A stretch of DNA of 64,000 nt from Alphaproteobacteria bacterium. GTDB taxonomy: Bacteria > Pseudomonadota > Alphaproteobacteria > JAVJVX01. How positions within the stretch are numbered: position 1 is the stretch's first letter; each line of letters begins with the position of its first letter. This document shows, one piece after another, positions 1-64,000 of the stretch. The DNA is taken from NCBI GenBank assembly GCA_040220875.1, contig JAVJVX010000005.1, positions 1 through 64,000 of the forward strand, written 5' to 3'. The notes below the pieces were generated by a model. The model worked only from the letters and a program-made list of their open reading frames with translations. It ran no database searches and was not told the DNA's origin. The translations under genes were made by a program, and so were the position numbers.

Positions 1-1275
1 CGGGCGGGGTGCATTGCTGGCCCCAACCCGGCCGCGGCCGCTGCGGGGCCGCGGCCGCCGACGGCGCCGGCGGTTTCAATGAGCGCGCCGCAGATCGTCG
101 TCGGCCGCTTCCTCGCGCCGGAGGCGCCATCGCCGGCCGGATCGACCCGCGCGATCGCGCCGGCCCCCAACCAGGAAATGCACCGCCTTTCGGCCACGCC
201 CCTCCAGACCGCCCCCGCGCGGCCCCCTGACCCGCCGTATACAAGGCCCGTCGCCGGCACGCCCGTCCCGCCGCCCGCCATTACCGCCGCGCCCGCGCCC
301 GCCGGCTCCGTCCCGCCCTCGGCGGGACAGGAAGCCGGGCGGTTTTATATCCAGGTCGTCCAAGCCGCACAGGCCGGTCCCGGCACGCAGGTGAATGCGG
401 GGCCGGACGGCGCGGCACGGGGACTGACCGGGACGGTGCTGGTCGGGTCAGGCGATCCGGCGCGCCATGCCGGCGAGGGCACGCTCGTGCAGACCTCACA
501 GGGGCGGCTTTTGTTGCCGGGCTTGCCGCCACTGCCGCCCGGCACCCGGCTTTTGCTCGATTTTCTCGGCCCCGTCCTAAGCGGACCGGACTCGTTTAAC
601 ACCGGGCGCGCGCTGGCCCTCTATCTGGGGGGTGACTGGCCCAATCTGCGCGAGGCTCTCGGCGCATTGGGCAATGGCGACGCTGTCGCGGGGCGTTTCG
701 AGACCGGGGCCGTCGCCACGCCGGGACCACGACTTGCGAGCGCCTTGTTTTTTCTCATGACGGCGCTGAAAGGCAGCGATTTTTCGAAATGGTTCGGCGC
801 CGGTTCGGCGCGCCAACTCGAGCAGGCCGGCCGCAGCGACATATTGGGCCGGCTCGGTGACGATTTCGGGGACATGGCGCGCCTGACCCGGGACGCCGGG
901 CCCCAGGACTGGCGTCCGGCCCTGCTCCCGGTGCAGGACGGCGACACGCTGCAATTCATACGACTGGCACATCGCGAAACGGGCGGTGGGGCAACGGAGG
1001 GCGATGATTCCGAGAGCGGCTTCGTCCTCGATCTCACGCTTTCCGCGCTGGGCCGACTCCAGATCGAGGGGCAGGCCGCCGCCACCCGGTTGGCGCTCGC
1101 CATCACCTCCGAGGCACCGCTGCCCGCCTGGCTCCGGCACGACCTGCACGAGATGATCGCTGAAGCGGGCGCCGTCACCGGATTGGAGACGGGCCTTCGC
1201 TTCCGGGTCCAGAGCCCCATCTCCGACCCGTTTCGGGCCGCGCGGCGCGACGATCATCTTGGGTTGGTGATTTAG
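1..1275 (+). CDS. FliK-like flagellar hook-length control protein, 5' end probably outside the window
   Basis: The first half (to about residue 110 from the ATG at 79) is a low-complexity Ala/Pro-rich stretch. The C-terminal third, with the motif FVLDLTLSALGRLQIEG, resembles the C-terminal domain of flagellar hook-length control proteins (FliK/Flg_hook), which interacts with the export gate. The frame is open to base 1 and the ATG at 79 has no convincing ribosome binding site, so the gene probably starts before the window; if it starts at 79 the product is 398 aa. It converges on fliJ, which supports a flagellar role. FliK identity is an inference from one motif and the neighbours. Confidence 0.7.
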   Translation, partial: RAGCIAGPNPAAAAAGPRPPTAPAVSMSAPQIVVGRFLAPEAPSPAGSTRAIAPAPNQEMHRLSATPLQTAPARPPDPPYTRPVAGTPVPPPAITAAPAPAGSVPPSAGQEAGRFYIQVVQAAQAGPGTQVNAGPDGAARGLTGTVLVGSGDPARHAGEGTLVQTSQGRLLLPGLPPLPPGTRLLLDFLGPVLSGPDSFNTGRALALYLGGDWPNLREALGALGNGDAVAGRFETGAVATPGPRLASALFFLMTALKGSDFSKWFGAGSARQLEQAGRSDILGRLGDDFGDMARLTRDAGPQDWRPALLPVQDGDTLQFIRLAHRETGGGATEGDDSESGFVLDLTLSALGRLQIEGQAAATRLALAITSEAPLPAWLRHDLHEMIAEAGAVTGLETGLRFRVQSPISDPFRAARRDDHLGLVI

Positions 1276-1310
1276 AGGAAGCCAGGCGACGGAACGGCCC
1301 CGCCCCATAC

Positions 1311-1724
1311 TCAAATCCGACGGCGAAACCGGTGCCCCCCGATCTCGTCCATTTCCTCGGTCTCGAGCCGGCGCTGCCTCTCCTGTGCCCGGCGCTCGCG
1401 GCTGTCGCGCGTGATCTCGTAACGCTTGACCTCCTGAAAGGCCTCGGCCAGATCCTCGCGGGCCACTTCCAGTTTCTCCACCACCTGCACCACCGAGCCG
1501 TCCAGCTTGGCCAACCGTTTGCGCACGTGACGGGCATAGGCTTCAAAGGTCATGCCAGCTTCGGGGGAGGCGGTGGCGACTGCCTTTTCCTGCTCGAAAT
1601 CCAGTACCAGGCGCTCGCGTTCCTTCTTGAGACGGCCGGCGAAATTCTGGAGCGCCGTGATTTCCCTCTTCTTTTCATCCAGTCGCCATTTATGCAGCCG
1701 GATCAGGCTGTCCAGTCCCTTCAT
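1311..1724 (-). CDS. fliJ: flagellar export chaperone FliJ
   Basis: A 137-residue, highly charged protein predicted to be almost entirely helical coiled coil, opening MKGLDSLIRLHKWRLDEKKR, as FliJ proteins do. FliJ is the soluble stalk-like partner of the FliI ATPase in the flagellar type III export apparatus and helps deliver substrates and chaperones to the gate. It lies 33 bp downstream of fliI on the same strand, the usual fliI-fliJ order, and must be co-transcribed. Length matches the family. The sequence family is poorly conserved, so context carries much of the assignment. Confidence 0.85.
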   Translation of the reverse strand: MKGLDSLIRLHKWRLDEKKREITALQNFAGRLKKERERLVLDFEQEKAVATASPEAGMTFEAYARHVRKRLAKLDGSVVQVVEKLEVAREDLAEAFQEVKRYEITRDSRERRAQERQRRLETEEMDEIGGHRFRRRI

Positions 1725-1757
1725 GCCGCCATCCCTCTAGCCCGAGCACCTCTTCCG

Positions 1758-3158
1758 CTAGTCATCCTGAAATACCTCGGCAAGCGCCGCGTAACCGGCC
1801 GCAAGATCGCTCGCCTCGTCATTCTTCTGGCTCAGAAACCTCTCCAGCGCCGGATAATAGCGGATGGCGTCATCGACATCGGGATCCGTCCCCGGGCGAT
1901 AGGCGCCAAGCCGGATCATTTCCGCCATATCCTCATAGCGCGCGAGGTAGCGGCGCGCCTTCATGACCAGTTCGTTTTCCTCGTCCGAATTACAGGTCGG
2001 CATCATGCGCGAGACGCTGCGCAGGATGTTGATTGCCGGAAAACGGCCCCGTTCCGCGATAGAGCGATCCAGAACGATATGCCCGTCGAGGGTGCCCCGA
2101 AGCGTATCGGCTATCGGCTCATTATGATCGTCGCCCTCCACGAGCACGGTGAAGAGAGAGGTGATGGCGCCCGTACCCGTGCCCGGCCCCGCGCGTTCGG
2201 CAAGCCGGGGCAGTTCGGCGAAGACGGAAGGGGGATAGCCCTTGGTCGTCGGCGGCTCGCCGGCGGACAGGCCGATTTCGCGTTGCGCCATGGCAAAGCG
2301 GGTGATGCTGTCGATCAGGCAAAGCACGTCGCGGCCCTGATCGCGGAAATACTCCGCCACAGCCAGGGTGGTATAGGCCGCCTGGCGGCGCATCAGCGGC
2401 GATTCGTCCGAAGTCGCCACGACCACAACGCTCCGCGCGAGGCCTTCCGGCCCCAGATTATGGCGAATAAATTCCTGAACTTCCCGCCCCCGTTCCCCGA
2501 CGAGGCCGATGACCGTCACATCCGATTTCGTGTACCGCGCGAGCATCGACAGGAGCACCGATTTGCCGATGCCGGAGCCCGAGAAGATCCCCATGCGCTG
2601 ACCGCGGCAGCAGGACAGGAATGTGTTGATCGCGCGAACACCGAGATCGATCTTTTCACCGACCGGCTGGCGAGCGTGGGCCGGCGGTGGCGAGCCGCGC
2701 AAGCGATAGCCATGGAGCCCTGACACCAGCGCCCCCTTGCCATCCACCGGATCTCCCAGTGCATTGATCACGCGGCCAAGCCATCGGTCCGTTGGCCGGA
2801 TGGTAGGCGCGTCTGCCCCGATATCGGCCCGGCAGCCCAGGCCAACTCCCTCCACGGATTCGAAGGGCAGTAGCAGGGCCCGGCTATCGCGGAAGCCGAC
2901 CACCTCGCAGGGAACGTTGTGCCCGTTCCGGGCCCGGATTATGCAGCGCGCGCCGATCGTCAGCGAGCGCTCGGCCCCGCCAACCTCGACCAGCATGCCC
3001 TGGATGGCAGTTACACGACCGTAATATTGGTAGCTGGGAATCTCGTTGATATCGTCAACAAGCGTATTGACGGCTAGCTGCACGCCGGAAACCTCGGTAA
3101 AAGTTAAGCCCTGCCCTGCGGCGAGAACAGGCGACAACAAATCTTTTTTCGGGCCCAT
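1758..3158 (-). CDS. fliI: flagellum-specific ATPase FliI
   Basis: A 466-residue F1-beta-like ATPase energising flagellar type III protein export. The Walker A loop FSGSGIGKS sits near residues 192-200 and Walker B in VLCLIDSITRFAMAQRE, a signature shared with FliI and type III secretion ATPases. The N-terminal barrel (residues 20-100) precedes it. Neighbouring fliJ and the absence of type III injectisome genes favour the flagellar paralogue. The ATG at 3158 faces the shared intergenic region with ctrA, which carries CtrA-type sites; I see no strong ribosome binding site, so the start could be slightly off. Confidence 0.95.
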   Translation of the reverse strand: MGPKKDLLSPVLAAGQGLTFTEVSGVQLAVNTLVDDINEIPSYQYYGRVTAIQGMLVEVGGAERSLTIGARCIIRARNGHNVPCEVVGFRDSRALLLPFESVEGVGLGCRADIGADAPTIRPTDRWLGRVINALGDPVDGKGALVSGLHGYRLRGSPPPAHARQPVGEKIDLGVRAINTFLSCCRGQRMGIFSGSGIGKSVLLSMLARYTKSDVTVIGLVGERGREVQEFIRHNLGPEGLARSVVVVATSDESPLMRRQAAYTTLAVAEYFRDQGRDVLCLIDSITRFAMAQREIGLSAGEPPTTKGYPPSVFAELPRLAERAGPGTGTGAITSLFTVLVEGDDHNEPIADTLRGTLDGHIVLDRSIAERGRFPAINILRSVSRMMPTCNSDEENELVMKARRYLARYEDMAEMIRLGAYRPGTDPDVDDAIRYYPALERFLSQKNDEASDLAAGYAALAEVFQDD

Positions 3159-3223
3159 TCTGGTGTTGCTTGCTTAAGGAACTGTAAAATGGACGAAAAT
3201 CGGGTCTCGGGCCGAGATACGTG

Positions 3224-3280
3224 TTAAGCTTCGTTAAACGAATTGTTAACCTCGGCCCGCCAAACTGGCGCCATGGTTAA
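3224..3280. promoter_or_regulatory. cluster of CtrA-type binding sites between fliI and ctrA
   Basis: Within the divergent intergenic region there are four GTTAA words: TTAA at 3224-3227, 3234-3237, 3246-3249 and 3277-3280. The octamer ATGGTTAA at 3273-3280 is the exact reverse complement of the CtrA half-site TTAACCAT known from Caulobacter. The paired TTAA words are spaced by 6 and 8 bases rather than the canonical 7. Because ctrA itself and the flagellar gene fliI lie on either side, autoregulation of ctrA and CtrA control of fliIJ is the natural inference. Confidence 0.55.
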
Positions 3281-3330
3281 AGGCCGGTGAACCGGCGCGC
3301 CACACTAGGGGATCACAGGGGATTCAAGCT

Positions 3331-4053
3331 ATGCGTGTACTGCTCGTCGAAGACGATTCACCGACCGCCAAAACGGTTCAGGCGATGCTGAAGTCGGAGG
3401 GCTTCGTTTGCGACACAACCGACCTTGGTGAAGACGGGCTCGAAATCGCCAAGCTTTATGACTACGACATCATCATACTCGACCTCATGCTGCCCGACAT
3501 GGACGGCTACGAGGTGCTGCGCCGCATCCGCAGCGCGCGGGTTGAAACTCCGGTCCTGATCCTGTCGGGCCTGAGCGAGCCTGACAACAAGGTTCGCGGC
3601 CTCGGCACCGGCGCCGACGACTATCTCACCAAGCCATTCGACAAGGCAGAGCTTCTCGCCCGTATCAACGCCATTGTCCGGCGCGCGCGCGGACATTCCG
3701 AATCGGTCATCCGCACCGGCAAGCTCCTGGTTAACCTGGATGCCCGCACCGTCGAGGCCGACGGGCAGCCCATTCACCTGACAGGCAAGGAATACGGTAT
3801 CCTGGAACTGCTGTCGCTGCGCAAGGGCACGACCCTGACCAAGGAAATGTTCCTCAATCACCTCTACGGCGGCATCGACGAGCCGGAACTGAAGATCATC
3901 GACGTCTTCATCTGCAAGCTTCGCAAGAAGCTGGCGGCGGGAACCGGCGGCGAAAATTACATCGAGACCGTCTGGGGCCGCGGCTACGTGCTGCGCGATC
4001 CGGGTGAAGGCCACGCCAGTGCGCCGGAAATGGCGGCGGCCGCTAACGGGTAA
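3331..4053 (+). CDS. ctrA: cell-cycle response regulator CtrA
   Basis: A 240-residue OmpR-family regulator: receiver domain (residues 1-115) with acidic pair E8/D9, phosphoacceptor D51 in ILDLMLPD and K in the TKPFD loop, then a winged-helix DNA-binding domain (about 125-225) ending in the GRGYVLR strand. The near-identity to CtrA proteins across alphaproteobacteria ([32 protein letters not shown] region) makes the call firm. AGGGGA at 3317-3322 is a well-spaced ribosome binding site for this ATG. CtrA controls flagellar, chemotaxis and, in some lineages, division genes; it is phosphorylated through CckA and ChpT, and chpT lies about 6 kb downstream. Confidence 0.97.
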
Positions 4054-4095
4054 TGCCCCGGCCGCGAGGCAGACCCTGACCACAGGCCTGAAACA

Positions 4096-4124
4096 AAAAG
4101 CGGGAATTCCTTTCCCGCTTTTTT
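4096..4124. terminator. bidirectional rho-independent terminator between ctrA and cheR
   Basis: Perfect 11-bp inverted repeat AAAAGCGGGAA (4096-4106) and TTCCCGCTTTT (4112-4122) around a 5-base loop, with T runs on both strands. It sits between the convergent 3' ends of ctrA (+) and cheR (-), so it can end transcription from both sides. Confidence 0.9.
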
Positions 4125-4152
4125 CATGCAGGGTTCGACCTGCGGGCGAAGC

Positions 4153-4995
4153 TCACGCCGTCTTCGCGAGATGCTCCGCCGCCACACCCGACTTGGCATA
4201 AATGCCGCGCTGGCCCGAAACCGGCTCGAAATCCTTGGTCACGCCCATGACGGTCTCGGCACCGCCAAGAAACAGCTTCCCGTCATCGGCCAGATTCTTG
4301 CTGATTTTGCTCAGCACCGCCCCCTTGGTTTCCCGATCGAAATAGATCAGGACGTTGCGGCAGAAAACCACATCGAACTTGACCAGCCCATAATTGGCAT
4401 CCAGCAGGTTGAAATAGCGAAAGTCGATCAGCTCACGCAGGGAGGGATCGATCCGCCATTTCTCGCCCTCCTGGTTAAAATACTTCACCAGCATTTGGAC
4501 CGGAAGGCCGCGCTGCACCTCGAACTGGTTGTAGACGCCCTCGCGGCATTGCCCGAGGACCTCTTCGGATATGTCTGTTGCCAGGATCTTGACGCGCCAG
4601 CCCTGAAGCCTGGCCGCCTCCTCCCGCAGGATCATCGCCAGCGAATACGGCTCCTGCCCGCTCGAGCAGGCGGCACACCAGATATTGATTGTCTTCCGGG
4701 CCTGCCGGTTCTCGATCAGGTAGGGCAAAATCAGGCTGCGGAACTGGTCAAACGGTGTCTTGTCGCGAAAAAAGAACGATTCGTTGGTGGTCATCGCCTC
4801 CGTAATCGCCTTTTCGAGTTTCGCGTCCTTCTTGGCCGCATACAGGGCCACCAGGTCGTCCGGTGTGGTTTCGTCCCACTGCCGCGCCAGCGGAATGAGG
4901 CGGCTTTCCACCAGATATGACTTTTCGCGGCTGAGGATCAGACCGGATGTGCGCTTTACCAGAGCGGCGACGATGTCGACGTGTTCAGGTTTCAT
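4153..4995 (-). CDS. cheR: chemotaxis protein methyltransferase CheR
   Basis: A 280-residue SAM-dependent methyltransferase that methylates glutamates of chemoreceptors. The SAM-binding region carries WCAACSSGQEPYSLAMIL, and FCRNVLIYFD is the conserved CheR motif following it; the N-terminal helical domain spans about residues 1-75. It is the last gene of the cheA-cheW-cheY-cheB-cheR operon and overlaps cheB by 4 bp (ATGA), indicating translational coupling with the opposing methylesterase. Length is typical. Confidence 0.96.
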   Translation of the reverse strand: MKPEHVDIVAALVKRTSGLILSREKSYLVESRLIPLARQWDETTPDDLVALYAAKKDAKLEKAITEAMTTNESFFFRDKTPFDQFRSLILPYLIENRQARKTINIWCAACSSGQEPYSLAMILREEAARLQGWRVKILATDISEEVLGQCREGVYNQFEVQRGLPVQMLVKYFNQEGEKWRIDPSLRELIDFRYFNLLDANYGLVKFDVVFCRNVLIYFDRETKGAVLSKISKNLADDGKLFLGGAETVMGVTKDFEPVSGQRGIYAKSGVAAEHLAKTA

Positions 4996-6218
4996 GGGAG
5001 AGATACTCCGGCGACCGGTGACGTTGATCCAAGTTTCCGCCGCTTGGCGAAATTGCCCATGTATTCACCAATTTCTTCGATGGGAAGAATTGCCGAACAG
5101 ACCCCCGCTGTCGCGACCGCGCCAGGCATGCCCCAGACAACGCTGGTTGCTTCGTCCTGGGCGATGACCGTCCCGCCCTTTTTGACGATCTCCTGCGCGC
5201 CCAGCATCCCGTCCTGCCCCATACCCGTCAGCACCACCGCCAGAATATGGTTGCCATACGCCTTCAGCAGGCTGCGGAACATGTAATCGACGGCCGGCCG
5301 GCAGAAATTCTCGGGAGGATCCTGAGCCAGACGAATGACTGCCTTCCCGTCCGTCATTTCGACGCCCATATGGTAATCGCCCGGTGCCACGTAGACCTGG
5401 CCCGGCACAACCTCGACCCCATCGCGCCCTTCTTCGGCCAGAAACCGCGTTTGCTTGGTAATATGCTGCGCGAGAATTTCGGTAAATGTCGGCGGCATGT
5501 GCTGGGTGACGAAAATCGGCAGACCGAGATCGGCCGGCAGGCTGGTGAAAAGCTTGAACAAAGCCTGTGGGCCCCCGGTTGAACTGCCGATGGCCAGCGC
5601 GCTCACACTGTGGACGAGGGACGCTCGAAGGGAAACCTCGCGCCCCTGCATCGTCGGCATGGCCGAGGTGCGGGACGGTGCACCCGGCGCGGACGCGGGT
5701 GCCGGCGAGGGTGCGCCGCCGCCGGTTCTCGCCCGTCCCCGCCGGCCATGCGCCTTGACCTTGCTGACCAGATCCGTCTTGAAATCCACGCCCCCGCTGA
5801 CCTCGCGGGAGGTCGAGGGCTTGGGGATGTAATCGGACGCCCCCAGGGACAATGCCTTGAAGCTGATTTCCGCGTTCTTGCGGGTCAGCGTCGAGGCCAT
5901 GATGATTTTGAGATCCGGCTTCTTTTCCTTCAGCTTTGGCAGAGCCGTCAGTCCGTCCATGACCGGCATCTCGATATCAAGAACGATAACTTCGATATCG
6001 TGGCGGTCGAGCAGGCGCAATGCGGCCGCGCCATCCGGGGCCGTGACCACCACATCGATGTCAGGATCCTGACGAAGGGTTTGCGCGATCAGACCCCGCA
6101 CAACGGTGGAGTCGTCCACCACCATCACACGGTAGGCGTCGGACGACGTTTCCACCGCCTGTCCAGCCTTGTTGCGGCCAGCCCCGGCAGGGGTGCTGGG
6201 GGACGGGGAGGAACTCAC
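4992..6218 (-). CDS. cheB: chemotaxis methylesterase/glutaminase CheB
   Basis: A 408-residue protein with an N-terminal receiver domain (about residues 30-145; phosphoacceptor in VIVLDIEMPVMDG), a Pro/Ala/Gly-rich linker (about 165-190), and a C-terminal methylesterase domain with the catalytic Ser in AIGSSTGGPQAL, His in VTQHMPP and Asp in GMGQDGMLGA. It removes methyl groups from chemoreceptors when phosphorylated by CheA. It overlaps cheY upstream and cheR downstream by 4 bp each. The N-terminal 25 residues before the receiver are a low-complexity extension, so the true start could be internal. Confidence 0.95.
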   Translation of the reverse strand: MSSSPSPSTPAGAGRNKAGQAVETSSDAYRVMVVDDSTVVRGLIAQTLRQDPDIDVVVTAPDGAAALRLLDRHDIEVIVLDIEMPVMDGLTALPKLKEKKPDLKIIMASTLTRKNAEISFKALSLGASDYIPKPSTSREVSGGVDFKTDLVSKVKAHGRRGRARTGGGAPSPAPASAPGAPSRTSAMPTMQGREVSLRASLVHSVSALAIGSSTGGPQALFKLFTSLPADLGLPIFVTQHMPPTFTEILAQHITKQTRFLAEEGRDGVEVVPGQVYVAPGDYHMGVEMTDGKAVIRLAQDPPENFCRPAVDYMFRSLLKAYGNHILAVVLTGMGQDGMLGAQEIVKKGGTVIAQDEATSVVWGMPGAVATAGVCSAILPIEEIGEYMGNFAKRRKLGSTSPVAGVSLP

Positions 6219-6580
6219 AGGATGCCTACCTCGGCAAACTTGGATTGGATAATTTCGCTGTCAAAGGGCTTCATGATGTATTCGTTGGCGCCGGCCTCGA
6301 GCGCGGTGCGAATATGGCCGAGATCATTCTCAGTGGTGCAGAAAATGACGACCGGCGTGTTTCCGCCGGGCGTCTTTCGCAGGGACTTGAGGAATTCCAG
6401 CCCGTCCATGACCGGCATGTTCCAATCCAGCAGCACGACGTCCGGCATACGGCCGGAACAGGCGTCCAGCGCCTCTTTTCCGTCAGCCGCCTCCGTAATT
6501 GAAAAGTCCAATTGTTCGAGAATACGACGGGCAACAGTACGGATGACTTTCGAATCATCGACAACAAGACAGGATTTCAT
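6215..6580 (-). CDS. cheY: single-domain response regulator CheY
   Basis: A 121-residue stand-alone receiver domain: acidic pair in CLVVDDSKVIR, phosphoacceptor Asp in VVLLDWNMPVMDG, Thr/Ser switch in VIFCTTEN and Lys in IMKPFD. CheY carries phosphate from CheA to the flagellar motor switch. It lies between cheW (29 bp upstream) and cheB (4-bp overlap). The sequence alone cannot tell whether it is a motor-binding CheY or a phosphate sink, but the operon position favours a core chemotaxis role. Confidence 0.92.
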   Translation of the reverse strand: MKSCLVVDDSKVIRTVARRILEQLDFSITEAADGKEALDACSGRMPDVVLLDWNMPVMDGLEFLKSLRKTPGGNTPVVIFCTTENDLGHIRTALEAGANEYIMKPFDSEIIQSKFAEVGIL

Positions 6581-6609
6581 CTATTCCCCCAAAGAGAACC
6601 CAGGCCCAA

Positions 6610-7101
6610 TTACGCGGCTTTTTGCTGTGTATTCAGCAATCGCTCGACATCGAGCACGACCAGCAAATCGCCCTTGAGACGGAAGATGCCATCACTGATA
6701 TCCCGCCATACCGGATCGAGGGTCGGCGGCGCCGCCTCGTAATCCTCGGTCGGCAATTTCATGACTTCGCCCACCGAATCGACAACCAGGCTATAGAGCT
6801 CCGTGCCAATCTCGACCGCGACGCTCATCCCCTTTTCGTTCCCTTCACGCGGCGGCAGGCCAAGCCGCTTGCGCACGTCAATCGCTGTCACGATACGGCC
6901 GCGCAAGTTCAACGCGCCGGCCACCTGTTTCGGGGCGAGGGGGATCGGCGTCAGGCGCTGCGGGCCAAGGACATCCTGAACCTGCAGGATGGGAATTCCA
7001 AAAAGCTGATCATTCACATAGAGCGTGACGAACTGGCTCGTGCCCCTGCTTCCATCTTCGTGAAGGACATTATTTTTTTCGTGAAAGTCGTCGCTCATCA
7101 T
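6610..7101 (-). CDS. cheW: chemotaxis adaptor CheW
   Basis: A 163-residue CheW beta-barrel adaptor that links chemoreceptors to CheA. Family features include FVTLYVNDQLFGIPILQVQDVL, PKQVAGALNLRGRIVTAIDVR and LVVDSVGEVMKL. About 25 hydrophilic residues precede the domain. It starts inside the last codons of cheA (4-bp overlap), as expected for translational coupling, and is followed by cheY after 29 bp. Confidence 0.95.
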   Translation of the reverse strand: MMSDDFHEKNNVLHEDGSRGTSQFVTLYVNDQLFGIPILQVQDVLGPQRLTPIPLAPKQVAGALNLRGRIVTAIDVRKRLGLPPREGNEKGMSVAVEIGTELYSLVVDSVGEVMKLPTEDYEAAPPTLDPVWRDISDGIFRLKGDLLVVLDVERLLNTQQKAA

Positions 7102-10100
7102 ACGCCTCCTACGGCCTGCGACAGCGTTTGTCCGATAACATCAAGCAGGCTGTCGCGATCCGACTTGGAAATATAGTCGGTGAACCCGGCAGCCCGACCT
7201 CGATCGAAATCTTCCGGCGAGGTGTAGGAAGACAGGGCCAGCACCGGTGTGTGGGCCCACCTGTCGCCATTGCGCACGGCCTCGACGAAGGCAAATCCGT
7301 CCATGTCGGGCATTTCGACGTCGCTGATGATGGCATCGAACTGCTTGCCCTGTTCCTGGAGAGCGAGGGCTTCCGCCGCGGAGCCGACGGAAGTCACCCG
7401 ATAGCCCGCCGTCGTCAAGAGAGGCAAGAGCAGGTTACGGAAGAAGCTGCTGTCATCGACGAGCAGCAGGTTTCGTTGGCCGGATGCGCTGCCGCGCCGC
7501 CCACTCGCCGCCGAACCGCGCGCCCGGCTGAACCAGTCCTTGAAGGCGGAGGTGAGGAAATAACCGGCGTCAATGACATCGGTCGCCGCACCGTCGACGA
7601 TCGCACTGCCGAGAATGGCGGATTGTTCGCCGGACATTTGCAGGTTGAGCGGGGCCTCCACGATATCGACGATCTCGTCCACGACGAGACCCATGCTTCG
7701 TTCTTCATCGGCGAAAACCAGGAACGGCTTTTTGCCCTTGCCGGTCAGTTCGTGGGTCGGGTCCACGGTGAGCAACGGCATCAGCCGGTCGCGGTACTGA
7801 ACCACCGATTGCCCGTTGGTGACCTCGATGGATTCGAAATCCACCTCTTCGAGCCGCGCTACCAGGCCCAGCGGCACCGCCTTGGGAGTCCGGTTGCCGG
7901 CCCGGAAAATCAGAAGCGGCGTCTTCTCTCCGCCATCCTGAGTGTCCTGGTCAGCGATATCGCCATCATCCGCCCGCATCGTCGGCTCGCCCGTCGCGGC
8001 GGCGATGCCGTTGGGATCGAGGATCATGATAACGCTTCCATCGCCCAGGATCGTGTTGCCCGAGAAGATCGTGATATCCCGGAGGATCGGCGCCACGGGC
8101 TTGACCACGATCTCTTCGGTATCAAAAACCTGATCGACGATGATGCCGAAGGAATAAGTGCCGACCTGGCTGACGATGACGAAGGTGTCGTCCTCATCAT
8201 TGACCTCCCGCCCGTCCTCGAGTTGAAGAAGGTCGCTGAGCGATACCAGGGGCAGAAGCCGGTTGCGCAGCCTCAGGACCCGGGTCTGGTTGACCCGCTC
8301 GATCGTGTGCTCCGACCGCGAGGATGCCCGGACCAGCTCCAGCACGCTGAGCTGCGGGATGGCGAATTTCTCACCGCTGCACTCGACGATCAGGGCCGAG
8401 ACGATGGCCAGGGTCAGCGGGATCTTGATCGTGAAGACAGAGCCCTTGCCGGTATTCGACTTGACTTCGATATTGCCACCGATTTTCTCGATATTCGTGC
8501 GCACCACATCCATGCCGACGCCGCGGCCGGAAACACTGGTTACCGCAGCCGCGGTCGAGAAGCCGGGCTTGAAAATGAAGCTGAGAATTTGCTGGTCCGA
8601 AAGCGTTTCCAGGTCGGCATCGGTCGTAAGCCCGTTCTGCAGCGCCTTTGCCTTGACCCGCTCGACATTGATGCCGGCCCCGTCATCCGCGATCTGGATG
8701 ATGATGTGGCCGCCCTCCTGATAGGCCTTGAGGATGATGCGTCCCATTTCGGGCTTGCCGGCGGCGCGCCGCTCGGCGGTGGTCTCAAGGCCGTGGTCGG
8801 CCGAATTCCGGACCATATGGGTCAGCGGGTCCTTGATCAGGTCCAGTACCTGCCGATCGAGTTCCGTTTCGGCGCCGACCATCTGGAGGTCGATTTTCTT
8901 GTTCAGTTCGAGCGAGAGGTCGCGCACCAGCCGGGGCAGCTTGGCCCAGGCATTGCCAATGGGCTGCATGCGGGTCTTCATGATGCCCTCTTGCAGCTCG
9001 GAGGTCACGTGGTTGAGCCGCTGCAGGGGGCTGGTGAATTCGCTCTCCTGATGGGTGCGCAGGAGCTGCAGAAGCTGGTTCCGGGTCAGCACCAGCTCGC
9101 TCACCATGTTCATCAGGTCTTCCAGAAGATCCAGCCGTACGCGGATCGACTGGTTGGCGAGGCTGGATTCCTTCTGCCCGCCTTCGGCCTCGGCGACCTC
9201 CTTGGCGGGCTTCGCGTCCTTCGGCCCCGTTGCTGCGCCCTTGCGGGCCGCCGGCGCCGGTTCGGGCGCTGACACGGTTTCAGCCACCGGTCCCGGTTCC
9301 GCGGCGGGTGCCCGGCCGAGACACGCATCCTGCAGCGATTCGAAATGAATTGCTGCCTCGTCGACACTCGCCCGGTCACCGCCCGACTCGGAAACGGCGG
9401 CCCGCAGATGATCGACAAGCTGGTCAAAAATGAGATCGTTGAATCCGGCGCCCACGGCATCGGAGAAATCGGCCGCGGCACGTGCCGGCGAATACGAATC
9501 ACCCCCCTGGATGACAAAGGCGGCCATGGCGGCGAAGCGTTCGGCCCAGATCTCGTTTTCGAAGAAAGTGCGAATCTGGTCATCCTCGCCGGCGCGGCGC
9601 CGCCAGGCGGCGGCAATCTCGCCGATTTGCGACGAGTCTCCATCATTGGCCGACGCCGGATGCGATGCTTCAGCCGTCGTCCCCTCGATCGCCGGTACCG
9701 TCTGGGTTGCCGTCTCGACCGTCCCGTCGGCGCCGCCCTTGCCGTCGGCGAAATCGTTAAGCCGACGGATCAGTTCGCTGTCATCCCCCTCGGGCTCTTC
9801 CTGGGTTTGCTCCAGCGTCGCAAGAAGATCGCGAATCTGGTCCAGACACGCGAGAATTAGGGTGACGGCTGTGGAATCTGCCTCCAGCTCCTTGTCCCGG
9901 ATTTTGCCAAGAACGTTCTCCCCCGCATGTGCGACCGATTCCAGGCGCGGCAGACCCAGGAAGCCGCATGTACCCTTGATCGTGTGCACGAGGCGAAAGA
10001 TGCTGCCGATCAGTTCCGGGTCGTTCGGATTTTGTTCGAGCCGAACCAGTTCCAGATCGAGTGTCGCGAGGCTTTCGTTGGTTTCAGTCAGGAATTCGCT

Positions 10101-10115
10101 GAGAAGGTCGTCCAT
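7098..10115 (-). CDS. cheA: hybrid chemotaxis histidine kinase CheA with extra CheW-like and receiver domains
   Basis: I place the start at the ATG at 10115 (MDDLLSEFLTETNE), where CheA homology begins; a longer reading from a GTG at 10196 adds 27 unrelated residues. The 1005-residue protein has an Hpt domain with phospho-His H44 in RLVHTIKGT, a variable linker, a dimerisation helix region, a HATPase domain (HMVRNSADHGLE N box, IADDGAGI G box), a CheW-like domain, a second CheW-like segment, and a C-terminal receiver (DAIISDVEMPDMDG). Classical CheA stops after one CheW-like domain. The kinase receives receptor signals through CheW and phosphorylates CheY and CheB. First gene of the che operon. 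Confidence 0.94.
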   Translation of the reverse strand: MDDLLSEFLTETNESLATLDLELVRLEQNPNDPELIGSIFRLVHTIKGTCGFLGLPRLESVAHAGENVLGKIRDKELEADSTAVTLILACLDQIRDLLATLEQTQEEPEGDDSELIRRLNDFADGKGGADGTVETATQTVPAIEGTTAEASHPASANDGDSSQIGEIAAAWRRRAGEDDQIRTFFENEIWAERFAAMAAFVIQGGDSYSPARAAADFSDAVGAGFNDLIFDQLVDHLRAAVSESGGDRASVDEAAIHFESLQDACLGRAPAAEPGPVAETVSAPEPAPAARKGAATGPKDAKPAKEVAEAEGGQKESSLANQSIRVRLDLLEDLMNMVSELVLTRNQLLQLLRTHQESEFTSPLQRLNHVTSELQEGIMKTRMQPIGNAWAKLPRLVRDLSLELNKKIDLQMVGAETELDRQVLDLIKDPLTHMVRNSADHGLETTAERRAAGKPEMGRIILKAYQEGGHIIIQIADDGAGINVERVKAKALQNGLTTDADLETLSDQQILSFIFKPGFSTAAAVTSVSGRGVGMDVVRTNIEKIGGNIEVKSNTGKGSVFTIKIPLTLAIVSALIVECSGEKFAIPQLSVLELVRASSRSEHTIERVNQTRVLRLRNRLLPLVSLSDLLQLEDGREVNDEDDTFVIVSQVGTYSFGIIVDQVFDTEEIVVKPVAPILRDITIFSGNTILGDGSVIMILDPNGIAAATGEPTMRADDGDIADQDTQDGGEKTPLLIFRAGNRTPKAVPLGLVARLEEVDFESIEVTNGQSVVQYRDRLMPLLTVDPTHELTGKGKKPFLVFADEERSMGLVVDEIVDIVEAPLNLQMSGEQSAILGSAIVDGAATDVIDAGYFLTSAFKDWFSRARGSAASGRRGSASGQRNLLLVDDSSFFRNLLLPLLTTAGYRVTSVGSAAEALALQEQGKQFDAIISDVEMPDMDGFAFVEAVRNGDRWAHTPVLALSSYTSPEDFDRGRAAGFTDYISKSDRDSLLDVIGQTLSQAVGGV

Positions 10116-10287
10116 GGAGCTGCCATCCGGGCCTGGGGCTGGGGTAAGTCGAAACAGGAGCGCCAGATTTCGCACGGCCGGTCCTTCCGGCAGCACTCTC
10201 GGCGATCCGGCGCCAAGACTGGCCGGGAACGATTAAAATCGCGTAAAAATTGCAAAAAAGACGCTGTATGCCGCGCGTCCTAGGAGC

Positions 10288-10953
10288 TTATTCCGGACCG
10301 AAGGCAAGCGCTTTCGAGAGGGAAAAATCGAACCCGGGCTGGCCGGGTTTGTCGGAGAGCTTCACCGTCTGACCCGTTCGCTCAAACAGACAGGCGGTGA
10401 AATAGGGGTGGACGGTGCGCGGCGTCAGGGTGGAGACGTCCACGCGCCCGTCAAAGGCAGCTGGGACCACCTCGGCAAGCCCGGCGCCCTCGCCCGCCGC
10501 TTCCAGAACGATTCGCGCCCCCTGCTCCGACGGACGAGCCGAAACAGTGCCGCCCTTGGGCAGACTGTCGCAGGCGATCACGAAAAGATTGAGAAAGAGT
10601 CGGGCGTCGGATTTGCGCATCCGGGCGTCCAGGCTGCCGACGGCGGACCAGTCGCATGTGACGCGGGTTTCCCCGACAATGCCGTCGCATAATCGGGTTA
10701 TCTGTCCGAGAGTCACGCTCTCGTCGTCCGATCCGCCCAGCCCGTAAGCCAGGCGGTAGAATTGCAGGCGGGCGGAGGCCTGGGCCGCGCTGAAGCCAAG
10801 CAGCTCCAGTATTTCCCTATCGGCACCGTTTTCGCCGCCGGAGGCAAGTTCGATTCCGGTGGAAATTCCGGTGATCGGCCCGATCAGCTCGTGGCAGAGG
10901 CGCGAGCTGATCAGTTCCAGCACGCGCAGGTCGACCGTGAAATGGCTCACCAC
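10288..10953 (-). CDS. chpT: histidine phosphotransferase ChpT
   Basis: A 221-residue protein with a DHp-like helical hairpin and a degenerate ATPase-like domain, the ChpT architecture. The phospho-His is H21 in ISSRLCHELIGPITG. ChpT passes phosphate from CckA to CtrA and CpdR in alphaproteobacteria. I chose the GTG at 10953 because GGGAGG lies 7 bases upstream and homology begins there; the open frame continues to 11157 but that extension runs over the divergent small gene. Length fits Caulobacter ChpT (about 225 aa). Position next to the che operon and near ctrA supports the assignment. Confidence 0.9.
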   Translation of the reverse strand: MVSHFTVDLRVLELISSRLCHELIGPITGISTGIELASGGENGADREILELLGFSAAQASARLQFYRLAYGLGGSDDESVTLGQITRLCDGIVGETRVTCDWSAVGSLDARMRKSDARLFLNLFVIACDSLPKGGTVSARPSEQGARIVLEAAGEGAGLAEVVPAAFDGRVDVSTLTPRTVHPYFTACLFERTGQTVKLSDKPGQPGFDFSLSKALAFGPE

Positions 10954-11095
10954 TTGAGCGCCTCCCAGCGAATACCGCGCCTGTCGATTCCTACCAAACC
11001 CAGACAGACCCGAGGGATGGTATCCTTTCCCCCTGGTTTTCATTCGTAACGAAAACGGGTGGAATTGGCAAAACAGAAAGGACAGGAGTTTCGCC

Positions 11096-11275
11096 GTGAA
11101 TCCCTTACTCGTGCCCGGTGCCCGGGTCCGCCATCCCGATGAGCCTGACTGGGGCATCGGTCAGGTCCAGTCGGCAATCGGCGACAGGGTGACCGTTAAC
11201 TTCGAGAACTCCGGGAAAGTACTTATCAACACCCGTGTGATCACGCTTGAAGTGATCGACGACGACAATGACTGA
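11096..11275 (+). CDS. small DUF3553 protein
   Basis: A 59-residue gene starting at GTG with AGGAG at 11084-11088, a good spacing. The product (VNPLLVPGARVRHPDEPDWG at its start, then IGQVQS and RVTVNFENSGKVLIN) matches the DUF3553 family: a small SH3-like beta domain common in alphaproteobacteria, also resembling a domain attached to some UvrD-type helicases. Function is unknown. It diverges from chpT across a 142-bp spacer and converges on mobA with a 26-bp gap. The family match is by my recognition of the HPxxPxWGxGQV pattern. Confidence 0.85.
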   Translation: MNPLLVPGARVRHPDEPDWGIGQVQSAIGDRVTVNFENSGKVLINTRVITLEVIDDDND

Positions 11276-11301
11276 TGGGGCGGAACGAATGACGGCGGGC
11301 G

Positions 11302-11940
11302 TTATCCGGCGTCGGACGCAAGAAATGTCGCGGCGCGGCGTAAATCATCGGGCGTGTTGATATTGAAGAACGGATCGAGGCCGGCCGATAGCGGGAAATT
11401 GACCAGCGCGGACCCGTGCCGCGCTGTCCAGAGATCCACTTTCCGGATGCCCTCGCCGACCAGGGCTTCGCGCAGATCGGCCCTGAGAGAAACATGCCAA
11501 AGGCCGAAAACCGGATGGACCCGCCCACAGGAACGGGCCATCGCGATCGGGACGTTTTGCCGCGATGCGGCGGCCAGTAGCTCGGCCACCAGATTTGGTG
11601 GAAAAAACGGCGTATCGGTGGCGAAACTCGCGAGCCAGGACACATCCGGCCGCTCGCCAGCAACATGATCCAGGCCGGCAAGCAGTCCGGCGAGCGGGCC
11701 GGCCGATCCCGGAATGGCGTCGGTCAGGACCGGCACGCCGCTGTCGGCGAAATTTTCCGCCCGATCGCCCGCCCGGTCGCCCGCCCGGTCGCCCGCCACG
11801 ATCACCAGCCCGGCGACCTGACGCCGGGCCCGCGCCAGCGTACGACCGAGAAGCGTCTCACCACCGAGGCGAAGACGCGCCTTGTCCTGCCCCATGCGCC
11901 GCGAACGGCCGCCGGCAAGCACCAGGCCGAACGCGCTCAC
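11302..11940 (-). CDS. mobA: molybdenum cofactor guanylyltransferase MobA
   Basis: A 212-residue nucleotidyltransferase-fold protein starting at GTG. The N-terminal GTP-binding loop reads LVLAGGRSRRMGQDKARL, and SFATDTPFFPP holds the metal-binding Asp. MobA transfers GMP from GTP to molybdopterin, producing the bis-MGD cofactor of DMSO-reductase-family enzymes. moaA, for an early step of the same pathway, is 2.2 kb away. Between residues about 48 and 60 the protein carries three in-frame GDRA units encoded by a 12-bp tandem repeat, at a surface-loop position after the second strand. Confidence 0.92.
   Translation of the reverse strand: MSAFGLVLAGGRSRRMGQDKARLRLGGETLLGRTLARARRQVAGLVIVAGDRAGDRAGDRAENFADSGVPVLTDAIPGSAGPLAGLLAGLDHVAGERPDVSWLASFATDTPFFPPNLVAELLAAASRQNVPIAMARSCGRVHPVFGLWHVSLRADLREALVGEGIRKVDLWTARHGSALVNFPLSAGLDPFFNINTPDDLRRAATFLASDAG
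11762..11797. repeat. 12-bp tandem repeat, three copies, inside mobA
   Basis: Three consecutive 12-base units (cgatcgcccgcc once, then cggtcgcccgcc twice), differing by one base. They encode the GDRA-GDRA-GDRA run of MobA. The unit length is a multiple of three, so copy-number change would not shift the frame. Confidence 0.9.
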
Positions 11941-12255
11941 GTCCGGGGTTCCTTCTCGGCCCCGCCCGCGGCGGGGCGGCGGGCTGTGCGACCTCGCAGC
12001 ATGGCCGGACTATGAGGGGTGGCCGAAATCCCGACAAGGCCCGTCACGATCCCGCCACGATCCCGCCAGGATCCGGCCAGGCTGCCACGACCGATACAGG
12101 GTATTTAAATGCGTGCTCAGATACTTGCACCAATTTCTTGACCTGAAGACTCGCCTCCGACAGACTGCGCCCTCGCTGGCCGCGGCGAAATTCGCGCGAC
12201 GGCAGCCGGTACGGTGCGGCCGGCCGGATTACCATCTGGTTTTGGGGGAACCAAC
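11941..12255. other. 315-bp intergenic region between mobA and the PAS kinase
   Basis: No supportable gene. At 12045-12077 there are three tandem 11-bp units (cacgatcccgc twice exactly, then caggatccggc), followed by a more AT-rich stretch (12100-12140) that could hold the promoter of the divergent kinase gene. mobA and the kinase are divergent, so both promoters must lie here. No clear inverted repeat or family RNA was recognised. Confidence 0.6.
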
Positions 12256-13983
12256 GTGAATTTCACTGACGATGAGGCGCCGTCCCGGCGGCCGGACCAG
12301 CCGGCGCGCACCGACGCTGACGATCTTCGGGCTCACCGTCCGCCCCCGAGCGGCCCGCGCCAGGTCAGCACGCTGCGCCGGCGACAGGATCAGGCGTCCT
12401 ATCCGCTTCACGAAGGCACTTTTGTCAGCGACGAGTTGTACAAGGCGCTTCTCGTCATGGTCGCGCCGCTCTATATCGCGGACAGGCGCGGTCATCTGAT
12501 TTACGCCAACCCCGCCTTTCACGATCTGGCGGCGCGCATCTTCGACGACGACGGAGAGAACGGAGGCCACGTCCTCGAAGAAACGCCGACGGCGTTGGGC
12601 GAGATTTTTGAGCGGCTCGAAAGCGAAGCTTCGGACGAGATCGTGACGAATGACGTCGCCGCCCGTGGCACCTCCATGGCCTATTATTCGGGACGCCATT
12701 TTCCGCTGACCGATGCGTCGGGCCTGACCGTGGCCTATGTCGGCGTTTACACCGATGTCACCGATCGCGCCGAAGCCAATCGCAGGCTGGCCCAGACTCA
12801 GGCGCGCTACGAAGATGTGATCCGCTCGGCCTCGGACTGGGTTTGGGAGACCGACCACAATTTGAATCTGACCTTTGCATCCAACCGTATCGCGGAGACG
12901 CTGGGCGAGCCGGCCGAAACCTTGACCGGGCGCTATCTTGGCGCAATCGGACGGTTCGAGGACGATTCGGACGGGCCCCGCGCGCCCGACCGGCTTATCG
13001 GCCGGCGAAAACCCTTCCGCGGCGCCGCGTTCGTCGTCACGGACGGATCGGGCGACACCCATCGCATCAGGCTGAGCGGCGTCCCGGTCTTCAATTCGGA
13101 CTCGGGCCGGTTTATCGGCTATCGCGGTACGGGAACCGACGTAACGCGGCAGGTGGCGGCCGAAAATACCGCGGTTCGCGCGCGCGAAGAGCTGGAGGTC
13201 GCGCTCGAAAGCCTCAAGGCGCGCAACCGAGATCTTGACGAGGCCCTGAAACGCGCGCAGGCGGCCGCCCATTCGAAGTCCGAGTTTCTCGCCATGATGA
13301 GCCACGAGTTGCGCACGCCGCTCAACGCGATCATCGGTTTCTCCGAGATGTCCCTCACCCAGATTTACGGACCACTGGGCGAAAAATATTCGGAATATTT
13401 CCGCGACATCGCGCGTTCCGCCCATCACCTGCTGGAAACCGTGGACAGCATCCTCGCCCTTGCCGATCTCGAGGGGACGGACACCATTGCCAGTGCGAAA
13501 TCGGAACCCATGGCGCTTGACGGCCTCCTCAACGAGGCCGCGAAGCTGGTTTCGGCCAACGCGGCCGAGCGCGGGTTCGAGATCGAGATCGGCCCGGTCC
13601 CGGCCGGCCTCGATGTCCTGGGTGATCCGGTCCGCGCGCGCCAGATTTTCGTCAATCTTCTCGGTAACGCGGTAAAGTTCACGGACAAGGGCGGACGGAT
13701 CGGCATCGATGTCGCCCGCCCCAAGGGTGAGATGGTGGATATCACGGTCTGGGACACGGGCGTCGGGATCACGCCCGAGCAGCAGGCCAAGATCTTCGAC
13801 AGCTTTTACCAGGGCGAGCAGTCGGCCTTTCAGGCCGGCCCCGGCGGGCTGGGGATCGGCCTCACGATTTCCCGTTTCCTGGCCGAAATGATGGGGGGCA
13901 CAATCTCCGTCGAGAGCACCGAAGGCCAGGGGGCGCGCTTCACCGTGACCCTGCCCTGCCGCCGCCAGGGCGCAGACGCCTGA
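12256..13983 (+). CDS. PAS-domain sensor histidine kinase, DivJ/PleC-like
   Basis: A 575-residue soluble kinase, with no membrane segment visible. After a disordered N-terminus come a PAS domain (about 60-175), a second PAS/PAC (about 185-305), a coiled coil (about 305-340), HisKA with phospho-His H350 in FLAMMSHELRTPLNAIIGFS, and a HATPase domain (VNLLGNAVKF, DTGVGI, GGLGIGLTI). The HisKA signature is the one seen in DivJ/PleC/PdhS-type kinases that control DivK upstream of CckA-ChpT-CtrA. The GTG at 12256 has GGGGGAA 6 bases upstream and is preferred over an upstream ATG at 12214. No cognate regulator is adjacent. Assignment to a specific kinase is not possible. Confidence 0.88.
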   Translation: MNFTDDEAPSRRPDQPARTDADDLRAHRPPPSGPRQVSTLRRRQDQASYPLHEGTFVSDELYKALLVMVAPLYIADRRGHLIYANPAFHDLAARIFDDDGENGGHVLEETPTALGEIFERLESEASDEIVTNDVAARGTSMAYYSGRHFPLTDASGLTVAYVGVYTDVTDRAEANRRLAQTQARYEDVIRSASDWVWETDHNLNLTFASNRIAETLGEPAETLTGRYLGAIGRFEDDSDGPRAPDRLIGRRKPFRGAAFVVTDGSGDTHRIRLSGVPVFNSDSGRFIGYRGTGTDVTRQVAAENTAVRAREELEVALESLKARNRDLDEALKRAQAAAHSKSEFLAMMSHELRTPLNAIIGFSEMSLTQIYGPLGEKYSEYFRDIARSAHHLLETVDSILALADLEGTDTIASAKSEPMALDGLLNEAAKLVSANAAERGFEIEIGPVPAGLDVLGDPVRARQIFVNLLGNAVKFTDKGGRIGIDVARPKGEMVDITVWDTGVGITPEQQAKIFDSFYQGEQSAFQAGPGGLGIGLTISRFLAEMMGGTISVESTEGQGARFTVTLPCRRQGADA

Positions 13984-14132
13984 GCGACCCGTAGGGGATA
14001 CATAACCCTTCGCCGGCAGGGGTGAAAACCGCCGCCCGATTCCGTAATTTGGGCCATGGGCAGCGCGCCGTCGGCAAGCGCGGCGGCCGCCCACATCCGC
14101 CAGCAAACCGACGCAAGGAAAAATCCAGGCCC

Positions 14133-15134
14133 ATGCCCGCAGCACCACTCATTGACCCGTTTGGACGCGAAGTCAGCTATCTTCGGGTGTCGGTGACGGA
14201 CCGGTGCGATTTCCGCTGCATCTACTGCATGTCGGAAGACATGACGTTCTTGCCGAAATCGGAGGTGCTGTCGCTGGAGGAAATCGAACGGGTCTGTAAC
14301 GCCTTTATCCGCCTTGGCGTGAGAAGGCTGCGGCTGACGGGCGGCGAACCGCTGGTCCGACGTAATATCATGACGCTGATCCGTCGCCTCGGGCGGCATC
14401 TGGAAAGCGGCACGCTCGACGAACTCACCCTGACCACGAACGGAAGCCAGCTCGCGCGGTTCGCCGACGACCTCGCGGCGGCCGGAGTCCGGCGCCTCAA
14501 CGTCTCACTCGATACGCTGAAGCCCGACGTGTTCAGGGAAATCACCCGTTGGGGCAGCCTCGATCAGGTGCTGGCCGGGCTCGACGCCGCCCGCAGGGCG
14601 GGGCTGACGATCAAGATCAACGCCGTCGCCCTCAAGGGCGTCAACGATGACGAACTCAGCGCTATGCTCGCCTGGTGCGGCGATCAGGGCTTCGACATGA
14701 CAATTATCGAAGTCATGCCGATGGGTGAAATCGGGACCGCCCGGCTCGACCAGTACCTGCCCCTGTCCATGGTCCGCACCCGGCTCAAGGCCGACTGGAC
14801 ACTCCGTCCGATCGACTATCGGACAGGAGGACCCGCGCGGTATGTCGAGGTCGCTGAAACTGGCCGGAAGCTCGGCTTTATAACGCCACTCACCCACAAT
14901 TTCTGCGAAGGCTGCAACCGCGTGCGGCTGACCTGTACGGGCCAGCTCTATATGTGCCTCGGACAGGCGGACAAGGCCGATTTACGTGCCCCTGTCCGCG
15001 CGGCGGAGGGTGACGGGCCGCTGGAGCAAGCGATCCTTGAGGCCATATCACGCAAGCCCCGGGGGCATGATTTCGTGATCGATCGCCGTCAGGCGCAGCC
15101 GGTCGAGCGCCACATGAGCGTGACCGGCGGCTGA
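14133..15134 (+). CDS. moaA: GTP 3',8-cyclase MoaA
   Basis: A 333-residue radical-SAM enzyme for the first step of molybdenum cofactor synthesis (GTP to 3',8-cyclo-dihydro-GTP). The N-terminal cluster motif is CDFRCIYC; the C-terminal cluster motif is [11 protein letters not shown] plus a later Cys in [14 protein letters not shown] is the SAM-binding GGEP. The protein ends in the GG dipeptide typical of MoaA, which is inserted into the active site. The ATG at 14133 is where homology begins, with AAGGAA at 14115-14120. The 149-bp leader (13984-14132) shows nothing I can name; I could not confirm a Moco riboswitch. Confidence 0.96.
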
Positions 15135-15252
15135 TCCCTCGCTCCCCGAGCTTTAGCATGTCGCATGCCGGTCCTTTCGCCTAAAATCGGGGGCGTCTAC
15201 CGGCGGATGACAGCACCCGGGCAATCCGGGACCCTCGTTGTGGAGCAGACAC

Positions 15253-16953
15253 GTGCGGCGTGGCATCACTCTTTCGGGATTACTCCATGGCTCGGTGATC
15301 GCCCTGCTCGTCCTGGGCCTGCCTTCCCTATGGCTGTTCTGGCCTGATTTCTTCAAGGAAGACAGCGAAGAACCGGAAAGCGTCAACTGGGCCACGCTTC
15401 TACCCGAATCTGACCCAGAACCGGATCCGGACGAAGAGGAGGACGAGACGCAGTCCCCGCCAGCAGGCGGACGCCCCCAGATTGCCGGCAAGCGGGGAGA
15501 CCCGGAAGATGGTGCCGACAGCCGCCGGCAGGAGGGCCGAACTGCCAGCCGGCCCGCGAGCGGGGCCGAAACCTCGTCGGCAGATCCGGCCGCGGCAACA
15601 CGCGCGCCTTCCGCCCAAGACCGGACAAAGTCCGGAAAGCCGTCACCGCAGATCTCCGATGCCGATAAAATGGCAGTGGAAATCATCGACCCCGAGACCT
15701 TCCGTCGCGCCATGGCGGCGGCCGAGGCGGCGCACGCGGGCACACAGGCATCCGGTACGGAGGGCGCCGGACAGCCAGCCGAAGGTGAAATGCCGGCGAG
15801 CGCCGGTTCCCCGGAATCGGACGCCTCCACCACTCCGGCCGCAGATCAGGGGGCGGCCAGCGGGGGGCGCGATACACGGATCTACGAAGCACCGCCCCGC
15901 CCCGCCCGCCCGAAAACCCGCGATATCGGCGAAATCCTGGACTATGTCGCGGCCATCGATCCGCGTGCGGGGGATGTTATGCGCCGGCTCGAGGACAATC
16001 GTGTAGCGGCGCTTGAGGGCGCGCGGCCTGAAGACGCGGCGCTCGATCGGATCCGGGCCCGGCAGCAAGCGGCGGACAGGAAATCCTTTGAACGAATTTT
16101 CGAAACCGCGGAGATCGGATATGCGCCGGCCCAGTACGCTGTGGGCGTCCGCGAGCTGATCGGACGCGGCACCGAGGCCAACGCCCAAGAAGCGGTCGCC
16201 TGGCTGCAGAAGGCGGCGGAGCAGAACTACGCACCCGCCCAACGGATTCTCGGTTTTCTGCACGGGCGCGCCATTGGCACCCCACGCGATCTTGCCAAGG
16301 CGCATTTCTGGTGGACCCAGGCCGCCCAGGCGGGAGATGAGATTGCGCGTGAGGGCAAGGAGCTGCTGGAGCCGATCATGCCGGCCAAGGATCTGATCGA
16401 ATCCCGCAAACTTTCGGCCCAATGGGCGCAGATCATGTCTGAGGTGGCCCCGCCGCAGGCCCGGCCCGAAGAAAAACGGGAAATGCAGGAGGAGCTCCGA
16501 CGCGCGGCCGAAACCGGAGATATCGCGCGCGTCCGCACATTGCTCGCGCTCGGTGTCGATGCGCAGGCAACGGATAAAGGGGGCAAGACGGCGCTGATCA
16601 ATGCGGCGTGGCGCGGCTACGAAAAGGTGGTCGAGGTCATGCTCGAATTCGGCTCGGATCCGGACTTCACAGACCAGAACGGCCTTTCCGCCCTCACCTG
16701 GTCGGCCGTCAACGGCCATGCCAAGGCGGCCGGAAAGCTCGTCGAGGCCGGGGCCGATGTCAACCATCAGGACCGGTTCGGCATGACGCCCTTGATGCGC
16801 GCTGCCTGGAACGGGCATAAGGATGTCGTGGAAAAGCTGCTGGAATCCGGTGCCGCGACCGATTTCCGCAACGGTGACCGGGACACCGCACTGGACATCG
16901 CCCGGCGCGAGGGATACGCGGAAATCGTCGAGCTGATCCGGAAAAAGGGCTGA
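15253..16953 (+). CDS. membrane-anchored protein with Sel1-like and ankyrin repeats
   Basis: About 566 residues. A short basic N-terminus and one hydrophobic segment (about residues 9-27) resemble the inner-membrane anchor of TonB-type proteins. A long acidic, Pro/Gly/Ser-rich region (about 30-220) follows, then two Sel1-like repeats (about 277-363; [15 protein letters not shown] and [15 protein letters not shown]), then about four ankyrin repeats (417-566; [40 protein letters not shown]). The GTG at 15253 has GGAG at 15242-15245. Both repeat types mediate protein-protein contacts, so a periplasmic scaffold or adaptor is plausible. No enzymatic domain is visible and I do not recognise a named gene. 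Confidence 0.85.
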
Positions 16954-17095
16954 AATCCGCACGAACCGCGCCGGCCGGCGGGTCCTGTCTGGCGCTTCTC
17001 CCGCGCCCGACTATACTCCCCCGGCAAGCCGCGTGCGGGTCAGCCGGGCCCGGATGATCGGAGCCGAACGAATCTGCCAAAGGGTAAGTGTCCGA

Positions 17096-17875
17096 GTGCC
17101 TTCTGCCACGACGCAAACGACAAAACTAACCTTCGTCGCCGCCGAGTCGCCGGAAGCTCAGGAGACTCTTGCTGAACTGAGTGCGCGTCATGGCGATTTC
17201 AGCGAAGACGCGGATGTCGTGGTCGCCATTGGTGGGGACGGCACAGTTCTGGAGGCCATGCATCGCTTCATGGGAAAGGGGCAGCCGATTTACGGCCTGC
17301 ACAGGGGCAGTGTCGGTTTTCTCACCAACCATGCGCCCGACGGCGACCTGCTGGAACGCATCCTCGCCGCCAAGCCCGAAACCCTGCATCCGTTGCGGAT
17401 GGTGGCGACCACCCTGGACGGCACGCGCCATGAGGCGCTCGCCATCAACGAGGTATCGCTCCTGCGCGAAAGGCACCAGACGGCGCGAATCCGGATTCTG
17501 GTGGATGATGTGGTCCGCCTGGATGAGCTCGTCTGCGACGGGATCCTGGTCGCGACGCCCGCGGGCAGTACCGCCTACAATCTGTCGGCCCACGGACCCA
17601 TTGTCCCCATGGGGGCGGGCGTCCTGGCGCTGACACCCATCAGCGCCTTTCGCCCCCGCCGCTGGCGCGGCGCGTTGCTGAAGGATACGGCCCGGGTGAC
17701 GTTTGAGGTGCTCGATGCGAAGCACCGCCGGGTCAGCGCCGTCGCCGACAATCAGGAAGTGCGGGATGTCGAATGGGTCCAGGTTTACGAGGACCGGTCC
17801 ATCTCACTGACCATTCTTTTTGACAAAAACCAGAACTACGAAGAACGTGTCCTGCGCGAACAGTTCGCGCCCTGA
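17096..17875 (+). CDS. nadK: NAD kinase
   Basis: A 259-residue ATP-NAD kinase making NADP. It has the [18 protein letters not shown] motif (GGDG, nucleotide binding and catalytic Asp), [16 protein letters not shown], and [22 protein letters not shown], all hallmarks of the family. I start it at the GTG at 17096, where homology and the usual length for alphaproteobacterial NadK agree; upstream in-frame codons read as non-homologous. It begins a run of closely spaced genes (argE 47-53 bp on, then permease, queA, tgt, queF). Confidence 0.95.
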
Positions 17876-17928
17876 CCCGGAATTGCTCGACCAGCCGGTC
17901 ATCCCAACCCCCCTATGCCGCAGTGGAA

Positions 17929-19098
17929 ATGCCCAGCAGTTCACCCGACGCCAAAGACATCCTGAAGAAGCTGATCTCTTTCGACACGACCAGCCGATAC
18001 TCGAACCTTGTTTGTATCGGGTACATTCAGGACTTCCTCGAATCTCTGGGTGCGAACTGCCGGCTTACCTATGACGACGCGGAGGCGAAGGCCAATATCT
18101 TTGCCTCCCTCGGCCCGCTGGATCGTCCCGGCCTGATTCTCTCGGGCCATACCGACGTGGTCCCGGTGGACGGGCAGGACTGGACCACCGATCCGTTCTC
18201 ATTGACTGAAGCAAACGGAAGACTGTACGGGCGGGGCACCAGCGACATGAAATCCTTTATCGCCCTCGCGCTGGCAGCCGCGCACCGGTATGCCGAGCGT
18301 CCGGGCCGCGTCCCGCTGCATCTGTCGTTCTCCTATGACGAGGAGGTGGGCTGCCTCGGCGTGCCCCGGCTCATTGACGACATGGCCGCGCATCTTGCTC
18401 ATCGGCCGTGGGCATGCATCGTGGGGGAACCCACAGGGCTCCGGGTCATCAACGGTCACAAGGGCAAGACAACCGTGCATTGCCGCGTGCGAGGCCGCGA
18501 GGCGCATTCCTCCCTGACCCACAAGGGGGTCAATGCCATCGAACACGCGGGCGAGGTCCTGGCCATCCTGGCCGAGATCAGGGACCGCATCCGGCATGAC
18601 GGTCCGATCGACGAAAGTTACGATCCTCCCTATACGACAGTTCATGTCGGCGTGATCCAGGGCGGCACGGCCCTCAACATCGTTCCCAGGACCTGTGACA
18701 TCCACTTCGAGTTTCGCAATCTGCCGACCCACGACCCCATGACGCTCCTTGACGAAATAGCCGGGCGGGTCGAGACGGAAATTCTGCCACGGATGCACGA
18801 GACGGACCCGGACGCCGGAATTTCGTTCACCCTTCAGGGCAATTTCCCGCCGCTCGAGACCGATGAGACCTCGGATATTGTCGACCTGGTCAAGAACCTG
18901 ACCGGCGAAAATAAAACGTTCAAGGTCCCGTTCGGGACGGAGGGCGGCCTCTTCGACCGCGCCGATATTCCGACCGTCGTCTGCGGACCCGGCAGTATCG
19001 ACCAGGCCCACAAACCCGACGAGTTCATTCTGATCGAGCAGTTCGAGGCCGGCCGCCAGTTTCTCGGCCGGCTCGTCGATCATCTCGCCACTGCCTAG
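17929..19098 (+). CDS. argE: acetylornithine deacetylase ArgE
   Basis: A 389-residue M20-family metallohydrolase. Zinc ligands and catalytic residues lie in LSGHTDVVPVDGQDW (His, Asp), GRGTSDMKSF (Asp), SYDEEVGCLG (Glu pair), VGEPTG, and QAHKPDEF (His); the lid domain holds RGREAHSS. The GTEGGLFDRADIPTVVCGPG segment is typical of ArgE, which removes acetyl from N-acetylornithine in arginine synthesis. A GTG two codons upstream (17923) is an alternative start; neither has a strong ribosome binding site. Related M20 enzymes such as succinyl-diaminopimelate desuccinylase are less likely. Confidence 0.9.
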   Translation: MPSSSPDAKDILKKLISFDTTSRYSNLVCIGYIQDFLESLGANCRLTYDDAEAKANIFASLGPLDRPGLILSGHTDVVPVDGQDWTTDPFSLTEANGRLYGRGTSDMKSFIALALAAAHRYAERPGRVPLHLSFSYDEEVGCLGVPRLIDDMAAHLAHRPWACIVGEPTGLRVINGHKGKTTVHCRVRGREAHSSLTHKGVNAIEHAGEVLAILAEIRDRIRHDGPIDESYDPPYTTVHVGVIQGGTALNIVPRTCDIHFEFRNLPTHDPMTLLDEIAGRVETEILPRMHETDPDAGISFTLQGNFPPLETDETSDIVDLVKNLTGENKTFKVPFGTEGGLFDRADIPTVVCGPGSIDQAHKPDEFILIEQFEAGRQFLGRLVDHLATA

Positions 19099-19125
19099 CC
19101 CCTTCGGCCGAAAAGACAGCGAAGC

Positions 19126-20201
19126 GTGACCCAAAAAGCCCGAGACTTTCTGATCGCCGTGACCATCGGCACGACGGGCGGCGCCCTGTTCACCTGGGCT
19201 GGCGTGCCGCTCGGCTGGCTCCTGGGCGCGCTGTGTCTTGCGACCGTGGCTGCGATGCGGAGCGTGCCGCTCTACATGCCCAGCTGGTTGCGCACGCTGA
19301 TGATCGTCGTCCTGGGTGTCCTTATCGGAAGCGCCTTCACGCCCGATGTAATGCACGACGCCTCTTCCTGGCTTCTGCCCCTGGGCGTGCTGCTGGTTTT
19401 CGTGATCGGGGCGGGCGGCCTGTCGCGCTGGTTTTTTTACCGGGTTGGCAAGTATGACCGGATTACCTCGTTCTTCGCCGCCGCGCCGGGCGGGCTGAAC
19501 GAAATGGTCCTGATGGGCCAGAGCATGGGTGGTGATGACCGGGTGATCTCGCTCAGCCACGCCATCCGCATTCTCGTCGTGGTGGCCACGGTCCCACTTT
19601 TCCTGCGCCTTTGGGAGGGGGCTGAGCGAATCACCACGCTCACCCCGCCCGGCGCGACCGTTACGGCGGGGGATGTCGCGATCCTGGGCGCCGCCGGTAT
19701 CGCGGGCTTCGCCCTTGCCCGACTTATACGCCTGCCGGCGTCACAACTCACCGGCCCCATGCTGTTGAGCGCGGCTGTCCACATCCTGGGGTGGACGGCG
19801 GCCAACCCGCCGGCCCTTCTGGTCATCGTCGCGCAGGTAATTATCGGCACCGCCATCGGCTGCCGCTTCGTCGGTGTCGACTTCTTCTCGGTGAGACGCA
19901 TCCTGTGGGTCTCGGCCGTCGCCGCGCTGGTCACGATCGCGCTCGCTATCGGCTTCGCCTACGGCGCCGACCGCCTGTTCGATATCGGTTTTGCCCGCAT
20001 GCTGCTCAGCCTCGCGCCGGGCGGGGTCGCCGAGATGAGTCTGACCGCCCTCGCACTCAATGTCGATACGGCATTCGTGTCCACGCACCACGTTGCACGC
20101 ATCGCCATGGTCGTTGTTCTGGCGCCGATCATCTTTCGCGCCGGTCGGAAGCTCCTTGGGACGGCCGAGACTCCGCCATCTGATCCGAAGGACCGCCAAT
20201 C

Positions 20202-20205
<4 letters not shown>
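19126..20205 (+). CDS. AbrB-family (PF05145-type) integral membrane protein
   Basis: A 359-residue, very hydrophobic protein with about ten predicted membrane segments in two homologous halves; each half carries a PGG motif (FFAAAPGGLNEM near 130 and SLAPGGVAEMSLTAL near 300). This is the AbrB/ammonia-monooxygenase-like family, named by mistaken annotation; the substrate is unknown. The gene starts at GTG, 27 bp after argE, and its stop overlaps the queA start by 4 bp, so it is translated with the queuosine genes. A transport role tied to queuosine or arginine metabolism can only be guessed. Confidence 0.85.
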
Positions 20206-22432
<2,227 letters not shown>

Positions 22433-22436
22433 GCCT

Positions 22437-22901
22437 ATGGCGGAAGAAACCTATGGTGGACTGAGCCAGCTTGGCGGGTCGGGCAAAATCCCGCACGCGC
22501 CCGAGGAAGCGACGCTCGAGACCGTTCCGAACCCGCGCGCGGGCACGGCCTATGTCGTGCGGTTCACCTGTCCCGAGTTCACATCGCTCTGCCCCGTCAC
22601 GGGGCAGCCCGATTTTGCCCATCTCGTCGTCGATTACGTGCCCGGCCCCCGGCTCGTCGAGAGCAAGTCGCTCAAGCTTTTCCTTCATTCCTTTCGCAAC
22701 CACGCGGGGTTTCACGAGGCCTGCACCCTGATGATCGCGGAACGGATTGTCGGTGCAAGCGACTGCACCTGGCTCAGGATCGCGGGCTACTGGTATCCGC
22801 GGGGCGGTATTCCGATCGATGTTTTTTACCAGACCGGACCCGCACCCGACGGAGTCTGGCTGCCCGATACGGGCGTTGCACCCTATCGCGGACGCGGCTG
22901 A
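22437..22901 (+). CDS. queF: NADPH-dependent preQ0 reductase QueF
   Basis: A 154-residue type I QueF, reducing the nitrile of preQ0 to the amine of preQ1. The catalytic Cys lies in [14 protein letters not shown] and the NADPH-binding segment in [15 protein letters not shown] with the conserved Glu and His nearby (HEAC). The ATG at 22437 follows AAGGA at 22424-22428, 4 bp after tgt; upstream in-frame codons are tgt shadow. This is the last gene of the plus-strand operon, facing queD 16 bp away. Confidence 0.96.
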
Positions 22902-22917
22902 TACCGCCCCTGCCCGA

Positions 22918-23277
22918 TCAGTCGGGGCGCCGCACCACCGCGCCCCCTTCGGGATCGCGCAACGCAACGCGGACCAGACCCGGCACATCGGGCCGCAGCC
23001 GATCAAAAATCCAGCCGGCGATCGCCGGCGCAGTCGGATTTTCGAGCCCCGGAATATCATTGAGATACTGATGGTCCAGCGCCTCCACCACGGGGGCCAC
23101 GAGGCGGCGCAACTCGGCGAAATCCATCACCCAGCCGGTCTGGTCGCCGACATCGCCGGCGACCCAGATTTCGGCCTCGAAGGAATGACCGTGCAGCCGA
23201 CCGGCTTTTGAGCCCGCCGGCGCCTCCGGCAATCTGAGCGCCGCTTCGAAACGGATTGATACGAAAACTTCCATCAT
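22918..23277 (-). CDS. queD: QueD-like 6-carboxytetrahydropterin synthase family protein lacking key residues
   Basis: A 119-residue T-fold protein, collinear with E. coli QueD (compare RLHGHSF, TGWVMDFAEL, LDHQYLNDIPGLENPT). QueD turns dihydroneopterin triphosphate into carboxytetrahydropterin. The codon-level reading shows two losses: the zinc His of AAHRL is Leu (FEAALRL, codon CTC), and the catalytic Cys of KCGRLHGH is Ala (SKAGRLHGH, codon GCC). The other two zinc His (HGH) and the Asp-His pair in LDH remain. Two adjacent ATGs (23277, 23274) begin it; 11 bp after queE, same operon as queE and queC. Family certain, activity doubtful. Confidence 0.88.
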   Translation of the reverse strand: MMEVFVSIRFEAALRLPEAPAGSKAGRLHGHSFEAEIWVAGDVGDQTGWVMDFAELRRLVAPVVEALDHQYLNDIPGLENPTAPAIAGWIFDRLRPDVPGLVRVALRDPEGGAVVRRPD

Positions 23278-23288
23278 GACCCGATCGC

Positions 23289-23933
23289 CTAGGGAAATCC
23301 GAGGAGCTTGTGCGTCTGCAGGCTGAGGCGCCATTGGGGATGGGCAAGACAGTAGGCCAGCGCCAGGCGGGTGTTCTCGTCCAGGCGGGGACCGTCCATG
23401 GGCTGCAGGTAGAAATGCGCGAAGTCCAGATGCGCGAATTTATCGGGCGGCGCACCGTCTTGCGGGTAGACGAGCTTGAGCTCCTGCCCGCATTCCTGGA
23501 CCAGCGCCGCCCCGGCCTTGGGACTGACGCAGATCCAGTCGATCCCCGCCGGCGCCGCCAGGGTACCATTGGTCTCGATCGCGATTTCGAACCCGGCGCC
23601 GTGCAGAGCATCGATCAGCGTCCGGTCGAGCTGCAGGAGCGGCTCGCCGCCCGTGCAGACCACGAGCGGGAGCGCCGCGCCGGACGCCGCCTGCGCGTTC
23701 CAGACCGTCCGCACCCGGTCAGCCAGGGTCGCGGCATCGATGAAAGTGCCACCACCCGGCCCGTTCGTCCCGACGAAATCGGTATCACAGAACCGGCAGA
23801 CTGCCGTTGCCCGGTCGCGCGCCAGCCCGGACCACAGATTGCACCCGGCAAAGCGACAGAACACGGCGGCCCGGCCCGTATTCGCCCCTTCGCCCTGGAG
23901 CGTGTAGTAGATTTCCTTGACCGCGTAGCTCAT
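23289..23933 (-). CDS. queE: 7-carboxy-7-deazaguanine synthase QueE
   Basis: A 214-residue radical-SAM enzyme converting carboxytetrahydropterin to CDG. The N-terminus [19 protein letters not shown] is typical. The cluster cysteines are arranged as C-x14-C-x2-C (GCNLWSG...VCRFCDTDF), a QueE variant of the usual radical-SAM spacing. [12 protein letters not shown] is the SAM-binding motif. It overlaps queC by 4 bp and precedes queD by 11 bp. Confidence 0.95.
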
Positions 23934-24640
23934 CGTCGCGCCTGGCCGGTCATATAGGCGATCGGATCGTCGATCCCCGCCTCGTTAAACCCCTTGAGGC
24001 GAATCTGGCAGGCATCGCAGACCCCGCAGGCCGTGCCGCCCACACCCGGACTGTAGCAACTGGTGGTCTCACTGTAATCGACGTCCAGCTCGAGCCCGCG
24101 CCGTATGATATCCGACTTGGACAAGTCTATCAGGGGGGCATGGATCCGGACCGGGATTTCCCCGGCCACCGCTGCGCGGGTCGCGAGATTGGCCATGGCT
24201 TCGAAAGCCCTGACGAATTCGGGCCGGCAATCGGGGTAGCCTGAATAATCGACGCGATTGACACCGATAAAGATGTCGCCCGATCCGCGCACTTCCGCAT
24301 GGGCCAGCGCGAAGGCCAGAAAGATTGTGTTCCGTGCCGGCACGTAGGTAACGGGAATCTCGCTCGCCATCTCGCTGGCGTCACGATTGGTCGGCACCGG
24401 AATGTCGGCCGTGAGGGCCGAGCCGCCAAACTGTCGGAGATCGATTTTGATGATGACGTGATCCTCGACGCCCCGGCTGGCCGCGACACGCTCGGCCGCG
24501 CGGACCTCGTGGATGTGGCGCTGGCCATAGTTGAACGTCAGGGCGGCCACGTCGTACCCTTCGCTCTGAGCAACCGCCAGGGCGGTGGCGGAATCAAGCC
24601 CGCCACTCAGCAACACGATCGCGACCGGATTTTGCGCCAT
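23930..24640 (-). CDS. queC: 7-cyano-7-deazaguanine (preQ0) synthase QueC
   Basis: A 236-residue PP-loop ATPase ([12 protein letters not shown] near residue 11) converting CDG and ammonia to preQ0. FNYGQRH and [17 protein letters not shown] are family motifs, and the zinc cysteines are in [18 protein letters not shown] start it at the ATG at 24640, where homology begins; the longer frame to 24721 crosses the divergent queG promoter. First gene of the queC-queE-queD operon. Confidence 0.96.
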
Positions 24641-24740
24641 TACCCATCTTTCTTTTTTAGTCCAGAACCGCCACTCTGCCGGCGATTCGCGCCAGGGCGG
24701 GCCGGCGCAGGTGGATAACACACCGGGAAGCAGCTTGGCT

Positions 24741-25898
24741 ATGCGGACGGCGGAAGCCCTGATTGCCGAGGCGCACCGGTACGGCTTCGATGCCGCCGGG
24801 CTGGCACCGGCGCGCCTGCCGGATTACGCCGAAAAAGGGCTGCTTGCCTTTCTCGAGGCGGGCTGGCAGGGCGACATGGCCTGGATGGCCGACACGGCGG
24901 CGCGCCGTCGCGCGCCGCGGCGACTCTGGCCCGAGGCGTGTTCGATCCTGGCGGTCGGCACCAACTACACCCCACCCGATGCGCCGCTGCGTCTACTCGA
25001 CTTGCCCGAGTGCGGCAACGTGTCGGTCTACGCCCGTGGTGACGATTATCACGACATACTGAAGCGTCAGCTCAGGCAGCTCGCTCGGCACATCGCGGCC
25101 AGTCTCGGGACGGAGGTGAAAATCTTCGTCGATACCGCGCCGCTCATGGAAAAGCCCCTGGCCCAGCTTGCCGGGCTCGGCTGGCAGGGCAAGCACACGA
25201 ACCTTGTCTCGCGGAAATTCGGTTCATGGCTGTTCCTCGGGGCCATTCTGATCGCGGCCGAGATCGAGCCCGGCCAGCCCGGCGAGGATCATTGCGGCAA
25301 CTGCCGCAGATGTCTCGACATTTGCCCGACAAACGCATTTCCGGCGCCCTACAAACTCGATGCGCGGCGCTGCATTTCCTATCTGACGATCGAACACAAG
25401 GGGCATATTCCGGTTGAATTCCGCAAGCCCATCGGCAACCGGATCTATGGTTGCGATGATTGCCTCGCCGTCTGTCCCTGGAACAAATTCGCCCAAGCCG
25501 GCACGACCTCGCGCCTCGCCGGCAGGATCGAGCTGCAGGCCCCCAAGCTGCGCGACCTGGCGGCGCTCGATGAGGCGGCTTTCCGCGAGGTGTTCCGCAA
25601 ATCGCCAATCAAGCGGACCGGGCGCGCGCGGTTCGTGCGCAACGTGCTGATTGCCATCGGTAATTCAGGTGATCCCGCCCTCATCCCGTCTGCGACCGCC
25701 CTCTTGACGGACCCGTCTCCACTGGTGCGCGCGATGGCGGTCTGGGCTTTGGGCCAGCTTGAAGGGGCCGACAGCTTTGTCGGGCTGCGCGACCGGCACC
25801 GGCCGGATGAACCCGATCCCGCGGTGCGGGCCGAGTGGGACCGTCCTACGCCTATTGCAGGCGCCGGCGAAACATCCACTGCGCCACGGCAAGGCTGA
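24741..25898 (+). CDS. queG: epoxyqueuosine reductase QueG
   Basis: A 385-residue cobalamin-dependent iron-sulfur enzyme catalysing the last step of queuosine synthesis in tRNA. Landmarks are [26 protein letters not shown] (read in two parts; it includes the catalytic Asp), two 4Fe-4S motifs ([16 protein letters not shown] and [15 protein letters not shown]), and a C-terminal HEAT-like segment ([20 protein letters not shown]). The ATG at 24741 is preceded by GGAAG; TTG at 24735 is an in-frame alternative. It diverges from queC, and its 3' end overlaps the 3' end of the ABC permease gene by 47 bp on the opposite strand. Confidence 0.94.
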
Positions 25899-26988
25899 CG
25901 AGAGCAATGACGAAGAGCGGCCATATATTCTGCACAGCGGTCTGGAGCGGCATGTCCTCAAGCATCTGGCCGCGCATGATGATCAGGATATAGCGCACGG
26001 GATTCAGGTAGGTGAGGGACTGGACCCATTGCGCCATGTTCTCGATCGGCGTGGCGAAGCCCGACAGGATGACCGCGGGCACGACAAACAGAAACACACC
26101 CAGAATGGCCTGCTGCTGAGTCTGAGAGATACTGGAGATCATCAGCCCGACGCCGATCACGGCGAAGATGAAGGCGAGCATGCCGGCCGCCATGATCCAG
26201 AGACTGCCATTGAGGGGTACGCCGAACCAGGCGTGCGCGATGGTGACGATAGCCACCCCTTCGGCGATGCCGATCACCAGGGCAGGTGCCATCTTGCCGA
26301 TGAGTATCTCGACCGGCCTGAGGGGCGTGACCAGCAATTGCTCGAACGTGCCCATCTCACGCTCCCTCGCGACCGAGAGCGCCGTGACCTGAATCGCGAT
26401 GATCAAAACGAGCGTGGCCGTAATACCGGGCACGATGAACCACTGGCTGCGGAGGTTGGGATTGAACCACGCACGGATGTCGAGGGCGGCCGGCGGGCCG
26501 CTCAGCCCCGCCGCCCGGGCCCGAGCGCGGGCGAAATCGTTGACGATCGTACGGGCGTAGCCGACCGCGACCTGGGCCGTGTTGGACTGCCGCCCATCCA
26601 CCAGAATCTGCACCTGGGCAGGATCGGCCTGCCCCGCTTCCGCCGCCAGATGCAAATCGCGCGAAAATGTCTCGCCGATATGAAGGACCATGAGCGCCTC
26701 GCGCCCGGTCAGGACCGGCGCAATCTCGGACCTGTGCGCGAGCCGCTTCACGGGCCGGAAATTGGGCGAGGCCGTGAACCGGGACACGAGTTCGCGCGAG
26801 GCGAGGCCGGAATCCTCATTCAACACCGCGAGCCGGACATTCCAGACATCGAACGTGGCAGCGTAGCTGAAGACCAGGATCTGGATGAGCGGCGGCGCCA
26901 CAAGAATGATGCGTGACTTCCTGTCCTTGAAAACGATCAGGAATTCCTTGGCGATCAGCGCGCGCAGCCGCGACCGGACTGTTCCCAT
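25852..26988 (-). CDS. ABC-2 type exporter permease (second of two)
   Basis: A 378-residue permease: one N-terminal membrane helix (LVAPPLIQILVFSYAAT), a periplasmic domain of about 140 residues, then five C-terminal helices, the YhhJ/YbhR/YbhS layout. The MEREM-like REREMGTFEQLLVTPL motif near residue 190 is typical of ABC-2 permeases. The ATG at 26988 is where homology begins; the longer frame is a shadow. It lies 5 bp downstream of the first permease, and both belong to the HlyD/ABC/permease operon. Substrate unknown; related systems export drugs or large hydrophobic compounds. Confidence 0.9.
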   Translation of the reverse strand: MGTVRSRLRALIAKEFLIVFKDRKSRIILVAPPLIQILVFSYAATFDVWNVRLAVLNEDSGLASRELVSRFTASPNFRPVKRLAHRSEIAPVLTGREALMVLHIGETFSRDLHLAAEAGQADPAQVQILVDGRQSNTAQVAVGYARTIVNDFARARARAAGLSGPPAALDIRAWFNPNLRSQWFIVPGITATLVLIIAIQVTALSVAREREMGTFEQLLVTPLRPVEILIGKMAPALVIGIAEGVAIVTIAHAWFGVPLNGSLWIMAAGMLAFIFAVIGVGLMISSISQTQQQAILGVFLFVVPAVILSGFATPIENMAQWVQSLTYLNPVRYILIIMRGQMLEDMPLQTAVQNIWPLFVIALVSLAVAQWMFRRRLQ

Positions 26989-26993
26989 CCGCC

Positions 26994-28163
26994 CTACTCC
27001 AGCGTCTTGCGCGTCTTGCGGCGCGTCAGGGCGAGAAAAAATACCGCCATCGCGGCCAGCGCCAGCAGGTTTGGCAGCAGCACGGACCAGGCATCGCCCG
27101 CGAGGAAAAGAGTCTGGATGCAGGCCACGAAATATCGCGCTGGCACGATATAGGTCAGGGCCTGAACCCATCCGGGCATGCTCGTGATATCGAAGATGAA
27201 GCCGGACAGCAGAAATGCCGGCAGGAAAGTCACGATGATCGCCATCTGGGATGCGAGGAACTGGTTCTTCGTCGCTGTCGAAATCAGAAGCCCAAGCCCG
27301 AGTGCGGCCGCCAGAAAGACCGCGGCCACCAGCCCAAGCACCAGAATATGCCCGCGAAACGGGACATCGAAGACATGGATCGACATCGTTACGCTAAGCG
27401 CCATCGCGCCGATCCCCAGCGCAAAGTAAGGGATCAGCTTGCCCAGCAGAATTTCGTTCTCACTTACGGGAGAGACAATCAGGGCTTCCATCGTGCCGCG
27501 CTCCCATTCGCGTGCTACCACGAGCGCGGTCAGCAGGGCACCGATCAGCGTCATGATGATAGCGATAAGGCCGGGAACGAGAAAATTTGTGCTGCGCAAT
27601 TCGGGGTTAAACCAGACGCGGGGCTGGATTTCCACCAGCGCGCCGGCCGATATCCCCTCGCGCAGACGCCGCTCCGCCAGCCAGGTCTGCCAAGCGCCCT
27701 GGATATACCCGGAAACCAGATTGGCGGTATTTGAATCTGTCCCGTTCAAGATGACCTGAATATGAGCGGCTTCGGTGGCCTCTCCGGGGCGCCGGGCAGT
27801 CTCGAGGTCGCGGGCAAAATTCTCGCGCAGCACGACAATCGCCTGCACGTCGCGCTCGCGAAAGGCACTTTCGGCCGGCTGGCGCGCACGAAAAACCTGC
27901 GGGCGGAAATAATGCGACTGCGCAAGACTTTGCAGAAAGTCATGCGCTTCCGGCGTCGGCGCCTCGATCACCACCGCCACCGGCACGTTCTTCGCATCGA
28001 GGCTGACGCCGTAGCCAAACAGGATCAACAGCACGAGGGGCATGGCGAAGGCAATCAGGATGCTCGACGGATCACGCATGATCTGGCGAAATTCCTTGCG
28101 CACCAGGGCGCGAACGCGCCGGGCGCGACCGCCGCTCTGCGATCTCTTGTCGCCCCGGATCAC
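26994..28163 (-). CDS. ABC-2 type exporter permease (first of two)
   Basis: A 389-residue permease with the same topology as its neighbour: basic N-terminus (RALVRKEFRQIMRDPSS), first membrane helix, large periplasmic loop, then five helices. It has the REWERGTMEALIVSPVSENE motif. Its GTG start overlaps the stop of the ABC ATPase gene (4 bp). Together with the other permease it would form the membrane channel energised by the fused ATPase. Confidence 0.92.
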   Translation of the reverse strand: MIRGDKRSQSGGRARRVRALVRKEFRQIMRDPSSILIAFAMPLVLLILFGYGVSLDAKNVPVAVVIEAPTPEAHDFLQSLAQSHYFRPQVFRARQPAESAFRERDVQAIVVLRENFARDLETARRPGEATEAAHIQVILNGTDSNTANLVSGYIQGAWQTWLAERRLREGISAGALVEIQPRVWFNPELRSTNFLVPGLIAIIMTLIGALLTALVVAREWERGTMEALIVSPVSENEILLGKLIPYFALGIGAMALSVTMSIHVFDVPFRGHILVLGLVAAVFLAAALGLGLLISTATKNQFLASQMAIIVTFLPAFLLSGFIFDITSMPGWVQALTYIVPARYFVACIQTLFLAGDAWSVLLPNLLALAAMAVFFLALTRRKTRKTLE

Positions 28164-29926
28164 AACGGATGCTCCCGGTCAAAGGCCTCGATCAGCCCGA
28201 CAAAGGCATCCTCCAGGCTGGGGTCCGGCAGGTCGTCGCGCCGGACCCGCGCCTTTAACCCGTCGGGGGTGTCGGTAGCCACCAGCTGGCCACGATAGAC
28301 CACGGCCAGCCGGTCGCAGTATTCGGCCTCATCCATGAAATGCGAGGTGACGAGAATTGTGACTCCGGCATCCGCCATCGCGTTGATGCGCGCCCAGAAC
28401 TCGCGCCGGGTCATTGGATCGACGCCCGAAGTGGGTTCGTCCAGGAACAGGATGTCGGGATCGTGCAGAACAGCGCAGCTCAGCGACAGACGCTGCTTGT
28501 AGCCGAGCGGGAGCGGTCCGCTTTCCTGGTTGCCGTAGCGGGCGAGGTTGAATTCCTCGAGGATGCTGGCCACCCGATCCTCGCGCCGTCGGCCCGTAAG
28601 ACCGTAGACGCCGGCGAAAAATGCCAGATTCTGGCGCACCGTCAGATTGCCGTAGAGGGCGAATTTCTGTGCCATGTAGCCAATCCGGGCCCGCGCCTCG
28701 GCCGCCGCATGGGCAAGGTCGAGCCCGACCACCCGCGCCTCGCCCGAGCTTGGCGGCAGAAGGCCGCACAGCATCTTGAACGTCGTCGATTTGCCTGCAC
28801 CGTTCGGGCCGAGCAGGCCGAACACCTCGCCTGCCCGGACCGCAAAACTCACCTTGTCGACCGCCCGGAACTGGCCGAAATCACGTGTCAGATCCTTGAC
28901 TTCGATCACCGGCCCTTTCGCATCGCGCAATCCTGTGACGAGGCCGGACATCACCTCCGCGCTTCCGGCGCGCCATTCTCCGGAACGGGTCTCAACATCG
29001 TGAAGCCGGGTAACGAAGACATCTTCGAAGCGTGGCGGCACCAGACGCATCTCTCTCGTCAGGCCGAGATCGGCCGGCGCCGGCGGGGCCGCACCGGCAT
29101 GCAGGACGAGACGCAGGTTCCGCCCCTGGATAAGCGCATCCAGCACGGCCGGGTGCTCTTCCGCCCGCCGCTGGACGTGGCGCTTCGGACCGTCGCCGAT
29201 AGGGGCGAGGAAGCTGCGCCCCTCGATTTTTCTGGTGAGTGCGGCCGGGCGGTCGAACGCAAGTACCCGCCCCTGATCGAGCAGGATGACACGGGCGCAG
29301 CGTTCCGCTTCGTCGAGATAGGCGGTGCTCCAGACGACGCCGATCCCGCCCGCCACAAGATCTTGCACAATGGCGTAAAGCTCACGCCGCGAAACCGGAT
29401 CGACCCCGACGCTGGGCTCGTCCAGCAGCAGCAGGTCGGGCTCGCTGAGAAGCGTGCAGGCGAGGCCGAGTTTTTGTTTCATGCCGCCCGACAGCCGGCC
29501 AGCCAGCCGGCGGGAAAAGGGGCCGAGGCCGGTAAACTCGAGCAATTCGTCAGACTTCCGCCGCCGGGCCGCCGGCGCCAGCCCATTGAGATCGCCATAC
29601 AGGCGAAGGTTTTCCAGAACACTCAGATCCTCGTACAGGCCGAAGCGCTGCGGCATATAGCCGACGGCGCCACGAGGCCCGGCGCGGCCCGGCCGGACCG
29701 CTTCACCAAACACGCGAATCTCGCCCGCGCTGGGCGTGAGCAGACCCGCCGCCAGGCGCAGCAAGGTCGTCTTACCCGCCCCGTCGGGGCCGACAAGGCC
29801 GGTTATCTCGCCCGCGCCGATGCTGAGCGACACGCCCTGGAGCGCCGTGACGGTTCCCGATTCGTTGGCAAATTCCTTGCTCAGTCCCTCGGTCTCGAGC
29901 GCCGCGCTCTCAGGGCTGCCGGTCAT
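28160..29926 (-). CDS. fused double-ABC ATPase of the exporter
   Basis: A 588-residue protein with two complete ABC domains. The first has Walker A GPDGAGKTTLLRL (about residue 48), signature RLSGGMKQKLGLA and Walker B LLLLDEPSVGVDP; the second has Walker A GPNGAGKSTTFKM, a signature-like LPLGYKQRLSLSCAV and Walker B ILFLDEPTSGVDP. The first-domain Walker A has Asp at the third position (GPDGAGKT), as in several members. The arrangement matches YbhF/RbbA-like ATPases paired with YbhG-type HlyD proteins. The ATG at 29926 overlaps the 3' end of the HlyD gene by 17 bp. The second signature starts LPLG rather than LSGG. Confidence 0.92.
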   Translation of the reverse strand: MTGSPESAALETEGLSKEFANESGTVTALQGVSLSIGAGEITGLVGPDGAGKTTLLRLAAGLLTPSAGEIRVFGEAVRPGRAGPRGAVGYMPQRFGLYEDLSVLENLRLYGDLNGLAPAARRRKSDELLEFTGLGPFSRRLAGRLSGGMKQKLGLACTLLSEPDLLLLDEPSVGVDPVSRRELYAIVQDLVAGGIGVVWSTAYLDEAERCARVILLDQGRVLAFDRPAALTRKIEGRSFLAPIGDGPKRHVQRRAEEHPAVLDALIQGRNLRLVLHAGAAPPAPADLGLTREMRLVPPRFEDVFVTRLHDVETRSGEWRAGSAEVMSGLVTGLRDAKGPVIEVKDLTRDFGQFRAVDKVSFAVRAGEVFGLLGPNGAGKSTTFKMLCGLLPPSSGEARVVGLDLAHAAAEARARIGYMAQKFALYGNLTVRQNLAFFAGVYGLTGRRREDRVASILEEFNLARYGNQESGPLPLGYKQRLSLSCAVLHDPDILFLDEPTSGVDPMTRREFWARINAMADAGVTILVTSHFMDEAEYCDRLAVVYRGQLVATDTPDGLKARVRRDDLPDPSLEDAFVGLIEAFDREHPL

Positions 29927-30842
29927 CGCGGGTCTCCGGCGACGGTTGTTGGGCCTCCGCCGGCGCGGCCAAGGCGCGTGCCCCGGCGGCCGAACGGTCG
30001 AAAACCTCGGGGACGAGTTCGACCGTGACCGGCATCCCCTGCCGGAGACGGCGATCGGGATTGGCCACATAGACCCGCAAGCGATAGACCAAATCCGTAC
30101 GCAGTTCCGGTGTCTCGACGGTCTTGGGTGTGAATTCGGCCGTGGGCGAGATGAACCCCACCCATCCTTCATAGGGAGCTTCCGGATCCGTATCGGTCGT
30201 GACCAGCGCCGTCATCCCCGGAAAGACCCGCCCCAGATTGGGCTCATCGACATAGGTACGGACCCAGACCGGATCGTCGATGGCGATGGAATAGACCGGG
30301 GAATTGCCCAGGACCACGGCGCCCGGTTCACGGATCCGGACCAGCACCGTGCCGTCCACCGTCGAGACCAGCCGGGTGCGGTCCAGCCGGTAAGCGGCCA
30401 GCGCGGCCGCCTGTTCAAGCGCCTCGATTTCCGCTTCGGTAGCGTCGACCGCCTGACGGGCATCGTCCAGGCGTTGCTCGGAAGTATTGCCGCCGCGGAA
30501 CAGCTTTTCCTGACGCGCGAGCGTCCGTCGGGCATTGACCAGCCGGGCCTTCGCCTCGCGCACCCTGGCACGCGCACTGGCTTCGTCGTAAATGAACCGG
30601 TCGGCCTCCAGCGCCGCCAGAACCTGCCCGCGGCTGACCCGGTCACCCTCCTCGACATGCATCACATCGATCGGCCCTTCCACGTTGAAGGCGAGATCGA
30701 CCTCGCGCACGTCCACATTGCCGTACAGCGTCAACCGGTCGTCCGTCGGCGAATTGGCAAGAAAAAGGTAGGCGGCCCAGCCCGCCCCGGCGAGGAGGAC
30801 GAGAACGACGAGCCCGATGACGGGCCTGGGAGGTGTCTTCAT
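29910..30842 (-). CDS. HlyD-family membrane fusion protein of the exporter
   Basis: A 310-residue periplasmic adaptor: N-terminal membrane anchor (GLVVLVLLAGAGWAAYLF), a strand LYGNVDVREVDLAFNVEGPI, half lipoyl motif (VEEGDRVSRGQVLAALE), a coiled-coil hairpin (about residues 90-150), the second lipoyl half (STVDGTVLVRIREPGAVV), and a beta-barrel domain with VRTYVDEPNLGRVFPGM. This matches YbhG/YhiI-like adaptors. It is the first gene of the exporter operon and faces the TetR gene across a 193-bp region with a palindromic operator. Confidence 0.93.
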   Translation of the reverse strand: MKTPPRPVIGLVVLVLLAGAGWAAYLFLANSPTDDRLTLYGNVDVREVDLAFNVEGPIDVMHVEEGDRVSRGQVLAALEADRFIYDEASARARVREAKARLVNARRTLARQEKLFRGGNTSEQRLDDARQAVDATEAEIEALEQAAALAAYRLDRTRLVSTVDGTVLVRIREPGAVVLGNSPVYSIAIDDPVWVRTYVDEPNLGRVFPGMTALVTTDTDPEAPYEGWVGFISPTAEFTPKTVETPELRTDLVYRLRVYVANPDRRLRQGMPVTVELVPEVFDRSAAGARALAAPAEAQQPSPETRDDRQP

Positions 30843-30929
30843 CGCAAAATGCTCCCCGCCAGGAGGAATTTCCGCGCGGCTCCCCGCGGCGATGATCTCC
30901 GCCCGGCTGAACTGGAAGAAACCAGACCT

Positions 30930-30961
30930 GACTAGACTAAACGGTTCAGTTTAGTCTAGTC
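30930..30961. promoter_or_regulatory. perfect palindromic operator between the exporter operon and tetR gene
   Basis: Two 13-base arms, GACTAGACTAAAC (30930-30942) and GTTTAGTCTAGTC (30949-30961), are perfect reverse complements around the 6-base spacer ggttca. It lies between divergent HlyD (start 30842) and TetR-family (start 31036) genes, exactly where a TetR-type repressor would control both promoters. The stretch is noticeably AT-richer than its surroundings. Confidence 0.85.
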
Positions 30962-31035
30962 TTGCCGCCGGCCCCGGGTCAACAGAATGACATCCCAATC
31001 CCGCGGCCGGAAACGGGAAACGGGAGTATCCCAAC

Positions 31036-31674
31036 GTGGCAGCACAGCCGACAGAGAGCGGCACCCCGCGCGCGCCGGCTGACAGCGCCAAGCGGGAGAG
31101 TATCCTCGATGCCGCGAGCCGGCTTTTTCTCGAGAGAGGGTATGAGGGCACCAGCATGGACCGGGTGAGCGACACGGCCGGCGTGTCCAAGGCCACCCTC
31201 TACGCCCATTTCCGGACCAAGGAAAATCTCTTTGCCGAGATCATCGCCCGCGCCCGGAACTCGGTAATCGCAGTGCTCGATACGCGCCACGCTGCCGGCG
31301 CCGCGCCCGAAGATGTCCTTCGCCATTTCGCGCGCGCTCATGGCAATCTTGTCCTTTCACCCCTGGCGCTGGCCCTGCAACGGCTCCTGTTCGCCGAGGG
31401 TCATCGGGTTCCGGGGCTTACCAGGACGTTCTTCAACGCTGGGCCGGCGCGGATTCTGAAACGGCTGACGGATTTCCTCAGATCGGAAACGGCGGCCGGG
31501 CGCCTCACCGTCGCAAAGCCGCAGCTCGCGGCCGAGCAGTTCGTCGGCATGGTCATGGGACCGCCCCATATCCGCCACCTCCTCTATATCGAGACGGAAG
31601 AGGATCGGCGGAATTTCGAAGAGCGTGTCGACGAGGCGGTACGCACCTTCCTCGCCCGTTACGCACCCGACTGA
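31036..31674 (+). CDS. TetR/AcrR-family transcriptional regulator
   Basis: A 212-residue regulator with an N-terminal helix-turn-helix (about residues 20-65; GTSMDRVSDTAGVSKATLYA then HFRTKENLF), followed by an all-helical ligand-binding domain. The C-terminal domain resembles that of AefR/AcrR-like repressors. It starts at GTG behind CGGGAG (31021-31026). It diverges from the HlyD-ABC-permease operon with a perfect palindrome between them, so it very likely represses the exporter and itself until an effector binds. Confidence 0.92.
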   Translation: MAAQPTESGTPRAPADSAKRESILDAASRLFLERGYEGTSMDRVSDTAGVSKATLYAHFRTKENLFAEIIARARNSVIAVLDTRHAAGAAPEDVLRHFARAHGNLVLSPLALALQRLLFAEGHRVPGLTRTFFNAGPARILKRLTDFLRSETAAGRLTVAKPQLAAEQFVGMVMGPPHIRHLLYIETEEDRRNFEERVDEAVRTFLARYAPD

Positions 31675-31687
31675 GAGCCCGCTTGCG

Positions 31688-33292
31688 TTAATGGCCCAGG
31701 GCGAGCCCGTCCTTGCGCGGGTCCGAGCCCCCCGTCAGCACGCCCGTTTCCCAATCGATCCGGATCGCTTGCGCGCCGCCCCAGGGGACGGCGGCCCGTG
31801 TGATGCGGTGGCCCTTCGCGGCAAGCGCCCCGGCCGTGGCCTCGCCGACGCCCCGCTCAAGATCGTAGCGCCCGCCGAAATTGAAAGCGCGTGGCTGATC
31901 AATCGCCGCCTGCACGTTCAGGCCGTAATCGAGGATATTGGACAGCACGCGGACCTGGCCGACCGGCTGGTACTGGCCATGCATGACGCCGAAGGACAGG
32001 GCCGCGCGCCCGTCTTTCATGGCGATCGCCGGGATGATGGTGTGAAGCGGCCGCTTGCCGGGAGCCAGGCCGTTGGGATGCCCTGCCTCGAGGACGAAAC
32101 CGGCGCCCCGATTATGCAGCACGACGCCCGATCGGGGGCTGACGATCCCCGAGCCGAAGGAAAAGAAGATCGAGTTAATGAAGGAGAGTGCATTGCGATC
32201 CTCGTCCACCACGGTGAGATAGACTGTCTCGGGGTGCACCGGGAAATCGCCTGCTGAAGGCGCCCCCGATCCGCCGGCGCCGGCGCGGTCCGGATCGAAC
32301 CCGCCCAGGAGCCGGTCTGCGAAGGCCGGCGACAGCAGTTCGTCCACCGGCACATCGCTCGTTTCCGGATCGCCGATATGGGCATCACGCACCTCGAAGG
32401 CGAGGCGCGTCAGTTCGCCTTCGAGATGAAACCGCTCCGCGCCCAGCGGATCCATCGCCGAAACATCGAACCGGCTCAGAAGGTTCAGCATCAGGAGCGC
32501 CGTGACGCCCTGCCCGTTCGGCGGACATTCAAAAATGTCATAACCGCGATAACGGGTCTGTATGGGCGAGACATATGCCGCCTCGGCCGTCCCGAAATCC
32601 TCGAGCGTGTGAACCCCGCCCCGCGCGCGCAGCGTCTCGACGATATCCTCGGCCACCCGGCCCTCGTAAAACCCTGCGCGGCCATGGGCAGCGATCTCGC
32701 GCAGTGTTCCGGCCAGCAGGGGCTGGCGGTGAAGGCTGCCCATCGCGGGCGGGGCCCCTGACGCATCGAGAAAGACCCGACGCGCCGTGTCGTCGCGCAA
32801 CAGCTTTTCGCGATTTTCCGCCCAGTCGAAGGCTATGCGCTCGGCCACCGGATAGCCGTCCTCGGCATAGCTGATCGCCGGTTGCAGCAGGTCCGCCATG
32901 TCCATGGTGCCGAAATCACGGCGCAGCCGGTCCCAGGCGGCGACGCATCCGGGCACCGTGACGGCGTGCGGACTATCGGGCGGGATATGGCGGCCGAACC
33001 GGCCTTGGAGTGCCTCGGCGTCGATCGCCGCCGGCGCGCGCCCTGACCCGTTGAGCGCCACCACCTCGCCGGTCCCGCCGGGCACGAAGAGCGCAAACGC
33101 GTCCCCGCCCACGCCCGTCGATTGCGGCTCGACGACGGCGAGGACGGCGGCAGCGGCAATCCCGGCATCCACCGCATTGCCGCCATAGCCCAGAATGGCC
33201 ACGGCCGTCAGTGTCGCCAGCGGATGGGACGTGGCCGCCATCCCGTTTGTCCCGTGGACCGGTGACCGGCCGGGCTGCTGGAAATCGCGCAT
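31688..33292 (-). CDS. ggt: gamma-glutamyltransferase family protein
   Basis: A 534-residue Ntn-hydrolase precursor. The N-terminal large-subunit region has MAATSHPLATLTAVAILG and GGNAVDAGIAAA; the self-cleavage site and nucleophile is T356 in HPETVYLTVVDED, followed by SFINSIF. No signal peptide is visible, which points to the cytoplasmic YwrD-like branch rather than periplasmic Ggt. The substrate may be glutathione or another gamma-glutamyl or acylated compound. The ATG at 33292 is 10 bp after the FAD oxidase stop codon, so the two genes are probably one operon. It converges on tetR (13-bp gap). Confidence 0.9.
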   Translation of the reverse strand: MRDFQQPGRSPVHGTNGMAATSHPLATLTAVAILGYGGNAVDAGIAAAAVLAVVEPQSTGVGGDAFALFVPGGTGEVVALNGSGRAPAAIDAEALQGRFGRHIPPDSPHAVTVPGCVAAWDRLRRDFGTMDMADLLQPAISYAEDGYPVAERIAFDWAENREKLLRDDTARRVFLDASGAPPAMGSLHRQPLLAGTLREIAAHGRAGFYEGRVAEDIVETLRARGGVHTLEDFGTAEAAYVSPIQTRYRGYDIFECPPNGQGVTALLMLNLLSRFDVSAMDPLGAERFHLEGELTRLAFEVRDAHIGDPETSDVPVDELLSPAFADRLLGGFDPDRAGAGGSGAPSAGDFPVHPETVYLTVVDEDRNALSFINSIFFSFGSGIVSPRSGVVLHNRGAGFVLEAGHPNGLAPGKRPLHTIIPAIAMKDGRAALSFGVMHGQYQPVGQVRVLSNILDYGLNVQAAIDQPRAFNFGGRYDLERGVGEATAGALAAKGHRITRAAVPWGGAQAIRIDWETGVLTGGSDPRKDGLALGH

Positions 33293-33302
33293 GGCCGGGG
33301 CC

Positions 33303-34904
33303 CTAGCCAAGGCCCAGCGCGCCCGGGTTCATCAGACCCCTTGGATCGAGCTGACGCTTGAGCCCCTGGAGAAGCTCCCAGCTCTCCGGCACCATGTTGC
33401 GGCTGAAGGCGTAGTATTTGCCGATCTGCTGCTGCACGGCGCCAAGGGCCTCGTGAAGATCGGCAATCCCCTGGCGCAGTTCGATAACCAGATCGCGCGC
33501 CGCCGGATTGGCCCCGATGGTTTTCCATTTCTCCTGAAACTCGGGCTCGATCACGCTGAGCCGCAAGGGCCCCAACGCATCGATCCAATAAAAACTGGGC
33601 TCGAGCAGGAACATGTTGGCGCTGGCCGCTGTCAGATACGAGGTCGTTACGCCGTGCTCGTCCATGCGCTGTCGGTTCTCCGCCAGGTAGGCCTCGGTCG
33701 CGTCCACCGCCGCCTGGGCGCGGGAGAGCGGAAAAATCCCGTGCATCGGCATCCAGAGCTGTCCCTTCGGGCCAAGCAGGTTGGAGCGAATGGGTCGGAA
33801 GGGGTGCGCGCGCATCACCGTCGGAATGGCGTTGGTCAGTTCCCAGGCGCCGTTTTCGCGCGCCACCCGGCGGATCGAGTCCATCATGCGGCCCGCTGCC
33901 CCGTCGTCATGCCCGTCGACCGTCACGTGCAGCGAATAGTTCACCTTGCGGAGGACCCGCTTGCCGGCCCGGGTCACGCGGAAAAGATCGCCGAGCCCGC
34001 GCAACCCGCGGCCCGATCCCGCAATCTTGCCGAGAATTTCGAATCCCTCGCTCAACGTGATGCCGGACGCCTCGAACCCTTCGTTAAAATAAGGATCGAA
34101 GCCGAAGCATTCCGAGGCCACGCGCATCCGCGTAACCTCTGTCTGGGTCGCCACCAGTTCCTCGAAGGTATTGAAGCCGAAGGATGCGGCCGCCATGGCC
34201 GGCGGCTGGCGGACGAGCTGGAGACTGATCCGCGCCTTGATTCCGAGTGCGCCGGTATCGGCGAGGAAAAGCCCGGTCAGATCGGGCCCCCAGTGGCGAT
34301 AGAAAGGCGTCGACCGCCGGTTGGCCCAGGACCCGGTGCGCAGAATTTCGCCATTGGCAAGGACCAGTTCGAGGCCCAGTGCCGATTGGGCGGCCGTGCC
34401 GAACTGGCCTGACCCGAAGAGGGCTGCATCCTGGGCGAGCGATCCGCCCACCGTCGCGTGATATCCCGACAGCGTGCCCCAGAACGGCGTGCGCATGCCG
34501 ATGTCATCGAGCGCGGCGTGAAGCTGTCCCCAGGTCACGCCGGCCTCGACGATCACGTACATGTCGTCCGTGTTGATCTCGACGATCCGGTCAAGCTTGC
34601 GCAGATCGACCGAGACGGATTTTTCCACCGCCGGCAGATAGCCAAGCGTGTAGGACATGCCGCCACCGCGCGGCACGACGGCGAACCCGGTGCCGGTCGC
34701 TGTCCGGACGGCGCCGGCGAGGTCTTCGACCGTTTCGGGCTGGATAACCAGGGCCGGCCGGGCGAGGCGGCGATTGGAAAGGTCCTGCGCGAAAAACTCG
34801 CGCGCCTCGGTGTCGTCCAGAACGTTGTCCGGCCCCAGTAACCGGCGCAGCGCCTCGCCCAGCTCCCTTGCCTCCGCCCCCGCCGCGTCTTCCGTCCGCG
34901 TCAT
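33303..34904 (-). CDS. FAD-linked oxidoreductase of the VAO/PCMH family
   Basis: A 533-residue flavoprotein. The PCMH-type FAD-binding domain (about 40-230) shows FAVVPRGGGMSYTLGYLP, the strand YVIVEAGVTWGQLHAAL, and the segment TLSGYHATVGGSLAQD; the C-terminal FAD-oxidase domain ends with LDPRGLMNPGALG, the typical closing motif. Relatives include D-lactate dehydrogenase, glycolate oxidase GlcD, 4-cresol dehydrogenase and vanillyl-alcohol oxidase. The substrate cannot be read from sequence. It precedes the GGT gene by 10 bp on the same strand. Confidence 0.87.
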   Translation of the reverse strand: MTRTEDAAGAEARELGEALRRLLGPDNVLDDTEAREFFAQDLSNRRLARPALVIQPETVEDLAGAVRTATGTGFAVVPRGGGMSYTLGYLPAVEKSVSVDLRKLDRIVEINTDDMYVIVEAGVTWGQLHAALDDIGMRTPFWGTLSGYHATVGGSLAQDAALFGSGQFGTAAQSALGLELVLANGEILRTGSWANRRSTPFYRHWGPDLTGLFLADTGALGIKARISLQLVRQPPAMAAASFGFNTFEELVATQTEVTRMRVASECFGFDPYFNEGFEASGITLSEGFEILGKIAGSGRGLRGLGDLFRVTRAGKRVLRKVNYSLHVTVDGHDDGAAGRMMDSIRRVARENGAWELTNAIPTVMRAHPFRPIRSNLLGPKGQLWMPMHGIFPLSRAQAAVDATEAYLAENRQRMDEHGVTTSYLTAASANMFLLEPSFYWIDALGPLRLSVIEPEFQEKWKTIGANPAARDLVIELRQGIADLHEALGAVQQQIGKYYAFSRNMVPESWELLQGLKRQLDPRGLMNPGALGLG

Positions 34905-35113
34905 ATCCGCCCCCTTCCGATTTCAGCGCGTATGCCCGGCCGCCCGGCCGGGGATTGAGCCGCGGCGCGCATCCGGCCATGGTCCCCGACGGCGCCGCCC
35001 GCTAGACTACCCCCTTCGCGCGCCGCCCCAAAGAGGCGATAAACCGGGCAGGACCCAAGACCGGTGCCGGGACGGGCACTTACAGACCGCGTCAACCAAG
35101 GAGCAACGATCCA

Positions 35114-36211
35114 ATGAGCGAGACCCCTTCACGATCCCGGCACGCCCTCTTTCAACTCATGCTGTCCCTCGGCCTCGTGGCGGGGCTTTTCATGGCGGCA
35201 GGCCCGGGATCAACGGCCGGTATGGCGGACGAGACGCCGGGCGACGACACCCGGGCTTCGGGGATCGATCCCGAAACCGACGCGGCCCGTCTCGAACCCT
35301 GGTGGCCGTCGCCCTGGGGCGCCGAGGACGAGCGCGGGAACATGAACCTCCTGACGCCCGAAAAGGTGCTGGAAGCCGCTGCCCTGATCGAGACCGGCAA
35401 GCTCTACGATCTTGGCCGGGAGTTCGACGACAAGATGCCGCTTATGAACCTGCCGCCCAACCCGCGGAAGTTCACCAGCGTCTCGGTACATGCCCCGCTC
35501 AACCAGCCGGTCGGGCGCAACGCCCTCGTCTGGAACGATGACTACGTGTCCGGACATATCACCCAGGATGGCACCCAGTTCGACTCGCTCGCGCACATGG
35601 CCACGCACCTGGGAGAAAAGGGCGACAAGCGCGACCTTCGTTACTACAACGGTTTCCGCCACTCGGATATCGCCGGTCCCTACGGGTTTTCCAAGCTTGG
35701 CGTCGAAAAGGTGACCCCCATCTTCACACGTGGCGTCCTTCTCGACTTCGCCGGACTCAAGGGCCGCATGATCGAGATCGAGGAAGAGATTACCGTGGCC
35801 GATATCCGGGCTGCCCTCGAGCGGCAGGGGCTGAGTGAAGACGATATCCGGGCGGGCGACGCGCTTTTCTACAACACCGGCTGGGGCGAACTCTGGAAAG
35901 TCGATAACGACAAGTTCAACAGCGGTTCGCCCGGCCTGTCGGACAAGGCGGGCGATTGGGTAGTGGCGCGCCAGGTCGTGCTGGTCGGCACCGACAACTG
36001 GTCGGTCGAAGCCATACCCAACCCGGAGGACCCTGAGCTCTTCGCGCCCAACCATCAGAAATTCCTCATCCGGCACGGCATCCACATCATGGAAAACATG
36101 GATTTCACCCCCCTTATCGAGGATGAGACCTATGTCTTCGCCTTTTCCTTCGCACCCATCGCGATCAAGGGCGCAACCGGCTCGCCGGCCCGGCCCTTCG
36201 CGATCCGCTGA
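35114..36211 (+). CDS. secreted cyclase-family (kynurenine formamidase-like) hydrolase
   Basis: A 365-residue protein. A Sec-type signal (about residues 12-38, LFQLMLSLGLVAGLFMAA) precedes a cyclase/isatin-hydrolase fold (PF04199). The metal-binding region reads GHITQDGTQFDSLAHMATHLG: the usual HxGTHxDxxxH appears with Gln in place of the His after GT, a variant seen in a longer subgroup of the family. A possible reaction is metal-dependent hydrolysis of a cyclic amide or ester in the periplasm. It stands alone, divergent from the FAD oxidase; I do not recognise a specific substrate. Confidence 0.85.
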   Translation: MSETPSRSRHALFQLMLSLGLVAGLFMAAGPGSTAGMADETPGDDTRASGIDPETDAARLEPWWPSPWGAEDERGNMNLLTPEKVLEAAALIETGKLYDLGREFDDKMPLMNLPPNPRKFTSVSVHAPLNQPVGRNALVWNDDYVSGHITQDGTQFDSLAHMATHLGEKGDKRDLRYYNGFRHSDIAGPYGFSKLGVEKVTPIFTRGVLLDFAGLKGRMIEIEEEITVADIRAALERQGLSEDDIRAGDALFYNTGWGELWKVDNDKFNSGSPGLSDKAGDWVVARQVVLVGTDNWSVEAIPNPEDPELFAPNHQKFLIRHGIHIMENMDFTPLIEDETYVFAFSFAPIAIKGATGSPARPFAIR

Positions 36212-36547
36212 GGCGGCATCGGATCCCGGCCGGCCCGGAAACCGGCTAATTCCATAGGTTCTTTAGCGCTTTAAGGGAGTTGCACCGGGCCGCTTGGGTC
36301 AGTATCTATACCCTATCCAGAACGCTGGACCGGCGGCCGGATCTCCGGTGTGCCATGGGATAACAGCCGCGACCACAGGCGGCGGGCAGGAGCGAGCACC
36401 GGCGAACTGACAGGCCGGCAGCCCGAAAGTTTCTCGAACCCGGCGCGGGTCGGGGGTTCCCGAACCCGCCGTCTCCCGAAAAAGGCGGAGCCGACAGGCC
36501 CGGAGCGTCAGGTGCAAGGGCGGCGAATCCCGCCAAGAGGAAAAAAG
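36212..36547. other. 336-bp intergenic leader upstream of korA
   Basis: Between the cyclase gene and korA I see no supportable gene. An AT-richer stretch (36250-36275, 36300-36325) could carry the korAB promoter; the rest is GC-rich. The korA ribosome binding site AGAGG is at 36536-36540. No strong terminator hairpin follows the cyclase gene. An open frame reading into korA from 36350 exists but has no family resemblance before the ATG at 36548. Confidence 0.6.
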
Positions 36548-38422
36548 ATGGAAGGCACAGCCCCCCAGGATCAGTTTGAACGTCGGCAGGTCGATTCGGC
36601 GGTCGTACGGTTTGCCGGCGATTCGGGCGACGGCATGCAGCTCACGGGTTCGCAGTTCACGCTCTCGACCGCCCTTTTCGGCAACGATCTTGCGACTTTC
36701 CCTGATTACCCCGCGGAAATCCGAGCGCCCGCTGGCACGACATTCGGCGTCTCGGCCTTCCAGATCAATTTCGGCGGCCGCGAAATCATGACATCGGGAG
36801 ACGCGCCCGACGTGCTGGTGGCGATGAACCCGGCCGCACTCAAGGTGCATCTGGGCGACCTCAAGCCGGGCGGGCTCGTCGTCGTCGATTCGGGCGCCTT
36901 CAATGACCGCAACCTGAAAAAGGCGGGTTACGAGGGCAACCCGCTCGAGGATGGCAGTCTCGACAACCACCGTGTGCTGGCCATCGACATTTCCAAGCTT
37001 ACCCTGGCTGCGGTCGAGGACACCGGGCTCGCGCAACGCGACGCGCTGCGCTGCAAGAACATGTGGACGCTGGGCCTTACACTCTGGATGTTCGGCCGCG
37101 ACCGCCAGCCCATCATCGATGGCATCAACCGCAAGTTCCGCGAGCGCAATCCGCAGGTGGCCGACGCCAATATCGCGGCCCTCAACGCCGGCCATATTCA
37201 CGGCGAAGCGGGCGAGGTGCCGCCCAGCGTGACGCTGTTCCATGTGCCGCGCATGGAATCCGAGGCCGGCGTATACCGCGCGGTCACCGGCGCCGAGGCG
37301 CTTTCCTGGGGCCTTGTGGTCGGCGCCCAACTGGCTCAACTCAAACTGTTTTTCGGCTCCTATCCGATCACGCCGGCCTCCAGCCTGCTGCATACGCTTT
37401 CGAGCCTCAAGCAGTACAACGTCGTGACCTTCCAGGCGGAAGACGAAATTGCCGCTGTCTGCTCCGCTATCGGCGCCTCCTATGCAGGCGCCCTGGGTGT
37501 CACCTCGAGTTCGGGCCCCGGCATCGCGCTCAAGGGCGAAGCCATCGGGCTCGCCATCTCGACCGAACTGCCGCTCGTGGTGGTGAACTCGCAGCGCGCG
37601 GGGCCATCCACCGGCCTGCCTACCAAGACGGAACAGTCCGATCTGTTCCAGGCTGTCTGGGGCCGCAACGGCGATTCCCCCGTGGCGGTGCTGGCCGCGC
37701 GCTCGTCGGCCGATTGCTTCGACGTCGCGATCGAGGCAGTCCGGCTTGCAACCAGATACATGACACCGGTCATCCTGCTGACCGACGGCTACATGGCGAA
37801 CGCGTCGGAGCCCTGGCTCATCCCCGATGTCAACAGCTATGCGCCGTTTCCGGTAACGCATAGGACGGACCCGGAGGGCTTCCACCCCTTCCTCCGCGAT
37901 GAAAAGACGCTCGCGCGCAACTGGGCGATACCAGGCACGCCCGGGCTCGAGCATCGTATCGGCGGCATCGAGAAGAATTACGATTCGGGCCACATCTCCT
38001 ACGATGCGGCCAATCACCAGAAAATGACGGACACGCGGATCGGCAAGATCGACGGCATCGCCAACGACATCCCCGAGCAGGACGTGGCGCTTGGCCCGTC
38101 CTCGGGCAAGCTGGCAGTGCTCGGCTGGGGGTCCACCTTCGGGCCCATCCATCGCGCGGTCACCGTCCTGCAGGAAAAGGGACAGACGGACGTCGCCCAT
38201 ATTCACCTGCGGCACATCTGGCCCCTGCCGCGCAATCTCAAGGACCTGCTGGAGGGTTACGAACGGGTAATCGTGCCCGAGATGAACGCAGGGCAGCTTG
38301 TCAAGCTGGTCCGCGCCGAATATGCCTTGCCCGCCATCAGTGTCAGCAAGGTTTCGGGCCAGCCCTTCAAGGTGGCTGAAATCGAGGCCGCCATTCTCGA
38401 GAATCTGGAGCAACTGGGATGA
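36548..38422 (+). CDS. korA: 2-oxoacid:ferredoxin oxidoreductase alpha subunit (gamma-alpha fusion) KorA
   Basis: A 624-residue subunit in which the gamma domain (about residues 1-200; VVRFAGDSGDGMQLTGSQFT, PAEIRAPAGTTFGVSAFQ) is fused ahead of the pyrimidine-binding alpha domain (from about 225; FGSYPITPASSLLHTLSSLK, QAEDEIAAVCSAIGASYAGA, TSSSGPGIALKGEAIG). This matches KorA of 2-oxoglutarate:ferredoxin oxidoreductase. With KorB it oxidatively decarboxylates a 2-oxoacid, probably 2-oxoglutarate, to the acyl-CoA with reduction of ferredoxin. The ATG at 36548 has AGAGG 7 bases upstream and overlaps nothing; its stop overlaps korB by 4 bp. Confidence 0.94.
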   Translation: MEGTAPQDQFERRQVDSAVVRFAGDSGDGMQLTGSQFTLSTALFGNDLATFPDYPAEIRAPAGTTFGVSAFQINFGGREIMTSGDAPDVLVAMNPAALKVHLGDLKPGGLVVVDSGAFNDRNLKKAGYEGNPLEDGSLDNHRVLAIDISKLTLAAVEDTGLAQRDALRCKNMWTLGLTLWMFGRDRQPIIDGINRKFRERNPQVADANIAALNAGHIHGEAGEVPPSVTLFHVPRMESEAGVYRAVTGAEALSWGLVVGAQLAQLKLFFGSYPITPASSLLHTLSSLKQYNVVTFQAEDEIAAVCSAIGASYAGALGVTSSSGPGIALKGEAIGLAISTELPLVVVNSQRAGPSTGLPTKTEQSDLFQAVWGRNGDSPVAVLAARSSADCFDVAIEAVRLATRYMTPVILLTDGYMANASEPWLIPDVNSYAPFPVTHRTDPEGFHPFLRDEKTLARNWAIPGTPGLEHRIGGIEKNYDSGHISYDAANHQKMTDTRIGKIDGIANDIPEQDVALGPSSGKLAVLGWGSTFGPIHRAVTVLQEKGQTDVAHIHLRHIWPLPRNLKDLLEGYERVIVPEMNAGQLVKLVRAEYALPAISVSKVSGQPFKVAEIEAAILENLEQLG

Positions 38423-39438
38423 CCGCCGAACGCCCCCTCACCGCCAAGGATTTCACCTCGGATCAGGAGGTCCGCTGGTGCCCCGGCTGCGGCGACTACG
38501 CCATTCTGAAAGCGATGCAGCGCACGCTGCCGGAATTCGACACGCCGTTCGAGAACTACGTGTTCATATCCGGTATCGGCTGCTCGTCCCGTTTCCCCTA
38601 TTACATGTCGACTTACGGGTTTCATACCATCCACGGCCGGGCGCCGGCCTTCGCCACCGGCGTCAAGCTCGCCAATCCGGAGCTGGATATCTGGCTGATC
38701 ACCGGAGACGGCGACGGTCTGTCGATTGGTGGGAACCACTTGCTGCATGTCCTTCGGCGCAATGTCGACATGCAGATCCTGTTGTTCAACAACGAGATCT
38801 ACGGCCTGACCAAGGGTCAGTATTCGCCAACCTCGCGCCTCGGCACGCGGTCCCCATCGACGCCGCTGGGCTCGGTCGATGCGCCCGTCATCCCGTGCGC
38901 CTTCGCGCTGGGCGCGGGCGCGCGGTTCGTGGCACGGTCCATAGACACCGCCCAAAAGCACCTGCCGGAAGTGTTCAAGCGCGCCCACGATCATAAGGGC
39001 GCGTCCTTTATCGAAATCTACCAGAACTGCATCGTCTATAACGATGGTGCGTTTACCGATTTCACCGACAAGACCGTGGCGGCCGAGCGCCAGTTGATCC
39101 TGACCCATGGCGAACCCATGATTTTCGGGCAGAACAGGGACAAGGGTATCTATCTGGACCGGGACCGGCTGGAACTGCGAGTGGTCAGGATCGGTGAGGA
39201 CGGCATCACCGAGGGCGATATCCTGGTCCATGACGAGACCAACCGGACGATCGCAACCCTGCTGGCCAACGCCTGGGGACACGACTTCCCGGTGGCAATC
39301 GGCGTGCTCTACTGCGATCCGGCGCCGAGCTATGAAAAGGTCGTCTACGATCAGATTTCCGAGAGCAACAAGCGAACACCGCCGGGTGACCTGAACGCCC
39401 TGCTGCGTCGGGGCCAGACCTGGACGGTGGACGGCTAA
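38419..39438 (+). CDS. korB: 2-oxoacid:ferredoxin oxidoreductase beta subunit KorB
   Basis: A 339-residue thiamine-diphosphate and 4Fe-4S subunit. RWCPGCGDYAILKAMQ holds cluster cysteines; FISGIGCSSRFPYYM adds another; ITGDGDGLSIGGNHL and NNEIYGLTKGQYSPTS make the ThDP-magnesium site. Length is typical for the KorAB two-subunit type. It overlaps korA by 4 bp and is followed by a strong hairpin terminator. Confidence 0.95.
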   Translation: MTAERPLTAKDFTSDQEVRWCPGCGDYAILKAMQRTLPEFDTPFENYVFISGIGCSSRFPYYMSTYGFHTIHGRAPAFATGVKLANPELDIWLITGDGDGLSIGGNHLLHVLRRNVDMQILLFNNEIYGLTKGQYSPTSRLGTRSPSTPLGSVDAPVIPCAFALGAGARFVARSIDTAQKHLPEVFKRAHDHKGASFIEIYQNCIVYNDGAFTDFTDKTVAAERQLILTHGEPMIFGQNRDKGIYLDRDRLELRVVRIGEDGITEGDILVHDETNRTIATLLANAWGHDFPVAIGVLYCDPAPSYEKVVYDQISESNKRTPPGDLNALLRRGQTWTVDG

Positions 39439-39469
39439 AAGCACCGTCTGGCAAGACCGGACAGATGAC

Positions 39470-39500
39470 GGGGCCGCTGAAAAGCGGCCCCCTTTATTTT
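39470..39500 (+). terminator. rho-independent terminator after korB
   Basis: A perfect 9-bp stem GGGGCCGCT (39470-39478) and AGCGGCCCC (39483-39491) closes a 4-base loop and is followed by a T-rich tract (39493-39500). It terminates korAB and overlaps the last codons of the opposing lipoprotein gene. Confidence 0.9.
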
Positions 39501-39988
39501 TGGCCTGCCCTCGCGGCAATCCGGCCGACCAGATCCTGCACACGCTGCCTGTTCACGCCAAGATCGCCGTAGCCATAGACTGATCGGCTATAGAGATAGA
39601 ACCCTGCCCCGCCGGCGACCGGGACCGCTTCGAAGGTTACGAGATCGGGAAAGCCAAAAAATCGTGAGCGCTGCACATAGTGATATTGCAGGCGGTCGGG
39701 AACGCGGCCAAGAAACGCGACGTCGGGACCGGCACGAATGACCTCGTCGGCGAGAGCCGCGAGACGATCGGGCGTGAGGGGCATGATCGGCGTGGCCGTC
39801 CCCGCCAGTCCGGCGCACTCTTCAGGCGGACAGGCGAGCGCCCAGTTGGGGCGGTCGGGTGGTACGAGTGTCGTGAAATCTATCTTCTCCGAATCGGGCA
39901 CCTTCAGACAACCCGCCAACAATCCCGCCATGAGAACGCCTCCCGTCCAGCGCCGGAAAAATGCCCCGCCCGGCATGCCGGCGCTCAC
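39494..39988 (-). CDS. DUF1499 lipoprotein
   Basis: A 164-residue protein with a lipoprotein signal (basic start, GGVLMAGLLAGCLK lipobox with Cys at about residue 27). The remainder shows the DUF1499 pattern: HYVQRSRFFGFPDLVTFEAV and YLYSRSVYGYGDLGVNRQRV. Cellular role unknown; the family is found as lipid-anchored or secreted proteins in many proteobacteria. The gene lies downstream of the SGNH hydrolase, overlapping it by 4 bp, so they are co-expressed. Confidence 0.88.
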   Translation of the reverse strand: MSAGMPGGAFFRRWTGGVLMAGLLAGCLKVPDSEKIDFTTLVPPDRPNWALACPPEECAGLAGTATPIMPLTPDRLAALADEVIRAGPDVAFLGRVPDRLQYHYVQRSRFFGFPDLVTFEAVPVAGGAGFYLYSRSVYGYGDLGVNRQRVQDLVGRIAARAGQK

Positions 39989-41181
39989 TCGTTATCCGGC
40001 GGGCGCGCGTGGAAGGCGGGAATGAGAGCCTCCGCGATGGCGCGGCCGGCGCGACGTGCGCCCGCATCGGTGAAATGGAGCCGATCGTAAACCAGGCTTG
40101 CATCCCAGCCCTCGCCCGCAGCGAGATCCACAAGATAAGCCTCTTCCTCGGCTGCGACGCGGCGAATGATCTCGTTGAAGCGGTCATGGGCGGCGCGAAA
40201 GCTCTCGGGCGTGAACCCCTGGCGGGCCAGGCGGCCGGGCGCGAGGTAATCGCCCTGGCCGGCCCGTCCACCCCAGGCATCGCCATGAGCCACGACCTGG
40301 GTGACCAGCACGGCCCGACTGTCCCAGCTCTGTGCGACCCGTACGAGCTGGCGAAGGGCACGCTCGAAATCGTGCGCCCAGCGGTGCAGTTCGCCCGCCT
40401 GGAGTCCCAGCGGTGCCTGAGCGGCGGTCGGCGGCGCCGGTTCGGCCTCACGGGCGGGGGAGCGGGTCAGGCGCTTGAACGCCCGGTAGGTATGGGGGAT
40501 GAGGGCATCCCGCAGCGCCTTGAAGGCGGCGCCGGCGCCGGTTTTCTCCGCAATGAGGGGGGACAGGCTGCCATCCCCGTTCCAGTAGGTGCCAAGCCGC
40601 GCGAGCGCGGCCAGATCGTTGATGTTATGCATCACGATAACCGCGTCCGGCCGGCGCGATAACATCTTGCCCGTCAGCAGATGGAGACTGTGGAGGGCAT
40701 TATTGCCGGACTTGGCACCATTCAGCGCCGCCACCGGACGCTCGAGCGCCGCGGCCAGCGTCGCACCGGCTACGGCATGCAGGCGGCCTTCCGGCAGGAC
40801 ATACAGGCATTCGGTTGTGGAGCCCCCGAGAAACGCCAGGGTGAGGCCGCCGTCTCCGCCCGTGCCGACCGGCCGGATATAGCCCTCATCGTCGGTCTCG
40901 AGACGGTAGAAATCGGCCACCCGCGCGCCGGTCGGTCCCGGGTTGCGCCGGCGGATTTCGGGCGGTGGCGCCAGATAGGTGGTGCGCGGCTGCCATTCGC
41001 GCAGCCGGACATGGCGCGCCCCACCGGCCGGCTTTTCCCCCAGGAAGACCGTCTCCCGCCCGCCGGAGCCCGCCTCTGTCGCGAGGTAGAATTCCGTCGC
41101 GGCAAGGCAGGCCACGAACAGCAGGGCCACCCCGGCGATGGCCCGTCCCCGCCGGCGTGGTGAAGCTTTTTCGAAAGCCAT
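39985..41181 (-). CDS. membrane-anchored SGNH/GDSL-type hydrolase
   Basis: A 398-residue protein with one N-terminal membrane helix (AIAGVALLFVACLAATEFYL) and an SGNH hydrolase domain. Block I Ser is in AFLGGSTTECLYV, block III Asn in VIVMHNINDLAAL, and block V Asp-His in VYDRLHFTDAGARRAG. Such enzymes remove or transfer O-acetyl groups on envelope sugars. The active site would face the periplasm. It overlaps the DUF1499 lipoprotein gene by 4 bp. I cannot name the substrate. Confidence 0.85.
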   Translation of the reverse strand: MAFEKASPRRRGRAIAGVALLFVACLAATEFYLATEAGSGGRETVFLGEKPAGGARHVRLREWQPRTTYLAPPPEIRRRNPGPTGARVADFYRLETDDEGYIRPVGTGGDGGLTLAFLGGSTTECLYVLPEGRLHAVAGATLAAALERPVAALNGAKSGNNALHSLHLLTGKMLSRRPDAVIVMHNINDLAALARLGTYWNGDGSLSPLIAEKTGAGAAFKALRDALIPHTYRAFKRLTRSPAREAEPAPPTAAQAPLGLQAGELHRWAHDFERALRQLVRVAQSWDSRAVLVTQVVAHGDAWGGRAGQGDYLAPGRLARQGFTPESFRAAHDRFNEIIRRVAAEEEAYLVDLAAGEGWDASLVYDRLHFTDAGARRAGRAIAEALIPAFHARPPDNE

Positions 41182-41200
41182 GGTTATTCCAGGCCCGACG

Positions 41201-42493
41201 CTAGCGCCCGCCGGCTTCCAGCGTCGCCAGCGAGACGTCCTCTTCGCGCAAGGGCCCGCTGATCATGTATTCCTCGGGCCCGGCATAAAGGCTCGCGTGA
41301 TTGCGCTGGAAATCCATCGCCATGGCGTAGGATTCATAAATCGCGCTGCCCGGCTGATCGACATAGGGGTACGGATAATTGGCGATCAGGAAAATCTTCT
41401 GTAATTCGCCCGCCCGGTCATAGCCGAAGTTGTAATAGATGTTCCAGGTCTCGGTATCGACATAGAGCACCTTGCGGCTTTGGGAGTGACCGTCCGGCGC
41501 AATCGCGTTGATGACGTAAACCGGCCGGATTTCCCAGCGGTCGCGGACGGTCCAATAGGGCGGCGTGGTCAGGTCCAGATGGGGGAACTGCTCCGCCACC
41601 GTGCTGCCCTCCGGAATCCAGGCGGGCGCCACGGCATTGGCGACGACCAGCGCGTGGGTCTTGGCGATAATTTCGTATTTGTCATACCAGGTCGGATAGG
41701 CGCTGAACCCGGCGAAATCATCGCCCATGATGTCTGTGCTTCCGATCGGCTCCATCCAGGACCCGCCCGATAGCCGGCGCACCCGGCGCAGATCACGGAT
41801 ATAAGCCCAGGAGTCGTGCACCTGGCCGGTGTCATACCGGATGGTAAAGGTGCCCACGCCCTTGATGTCCTGGGGAAGGAGGGCAATGTTGATTTCCTTC
41901 TCGAGAATCGAGCCGTCGCCCAGAACCGGATCGGCGCCGAGGGCATAACGTCCCTTCATATCGAAGCGGCGGTATTCCCAGACCTGAACGCGGTCGGGAC
42001 CGGCATTGCCGTCGATCAGGAGGAAGGCGTATTTGTCCTGAAACAGCGTGTCGCCGCGCCGCCGGCCGCGCTGTGTATTCCAGACCACCTTGATGGCGCC
42101 GTGCGGATCGTTGAGCGCATCCACATCCGGGAACGGCACGCCCGCCTTCCAGCCCGAAATTTCTCCGGTTTCGGGGTCGAACGTGACGTCGCCCGCATAC
42201 TGGCGCGTTGCCGCCTCGAACCCCGGATCGGGCGGATAGGGAGTGGCTTCGACCAGTTCCAGGGTCAGCCCCTGCTCGCGCATCTGAAACCTGAACGGTT
42301 CCGGCACCAGACCCTCGATGGCATGGCCTTCGAGAGTTTTGCTCTTGAGCTCGTCCCAGTTCTCCGCGGTCAGAAGGGTGCCGCCGGCAACGTCGCCGGC
42401 CTGTGCCCCGGCCGCGCCGGTTGTGAGGATGAAAACGGCGGCCAGGGCGGCCGGCCATTGCCGTCCGTAGTGGCGAAGGGAAGAATCTGTCAT
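41201..42493 (-). CDS. DUF1329 secreted protein (copy 1)
   Basis: A 430-residue protein with a Sec signal peptide (WPAALAAVFILTTGAAGAQA, cleavage near residue 32). The mature part fits DUF1329, a family with an outer-membrane lipoprotein-sorting (LolA/LolB-like) fold: VWNTQRGRRRGD, the DLRRVRRLSGGSWMEPIG segment with TDIMGDDF, and TWNIYYNFGYDRAGEL. The family often occurs beside a DUF1302 outer-membrane protein, but none is here. The ATG at 42493 is correct because the longer frame reads through tRNA-Leu. A paralogue sits at 58677-60026; both end in EEDVS...LE..GR. Confidence 0.9.
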   Translation of the reverse strand: MTDSSLRHYGRQWPAALAAVFILTTGAAGAQAGDVAGGTLLTAENWDELKSKTLEGHAIEGLVPEPFRFQMREQGLTLELVEATPYPPDPGFEAATRQYAGDVTFDPETGEISGWKAGVPFPDVDALNDPHGAIKVVWNTQRGRRRGDTLFQDKYAFLLIDGNAGPDRVQVWEYRRFDMKGRYALGADPVLGDGSILEKEINIALLPQDIKGVGTFTIRYDTGQVHDSWAYIRDLRRVRRLSGGSWMEPIGSTDIMGDDFAGFSAYPTWYDKYEIIAKTHALVVANAVAPAWIPEGSTVAEQFPHLDLTTPPYWTVRDRWEIRPVYVINAIAPDGHSQSRKVLYVDTETWNIYYNFGYDRAGELQKIFLIANYPYPYVDQPGSAIYESYAMAMDFQRNHASLYAGPEEYMISGPLREEDVSLATLEAGGR

Positions 42494-42611
42494 GTTCGTT
42501 TCCGGCTCTTTTCGAAATGGCGGTCCGGCAGTATGGCAGACCGCGCCGCGGGCGGCACTAGCGTCGCCCGGATTTCCGTCGTTCAATCTCGGCCCCGTCC
42601 CGCGCGATGCC

Positions 42612-42700
42612 TGGTGCCCGCTCCCGGACTCGAACCGGGACGGCCCTTGCGGGCCTACGGATTTTAAGTCCGTTGCGTCTACCAATTCCGCCAAGCGGGC
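42612..42700 (-). tRNA. tRNA-Leu (anticodon TAA)
   Basis: Class II tRNA of 89 nucleotides including an encoded CCA (42612-42614). The acceptor stem GCCCGCT pairs with AGCGGGC; the anticodon stem ACGGA/TCCGT closes loop CTTAAAA, giving anticodon TAA for UUA; a long variable arm (GGCCCGCAAGGGCC) follows; the T arm contains GGTTCGAGTCC. It lies 118 bp upstream of the DUF1329 gene on the same strand. Confidence 0.98.
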
Positions 42701-42909
42701 AGGCCGGCGCCGGAGCGGCACCATGCCACGGGCCCTCCGGGCCGCCAAGAAGAAGAAAAACAGGCGGGGAACGGGTCAGGTCCGCCCGCCCGGCCGCCGC
42801 CATCCTGAAAATCAGGTTGACGAACCGATCCTGTCGAGGGGTAGATGGGTGATCGCCGGATGGCCCGGCACTGGCAGGATATTCCGGATCAATCGAGCAA
42901 GAGCGAGAT

Positions 42910-43215
42910 ATGCAGGGTTTTCACTGGGTGGGCCTCGTCGCCCTCATCGCCATACTGATCTTTCTTTTCTCGCGCGGCGGCTGGCGTTTTCTCTTTCACG
43001 GCGGGCCGGGCAAGGCATTGCAGAATCTGGTGACGTGGCTCGTCATCCTGACTGTGCTGGTCCTCGGCTATAAATACTTCATCGAGACGCCCGACAGCAG
43101 CGGGCCCGCCACGGCGCCCGGGGCGCTGTCACCCGATGGCGTGCCGCCCGCTTCGGGTGCGCCGGACGCGCCGGGCGGGCTCGACGCCCGTTCCGGCGAC
43201 AGCGTGACATTCTGA
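42910..43215 (+). CDS. small two-helix membrane protein, unknown
   Basis: A 101-residue protein with two hydrophobic segments (about residues 6-20, WVGLVALIAILIFLF; and 41-56, LVTWLVILTVLVLGYKYF) separated by a short basic loop, then a Pro/Gly/Ala/Asp-rich tail predicted to be disordered. Plausible ribosome binding sequence (GAGCGAG) precedes the ATG. I do not recognise the family; the length and order resemble inner-membrane N-termini of longer proteins, so it could be a truncated relative. Monocistronic on the plus strand. Confidence 0.65.
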   Translation: MQGFHWVGLVALIAILIFLFSRGGWRFLFHGGPGKALQNLVTWLVILTVLVLGYKYFIETPDSSGPATAPGALSPDGVPPASGAPDAPGGLDARSGDSVTF

Positions 43216-43235
43216 CAGCTTGGCTGACAGCTTGG
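43212..43235. repeat. 12-bp direct tandem repeat overlapping a stop codon
   Basis: Two exact copies of ctgacagcttgg, followed by diverged copies (ctgaccgc, then ctgacagcctgg at 43244-43255). The first copy covers the stop codon of the small membrane gene. Likely replication slippage. Confidence 0.8.
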
Positions 43236-43282
43236 CTGACCGCCTGACAGCCTGGCAGCCGGACCGGTTCCCGCCGCCAGCC

Positions 43283-44065
43283 TTACTCGATCTCGCCGAT
43301 CTGCGGCGCTGCGCCCAGGTCGGTCACGAGGGCCGCGATCTCGGCCGCCGCGCGCGCAATCGCCGCGCGCTCGGTCCCGCGCACGACCAGCGAGGTCCCG
43401 AACTTGCCGTCGCGGAAATACGGATAGCTGCCAATATCGAGCGCCGGATAGGCGGTCTGAATATCGGCAAGCCCCGCCGCCACCGTTCCCTCGCCGAGAT
43501 CAGCGGCGACCGTCTGGCTGAGCACCGGCGCGCCCGCGCGCAGCCTCGGGACCACCTCGTCGGTCATGGCCTGCATCACGGTGGGCACGCCCGCCATGAC
43601 AAAAACATTCTCCATCCGGAACCCGGGCGCGGCGCTGACGGGATTGGTCACGAGATCGGCCCCTTCGGGCGTGTCGGCCATGGAGAGACGCGCCTCGTTC
43701 AGCCGATCCTCGCTGTAATGGGCGCGCAGCAGGGCTTCCGCCTCGGGATGACGGATCAGCCGGACACCGAAGGCCCGGGCAATAGCGCCGGCGGTGATAT
43801 CGTCATGGGTGGGACCGATGCCGCCCGTGGTGAAGACGTAATCGTGGCGCGTCCGCAACGCATTTACCGCCTCGACGATCATCTCCTCGAGGTCCGGCAC
43901 AACGCGCACTTCCATCAGCCGCACCCCGGCCTTCGTCAGCTTGGTCGCCAGGTAGTTGAGGTTCTTGTCCGCCGTGCGGCCCGACAGAATCTCGTTCCCG
44001 ATGATCACCATCGCCGCCGTAACGGTGGCGGATTTGCTTTCGGCCGGAGGAACGCTGCCATTCAT
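43283..44065 (-). CDS. molybdopterin-binding (CinA N-terminal-like) protein
   Basis: A 260-residue protein with the MoaB/MogA-like fold of the CinA N-terminal domain: AMVIIGNEILSGRTADKN at the start, FTTGGIGPTHDDITAGA, and VFVMAGVPTVMQAM. The C-terminal amidase part of full CinA is absent; this shorter form is common in alphaproteobacteria. In CinA family members this domain is linked to ADP-ribose or NMN metabolism; in MogA-like ones to molybdopterin adenylylation. Role here unknown. Divergent from sfsA. Confidence 0.88.
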   Translation of the reverse strand: MNGSVPPAESKSATVTAAMVIIGNEILSGRTADKNLNYLATKLTKAGVRLMEVRVVPDLEEMIVEAVNALRTRHDYVFTTGGIGPTHDDITAGAIARAFGVRLIRHPEAEALLRAHYSEDRLNEARLSMADTPEGADLVTNPVSAAPGFRMENVFVMAGVPTVMQAMTDEVVPRLRAGAPVLSQTVAADLGEGTVAAGLADIQTAYPALDIGSYPYFRDGKFGTSLVVRGTERAAIARAAAEIAALVTDLGAAPQIGEIE

Positions 44066-44274
44066 GAGATCGATTTCTCCGGGTCAGGGGTGGCGTGGTC
44101 AGGCACCAGGGTCAGGTGGCGGGGCCGGGCCGGCGACCCCAATGCCTGCCCGGTTGCGGCGCATTCTAGCCAGACACTGTCGGTGTCTCTAGCCATTTCG
44201 ATCCGGTCGCTGCCCCGGTTTGACGTGCCCGCCAATCACCGTCATGCTCCGCCGCGTTTCGGGACGATCTTTCC

Positions 44275-45015
44275 ATGGATTTCGACAAGCCTTTGATCCC
44301 GGCCCGGCTTATCCGGCGCTACAAGCGATTCCTGGCCGATGTCCGGCTCGACTCGGCGCCGGATGGCGCGCCCGTGACGGTCCATTGCCCGGACCCGGGC
44401 GCGATGACGGGGCTGACGACGCCGGGGGCGCGGGTCTGGCTGGCCCCCGCGCGCAACCCCAAGGCCAGGCTGCCCTATTCCTGGGAGATGATCGAGACCG
44501 CTTCGGGGCTTGTCGGGATCAACACCCATCACCCCAACCGGCTCGTCCGCGAAGCGCTCGACGGCGGCCGGATCGCGCCCCTCGCCAGGTTCGGCACGCT
44601 TCGCGCGGAAGTGCCTTATGGCGAGAATTCGCGGATCGACTTCCTGCTGAGCAGCGCCAGGGGACCCGATACCTATCTCGAGGTCAAGAACGTACATCTG
44701 CGGCGTAACGGCACGGCACCGGGCGGGCTGGCCGAGTTTCCCGACACCGTGACCCGCCGGGGCGCCAAGCACATGCGCGAACTCGCCGCCATGACCCGGG
44801 CCGGACACCGGGCGGTTGTCCTTTACGTGGTCCAGCGCATGGATTGCGACCGGTTCGCCGTGGCCGGCGATATCGATCCCGATTATGCCGCCGCCGCCTG
44901 GGCCGCCCGCGAAGCAGGGGTGGCCTTCCTCGCCTATCAGTGCGACCTCAGCCTGACCGCCCTTTCGATCACCGATCCGATACCGGTGATCTGGCCCGAT
45001 CGCCCGCCGGGCTGA
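44275..45015 (+). CDS. sfsA: SfsA sugar fermentation stimulation protein
   Basis: A 246-residue protein of the SfsA family, with an OB-like N-terminal segment and a PD-(D/E)xK nuclease-like core. Landmarks are LIPARLIRRYKRFLADV, VHCPDPGAMTGL, ARNPKARLPYSWEM, GENSRIDFLL and YLEVKNVHL followed by FPDTVTRRGAKHM and RAVVLYVVQRMDC. The nuclease-like residues are in RIDFLL and LEVKN. In E. coli SfsA affects maltose metabolism and binds DNA; the enzymatic role is unsettled. Followed by map. Confidence 0.93.
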   Translation: MDFDKPLIPARLIRRYKRFLADVRLDSAPDGAPVTVHCPDPGAMTGLTTPGARVWLAPARNPKARLPYSWEMIETASGLVGINTHHPNRLVREALDGGRIAPLARFGTLRAEVPYGENSRIDFLLSSARGPDTYLEVKNVHLRRNGTAPGGLAEFPDTVTRRGAKHMRELAAMTRAGHRAVVLYVVQRMDCDRFAVAGDIDPDYAAAAWAAREAGVAFLAYQCDLSLTALSITDPIPVIWPDRPPG

Positions 45016-45156
45016 CGGGTCGGCACCGCCGGGAGGCCCCGTTTCAGCGGTTTCGGAGCCGACAACCCTTGTCGACGGGCCGGTTAGTCCTTAATTCTAT
45101 GCGTCAGCCCGGTGCGCCCGGACCGATCCCGGGACGCGACAGAGAGGTAATCAGGC

Positions 45157-45969
45157 ATGGAAACGCCCTGGACGGCGCGAGATTCCGAATACGAGCTCCA
45201 CGGCCCCGAAGAATTCGAGGGCATGCGCCGGGCAGGTCGCCTGGCGGCGGAGACGCTTGACTTCATCACCCCCCATGTCCGGCCGGGCGTCACGACGGAA
45301 GAGCTGAACCAGCTGTGCCACGATTTTCAGGTTCATGCGGGCGCCCGCCCGGCGCCGCTTAACTACAAGGGGTTTCCCAAATCCGTCTGCACTTCGGTCA
45401 ACCACGTCGTCTGTCACGGCATTCCCGGCGACAAGCGGCTCAAGGACGGCGATATCGTCAATATCGACGTGACGCCCATATTGGATGGCTGGCATGGCGA
45501 CACGAGCCGCATGTTCTATGTCGGCAAGGTCGGTGTGAAGATGCGCAAGCTGGTCCAGGTCACCTATGAATGCCTGATGAAGGGGATCGAGGCTGTGCGC
45601 CCGGGTGCGACGCTTGGCGATATCGGCCACGCCATTCAGACCCATGCCGAAGCCAACCGGTTTTCCGTCGTGCGTGATTTTTGCGGTCATGGGCTGGGCC
45701 GGATCTTCCACCAGCCGCCGAGCATTCTCCATTACGGCGAGCCGGGACAAGGCCCCGTAATACGGGAAGGCATGTTCTTCACCATCGAACCGATGATCAA
45801 TGCCGGCGGGTTCGAGGTTAAGGTCCTCGAGGACGGCTGGACCGCGGTAACGCGTGACCGGCAGCCCTCCGCCCAGTTCGAGCATTCCATCGGCGTAACG
45901 GCGGCCGGTTGCGAAATCTTCACCCTCTCGCCCCGGAACTGGCACGCGCCACCCTATGAGCAAAGGTGA
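45157..45969 (+). CDS. map: type I methionine aminopeptidase
   Basis: A 270-residue pita-bread metallopeptidase that removes initiator Met. Metal and catalytic residues lie in NHVVCHGIPGD (His), VNIDVTPILDGWHGDTSRMF (Asp pair), FCGHGLGRIFHQPP (His), FFTIEPMIN (Glu) and FEHSIGVT (Glu). A GAGAGG ribosome binding site (45141-45146) precedes the ATG at about 10 bases. Its 3' end overlaps radC by 14 bp in another frame. Confidence 0.97.
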   Translation: METPWTARDSEYELHGPEEFEGMRRAGRLAAETLDFITPHVRPGVTTEELNQLCHDFQVHAGARPAPLNYKGFPKSVCTSVNHVVCHGIPGDKRLKDGDIVNIDVTPILDGWHGDTSRMFYVGKVGVKMRKLVQVTYECLMKGIEAVRPGATLGDIGHAIQTHAEANRFSVVRDFCGHGLGRIFHQPPSILHYGEPGQGPVIREGMFFTIEPMINAGGFEVKVLEDGWTAVTRDRQPSAQFEHSIGVTAAGCEIFTLSPRNWHAPPYEQR

Positions 45970-46651
45970 CCCGCCCTCGCGGCCCGACCAGGCGGGCCAT
46001 CGCGAAAGACTGCGCGACAGATTCATGAAATCGGGCAGCGACGCGGTCAGCGATTACGAGCTGCTGGAACTGCTGCTGTTCCCGGTCATCCAGCGCGGTG
46101 ACGTGAAGCCATCGGCGAAGGCGCTTCTCAGGCGTTTCGACAGCTTCGCCGGCGTACTGGCCGCCAGCCCGGCGGAACTCCAGAAAATCAAGGGCATCGG
46201 ACCGCAGGCGGCCCATGCGCTGAAGGTGGCCCAGGCCGCCGCCATCCGCATGGCCCGAGAGAAGGTTTACAAACGCCCCGTCCTTTCCTCATGGAACGCG
46301 GTGCTGGATTATGTGCGGGTTTCGATGGGCTTCGAGAATATCGAGCAGTTCCGCGTCCTGTTCCTCGACAAGAAGAACGCACTTCTCGCCGACGAGGTTC
46401 AGCAGAAAGGGACCATTGACCACACGCCGCTTTATCCGCGGGAGGTCATCCGTCGCTCCCTCGAAATCGGGGCGTCGGCCATCATCCTCGTCCATAATCA
46501 TCCATCGGGCGATCCGACCCCCTCGCCCGCCGATATCGACATGACACGCGAAGTGGCAGAAGCGGGCGCGAAGCTGGGCGTGACGGTTCACGACCATATC
46601 ATCGTGGCGCGGACGGGCCACGTCTCCCTGAAGTCAAAGGGACTTCTTTAG
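45956..46651 (+). CDS. radC: RadC family (JAB/MPN domain) protein
   Basis: A 231-residue protein. A helix-hairpin-helix segment (residues about 65-90; AELQKIKGIGPQAAHALKVA) precedes the JAB/MPN metalloprotease-like domain (about 110-231) with the JAMM motif HNHPSGDPTPSPADID. Despite the name, RadC is no longer thought to be a repair protein; function is uncertain. Starts inside map by 14 bp, suggesting co-translation; overlap is conserved in some alphaproteobacteria. Confidence 0.93.
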   Translation: MSKGDPPSRPDQAGHRERLRDRFMKSGSDAVSDYELLELLLFPVIQRGDVKPSAKALLRRFDSFAGVLAASPAELQKIKGIGPQAAHALKVAQAAAIRMAREKVYKRPVLSSWNAVLDYVRVSMGFENIEQFRVLFLDKKNALLADEVQQKGTIDHTPLYPREVIRRSLEIGASAIILVHNHPSGDPTPSPADIDMTREVAEAGAKLGVTVHDHIIVARTGHVSLKSKGLL

Positions 46652-46784
46652 GTCCGCCTCAAGTCACCCTGGGGCTTGCGCCGCAACTGCCCCCGATCAC
46701 AGAATTGTCGCAAATTCCGTTCAAGGTTCCCGGCAGGAGCCGAGATCGCGACAGGCGCCCCGGACAACGCGAAGGAGGCCGGAA

Positions 46785-47897
46785 TTGACGCCGCCCCGTT
46801 CCACACCCCGTTCCCCGCTTGGCCACGTCAGCGGCCGCGACGCAGCCCTGAGGAGCGCGAAGATCGCGCTGGCAATGGGACTGGCAATGGGACTGGCGAC
46901 AGGAGTGGCGCCGGCTCTCGCCGCGGACCCGGAGGTGGATTCCGCGCCGACCTCGCTCAATCTCGTGGTCGAGAACGACAAATTCATCCCCGGCGCGACC
47001 GACCGGCATTTCACGAACGGGCTGCGCCTCTCCTGGGTCTCCCCGGTCGAGGCGTTCCCAGCCTGGACACGACCTCTCTCGCATCTGATCGACCTTCTTG
47101 CGCCTGACCACGGACTTGCCCGCGCCCGATGGGTGGGCGGTGCCATCGGCCAGAACATGTATACGCCCGAGGATATCAGCCGGACCGATCCCATTCCCGA
47201 TGACCGGCCTTATGCCGGCTGGCTCTATGGCGGGCTGATCCTGACGGAGCGGCGCGGCGACCGCCGCATCGACGAAATCGAAATTGATCTCGGCGTGATC
47301 GGCCCCGGCTCCCTTGCGGATGAAACCCAGATCAACTGGCACAAGGTCATCAACAGCCCGAGACCGAACGGCTGGGAAAACCAGCTCAAGACCGAACCGG
47401 GGCTGGTCTTCCTTTATCGGACCAAATGGCGGGCCGCTCTCTGGCAAAGCCCGCCCCTTGGAGCTCTGTCTGCCGAGGGGCTGGAACTGGACATCATCCC
47501 CGGCGCCAACCTCAGCCTTGGCAATATCTTCACCTATGCCGGCGGCGAAGTGACATTGCGCCTCGGTGACGATCTGGCCGACGATTTCGGCACACACCGC
47601 ATCCAGCCCAATCTGGCGGGCTCCAGCGTGCTGCAGCCCCAGGATGGGTTCGCCTGGTATCTCTTCGCCGGAGCCGGGGCCCGGGCGGTCGGCCACAATA
47701 TCTTTCTGGATGGCAACACCGTTTCCGACAGCCTGAACGTCAACAAGAATTTTCTGGTGGCCGATTATCAGGCTGGGCTCGCCGTCCGGATCTACGGGGT
47801 CCGTCTTACCTACACGCATGTCTGGCGGTCGCGCGAATTCGACACGCAGACCGCCGGCGACCGGTTCGGCTCCTTTGCGATTTCCTGGAATTTCTGA
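46785..47897 (+). CDS. lpxR: lipid A 3'-O-deacylase LpxR-like outer-membrane protein
   Basis: A 370-residue DUF2219 protein. It starts at TTG behind a near-perfect AAGGAGG (46772-46778). A long signal peptide ends near ALA-AD (residues 45-48). The mature part shows VVENDKF (N64, D65), ATDRHFTNGLRLSW, DDRPYAGWLYGGL, and INWHKVIN with H186, the residues that make the calcium and catalytic site in Salmonella LpxR. The C-terminal RFGSFAISWNF ends with aromatic Phe as outer-membrane barrels do. LpxR removes the 3'-acyl chains of lipid A. A 12-bp repeat (46869-46904) duplicates residues of the signal helix. Confidence 0.9.
   Translation: MTPPRSTPRSPLGHVSGRDAALRSAKIALAMGLAMGLATGVAPALAADPEVDSAPTSLNLVVENDKFIPGATDRHFTNGLRLSWVSPVEAFPAWTRPLSHLIDLLAPDHGLARARWVGGAIGQNMYTPEDISRTDPIPDDRPYAGWLYGGLILTERRGDRRIDEIEIDLGVIGPGSLADETQINWHKVINSPRPNGWENQLKTEPGLVFLYRTKWRAALWQSPPLGALSAEGLELDIIPGANLSLGNIFTYAGGEVTLRLGDDLADDFGTHRIQPNLAGSSVLQPQDGFAWYLFAGAGARAVGHNIFLDGNTVSDSLNVNKNFLVADYQAGLAVRIYGVRLTYTHVWRSREFDTQTAGDRFGSFAISWNF
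46869..46904. repeat. 12-bp tandem repeat in the lpxR signal peptide
   Basis: Two exact units of ctggcaatggga followed by a diverged third (ctggcgacagga). They encode the LAMG-LAMG-LATG run in the hydrophobic core of the signal peptide. In-frame copy change would lengthen or shorten the core. Confidence 0.85.
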
Positions 47898-47918
47898 GCG
47901 TTGGCCCCCGGCCCCGTT

Positions 47919-48389
47919 CTAGGGGGACACTTCCATGATCGCCTCAATCTCGACCGCAACACCGAACGGCATCGTGGTCGCGCCGACAGCAACCCGCGCG
48001 TGATGTCCAGCGTCGCCAAAAACATCGATAATCAGTTCGGAAGCGCCGTTGACGACCTGGGCGACCTCGTCGAAGTCGGGCGTACAATTGACGAAGCCGT
48101 TGACCTTGACCACGCGGCGCACCCGGTCGAGATCGCCGTCGAGCGCCTTGTAGGCTTGACCCAGGACGTTGAGGGCACTGAGCCGGGCCGCCTCCTGCCC
48201 CTCGGCGAGACTGAATTCCTGGCCAACCTTGCCCTTGAAGCGAATGTCGCCTTCCCATTGCGGCAATTGGCCCGAGATCATGAGTAAATTGCCCGTCATC
48301 GCATAACCGAGAATTTTGGCGATTTTCGCTTTTTGCGGTTGCGGCAGGGTAATGCCGAGTTCCGTCAACCGGGTATCAATCTTTCCCAA
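47919..48389 (-). CDS. RidA family (reactive intermediate deaminase-like) protein
   Basis: A 156-residue RidA/YjgF member. Family landmarks are GNLLMISGQLPQWEG, EGQEAARLSALNVLGQAYKA, RVVKVNGFVNCTPDF and HHARVAVGATTMPFGVAVEIEA. The Arg expected to bind the carboxylate of enamine/imine substrates is replaced by the Ala-Arg-Val segment near HHARVAVG, which contains an Arg, so activity is possible but the subgroup is not archetypal. It lies 29 bp downstream of ppx on the same strand. Confidence 0.9.
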   Translation of the reverse strand: MGKIDTRLTELGITLPQPQKAKIAKILGYAMTGNLLMISGQLPQWEGDIRFKGKVGQEFSLAEGQEAARLSALNVLGQAYKALDGDLDRVRRVVKVNGFVNCTPDFDEVAQVVNGASELIIDVFGDAGHHARVAVGATTMPFGVAVEIEAIMEVSP

Positions 48390-48418
48390 GAAACCTCTCC
48401 CTCTGGTTTGCGTTTGGC

Positions 48419-49954
48419 TCAGGCGCGCCGGGAATCCGCCCTCCCGCCCTCACCCTCGATGACGAGGACGGGGTTGAGTCCGAGTGCCTTGGCCAGATCA
48501 TCCAGGCGGCGGTGCACGACGTCCCCCAAAAACGGCTGGGCCACCGAGCCCACGCTGAGGACGAGCTTGCCGTCGGCCCGATGCAGCCGGGTGGCGGCGA
48601 GCACCCGCGAGTCTCCGGCGGAAATGAAATACGCCAATCGGAGGACGAGGCCAAGGGTGACCGCCTCGTTCTTTTCGGCCACCGACAAAAGCCCATCGAG
48701 GCGCGACAGGCGTTCGTCGCTCAACTCACCATTGTACCGCCGGAACAGCGCGAGCGCGATGAAGGCCCGGGACGGGTGATCGAGCCCCGGCACGGCGATC
48801 CTGAGACAGCGGTTCATGACGTGATAGGCGCGATCCTCGGGGTGATCCGCCCAGCCAAGATTGCTCAGATGGCAGGCGCCCAGGAAAATCCGGCGATGCG
48901 CGCGGGAGGCATCCTCGAAAAGCGGCTCAGCCCATTTGACAAGAACATCGGCCGAAAGACTTTCATGAATTGTCCGCCGCGCATAATCCGCCGCCGCGGC
49001 CAGGAACCAGTCGTGCTCGGGACCGTTGGGCGGCATGTGCCCGAAGATGCGGCCTTCGCGTAACCCGTAGGTGGAAAACACCACCTGGCGCGGCCGCATG
49101 TGGTCGAGCACCCCAAGCAACCCGATGGCGGCCGACGGCATGGTCTCGATCCGCTTGCGGCTCATCCGCGGCACGGCGCCCAGAATGGCGCTTTCGATGG
49201 TCAGCATGACATTGGCAGCCTCGCGAGCCTCCTGGGCGGACAAGGCATAATTGTGCACCATCTTTACCGGATAGCCCGACAGATGCATGTGCGCGCGGGC
49301 CAGCGCGCGCCACGCGCCGCCAACAAGATAGGCGCTGCGGCCGGAACCCTGGTCCAGCCAGGATACGCCCGCGAGCTCCCGGGCGACGTGGTCCTGCATC
49401 TTCCGCCGGCGATCGCTGCCGGGTTGTTCGAGGCGCATGGAGCCAAGCGGCAGCGTGACCGTCTCACCGACCGTGCCCTTCTCGACCATGGCCAGTTCCA
49501 TGCTCCCGCCGCCCATGTCGCAGACAATTCCGTCAGCATCATAAATGCCGCGCAGCACACCCTCGGCCGAGGTCACCGCCTCCTGGTCGCCGGTCAGTAT
49601 CTGGATTTCCGTCCCGAGAATCCGGGCCGCGGCGCGGACGAATTCGGCGCCGTCCGACGCGTCGCGGACCGCGGCCGTGGCGAGCGGCGTCATATGCGAG
49701 ACATCCATCGCATCACAGACGGCGCGGAACCGCGGCAGATTGTCAAAGACCATTTTGACGCCGTCGGGGTTGAGGCGGCCGGTCTTGTCCAGCCCCTTGC
49801 CGAGACGGCAGGACAGGCTTTCGTTGAACAGGACGACCGGAAAGGCCCCCAGCATCTGGAAGATCACCAGCCGGACGGAGTTCGAGCCGATGTCGATGAC
49901 GGCCAGGGGCGGGGGATCCAGCGAATCGGGCGCCAGAAAATCGGGGTCGTTCAC
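48419..49954 (-). CDS. ppx: exopolyphosphatase Ppx/GppA
   Basis: A 511-residue member of the ASKHA phosphatase family. The N-terminal ATPase-like motif is AVIDIGSNSVRLVIFQ, the second is IVCDMGGGSMELAMVEKG; a C-terminal helical region (about 320-500), possibly HD-like, follows. It hydrolyses polyphosphate or pppGpp. The gene begins at the base directly after the ppk stop codon, so ppk-ppx-ridA form one minus-strand transcript. Reduced C-terminal motifs prevent a firm Ppx versus GppA call. Confidence 0.93.
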   Translation of the reverse strand: MNDPDFLAPDSLDPPPLAVIDIGSNSVRLVIFQMLGAFPVVLFNESLSCRLGKGLDKTGRLNPDGVKMVFDNLPRFRAVCDAMDVSHMTPLATAAVRDASDGAEFVRAAARILGTEIQILTGDQEAVTSAEGVLRGIYDADGIVCDMGGGSMELAMVEKGTVGETVTLPLGSMRLEQPGSDRRRKMQDHVARELAGVSWLDQGSGRSAYLVGGAWRALARAHMHLSGYPVKMVHNYALSAQEAREAANVMLTIESAILGAVPRMSRKRIETMPSAAIGLLGVLDHMRPRQVVFSTYGLREGRIFGHMPPNGPEHDWFLAAAADYARRTIHESLSADVLVKWAEPLFEDASRAHRRIFLGACHLSNLGWADHPEDRAYHVMNRCLRIAVPGLDHPSRAFIALALFRRYNGELSDERLSRLDGLLSVAEKNEAVTLGLVLRLAYFISAGDSRVLAATRLHRADGKLVLSVGSVAQPFLGDVVHRRLDDLAKALGLNPVLVIEGEGGRADSRRA

Positions 49955-52138
49955 TCAGTCATTGTCCAGGATCAGACGCGGGACCGCTCCGCCATCCGTG
50001 AGGGCCTTGCCGCGGCCCGAGAGACTCGGGTTGGTCATAAAGTAGTTATGCGCGCTAAATCTGTCATCCCCCGGTTTTTCCCGCTCGTAATCGCCGTCGG
50101 GTCGCAGATTCCAGCTCTGGACGTTGTCCTTCAGGTTGGCGACCATGATCTGGTCGAGAATTTGTTCATGCACCGTCTCGTTTTCCACCGGGACGAAAGC
50201 CTCGACCCGTCGGTTGAGATTACGCGGCATCCAGTCGGCAGACGAGATAAAGACCTTCGCCTGCCGGCTCGGGAGCGGCTGGCTGGCGGCAAAACAGGCA
50301 ATGCGGGAATGTTCGAGGAACCGGCCGACCAGGCTCTTCACCCTGATATTGGATGACAGGCCCGGCACGCCCGGCCGCAGGCAACAGATCCCCCGGATCA
50401 CGAGATCGATTTCGACCCCCGCCTCCGAGGCCTCGTACAGCTTGTCGATAACCCCCTGGTCCGCCAGTGAATTCAGTTTCGCCCAGATTTGCGCCGGCTT
50501 TCCAGCCCGCGCGTTGCGGATCTCGTCGTCGATCAACTCATAGAGCGTCTCGCGCAGGTCAATGGGCGAGATCGAAACCTTGGCAAGCCCTTCGGGCTCG
50601 GCGTAGCCGGTCATGTAGTTGAAAATCAGGGCCGCGTCGCGACACAGCACCGGATCGCAGGTGAAGTACGAGAGATCCGTGTAGATCTTCGCCGTCACCG
50701 GGTGGTAGTTGCCCGTGCCGTAATGAACATAGGTGCGGATCCCAAGCCCCTCCCGGCGGGTGGCCATCGACAGCTTGGCATGAATTTTCTTGTTCACGAA
50801 GCCGTAGACGACCTGAACGCCAGCGCGCTCCATGTCCTTGGCCCAGCGGATATTGGCCTCCTCGTCGAACCGCGCCTTGAGCTCCACCATCGCCGTCACG
50901 GACTTACCGCTTTCGGCCGCTTCGATCAGGGTCTGGACGATCGGTGAATTCTGGCTCGTACGGTAAAGCGTCTGCTTGATCGAAATGACATGCGGATCGG
51001 CTGCCGCCTGGCGCAGGAACTGCACCACCACGTCGAAACTCTCATAAGGGTGGTGAATGACGAAATCCTTTTGCCGGATGGCCGCGAAACAATCGCCGTT
51101 GGCCTCGCGGATCCGCTCGGGAAACCGGGGATTATAGGGCTTGAAAAGCAGGTCCGGCCGATTGGATACGATCAGTTGCGACAGGTCGCGGAGCCCGAGC
51201 AGGTCATCGAGCTCAAAGACGTCGTCTTGCTCGTTCACGCCCAATTCGTCGAACACCAGTCGGCGAAGCTGCGGCGCCATGCCGGCATTGATCTTGAGAC
51301 GAATGACAGATCCGCGCCGACGGCGCTTCAGGGCCGACAGGTAACTGCTGACAAGGTCTTCCGCTTCTTCTTCAATCTCGATGTCGCTGTCGCGGATGAT
51401 GCGGAAAAAGCCGATTTCCCGACATTCAAAGCCGGGAAAGAGCCGGCCGAGAAACATCTCGATCACACGTTCGAGCGGCAGGCAACGGGGCGAGTCTCCC
51501 GGCAGCCAGACAAACCGGTCCAGGGCCTGGGGCACGGGAATGAGCGCGTTGAGTTTCTCGCCATCAGCCGAGCGCACAAATTCAAGCGCGATGGCAAAGC
51601 CGAGATTCGGCATGAAAGGAAACGGGTGCGCGGGGTCCACCGCCAGCGGCGTCAGCATCGGGAAAATATTCTCGTCGAAAAAATTACCCAGCCAGTCGCG
51701 ATCCGAGGGGGTCGTCTCTTCCGGCTCGATAACGGAGATGTCTTCCGCCCTCAGAGCCGTCTTCAAGGTCAGCCAGCAGGCCTGCTGGCGCTGGATAAGC
51801 AGGAGGGCGCGTGCATGAATCTGTTCAAGCGTTTCTTGCGGCAGCAGCCCCGAGAAGCCAAGCTCCTTCACGCCCGCCCGGACCTGGCCTTTCAACCCAG
51901 CGACGCGGACCATGTAGAATTCATCGAGGTTGCTGGCTGAAATGGAGAGGAAGCGCAGCCGTTCGAGGAGCGGGTGGTCGGGATTATGGGCTTCATCCAG
52001 CACGCGTTCGTTGAAGGCGAGCCAGGAAAGTTCCCGGTCGATGTAGCGGCTTTGCTCCTGGTCCGGCGACCGCTCGGTGCGCGACGGTACGCTGTAATCT
52101 TCTTCCGGCGCGAGTTTCGTCACGTCGCCCTTTTCCAT
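49955..52138 (-). CDS. ppk: polyphosphate kinase Ppk1
   Basis: A 727-residue RNA-independent polyphosphate kinase. N-terminal [20 protein letters not shown]; middle region [21 protein letters not shown] in part; C-terminal phospholipase-D-like domains with [31 protein letters not shown], the phospho-His region [20 protein letters not shown] and [15 protein letters not shown]. It forms polyphosphate from ATP reversibly. I start it at the ATG at 52138; a TTG three codons upstream also fits. Upstream of ppx, with no gap. No PHO box seen in the short upstream region. Confidence 0.96.
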
Positions 52139-52286
52139 TTCCGTCAAGCCTCGACCCCTTTTTTGGTCGCCCCGCCCCGGCCCGCTCCCCCTTCCGACGG
52201 GCGCGTGGCGCGCGTATTGTGTGGCCACGGCAGGAACGATCAGTCTGCCGGGCGCTGGGAGCATCGCTGTCTACGGAGCCCATATT

Positions 52287-52820
52287 GTGACGGAATCAAG
52301 AAAGATTTGTTACATTTTGCGTCACGCCAAGGCCCGGCCGGGACGCGCCGGGGAGCTCGATTCGGAACGCCCGCTGACCCCGCGCGGCATTCGCGACGCC
52401 CGCCAGATCGCGCAGTATATGGCAGCCAGGGGCTATCGGCCAAATCTTGTCCTGTGTTCAGCCGCGTTCCGGACCCGCGAAACCCTGGCCAACATGATCG
52501 GGCTGCTGCCCCCGTCGATGCGGATCGAGACGACGGACTCGCTCTACATGGCCGGCTCCCGCACGCTTCTGCGGTGCCTGCAGCGTCTCGATGAGCAGAC
52601 CGGCACGGTTCTTCTGATCGGTCACAATCCGGGACTGGCCGATCTGGCCGCGGAACTGGCCGGTCAGGGAGAGCCGGCCGATGTCACCCGGATTCGTGAA
52701 AAATTCCCGACCTGTGCCCTCGCCTGCCTCGACCTTGGCATCACGGCATGGGCCACCCTGACGCCAGGCACGGGCCGCCTGACCGATCTCGCCTATCCAC
52801 GCGATCTTGACGAGGACTGA
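52287..52820 (+). CDS. sixA: SixA-like histidine phosphatase
   Basis: A 177-residue histidine phosphatase. The catalytic RHA motif is in YILRHAKARPGRAGELD, the second His in LLIGHNPGLADLAAEL, plus SAAFRTRETLANM as in SixA. SixA removes phosphate from phosphohistidine on Hpt domains such as that of ArcB. The GTG at 52287 has GGAG 8 bases upstream. It diverges from ppk and converges on the lipid kinase gene (8 bp gap). Target unknown. Confidence 0.88.
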   Translation: MTESRKICYILRHAKARPGRAGELDSERPLTPRGIRDARQIAQYMAARGYRPNLVLCSAAFRTRETLANMIGLLPPSMRIETTDSLYMAGSRTLLRCLQRLDEQTGTVLLIGHNPGLADLAAELAGQGEPADVTRIREKFPTCALACLDLGITAWATLTPGTGRLTDLAYPRDLDED

Positions 52821-52828
52821 GTGGACCC

Positions 52829-53752
52829 CTACGGCGTGCGGGTCGCGCGCAGCACGTAAAAGGTTTCGGGCGCCATATCGACCGTGACCGGCAGACGGGT
52901 CACGATATCGCCGTCGGCATGGACGGGCAGGCCAGCCGGCCCGGTAATCTCCAGCATGGTTACGCGGCGGAGTTCCACGCCGGGCACGCGCCAGAGGCGC
53001 CCGAACGGCAGCGCCAGAAGGTACCGCAGGACGTCGCGGCGCCGGCCCCGCCGGAACAGAACGGCCTCGAAATCGGAGCGCGCGATGTCGGCGCGCGGCG
53101 CCAGCACAAACCGCCCGGCATAATGTTTTCCCTTGGCCAGGATGCAGGCGGCGACATCGACCGATTGTGCTTCCACCCGACAGGTCAGACGGGGTGGGTC
53201 GAGGATCGCGAATTCCTTCATGATCTGAAACGCGTAGGCGCCTTTTCCAAGCAGCCGTTTCAGACCCGGGTGCACGCCCTGGACGACATCGGCGTCGAAC
53301 CCGGCCCCGGCCATCATCAGAAAACGCCGGCCATTCACCCGGCCCGGCCGGAGAGGCCAGGCCTGTCCGTGCAGGAGCGTCTCGGCCACATCGCGAGCAG
53401 AGGTGCCAAGCCCGATTTCGGCCGCGAACACGTTGGCCGTGCCGAGTGGAATGACGCCGAGGGGCGGGCTCTCCGCTGTAAGGCCGTTGAGAACTTCGTT
53501 CAGCGTCCCGTCTCCGCCAGCCACGACAAGCACGTCCGCGTCCTGTCGTCCGATGCCGGCGGCGATACGCTCGCCATCGCCCCGGCAGCCGGTTGCCCGC
53601 AGGTCAACTTTCGCGCCCGCCGCTTCGAGCCGGCGGAGCACCGGGGTCAGCCTCGCGCGGGCGCGCATCCCGGCCGTCGGATTGAAAATGATCGCAAGCC
53701 GGCGGTCGCGCGGCAGGACGGGCGCCCCCGCCTCTTCCGGATAATCTCGCAC
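52829..53752 (-). CDS. YegS/DgkB-type lipid kinase
   Basis: A 307-residue diacylglycerol-kinase-fold protein. The nucleotide-binding Gly-rich motif is VLVVAGGDGTLNEVLNGL, and LAIIFNPTAGMRARARL is the conserved first strand; GTANVFAAEIGL and MAGAGFDADVVQ follow. It would phosphorylate diacylglycerol or a related lipid. I start it at GTG 53752, with GGGGGAA 6 bases upstream; the longer frame to 53794 adds unrelated residues. It sits head to head with plcP, which produces diacylglycerol. Confidence 0.87.
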   Translation of the reverse strand: MRDYPEEAGAPVLPRDRRLAIIFNPTAGMRARARLTPVLRRLEAAGAKVDLRATGCRGDGERIAAGIGRQDADVLVVAGGDGTLNEVLNGLTAESPPLGVIPLGTANVFAAEIGLGTSARDVAETLLHGQAWPLRPGRVNGRRFLMMAGAGFDADVVQGVHPGLKRLLGKGAYAFQIMKEFAILDPPRLTCRVEAQSVDVAACILAKGKHYAGRFVLAPRADIARSDFEAVLFRRGRRRDVLRYLLALPFGRLWRVPGVELRRVTMLEITGPAGLPVHADGDIVTRLPVTVDMAPETFYVLRATRTP

Positions 53753-53854
53753 CTTCGCTTCCCCCTTCCCGGTCAATAACAGCCGGGCCCGCAAGGAGCA
53801 GAGGTATAGCCTGCGCGCACCGTCCCGGCCACGAGGTTCGCGCGAAACCGCTCA

Positions 53855-53887
53855 CTGTCATCAAAGATTATGCAATCCGTAACATAA
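53855..53887. promoter_or_regulatory. possible PHO-box-like element upstream of plcP
   Basis: The exact PhoB half-site CTGTCAT is at 53855-53861, and a partial copy (ccgtaac, four of seven bases) is 22 bp further. The required 11-bp-offset copy is poor (gattatg). The region is AT-richer than its surroundings and lies between the lipid kinase and plcP starts. One good half-site is suggestive, not proof. Confidence 0.35.
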
Positions 53888-53983
53888 CTAACATCCATCC
53901 ATATCTAGGATGCGCGCGCCTCGAAGCCACAAGAATTTGACCCAGCACGATTTTTCCCCGGGGGTGGCACAGGCAGGTGACCC

Positions 53984-54913
53984 ATGGCCGCAAAACCGCT
54001 CAAGCAAAAATACCGGACCATCTGGATCTCGGACACGCATCTCGGCACCCGGGGCTGCAAGGCGGCGTTTCTCCACGATTTCCTCAAGCATCACGATTGC
54101 GATTTTCTCTACCTCGTGGGCGATATCGTCGATCTTTGGCGCATGCGCCGCAACTGGTACTGGCAGCAAAGCCATAACAATGTCATCCAGGCGATCCTCA
54201 AAAAGGCCAAGCACGGCACGAGCGTCATCTATGTCCCGGGCAACCACGACGAGGGCGCGCGTCACTACTGCAACATCGAATTCGGCGAAATTCACTTCAT
54301 GCTGGAAGCCGTCCACACCACAGCGGACGGCCGCAGGCTCCTCGTCATTCATGGCGACGAGTTCGACGGAATCGTAAAATACGCCAAGTGGCTCGCCGTG
54401 CTCGGGGACATGGCCTACAATCTGGCCCTGACGCTGAATCACTGGTTCAACGTGCTGCGCGACCGGTTCGGTTACAAATACTGGTCGCTGTCGGCCTACC
54501 TCAAGGACCGGGTCAAGAACGCGGTCGAATATATCAGCCAGTACGAAAACAGCCTGAGCGAGGAAGCCCGGCGGCGGGGTTTCGACGGCGTGGTGTGCGG
54601 CCATATCCACCGGGCCGAGATTCGCGACATGGACGGCATTCTGTACTGCAATGACGGGGACTGGGTAGAAAGCTGCACCGCACTCGTCGAGCATTACGAT
54701 GGCCGGCTTGAGATCATCCAGTGGGTCGAACCGGATTTCGTAAGTGCCGGATTGTCGCCCAAGGAAGTCAGGCGGAAGAAGCGGAAAAAAGACAAGAAGC
54801 CCGCGGCGACGAGCGATTCGGGCGATTCGGGCGAGGCGCCGATATCCGGCCCGGAGGAGATTCCTGTCCCCCTGGCACGCCACCATCCCGCACCACTCGG
54901 CACGGAGTCCTGA
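53984..54913 (+). CDS. plcP: phospholipase C-type metallophosphoesterase PlcP
   Basis: A 309-residue binuclear metallophosphoesterase. Metal-binding motifs are D17/H19 in WISDTHLGTRG, D47 in LVGDIVD, N87/H88 in PGNHDE, H123 in IHGDEFD, and H207/H209 in CGHIHR. I recognise the whole sequence as the Sinorhizobium SMc00171 (PlcP) type rather than LpxH: SWYWPQSHN-like NWYWQQSHN, LAEEARRRG-like LSEEARRRG, and GILYCNDGDWVES. PlcP removes phospho-headgroups from phospholipids, leaving DAG, under phosphate starvation. The C-terminal 60 residues are basic then Gly/Ser-rich. Its stop codon overlaps the glycosyltransferase start. Confidence 0.86.
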   Translation: MAAKPLKQKYRTIWISDTHLGTRGCKAAFLHDFLKHHDCDFLYLVGDIVDLWRMRRNWYWQQSHNNVIQAILKKAKHGTSVIYVPGNHDEGARHYCNIEFGEIHFMLEAVHTTADGRRLLVIHGDEFDGIVKYAKWLAVLGDMAYNLALTLNHWFNVLRDRFGYKYWSLSAYLKDRVKNAVEYISQYENSLSEEARRRGFDGVVCGHIHRAEIRDMDGILYCNDGDWVESCTALVEHYDGRLEIIQWVEPDFVSAGLSPKEVRRKKRKKDKKPAATSDSGDSGEAPISGPEEIPVPLARHHPAPLGTES

Positions 54914-55980
54914 TGCGCGTTCTGATTGTCACCGACGCCTGGTTTCCCCAGATCAACGGCGTGGTTCGCACGCTGGACGCTATCGGCCGGGAACTGGAAA
55001 AAGCCGGACACACAATCCTCCTCATAACCCCGGACCAGTTTCGCTCCATCCCCTGCCCCACGTATTCGGAAATCCGGCTGTCGCTTCTGCCGGGGCGGAA
55101 GATCGCGCGGATCATCGGGTCTTTCGCGCCTGAGGCCATTCACATCGCGACGGAAGGGCCGCTCGGCCTCGCCGCGAGGCGCGTCTGCCGCCGGCGAGAT
55201 CTGGCCTTCACGACATCCTTCCACACAAAGTTCCCGGAATACGTCCACGCCCGTTTCGGCATTCCAATCCGTCTCAGCTACCGGTTTCTTCACTGGTTCC
55301 ACAGCACCGCCAGCCAGACCATGGTAGCGACTCCTTCGGTCGGGGAGGAACTCGCCGGTTGGGGGTTCGAGAACCTCGTCCCCTGGACCCGCGGCGTGGA
55401 TGTGGAAATCTTCCACCCGCGCCCGGAATGCCGCGAGACCGCATTCCTTCCGCTCGAAAGGCCGCTGTTTCTCTATACCGGGCGGGTGGCGGTGGAAAAG
55501 AATATCACGGCCTTCCTCGAGCTCGACCTGCCCGGCACCAAGATGGTCGTCGGCGACGGCCCCCAGCTCGAAACACTGCGCCGTGCTTATCCGGACGTCC
55601 ATTTCGCGGGCGCCAAGCATGGCGAAGAGCTGGCCCGGCACTATGCGGCCGCCAATGTCTTCGTTTTCCCCAGCCTGACCGATACGTTCGGCAATGTCCT
55701 TCTCGAGGCGATGGCCTCGGGCGTGCCGGTGGCGGCTTATCCCGTGACCGGCCCGCGCGACGTGCTGGCGGAGCACAGGTCCGACGATCCGGCGCCCGGC
55801 ATCCTGGACGATGACCTCGGACGGGCGGCACTGGCGGCGCTCGACATCCCGGGCGAGGTGGCCCGCGCCTATGCGCTCCGCTTTACCTGGGCGCGCAGCG
55901 CCGCCCAGTTTCTCGCCAATCTGACACCGACCCGGCCGCAATCGGCCGGGGACCACGCCACAGCCGCCGCCTTCTCCTGA
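54913..55980 (+). CDS. agt: diacylglycerol glycosyltransferase Agt-like (GT4)
   Basis: A 355-residue GT-B glycosyltransferase. MRVLIVTDAWFPQINGVVRT and LAFTTSFHTKFPEYVHARFG begin the acceptor domain; LFLYTGRVAVEKNI and the FPSLTDTFGNVLLEAMASG motif (about 250-270, with the E-x7-E type donor site) form the donor domain. This matches SqdX/MgtA/Agt enzymes that use UDP-sugars on DAG. In Agrobacterium the gene next to plcP is agt, which makes MGDG and glucuronosyl-DAG. The ATG at 54913 shares a base with the plcP stop, so the two are translationally coupled. Donor sugar cannot be read here. Confidence 0.86.
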   Translation: MRVLIVTDAWFPQINGVVRTLDAIGRELEKAGHTILLITPDQFRSIPCPTYSEIRLSLLPGRKIARIIGSFAPEAIHIATEGPLGLAARRVCRRRDLAFTTSFHTKFPEYVHARFGIPIRLSYRFLHWFHSTASQTMVATPSVGEELAGWGFENLVPWTRGVDVEIFHPRPECRETAFLPLERPLFLYTGRVAVEKNITAFLELDLPGTKMVVGDGPQLETLRRAYPDVHFAGAKHGEELARHYAAANVFVFPSLTDTFGNVLLEAMASGVPVAAYPVTGPRDVLAEHRSDDPAPGILDDDLGRAALAALDIPGEVARAYALRFTWARSAAQFLANLTPTRPQSAGDHATAAAFS

Positions 55981-56055
55981 AACTTTCAAATCCGCGGATA
56001 ATCGTGGTATCAGAAGAGCCGTCCGTTCCCACCCTTCCGTCAGGATGGCCAATCC

Positions 56056-57354
56056 ATGATACCCCGTTACAGCCGGCCCCAGATGGCCGATATCTGGGCG
56101 CCTGAAAGCAGGTTTCAGATCTGGTTTGAAATCGAGGCCCATGCCTCGGACGCCCAGGCGGAACTGGGGGTCATCCCGAAAGAAGCCGCCCGGGCAGTCT
56201 GGGAAAAAGGCCGGTTCGAAGTCGGGCGGATCGACGAGATCGAGCGCAAGACGCACCACGACGTCATCGCCTTCCTCACCAATCTGGCCGAGCATGTCGG
56301 GCCGGAAGCCCGATTCGTGCACCAGGGCATGACCTCGTCCGATGTCCTCGATACCTGCCTCGCGGTGCAACTGGTCCGCGCCAGCGACCTGCTGCTGGCC
56401 GATCTGGACGCGTTGCTGGATGCGATCGAAGGCCGCGCCTTCGAACACAAGATGACGGTTTGTGTCGGACGCAGCCACGGCATCCATGCCGAGCCCACCA
56501 CATTCGGCCTCAAGCTGGCGGGGCATTTCGCCGCCTTCGCCCGGGCGCGCCAGCGCCTGGAGGCGGCCCGCGCCGAAATCGCCACATGTGCCCTTTCGGG
56601 CGCCGTCGGCACCTTCGCCAATATCGACCCCCATGTCGAAAAACATGTTGCGAAAAAACTGGGCCTGCGGCCCGAGCCGATCTCGACGCAGGTGATCCCG
56701 CGCGACCGGCACGCCATGTTTTTTGCGACGCTGGGCGTCATCGCCGGGTCGGTCGAGAATCTCGCGACGGAAATCCGTCACCTTCAGCGCAGCGAGGTAC
56801 GCGAAGCGGAGGAGTTCTTCGCGCCGGGCCAGAAGGGCTCGAGCGCCATGCCGCACAAACGCAACCCTGTTCTGACCGAAAACCTGACCGGCCTGGCCCG
56901 AATCGTGCGATCCGCCGTGGTTCCCGCCATGGAGAACATCGCGCTCTGGCACGAGCGGGATATTTCGCACTCTTCAGTGGAGCGCATGATCGCGCCCGAC
57001 GCTACGGTCACGCTCGATTTCGCCCTCGCGCGCCTGGCCAATGTCATCGAACGCCTCGTGGTCTACCCGGAGACGATGCGGGCCAATCTCGACCGCCTCG
57101 GCGGCCTGGTCTATTCGCAGCGAGTCCTTCTGGCCCTGACCCAGGCGGGCGTCAGCCGGGAGGACGCCTACGAGCTTGTTCAGCGCAACGCCATGACGTG
57201 CTGGGAGACGGGGACAGCGTTCGCCGGGCTTCTGAAGCAGGATCCAGATGTGGCGGCCAGGCTTTCGGCTGGCGAGATCGACGCGCTTTTCGATCCCGCC
57301 TACCATACCCGTAATGTCGATATGATCTTCGAGCGGGTGTTCGGCCGGGCCTAG
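56056..57354 (+). CDS. purB: adenylosuccinate lyase PurB
   Basis: A 432-residue fumarase/argininosuccinase superfamily member. The signature loop is KGSSAMPHKRNPVLTENL; others are RTHHDVIAF-like KTHHDVIAFL, SSDVLDT, RSHGIHAEPTTFGLK. It splits SAICAR and adenylosuccinate in purine synthesis. A plausible ribosome binding site (GGAT) is 9 bases upstream of the ATG at 56056. purC and the purSQL genes lie about 3.3 kb downstream, separated by non-purine genes. Confidence 0.97.
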   Translation: MIPRYSRPQMADIWAPESRFQIWFEIEAHASDAQAELGVIPKEAARAVWEKGRFEVGRIDEIERKTHHDVIAFLTNLAEHVGPEARFVHQGMTSSDVLDTCLAVQLVRASDLLLADLDALLDAIEGRAFEHKMTVCVGRSHGIHAEPTTFGLKLAGHFAAFARARQRLEAARAEIATCALSGAVGTFANIDPHVEKHVAKKLGLRPEPISTQVIPRDRHAMFFATLGVIAGSVENLATEIRHLQRSEVREAEEFFAPGQKGSSAMPHKRNPVLTENLTGLARIVRSAVVPAMENIALWHERDISHSSVERMIAPDATVTLDFALARLANVIERLVVYPETMRANLDRLGGLVYSQRVLLALTQAGVSREDAYELVQRNAMTCWETGTAFAGLLKQDPDVAARLSAGEIDALFDPAYHTRNVDMIFERVFGRA

Positions 57355-57371
57355 CCACCCGCAGCCGGCGG

Positions 57372-57692
57372 CTACTGAGCCTTTATCTGCTCCACCGCTT
57401 CGGCGAAAAACCGGTCCAGCTGCTTGCGCAAGCGCTCTTCCGTCATATCCACAGGCGACTGCTCGAAATCCTTCATGATCTTTTCGATCACATCGTCAAC
57501 GCCCGGCTTCTCGAAATCGCTTTCAATCACCTCGCGCGCGTAGGCGTCGGCGTCCGCGCCCGACTTTCCCAGAAGTTCCGCCGCCCACAGGCCGAGAAGC
57601 TTGTTCCGGCGCTGGACCGCGCGGAAATGCATCTCTTCGTCGTGATGGATCTTGGCCATCTGGCCTTTTTCACGCTCGTTAAAACCGCTCAT
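57372..57692 (-). CDS. DUF1476 protein, F1-ATPase zeta-type inhibitor subunit
   Basis: A 106-residue, all-helical acidic/basic protein. Landmarks are SGFNEREKGQMAKIHHDEEM, RRNKLLGLWAAELLG and YAREVIESDFEKPGVDDV. This is DUF1476, the zeta subunit that inhibits ATP hydrolysis by F1-ATPase in alphaproteobacteria such as Paracoccus. Convergent with purB (17-bp gap). It is separate from any atp operon, as is usual. Strong lineage marker. Confidence 0.93.
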   Translation of the reverse strand: MSGFNEREKGQMAKIHHDEEMHFRAVQRRNKLLGLWAAELLGKSGADADAYAREVIESDFEKPGVDDVIEKIMKDFEQSPVDMTEERLRKQLDRFFAEAVEQIKAQ

Positions 57693-57827
57693 TTGCTTTC
57701 CGCTGCTTGAGTTTTTCGTATCCCGTGCCGGGCCCCGGGACGGGGCGCCGCCGGCAACCTTGGGACGGCCGAATCCGGCACTCGACTCTTGCTGTTATAA
57801 CGATGCCCCCGCACTATCGAAAGCATC

Positions 57828-58601
57828 ATGTGCACAGTCCTCCTTCTCCGCCGTCCGGGTCATGCCTGGCCAGCCCTGCTGGCCGCCAACCGTGACGAAA
57901 TGCTGGATCGCCCCTGGTCCTCGCCGGCGCGCCACTGGCCCGAGCGGCCCGAGGTGGTCGCCGGGCGCGACCTTCTGGCCGGCGGCACCTGGCTCGGCGT
58001 GAATAATCACGGGCTGGTCGCCTGCATCCTCAACCGCGCGCAATCGCTGGGCCCGGCCCCGAACAAACGCTCCCGGGGCGAGATCGTGCTCGACGCCCTC
58101 GATCATGCGGACGCCGCCGCGGCCGCCCAGGCGCTGGCGGCCCTCGAGCCGACTGCCTATCGGACTTTCAATCTGGTCCTCATAGACAACCGCGACGGGT
58201 TCTGGCTCCGCAACACAGGCCCCGAGGAAAACGGTATTGAGGTCCGGCGTCTGCCGGACGGATTTTCGATGCTGGCGGAAACCGATCTCAACGATCCCAC
58301 ATCACCCAGAATCGCCCGATACCTGCCGCGCTTTGAAGCAGCTCCCGTGCCCGACCCCGAATCCGGCGATTGGCGAAGCTGGGAACGGCTCATGGCGGAT
58401 ACCGGACATGATCCGGCAGAAGGCCCGGCGGGCGCGCTGTCGATCTTTTTCGAGAACGCGGTCGATGGGCGCGATTTCGGTACGTGCAGTTCAAGCCTGC
58501 TGGCCCTGCCCGCGGCCGACCGGCCAAACCGGAGGCCCATCTGGCTCTTTTCGGCCGCCCGCCCCGGCACGGTGCCCTATCGGCCCATCAGCCTGGCCTG
58601 A
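57828..58601 (+). CDS. NRDE (TANGO2-like) family protein
   Basis: A 257-residue protein. It begins MCTVLLLRRPGHAWPALLAA, then the eponymous NRDE motif and LAGGTWLGVNNHGLVACILN. The N-terminal Cys after Met may act as an Ntn-type nucleophile, as suspected for the family. In eukaryotes TANGO2 is linked to Golgi organisation and haem or lipid metabolism; bacterial function is unknown. Divergent from DUF1476, with a 135-bp spacer containing no gene I can support. Confidence 0.87.
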   Translation: MCTVLLLRRPGHAWPALLAANRDEMLDRPWSSPARHWPERPEVVAGRDLLAGGTWLGVNNHGLVACILNRAQSLGPAPNKRSRGEIVLDALDHADAAAAAQALAALEPTAYRTFNLVLIDNRDGFWLRNTGPEENGIEVRRLPDGFSMLAETDLNDPTSPRIARYLPRFEAAPVPDPESGDWRSWERLMADTGHDPAEGPAGALSIFFENAVDGRDFGTCSSSLLALPAADRPNRRPIWLFSAARPGTVPYRPISLA

Positions 58602-58634
58602 AAAAAAGCCCGCCGGCGCAATGGCCGGCGGGCT
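58601..58634 (-). terminator. rho-independent terminator of the second DUF1329 gene
   Basis: Eleven-base perfect arms AGCCCGCCGGC (58607-58617) and GCCGGCGGGCT (58624-58634) with a 6-base loop. On the minus strand the stem is followed by a run of seven T (58607-58601). It ends the DUF1329 transcript read on the minus strand and borders the NRDE gene stop. Confidence 0.9.
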
Positions 58635-58676
58635 CGGTGTTCCGACCGTCCCCCCGGGGAGGGACCGGCGGCGGGC

Positions 58677-60026
58677 TTATCGGCCCGCCTGTTCCAGAAC
58701 CGCGACAGAAACATCCTCTTCCGCGAGGGCCAGGTCATTCACGCTGCGATTCTCGATATCGGCCGCGTAAATGGTCCCGTGCATGCGCTGGAAGTCATAG
58801 ATGTTGTCGGACTGCACGATGAGCCAGATTTCCGGCTTGCCTTCCGAGGTGACATACCCATCCGTTGACGGCACCGGGGCGAAAGACTGCATCTGCCATT
58901 TCCAGAATTCACCTTTTTTATCGAACGTCTCGGTGGCGTAGTAGTTGTAGTTCACCGTGTCGAAATAGGCGAGTTTCCGGCCGTAGGGATGTTCGATCGG
59001 CGTTAGCGCGTCGACGACGTAGACCTCCCGCGGAATCCACTTGATCACCGGATTCCAGTAGGGCGCGGTCTTGACGTCATGTAGCGGCATCTGCGCGCCC
59101 AGGGTGTCCCCCTCTGGCGCATAGCCCCGCATCTGGCGCACCTGGCCCTCGCTGGCGCCGTCGGGCCAGGTCATGGCGAGGATCCGGCGCGTGCCAACAA
59201 CCTTGAAGCCCTCGTACCAGGCCGGCAGGGCATTGAACTCGATGTCGTCGCGCAGGAAGTCAGTGCCGCCAATGGCGTCCAGCCAGGCGCCGCCCGACAG
59301 CCGGCGAATCCGGCGGACGGTGCGGACATAGGCCCAGATGGCGTCGAACCGGTCCTCGTTCCACCGGATGGTCAGCGTGCCGAGCCCCCGGATATCCAGG
59401 GGAGTGCGGGCGAACAGAAGCTCCTTGTACAGGATCGGCGGATCGACCTGCGGGACCTCATCGGTAATCCGGCCAGCCCCGTACCAGCGCGTGTAATGCC
59501 AGCGCTGCAGGCGGGAACTCCCGCTTTCACCGTCGATCAGGACGAGAATATCGGTCCCGTCACTCCCGTCGCCGTTACGCGGGCGTCCGTGAATGTGGTT
59601 CCAGACCACTTTGGCGCCGGCCTGGGGATCGTTCAGGTCGACATCGGGAAAGGGGATGCCGGCGCGGTAATTCTCAAGCATCAGATTGTCCTTGAGCCGG
59701 GCCTGTCCCGCATATTTTTCGGTCGCTTCCGTGATTCGCTCTGGAAACGGCAGTTTATCCTGCGGCGTGCCCAGCGGGATGGTCAGGCCCTGGTTGCGAA
59801 CCAGCCATTGCATCCGTTCCGGCAACATATCCGCCACCCTCGTCCCGTCGAAAGTGGATTCCAGCGCCTGATCCAGGTTGCCGGAATTGATGACATAGCC
59901 GGGCGTCAATTCCGCCGCTGATGCGCCGGTGGCGAGCAACGACGCCGCCAGGAGACCGGCACCGCCGACTACTGAGCTCCGTCGAAATGCTCTCAGGAAA
60001 TTCTTGTGGTTAAAACTGATCGTCAT
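58677..60026 (-). CDS. DUF1329 secreted protein (copy 2)
   Basis: A 449-residue protein with an N-terminal signal containing FRRSSVVGGAGLLAASLLAT, which looks weakly Tat-like (RR then a hydrophobic run) but could be Sec. DUF1329 features mirror copy 1 at 41201-42493: VWNHIHGRPRNG, YVRTVRRIRRLSGGAWLDAI, IGGTDFLRDDIEF and a C-terminus EEDVSVAVLEQAGR. The ATG at 60026 has GAGGAG 7 bases upstream. It is monocistronic and closed by a strong terminator; no DUF1302 partner is present. Role in the envelope unknown. Confidence 0.9.
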   Translation of the reverse strand: MTISFNHKNFLRAFRRSSVVGGAGLLAASLLATGASAAELTPGYVINSGNLDQALESTFDGTRVADMLPERMQWLVRNQGLTIPLGTPQDKLPFPERITEATEKYAGQARLKDNLMLENYRAGIPFPDVDLNDPQAGAKVVWNHIHGRPRNGDGSDGTDILVLIDGESGSSRLQRWHYTRWYGAGRITDEVPQVDPPILYKELLFARTPLDIRGLGTLTIRWNEDRFDAIWAYVRTVRRIRRLSGGAWLDAIGGTDFLRDDIEFNALPAWYEGFKVVGTRRILAMTWPDGASEGQVRQMRGYAPEGDTLGAQMPLHDVKTAPYWNPVIKWIPREVYVVDALTPIEHPYGRKLAYFDTVNYNYYATETFDKKGEFWKWQMQSFAPVPSTDGYVTSEGKPEIWLIVQSDNIYDFQRMHGTIYAADIENRSVNDLALAEEDVSVAVLEQAGR

Positions 60027-60684
60027 GCTTTCGCTCCTCTGCCCCCGTTTGTTCCCGCCACCTTTCGGCAGCCGGATCCACCTTGTCATCCAAGGCCGGG
60101 ATCCGGTCTGGCGGCAGGGGACACTGCCCGCCAGACGTGTTTCGGCCCGGGCCGGCCCTTGCTGGCCTGATCGGCCTCGTTGTGTCGACCGGCCTTCGGG
60201 CATATTGCTGTGTCAGTTCGCCTCTGCCGGTTGGCCCGACAGGGTAGCGCGGATGCGCCGACGGCGCAGGCCTCCTCCTCTTATGGCTCGCTTCCGGCAC
60301 CGCCAGGACTTTACTTGTGAATTTATGCCATAAACTCGGCCGCCCGCCCGCAACAAAATTGGCTGCCGTTCCTGACAGATTCGTGAGCGGTCGCCCGCGC
60401 CCCGCGGACGCTGTCCCTTGTCGGGCCTTTCTCCGGCCTTTCTCCGGCCTTTCTCCGGCACCGGGGCCGGGCGGACCGGTATTTCCCAGATATTTGATAT
60501 TAAAGGGAAAAATCATACCTTGCGCCAGACGATTCTGCGGCGGGAGACAACGCGGCCCCGTTGTTTTGCGGCCCAGCAGTTGCTATATCATGCGCCTGTC
60601 CGGCCGGGCCCGTGTACCGGTCCCTATCGCTGGTTTTCGGCGCCGACGCCCTGGCACCGGAGTTTTTCGAGGATTGCCCCAGGT
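60027..60684. other. 658-bp intergenic region between DUF1329 copy 2 and purC
   Basis: The largest gene-free stretch. Divergent promoters must lie here. Contents: at 60424-60456 three perfect 11-bp units of ggcctttctcc plus a partial fourth; an AT-rich stretch 60480-60520 (atatttgatattaaaggg at 60490-60507); another near 60590 (ttgctatatcatg), which may hold the purC promoter. No tRNA or supportable gene was found; several open frames in it show no family resemblance. Confidence 0.6.
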
Positions 60685-61419
60685 ATGGCGAGGCGCAAGC
60701 GCATCTACGAAGGAAAGGCCAAGGTCCTTTTCGAGGGACCGGAACCCGGCACGATCGTTCAGTATTTCAAGGACGACGCCACGGCCTTCAACAACCAGAA
60801 GCACGCCATTGTCGATGGCAAGGGGGTCCTGAACAACCGGATTTCCGAGTACCTGATGCTACGCCTTCAGGACGTGGGGATTCCCACCCACTTCATGCGC
60901 CGCCTCAACATGCGCGAGCAGCTCGTCCGCGAAGTGGAGATCATCCCGATCGAAGTGGTCATCCGCAACGTGGCGGCTGGCTCCCTCAGCAAGCGGTTCG
61001 GAATCGAGGAAGGCACCGTCCTGCCCCGCTCGATCGTCGAGTACTATTACAAGAACGACGAGCTGGGCGATCCGCTCATCGCGGAGGAACACATCACCGC
61101 CTTCGGCTGGGCCGGCCCGCAGGACCTCGACGAGATCATGTCCATGTCGCTCCGGGTCAACGACCTGCTGTCGGGGCTTTTCTTTGCCGTTGGACTGCGC
61201 CTTGTGGATTTCAAGCTCGAATTCGGCCGGTTGTGGAACGGCGATGAAATGCGGATTGTCGTCGCGGACGAGATCAGCCCCGACAATTGCCGGCTATGGG
61301 ACATGCAGACCAACGAGAAGATGGACAAGGACCGATTCCGCCGCGATCTGGGGGGCGTTGCGGAGGCCTATCAGGAGGTCGCCCGGCGGCTCGGCATCCT
61401 GCCGGAAAGTGCGGCATGA
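60685..61419 (+). CDS. purC: SAICAR synthetase PurC
   Basis: A 244-residue ATP-grasp-like enzyme condensing CAIR and aspartate. The start [18 protein letters not shown] is a family hallmark, followed by [30 protein letters not shown], the [14 protein letters not shown] strand and [15 protein letters not shown] use the ATG at 60685, where homology begins; the longer open frame from 60418 has none. Its stop overlaps purS (4 bp). Leader of the purC-purS-purQ-purL cluster. Confidence 0.96.
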
Positions 61420-61655
61420 AGGCCCGTATCCGGATCACGCTCAAGAGCGGCGTGCTCGACCCCCAGGGCAGCGAGATCGGCCACGCGCTGAGCCGCATGG
61501 GGTTCGAGGGGGTCGAAAACGTACGCCAGGGCAAATTCATCGAGCTGGACGTGGCGGCCGGATCGACCGAGGCGGCGCGGCAGCAGGTCGAGGCCATGTG
61601 CAAGCGGCTTCTCGCCAATCCCGTGATCGAGACCTACGACATCGAGATCGCATGA
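61416..61655 (+). CDS. purS: phosphoribosylformylglycinamidine synthase subunit PurS
   Basis: A 79-residue subunit: [19 protein letters not shown] and [11 protein letters not shown] are family landmarks. With PurL and PurQ it forms the three-part FGAM synthase of alphaproteobacteria and Gram-positives, where PurS bridges the other subunits. Overlaps purC and purQ by 4 bp each. Confidence 0.96.
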
Positions 61656-62341
61656 AAGCGGCGGTGATCGTCTTTCCCGGTTCAAATTGCGATCGGGACG
61701 TGCAGGTGGCGCTGCGGGCCAGCATGGGCCGCGAGCCGGCCATGGTCTGGCACGGCGACAGGACGGTGCCCGAGGTCGACCTGATCGTCGTGCCGGGCGG
61801 GTTTTCCTACGGCGATTACCTGCGCTGCGGGGCCATGGCGGCCCATTCGCCGGTGATGCAGGAGGTGGGGCGGCGCGCGCAGGCGGGTGTGGCCGTGCTC
61901 GGCATCTGCAACGGCTTTCAGGTCCTGACCGAGGCCGGGCTCCTGCCCGGCGTGCTGCTCGCCAATGCGAACCTCAAATTCATCTGCCGCGATGTACACG
62001 TGCGCGTCGAGGATACTGGCGGTGTCTTCACTGCGGGACTGAAGCGGGGAGAGGCCCTCCGCATGCCGATCGCCCATCATGGCGGCAACTATTATGCCGA
62101 TGACAATACGCTGCGCACGCTCGAGGGCGAGGGTCGTATCGCCTTCCGCTACAGCACGCCTTCAGGCGAAGTGACGGCGGCGGCCAACCCGAATGGCTCG
62201 TTCGGCAATATCGCCGGCATCTATAACGAGCGGCGCAATATACTGGGCCTCATGCCGCACCCCGAGCGGCTCGCCGAGCCGGCGTTGGGGGGAACCGATG
62301 GCAAGCGAATGCTGGACGGCCTCGTGGCGGCGCTGTCGTGA
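61652..62341 (+). CDS. purQ: phosphoribosylformylglycinamidine synthase glutaminase PurQ
   Basis: A 229-residue class I glutamine amidotransferase providing ammonia to PurL. Nucleophile Cys in VLGICNGFQVLTEAGLLPG, the His-Glu pair in MPHPERLAEP, and VIVFPGSNCDRDV at the start are family motifs. It overlaps purS by 4 bp; purL begins 13 bp downstream. Confidence 0.97.
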   Translation: MKAAVIVFPGSNCDRDVQVALRASMGREPAMVWHGDRTVPEVDLIVVPGGFSYGDYLRCGAMAAHSPVMQEVGRRAQAGVAVLGICNGFQVLTEAGLLPGVLLANANLKFICRDVHVRVEDTGGVFTAGLKRGEALRMPIAHHGGNYYADDNTLRTLEGEGRIAFRYSTPSGEVTAAANPNGSFGNIAGIYNERRNILGLMPHPERLAEPALGGTDGKRMLDGLVAALS

Positions 62342-62354
62342 CCGGTGACAGGCG

Positions 62355-64000
62355 ATGACGGGGACCGTTACGAGCGCTGAAGTCACGCCCGAAATTGGGG
62401 CGGAGCACGGGTTGAGCCACGACGAATATGCGGAAATGCTCCGCATCATGGGGCGCACCCCGAATCTCGTCGAGCTTGGCATTTTTTCCGTCATGTGGAG
62501 CGAGCACTGCTCCTACAAGTCATCGAAGAAATGGCTCAAGACGCTCCCGACGGAGGCTCCCTGGGTCATTTGCGGACCCGGCGAGAACGCGGGCGTCATC
62601 GATATCGGCGACGGTCAGGCGGCCATTTTCAAGATGGAATCCCACAATCACCCCTCCTTCATCGAGCCCTTTCAGGGCGCGGCGACGGGGGTGGGCGGCA
62701 TCCTGCGTGACGTCTTCACCATGGGCGCCCGGCCGGTGGCCAACATGAACGCGCTCCGTTTCGGCGATGCGGGCGATGCCCGGACCCGCTATCTCGTCAA
62801 CGGCGTGGTGGGCGGCATCGGCTTTTACGGCAACTGTATCGGCGTGCCAACGATCGGCGGGGAATGCGAGTTTCATCGTGCCTATAACGGCAACAATCTG
62901 GTCAATGCCATGACCGTGGGTGTTGCCGATCGTGACCGGATCTTCTATTCCGCCGCCGCCGGACCGGGCAATCCGCTCGTTTATGTCGGCGCCAAAACGG
63001 GGCGGGACGGGATCCATGGCGCGACCATGGCCTCGGCCGAGTTCGACGACGAATCGGACGAAAAGCGCCCCACGGTCCAGGTGGGCGACCCGTTTACCGA
63101 AAAGCTGTTGCTGGAGGCGTGTCTGGAACTGATGGCCACCGACGCCATCGTCGCCATTCAGGATATGGGCGCTGCCGGCTTGACCTCCTCTTCCTTCGAG
63201 ATGGCCTCCAAGGGCGATCTTGGCGTGGAGCTCGATCTCGACCGCGTTCCCGTTCGTGAGACCGGCATGACGGCCTATGAAATCATGCTGTCTGAAAGCC
63301 AGGAACGCATGCTGATGGTACTCAAACCGGGCAAGGAGGACCTCGCCCGCCGGATCTTCCGGAAATGGGAACTGGACCTCGCCGTGATCGGCCATCTGAC
63401 CGAGACCGGACGCATGGTGATCCGCAAGGATGGCAGGATCGCGGCCGATCTGCCGATCCAGCCTCTTGCCGCCGCCTCGCCCGAATATGATCGCCCGTGG
63501 GAGGAAACGCCCGCTCAGGACGAAATCGCGGCCGACTCAATCGCGCCGCCGGAGGATCCCGGGGACGTCCTGCTCAGGCTTGTGGGCGGCCCGCACCTTT
63601 CCAGCCGGCGCTGGATCTGGGAACAGTACGATCATATGGTGGGGGCCGACACGATCGGCCGGCCGGGCGGCGACGCGGGCGTGGTTCGGGTGCACGGCAC
63701 CAACAAGGCACTCGCGATCACGACCGACTGCACGCCACGCTACTGCCAGGCCGACCCGCGCCTCGGCGGCGCGCAGGCAGTAGCCGAAACCTGGCGCAAC
63801 CTGACCGCCGTCGGCGCCACGCCGCTTGCAATCACCGATAACATGAATTTCGGCAATCCCGAAAAGCCACGCATCATGGGTCAGTTCAAGGGATGCATCG
63901 ACGGCATCCGCGAAGCCTGCGAAGCGCTCGAGTACCCCGTCGTTTCGGGCAATGTCTCGTTCTACAATGAGACCAACGGCGAGGCGATCCTCCCCACGCC
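62355..64000 (+). CDS. purL: phosphoribosylformylglycinamidine synthase PurL, cut by the window end
   Basis: A partial gene of 548 complete codons, running off the right edge. The product shows the small PurL type: [14 protein letters not shown] (catalytic/ATP-binding), [64 protein letters not shown], and [13 protein letters not shown]. It aminates FGAR to FGAM. The ATG at 62355 lies 13 bp after purQ with a weak ribosome binding site. The rest of the gene lies outside the window. Confidence 0.95.

Follow-up and report, generated by a model that had tools for sequence, protein, structure and literature searches.

Can the QueD of a queuosine operon still serve its pathway once catalytic residues have been lost and, if not, which protein would make CPH4 in its place? 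The question is raised by a 64,000-nucleotide stretch of an alphaproteobacterial genome (hereafter the window), in which a QueD-family gene, here called copy A, lies among other queuosine genes. The features are as follows, with substitutions given in E. coli QueD numbering:

20202-21248, forward strand: queA, above its curated cutoff
21257-22432, forward strand: tgt, above its curated cutoff
22437-22901, forward strand: queF (QueF-II), convergent with copy A; above its curated cutoff
22918-23277, reverse strand: copy A, QueD-family gene with H16L, H25S, C27A, E86P and E110D; HGH and Asp70-His71 kept
22954-22956, reverse strand: codon GAT for Asp108, replacing Glu110 (codon read)
23026-23028, reverse strand: codon CCG for Pro84, replacing Glu86, which is Glu in 90/90 other QueD-type sequences
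23203-23205, reverse strand: codon GCC for Ala25, replacing the catalytic Cys27 (codon read and E. coli QueD alignment)
23236-23238, reverse strand: codon CTC for Leu14, replacing the zinc ligand His16 (codon read and E. coli QueD alignment)
23289-23933, reverse strand: queE (TIGR04508, 351.7 bits, cutoff 240)
23930-24643, reverse strand: queC (TIGR00364, 200.1 bits, cutoff 150.3), with a 4-base overlap with queE
24738-25898, forward strand: queG (TIGR00276, 427.7 bits, cutoff 200); start codon unrefined

Copy A is a stop-free open reading frame of 119 amino acids that starts 11 bases past the queE stop, so the first-pass annotation was right to place the gene in frame after queE. A longer version starting at 23334 (138 amino acids, inside queE) was discarded, because similarity to homologues starts only at the ATG at 23277. 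The same annotation had read the zinc-binding His of AAHRL as Leu and the nucleophilic Cys of KCGRLHGH as Ala. Both readings were borne out by the codons and by a phmmer alignment to E. coli QueD (4ntk/3qna/4ntm) that has no gaps across the catalytic part, and these assignments are therefore not alignment artefacts. These two losses were correctly listed but understate the damage: E86P, E110D and H25S had been missed, and copy A contains no cysteine. The rest had been described as well kept, which holds for HGH, Asp70-His71 and LNDIPGLENPT, all present; LDHQYLNDIPGLENPT and TGWVMDF are kept as well. Across 117 other aligned PTPS sequences, position 16 is His in 114 and Arg in 3, while position 86 is Glu in 110, a gap in 6 and Ala in 1. 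C27A and E86P each alter more than one base of their codon, which makes an assembly error at a single base unlikely, and with several such changes inside an intact frame we rejected assembly or sequencing error as the main cause.

By family models, copy A belongs to PTPS, with 95 bits against Pfam PF01242 (cutoff 22.4), and narrowly misses the QueD equivalog TIGR03367 (88.3 bits, cutoff 89.25), a cutoff below which some sole-copy QueDs in queuosine operons likewise fall. The CxxxHGH signature of PTPS-I/QueD (PMC5041015) reads AGRLHGH here, with Ala for Cys, and two of the three zinc histidines are present, His16 being Leu. The gene context is that of a QueD, with queE and queC alongside, and the G+C content by codon position (0.75/0.47/0.73) is normal for a coding gene. 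A single folE was found in the genome, outside the queuosine locus. Given that queE, queC, queF, tgt, queA, queG and folE are all present, the need for CPH4 is presumably intact and CPH4 is presumably made.

We evaluated the ancestry of copy A through its closest matches, which are canonical QueDs of families f93, f107 and f59 (51–55% identity), all encoded in the same queD-queE-queC arrangement adjoining queF and tgt. These matches and this synteny indicate that copy A is the operon's own QueD and lies outside the Cys-less form described below. Its mean distance to canonical QueDs is 0.53, compared to 0.33–0.49 among canonical QueDs themselves, while the window QueE shows an ordinary distance of 0.355. 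The second PTPS homologue of this genome (copy B, see below) stands at 0.61 from its own nearest form, whose members are mostly 0.50–0.58 apart. Both copies have evolved faster than QueE.

To place these losses in context, we surveyed 385-386 alphaproteobacterial genomes, in which the window genome is the sole member of its order and the order of genome G271 is represented by its own genus only. Two QueD-type forms were found: one is canonical, with His16, Cys27 and Glu110, and the other carries Tyr, Asn or Ser in place of Cys27 and Arg in place of Glu110. We refer to the latter, the alphaproteobacterial Cys-less QueD form, as Arg-type (examples in G009, G114 and G083). The Cys27 and Glu110 changes are coupled in about 60 sequences (L099, L094, L066, L076, L101, L072 and ~55 further loci), although the tail carries one extra residue in most members, making the register at position 110 ambiguous. 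In all of them the ETC motif is swapped for R-[DPGEAQ]-[ST] or similar, and the usual neighbours are queE, queF and a divergent queC. At least 24 of the sampled genomes with queC and folE contain an Arg-type gene, mostly beside queE, and no other PTPS homologue, so loss of the cysteine alone is compatible with QueD function, and an Arg-type-like protein can presumably carry out the H2NTP to CPH4 step. Additional PTPS copies in Arg-type genomes belong to the LHGAT subfamily, not to QueD, and were set aside.

Other departures from the canonical residues were also observed. Family f122 (L135, L137) carries H16R and E110D with Cys27 kept, in queuosine operons and as the sole PTPS; L013 likewise carries H16R. 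Together, the Arg-type and f122 examples indicate that losses of single catalytic residues are not unusual in Alphaproteobacteria and can be tolerated. The QueD of Hamiltonella defensa (L012) has Tyr for Cys27 and is canonical otherwise. In genome G060, which has queE and tgt, both PTPS copies (L149 and L150) are without the whole Cys27 loop, and their Asp70-His71 pair is replaced (DE and HK). Genome G122 has queE and queC and gave no tgt match.

Against this background, copy A stands apart. Loss of His16 together with Cys27 occurred in no other sequence compared, and only copy A loses His16, Cys27 and Glu86 together: Arg-type and f122 sequences keep Glu86, Arg-type sequences keep all three zinc histidines and f122 keeps Cys27. 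The proposal of a lineage-specific form with altered active site thus found no backing for copy A, as none of the other sequences compared shares the Leu/Ala pair or E86P, and the widespread Cys-less form is a different one. Synteny and tree placement both assign copy A to the canonical QueDs, and no other sequence in the sample shows the same set of losses. Judging from these sequences, absence of Cys27 is in itself widespread among Alphaproteobacteria, and the combination in copy A is the unusual part.

The first-pass annotation had suggested looking for a second queD and for folE, and both exist. A search of the whole genome (2.54 Mb, 99.2% complete) returned exactly one further PTPS/COG0720 gene, copy B (C5:158488-158823), located 135 kb from copy A on the same contig, which excludes contamination as its source. 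Copy B keeps His16, His31, His33, Asp70, His71 and Glu86, has Tyr at position 27 and ends in an Arg-containing tail (RRESCGEGC). It thereby displays the full Arg-type motif set, i.e., Cys27 replaced by Tyr, Asn or Ser and Arg at 110, with the zinc histidines, the Asp-His pair and Glu86 kept. It is, however, without a ~9-residue loop carrying the otherwise conserved G50-W51, and its QueD-model score of 50 bits falls well below the cutoff of 89. When all alignment columns were used, Arg-type sequences and copy B formed one clade (SH-aLRT 90); with the motif columns removed, the main Arg-type body still grouped together, while no firm position emerged for copy B, G401 or the f9 sequences. Among the samples searched, only the window genome was seen to combine a copy of the canonical lineage with one of Arg type. 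A second copy B-like gene in G280 was rejected, the match at a contig start being the end of the gene at L044.

The surroundings of copy B differ from those of typical Arg-type genes. Its neighbours are a response-regulator-like gene on one side and an NCS1-type permease gene on the other, and no queuosine genes were found among them; a znuA-like zinc-uptake gene (L158:14600-15607) lies ~6 kb downstream. By identity, the closest relative of copy B belongs to family f83. Both sampled genomes of this family have tgt and lack queE, and no convincing queC was found in the one of the two that was searched (G083). The Cys-less PTPS of these tgt-positive, queE-negative genomes (L152 in G083, and G184) suggests another use or a relic, and copy B-like proteins may therefore have another job.

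With Tyr at position 27 of copy B, the residues of both copies indicate that the window genome has no conventional QueD. Three options had been put forward at the outset, namely an inactive protein with another QueD elsewhere, another mechanism, or a protein binding CPH4 as a partner. The first fits best, in that a second COG0720 gene, folE and an intact pathway were all found, yet the second copy does not restore the missing cysteine.

We therefore weighed how two such genes might share one task. The reading we prefer, to which we give a probability of roughly one half, is that copy A has degenerated as a QueD and that copy B has taken over its chemistry, leaving copy A dispensable or a partner in the hexamer. 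Specifically, copy A would be the operon QueD passed down vertically in this lineage, with an active site dismantled by the loss of His16, Cys27 and Glu86 and the change of Glu110 to Asp, and with its fold and Asp70-His71 kept. Copy B would perform the conversion of H2NTP to CPH4 on which queE depends, using the Cys-less, Arg-containing configuration. Copy A would then be either already dispensable or kept on in mixed A/B hexamers, as a partner with little or no catalytic activity. We infer the inactivity of copy A and the production of CPH4 by copy B from their residues, and contact between the two is likewise a proposal of this reading. Its main weakness is copy B, which is divergent and has its nearest relative in the queE-less f83.

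Predicted structures are consistent with two folded proteins. AlphaFold2 monomer models reached a pLDDT of 96.1 for copy A and 95.8 for copy B, and in Foldseek searches E. coli QueD was the best solved match for both (TM 0.97 for copy A, to 4ntk, and 0.89 for copy B). In rat PTPS, each active site draws its Asp-His pair from the neighbouring chain, and the other chain supplies the zinc histidines together with the Cys and Glu anchors. If this division holds for QueD, copy A could, by analogy, donate Asp70-His71 to an active site of copy B. PTPS is a hexamer with zinc sites between three adjacent monomers (PMC7546909), and the original enzyme work, by its title, concerns an intersubunit catalytic triad. 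Since QueD/PTPS active sites lie between subunits, copy A is a possible partner in mixed hexamers. A functional analogy is offered by non-catalytic paralogues such as PDX1.2 (PMC6829848), where an inactive copy may act as assembly partner of its active counterpart, although PDX1.2 belongs to an unrelated family and A-B contact is here hypothetical. Reports of a heteromeric or pseudoenzyme QueD were not found in the open-access papers searched.

Among the alternatives, the one that survives best, which we consider doubtful, is that copy A is a working QueD with a mechanism altered to dispense with Cys27 and a full three-His zinc site, while copy B is otherwise employed. Its position directly behind queE, a score just short of the QueD cutoff and the likeness of copy B to proteins of queE-less f83 genomes are all in line with this, as are the precedents of the Arg-type form, without Cys27 and Glu110 throughout, and of f122, a sole PTPS with H16R and E110D. 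The precedents, however, stop short of copy A: Arg-type and f122 proteins keep Glu86, and each group retains Cys27 or else the complete set of zinc histidines, whereas copy A alone gives up His16, Cys27 and Glu86 together, and it has evolved fast relative to canonical QueDs.

A bolder variant, which we regard as unlikely, is that a homo-hexamer has split into two complementary, individually incomplete paralogues, making the CPH4 synthase obligately heteromeric and independent of a catalytic cysteine. Copy A would contribute the scaffold and Asp70-His71, and copy B, having lost its loop, the zinc histidines and Glu86.

Simple decay appears quite unlikely. Here, copy A would be in an early stage of loss after takeover by copy B, with no present function and an open frame that is only temporary. 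Losses clustered at otherwise conserved catalytic positions, a long branch and a second copy in the genome are what such decay would leave, but copy A shows no stop or frameshift, its codon-position G+C is normal, its predicted fold is intact and the two conserved segments noted above are unaltered. The retained frame, fold and Asp-His segment favour the partner role of our preferred reading over plain decay.

Zinc-sparing use of one copy, i.e., copy A or copy B as a Zur-type QueD2 with each used under a different zinc supply, is very improbable: queD pairs with one Zur-controlled member have been described elsewhere (PMC9508795, PMC2770081), copy A has lost a zinc ligand and the znuA-like gene is near copy B, but reported Zur-regulated paralogues retain their zinc ligands (PMC2770081), a crude pattern scan around copy B gave no Zur-like site, copy A sits in the main operon while the full zinc site belongs to copy B, and QueD2 (7v0f), though sharing with this genome the pairing of two queD-like genes, falls far below E. 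coli QueD among the structure matches. A PTPS-III folate bypass was rejected for both copies, as folB is present and the ExxHGH motif absent; PTPS-III (ExxHGH, folate) and PTPS-II (CxxxxxHGH, biopterin) share the COG0720 fold, but neither motif is present in copy A (KAGRLHGH) or copy B (AYGTLHGH).

Compared with known systems, copy A is closest to E. coli QueD/PTPS-I (about 48% identity), with which it shares the queE/queC operon context and from which it differs at His16, Cys27, Glu86 and Glu110. With the Arg-type form it shares the absence of Cys27, but Arg-type sequences always keep His16; copy B, with Tyr27, Arg near 110 and all zinc histidines, resembles that form more closely. The Arg-type form is not necessarily new and may match an already described subgroup, for instance PTPS-V, one of the unresolved PTPS subgroups that have been mentioned (PMC5041015). 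PTPS-I reportedly tolerates a moved active-site cysteine (Phillips 2012), and a His/Asp dyad is said to have been described (Miles 2014).

The cysteine motif CxxxHGH is used for QueD annotation, while much of Alphaproteobacteria appears to make the queuosine precursor with a QueD that has neither this cysteine nor Glu110. The window genome departs further still, pairing an apparently disabled operon copy with a divergent second one. Should copies A and B act jointly, they would show an enzyme in transition from a single gene to two; if copy A works alone, the accepted catalytic mechanism would be incomplete. The Arg-type form may merit more attention than copy A itself.
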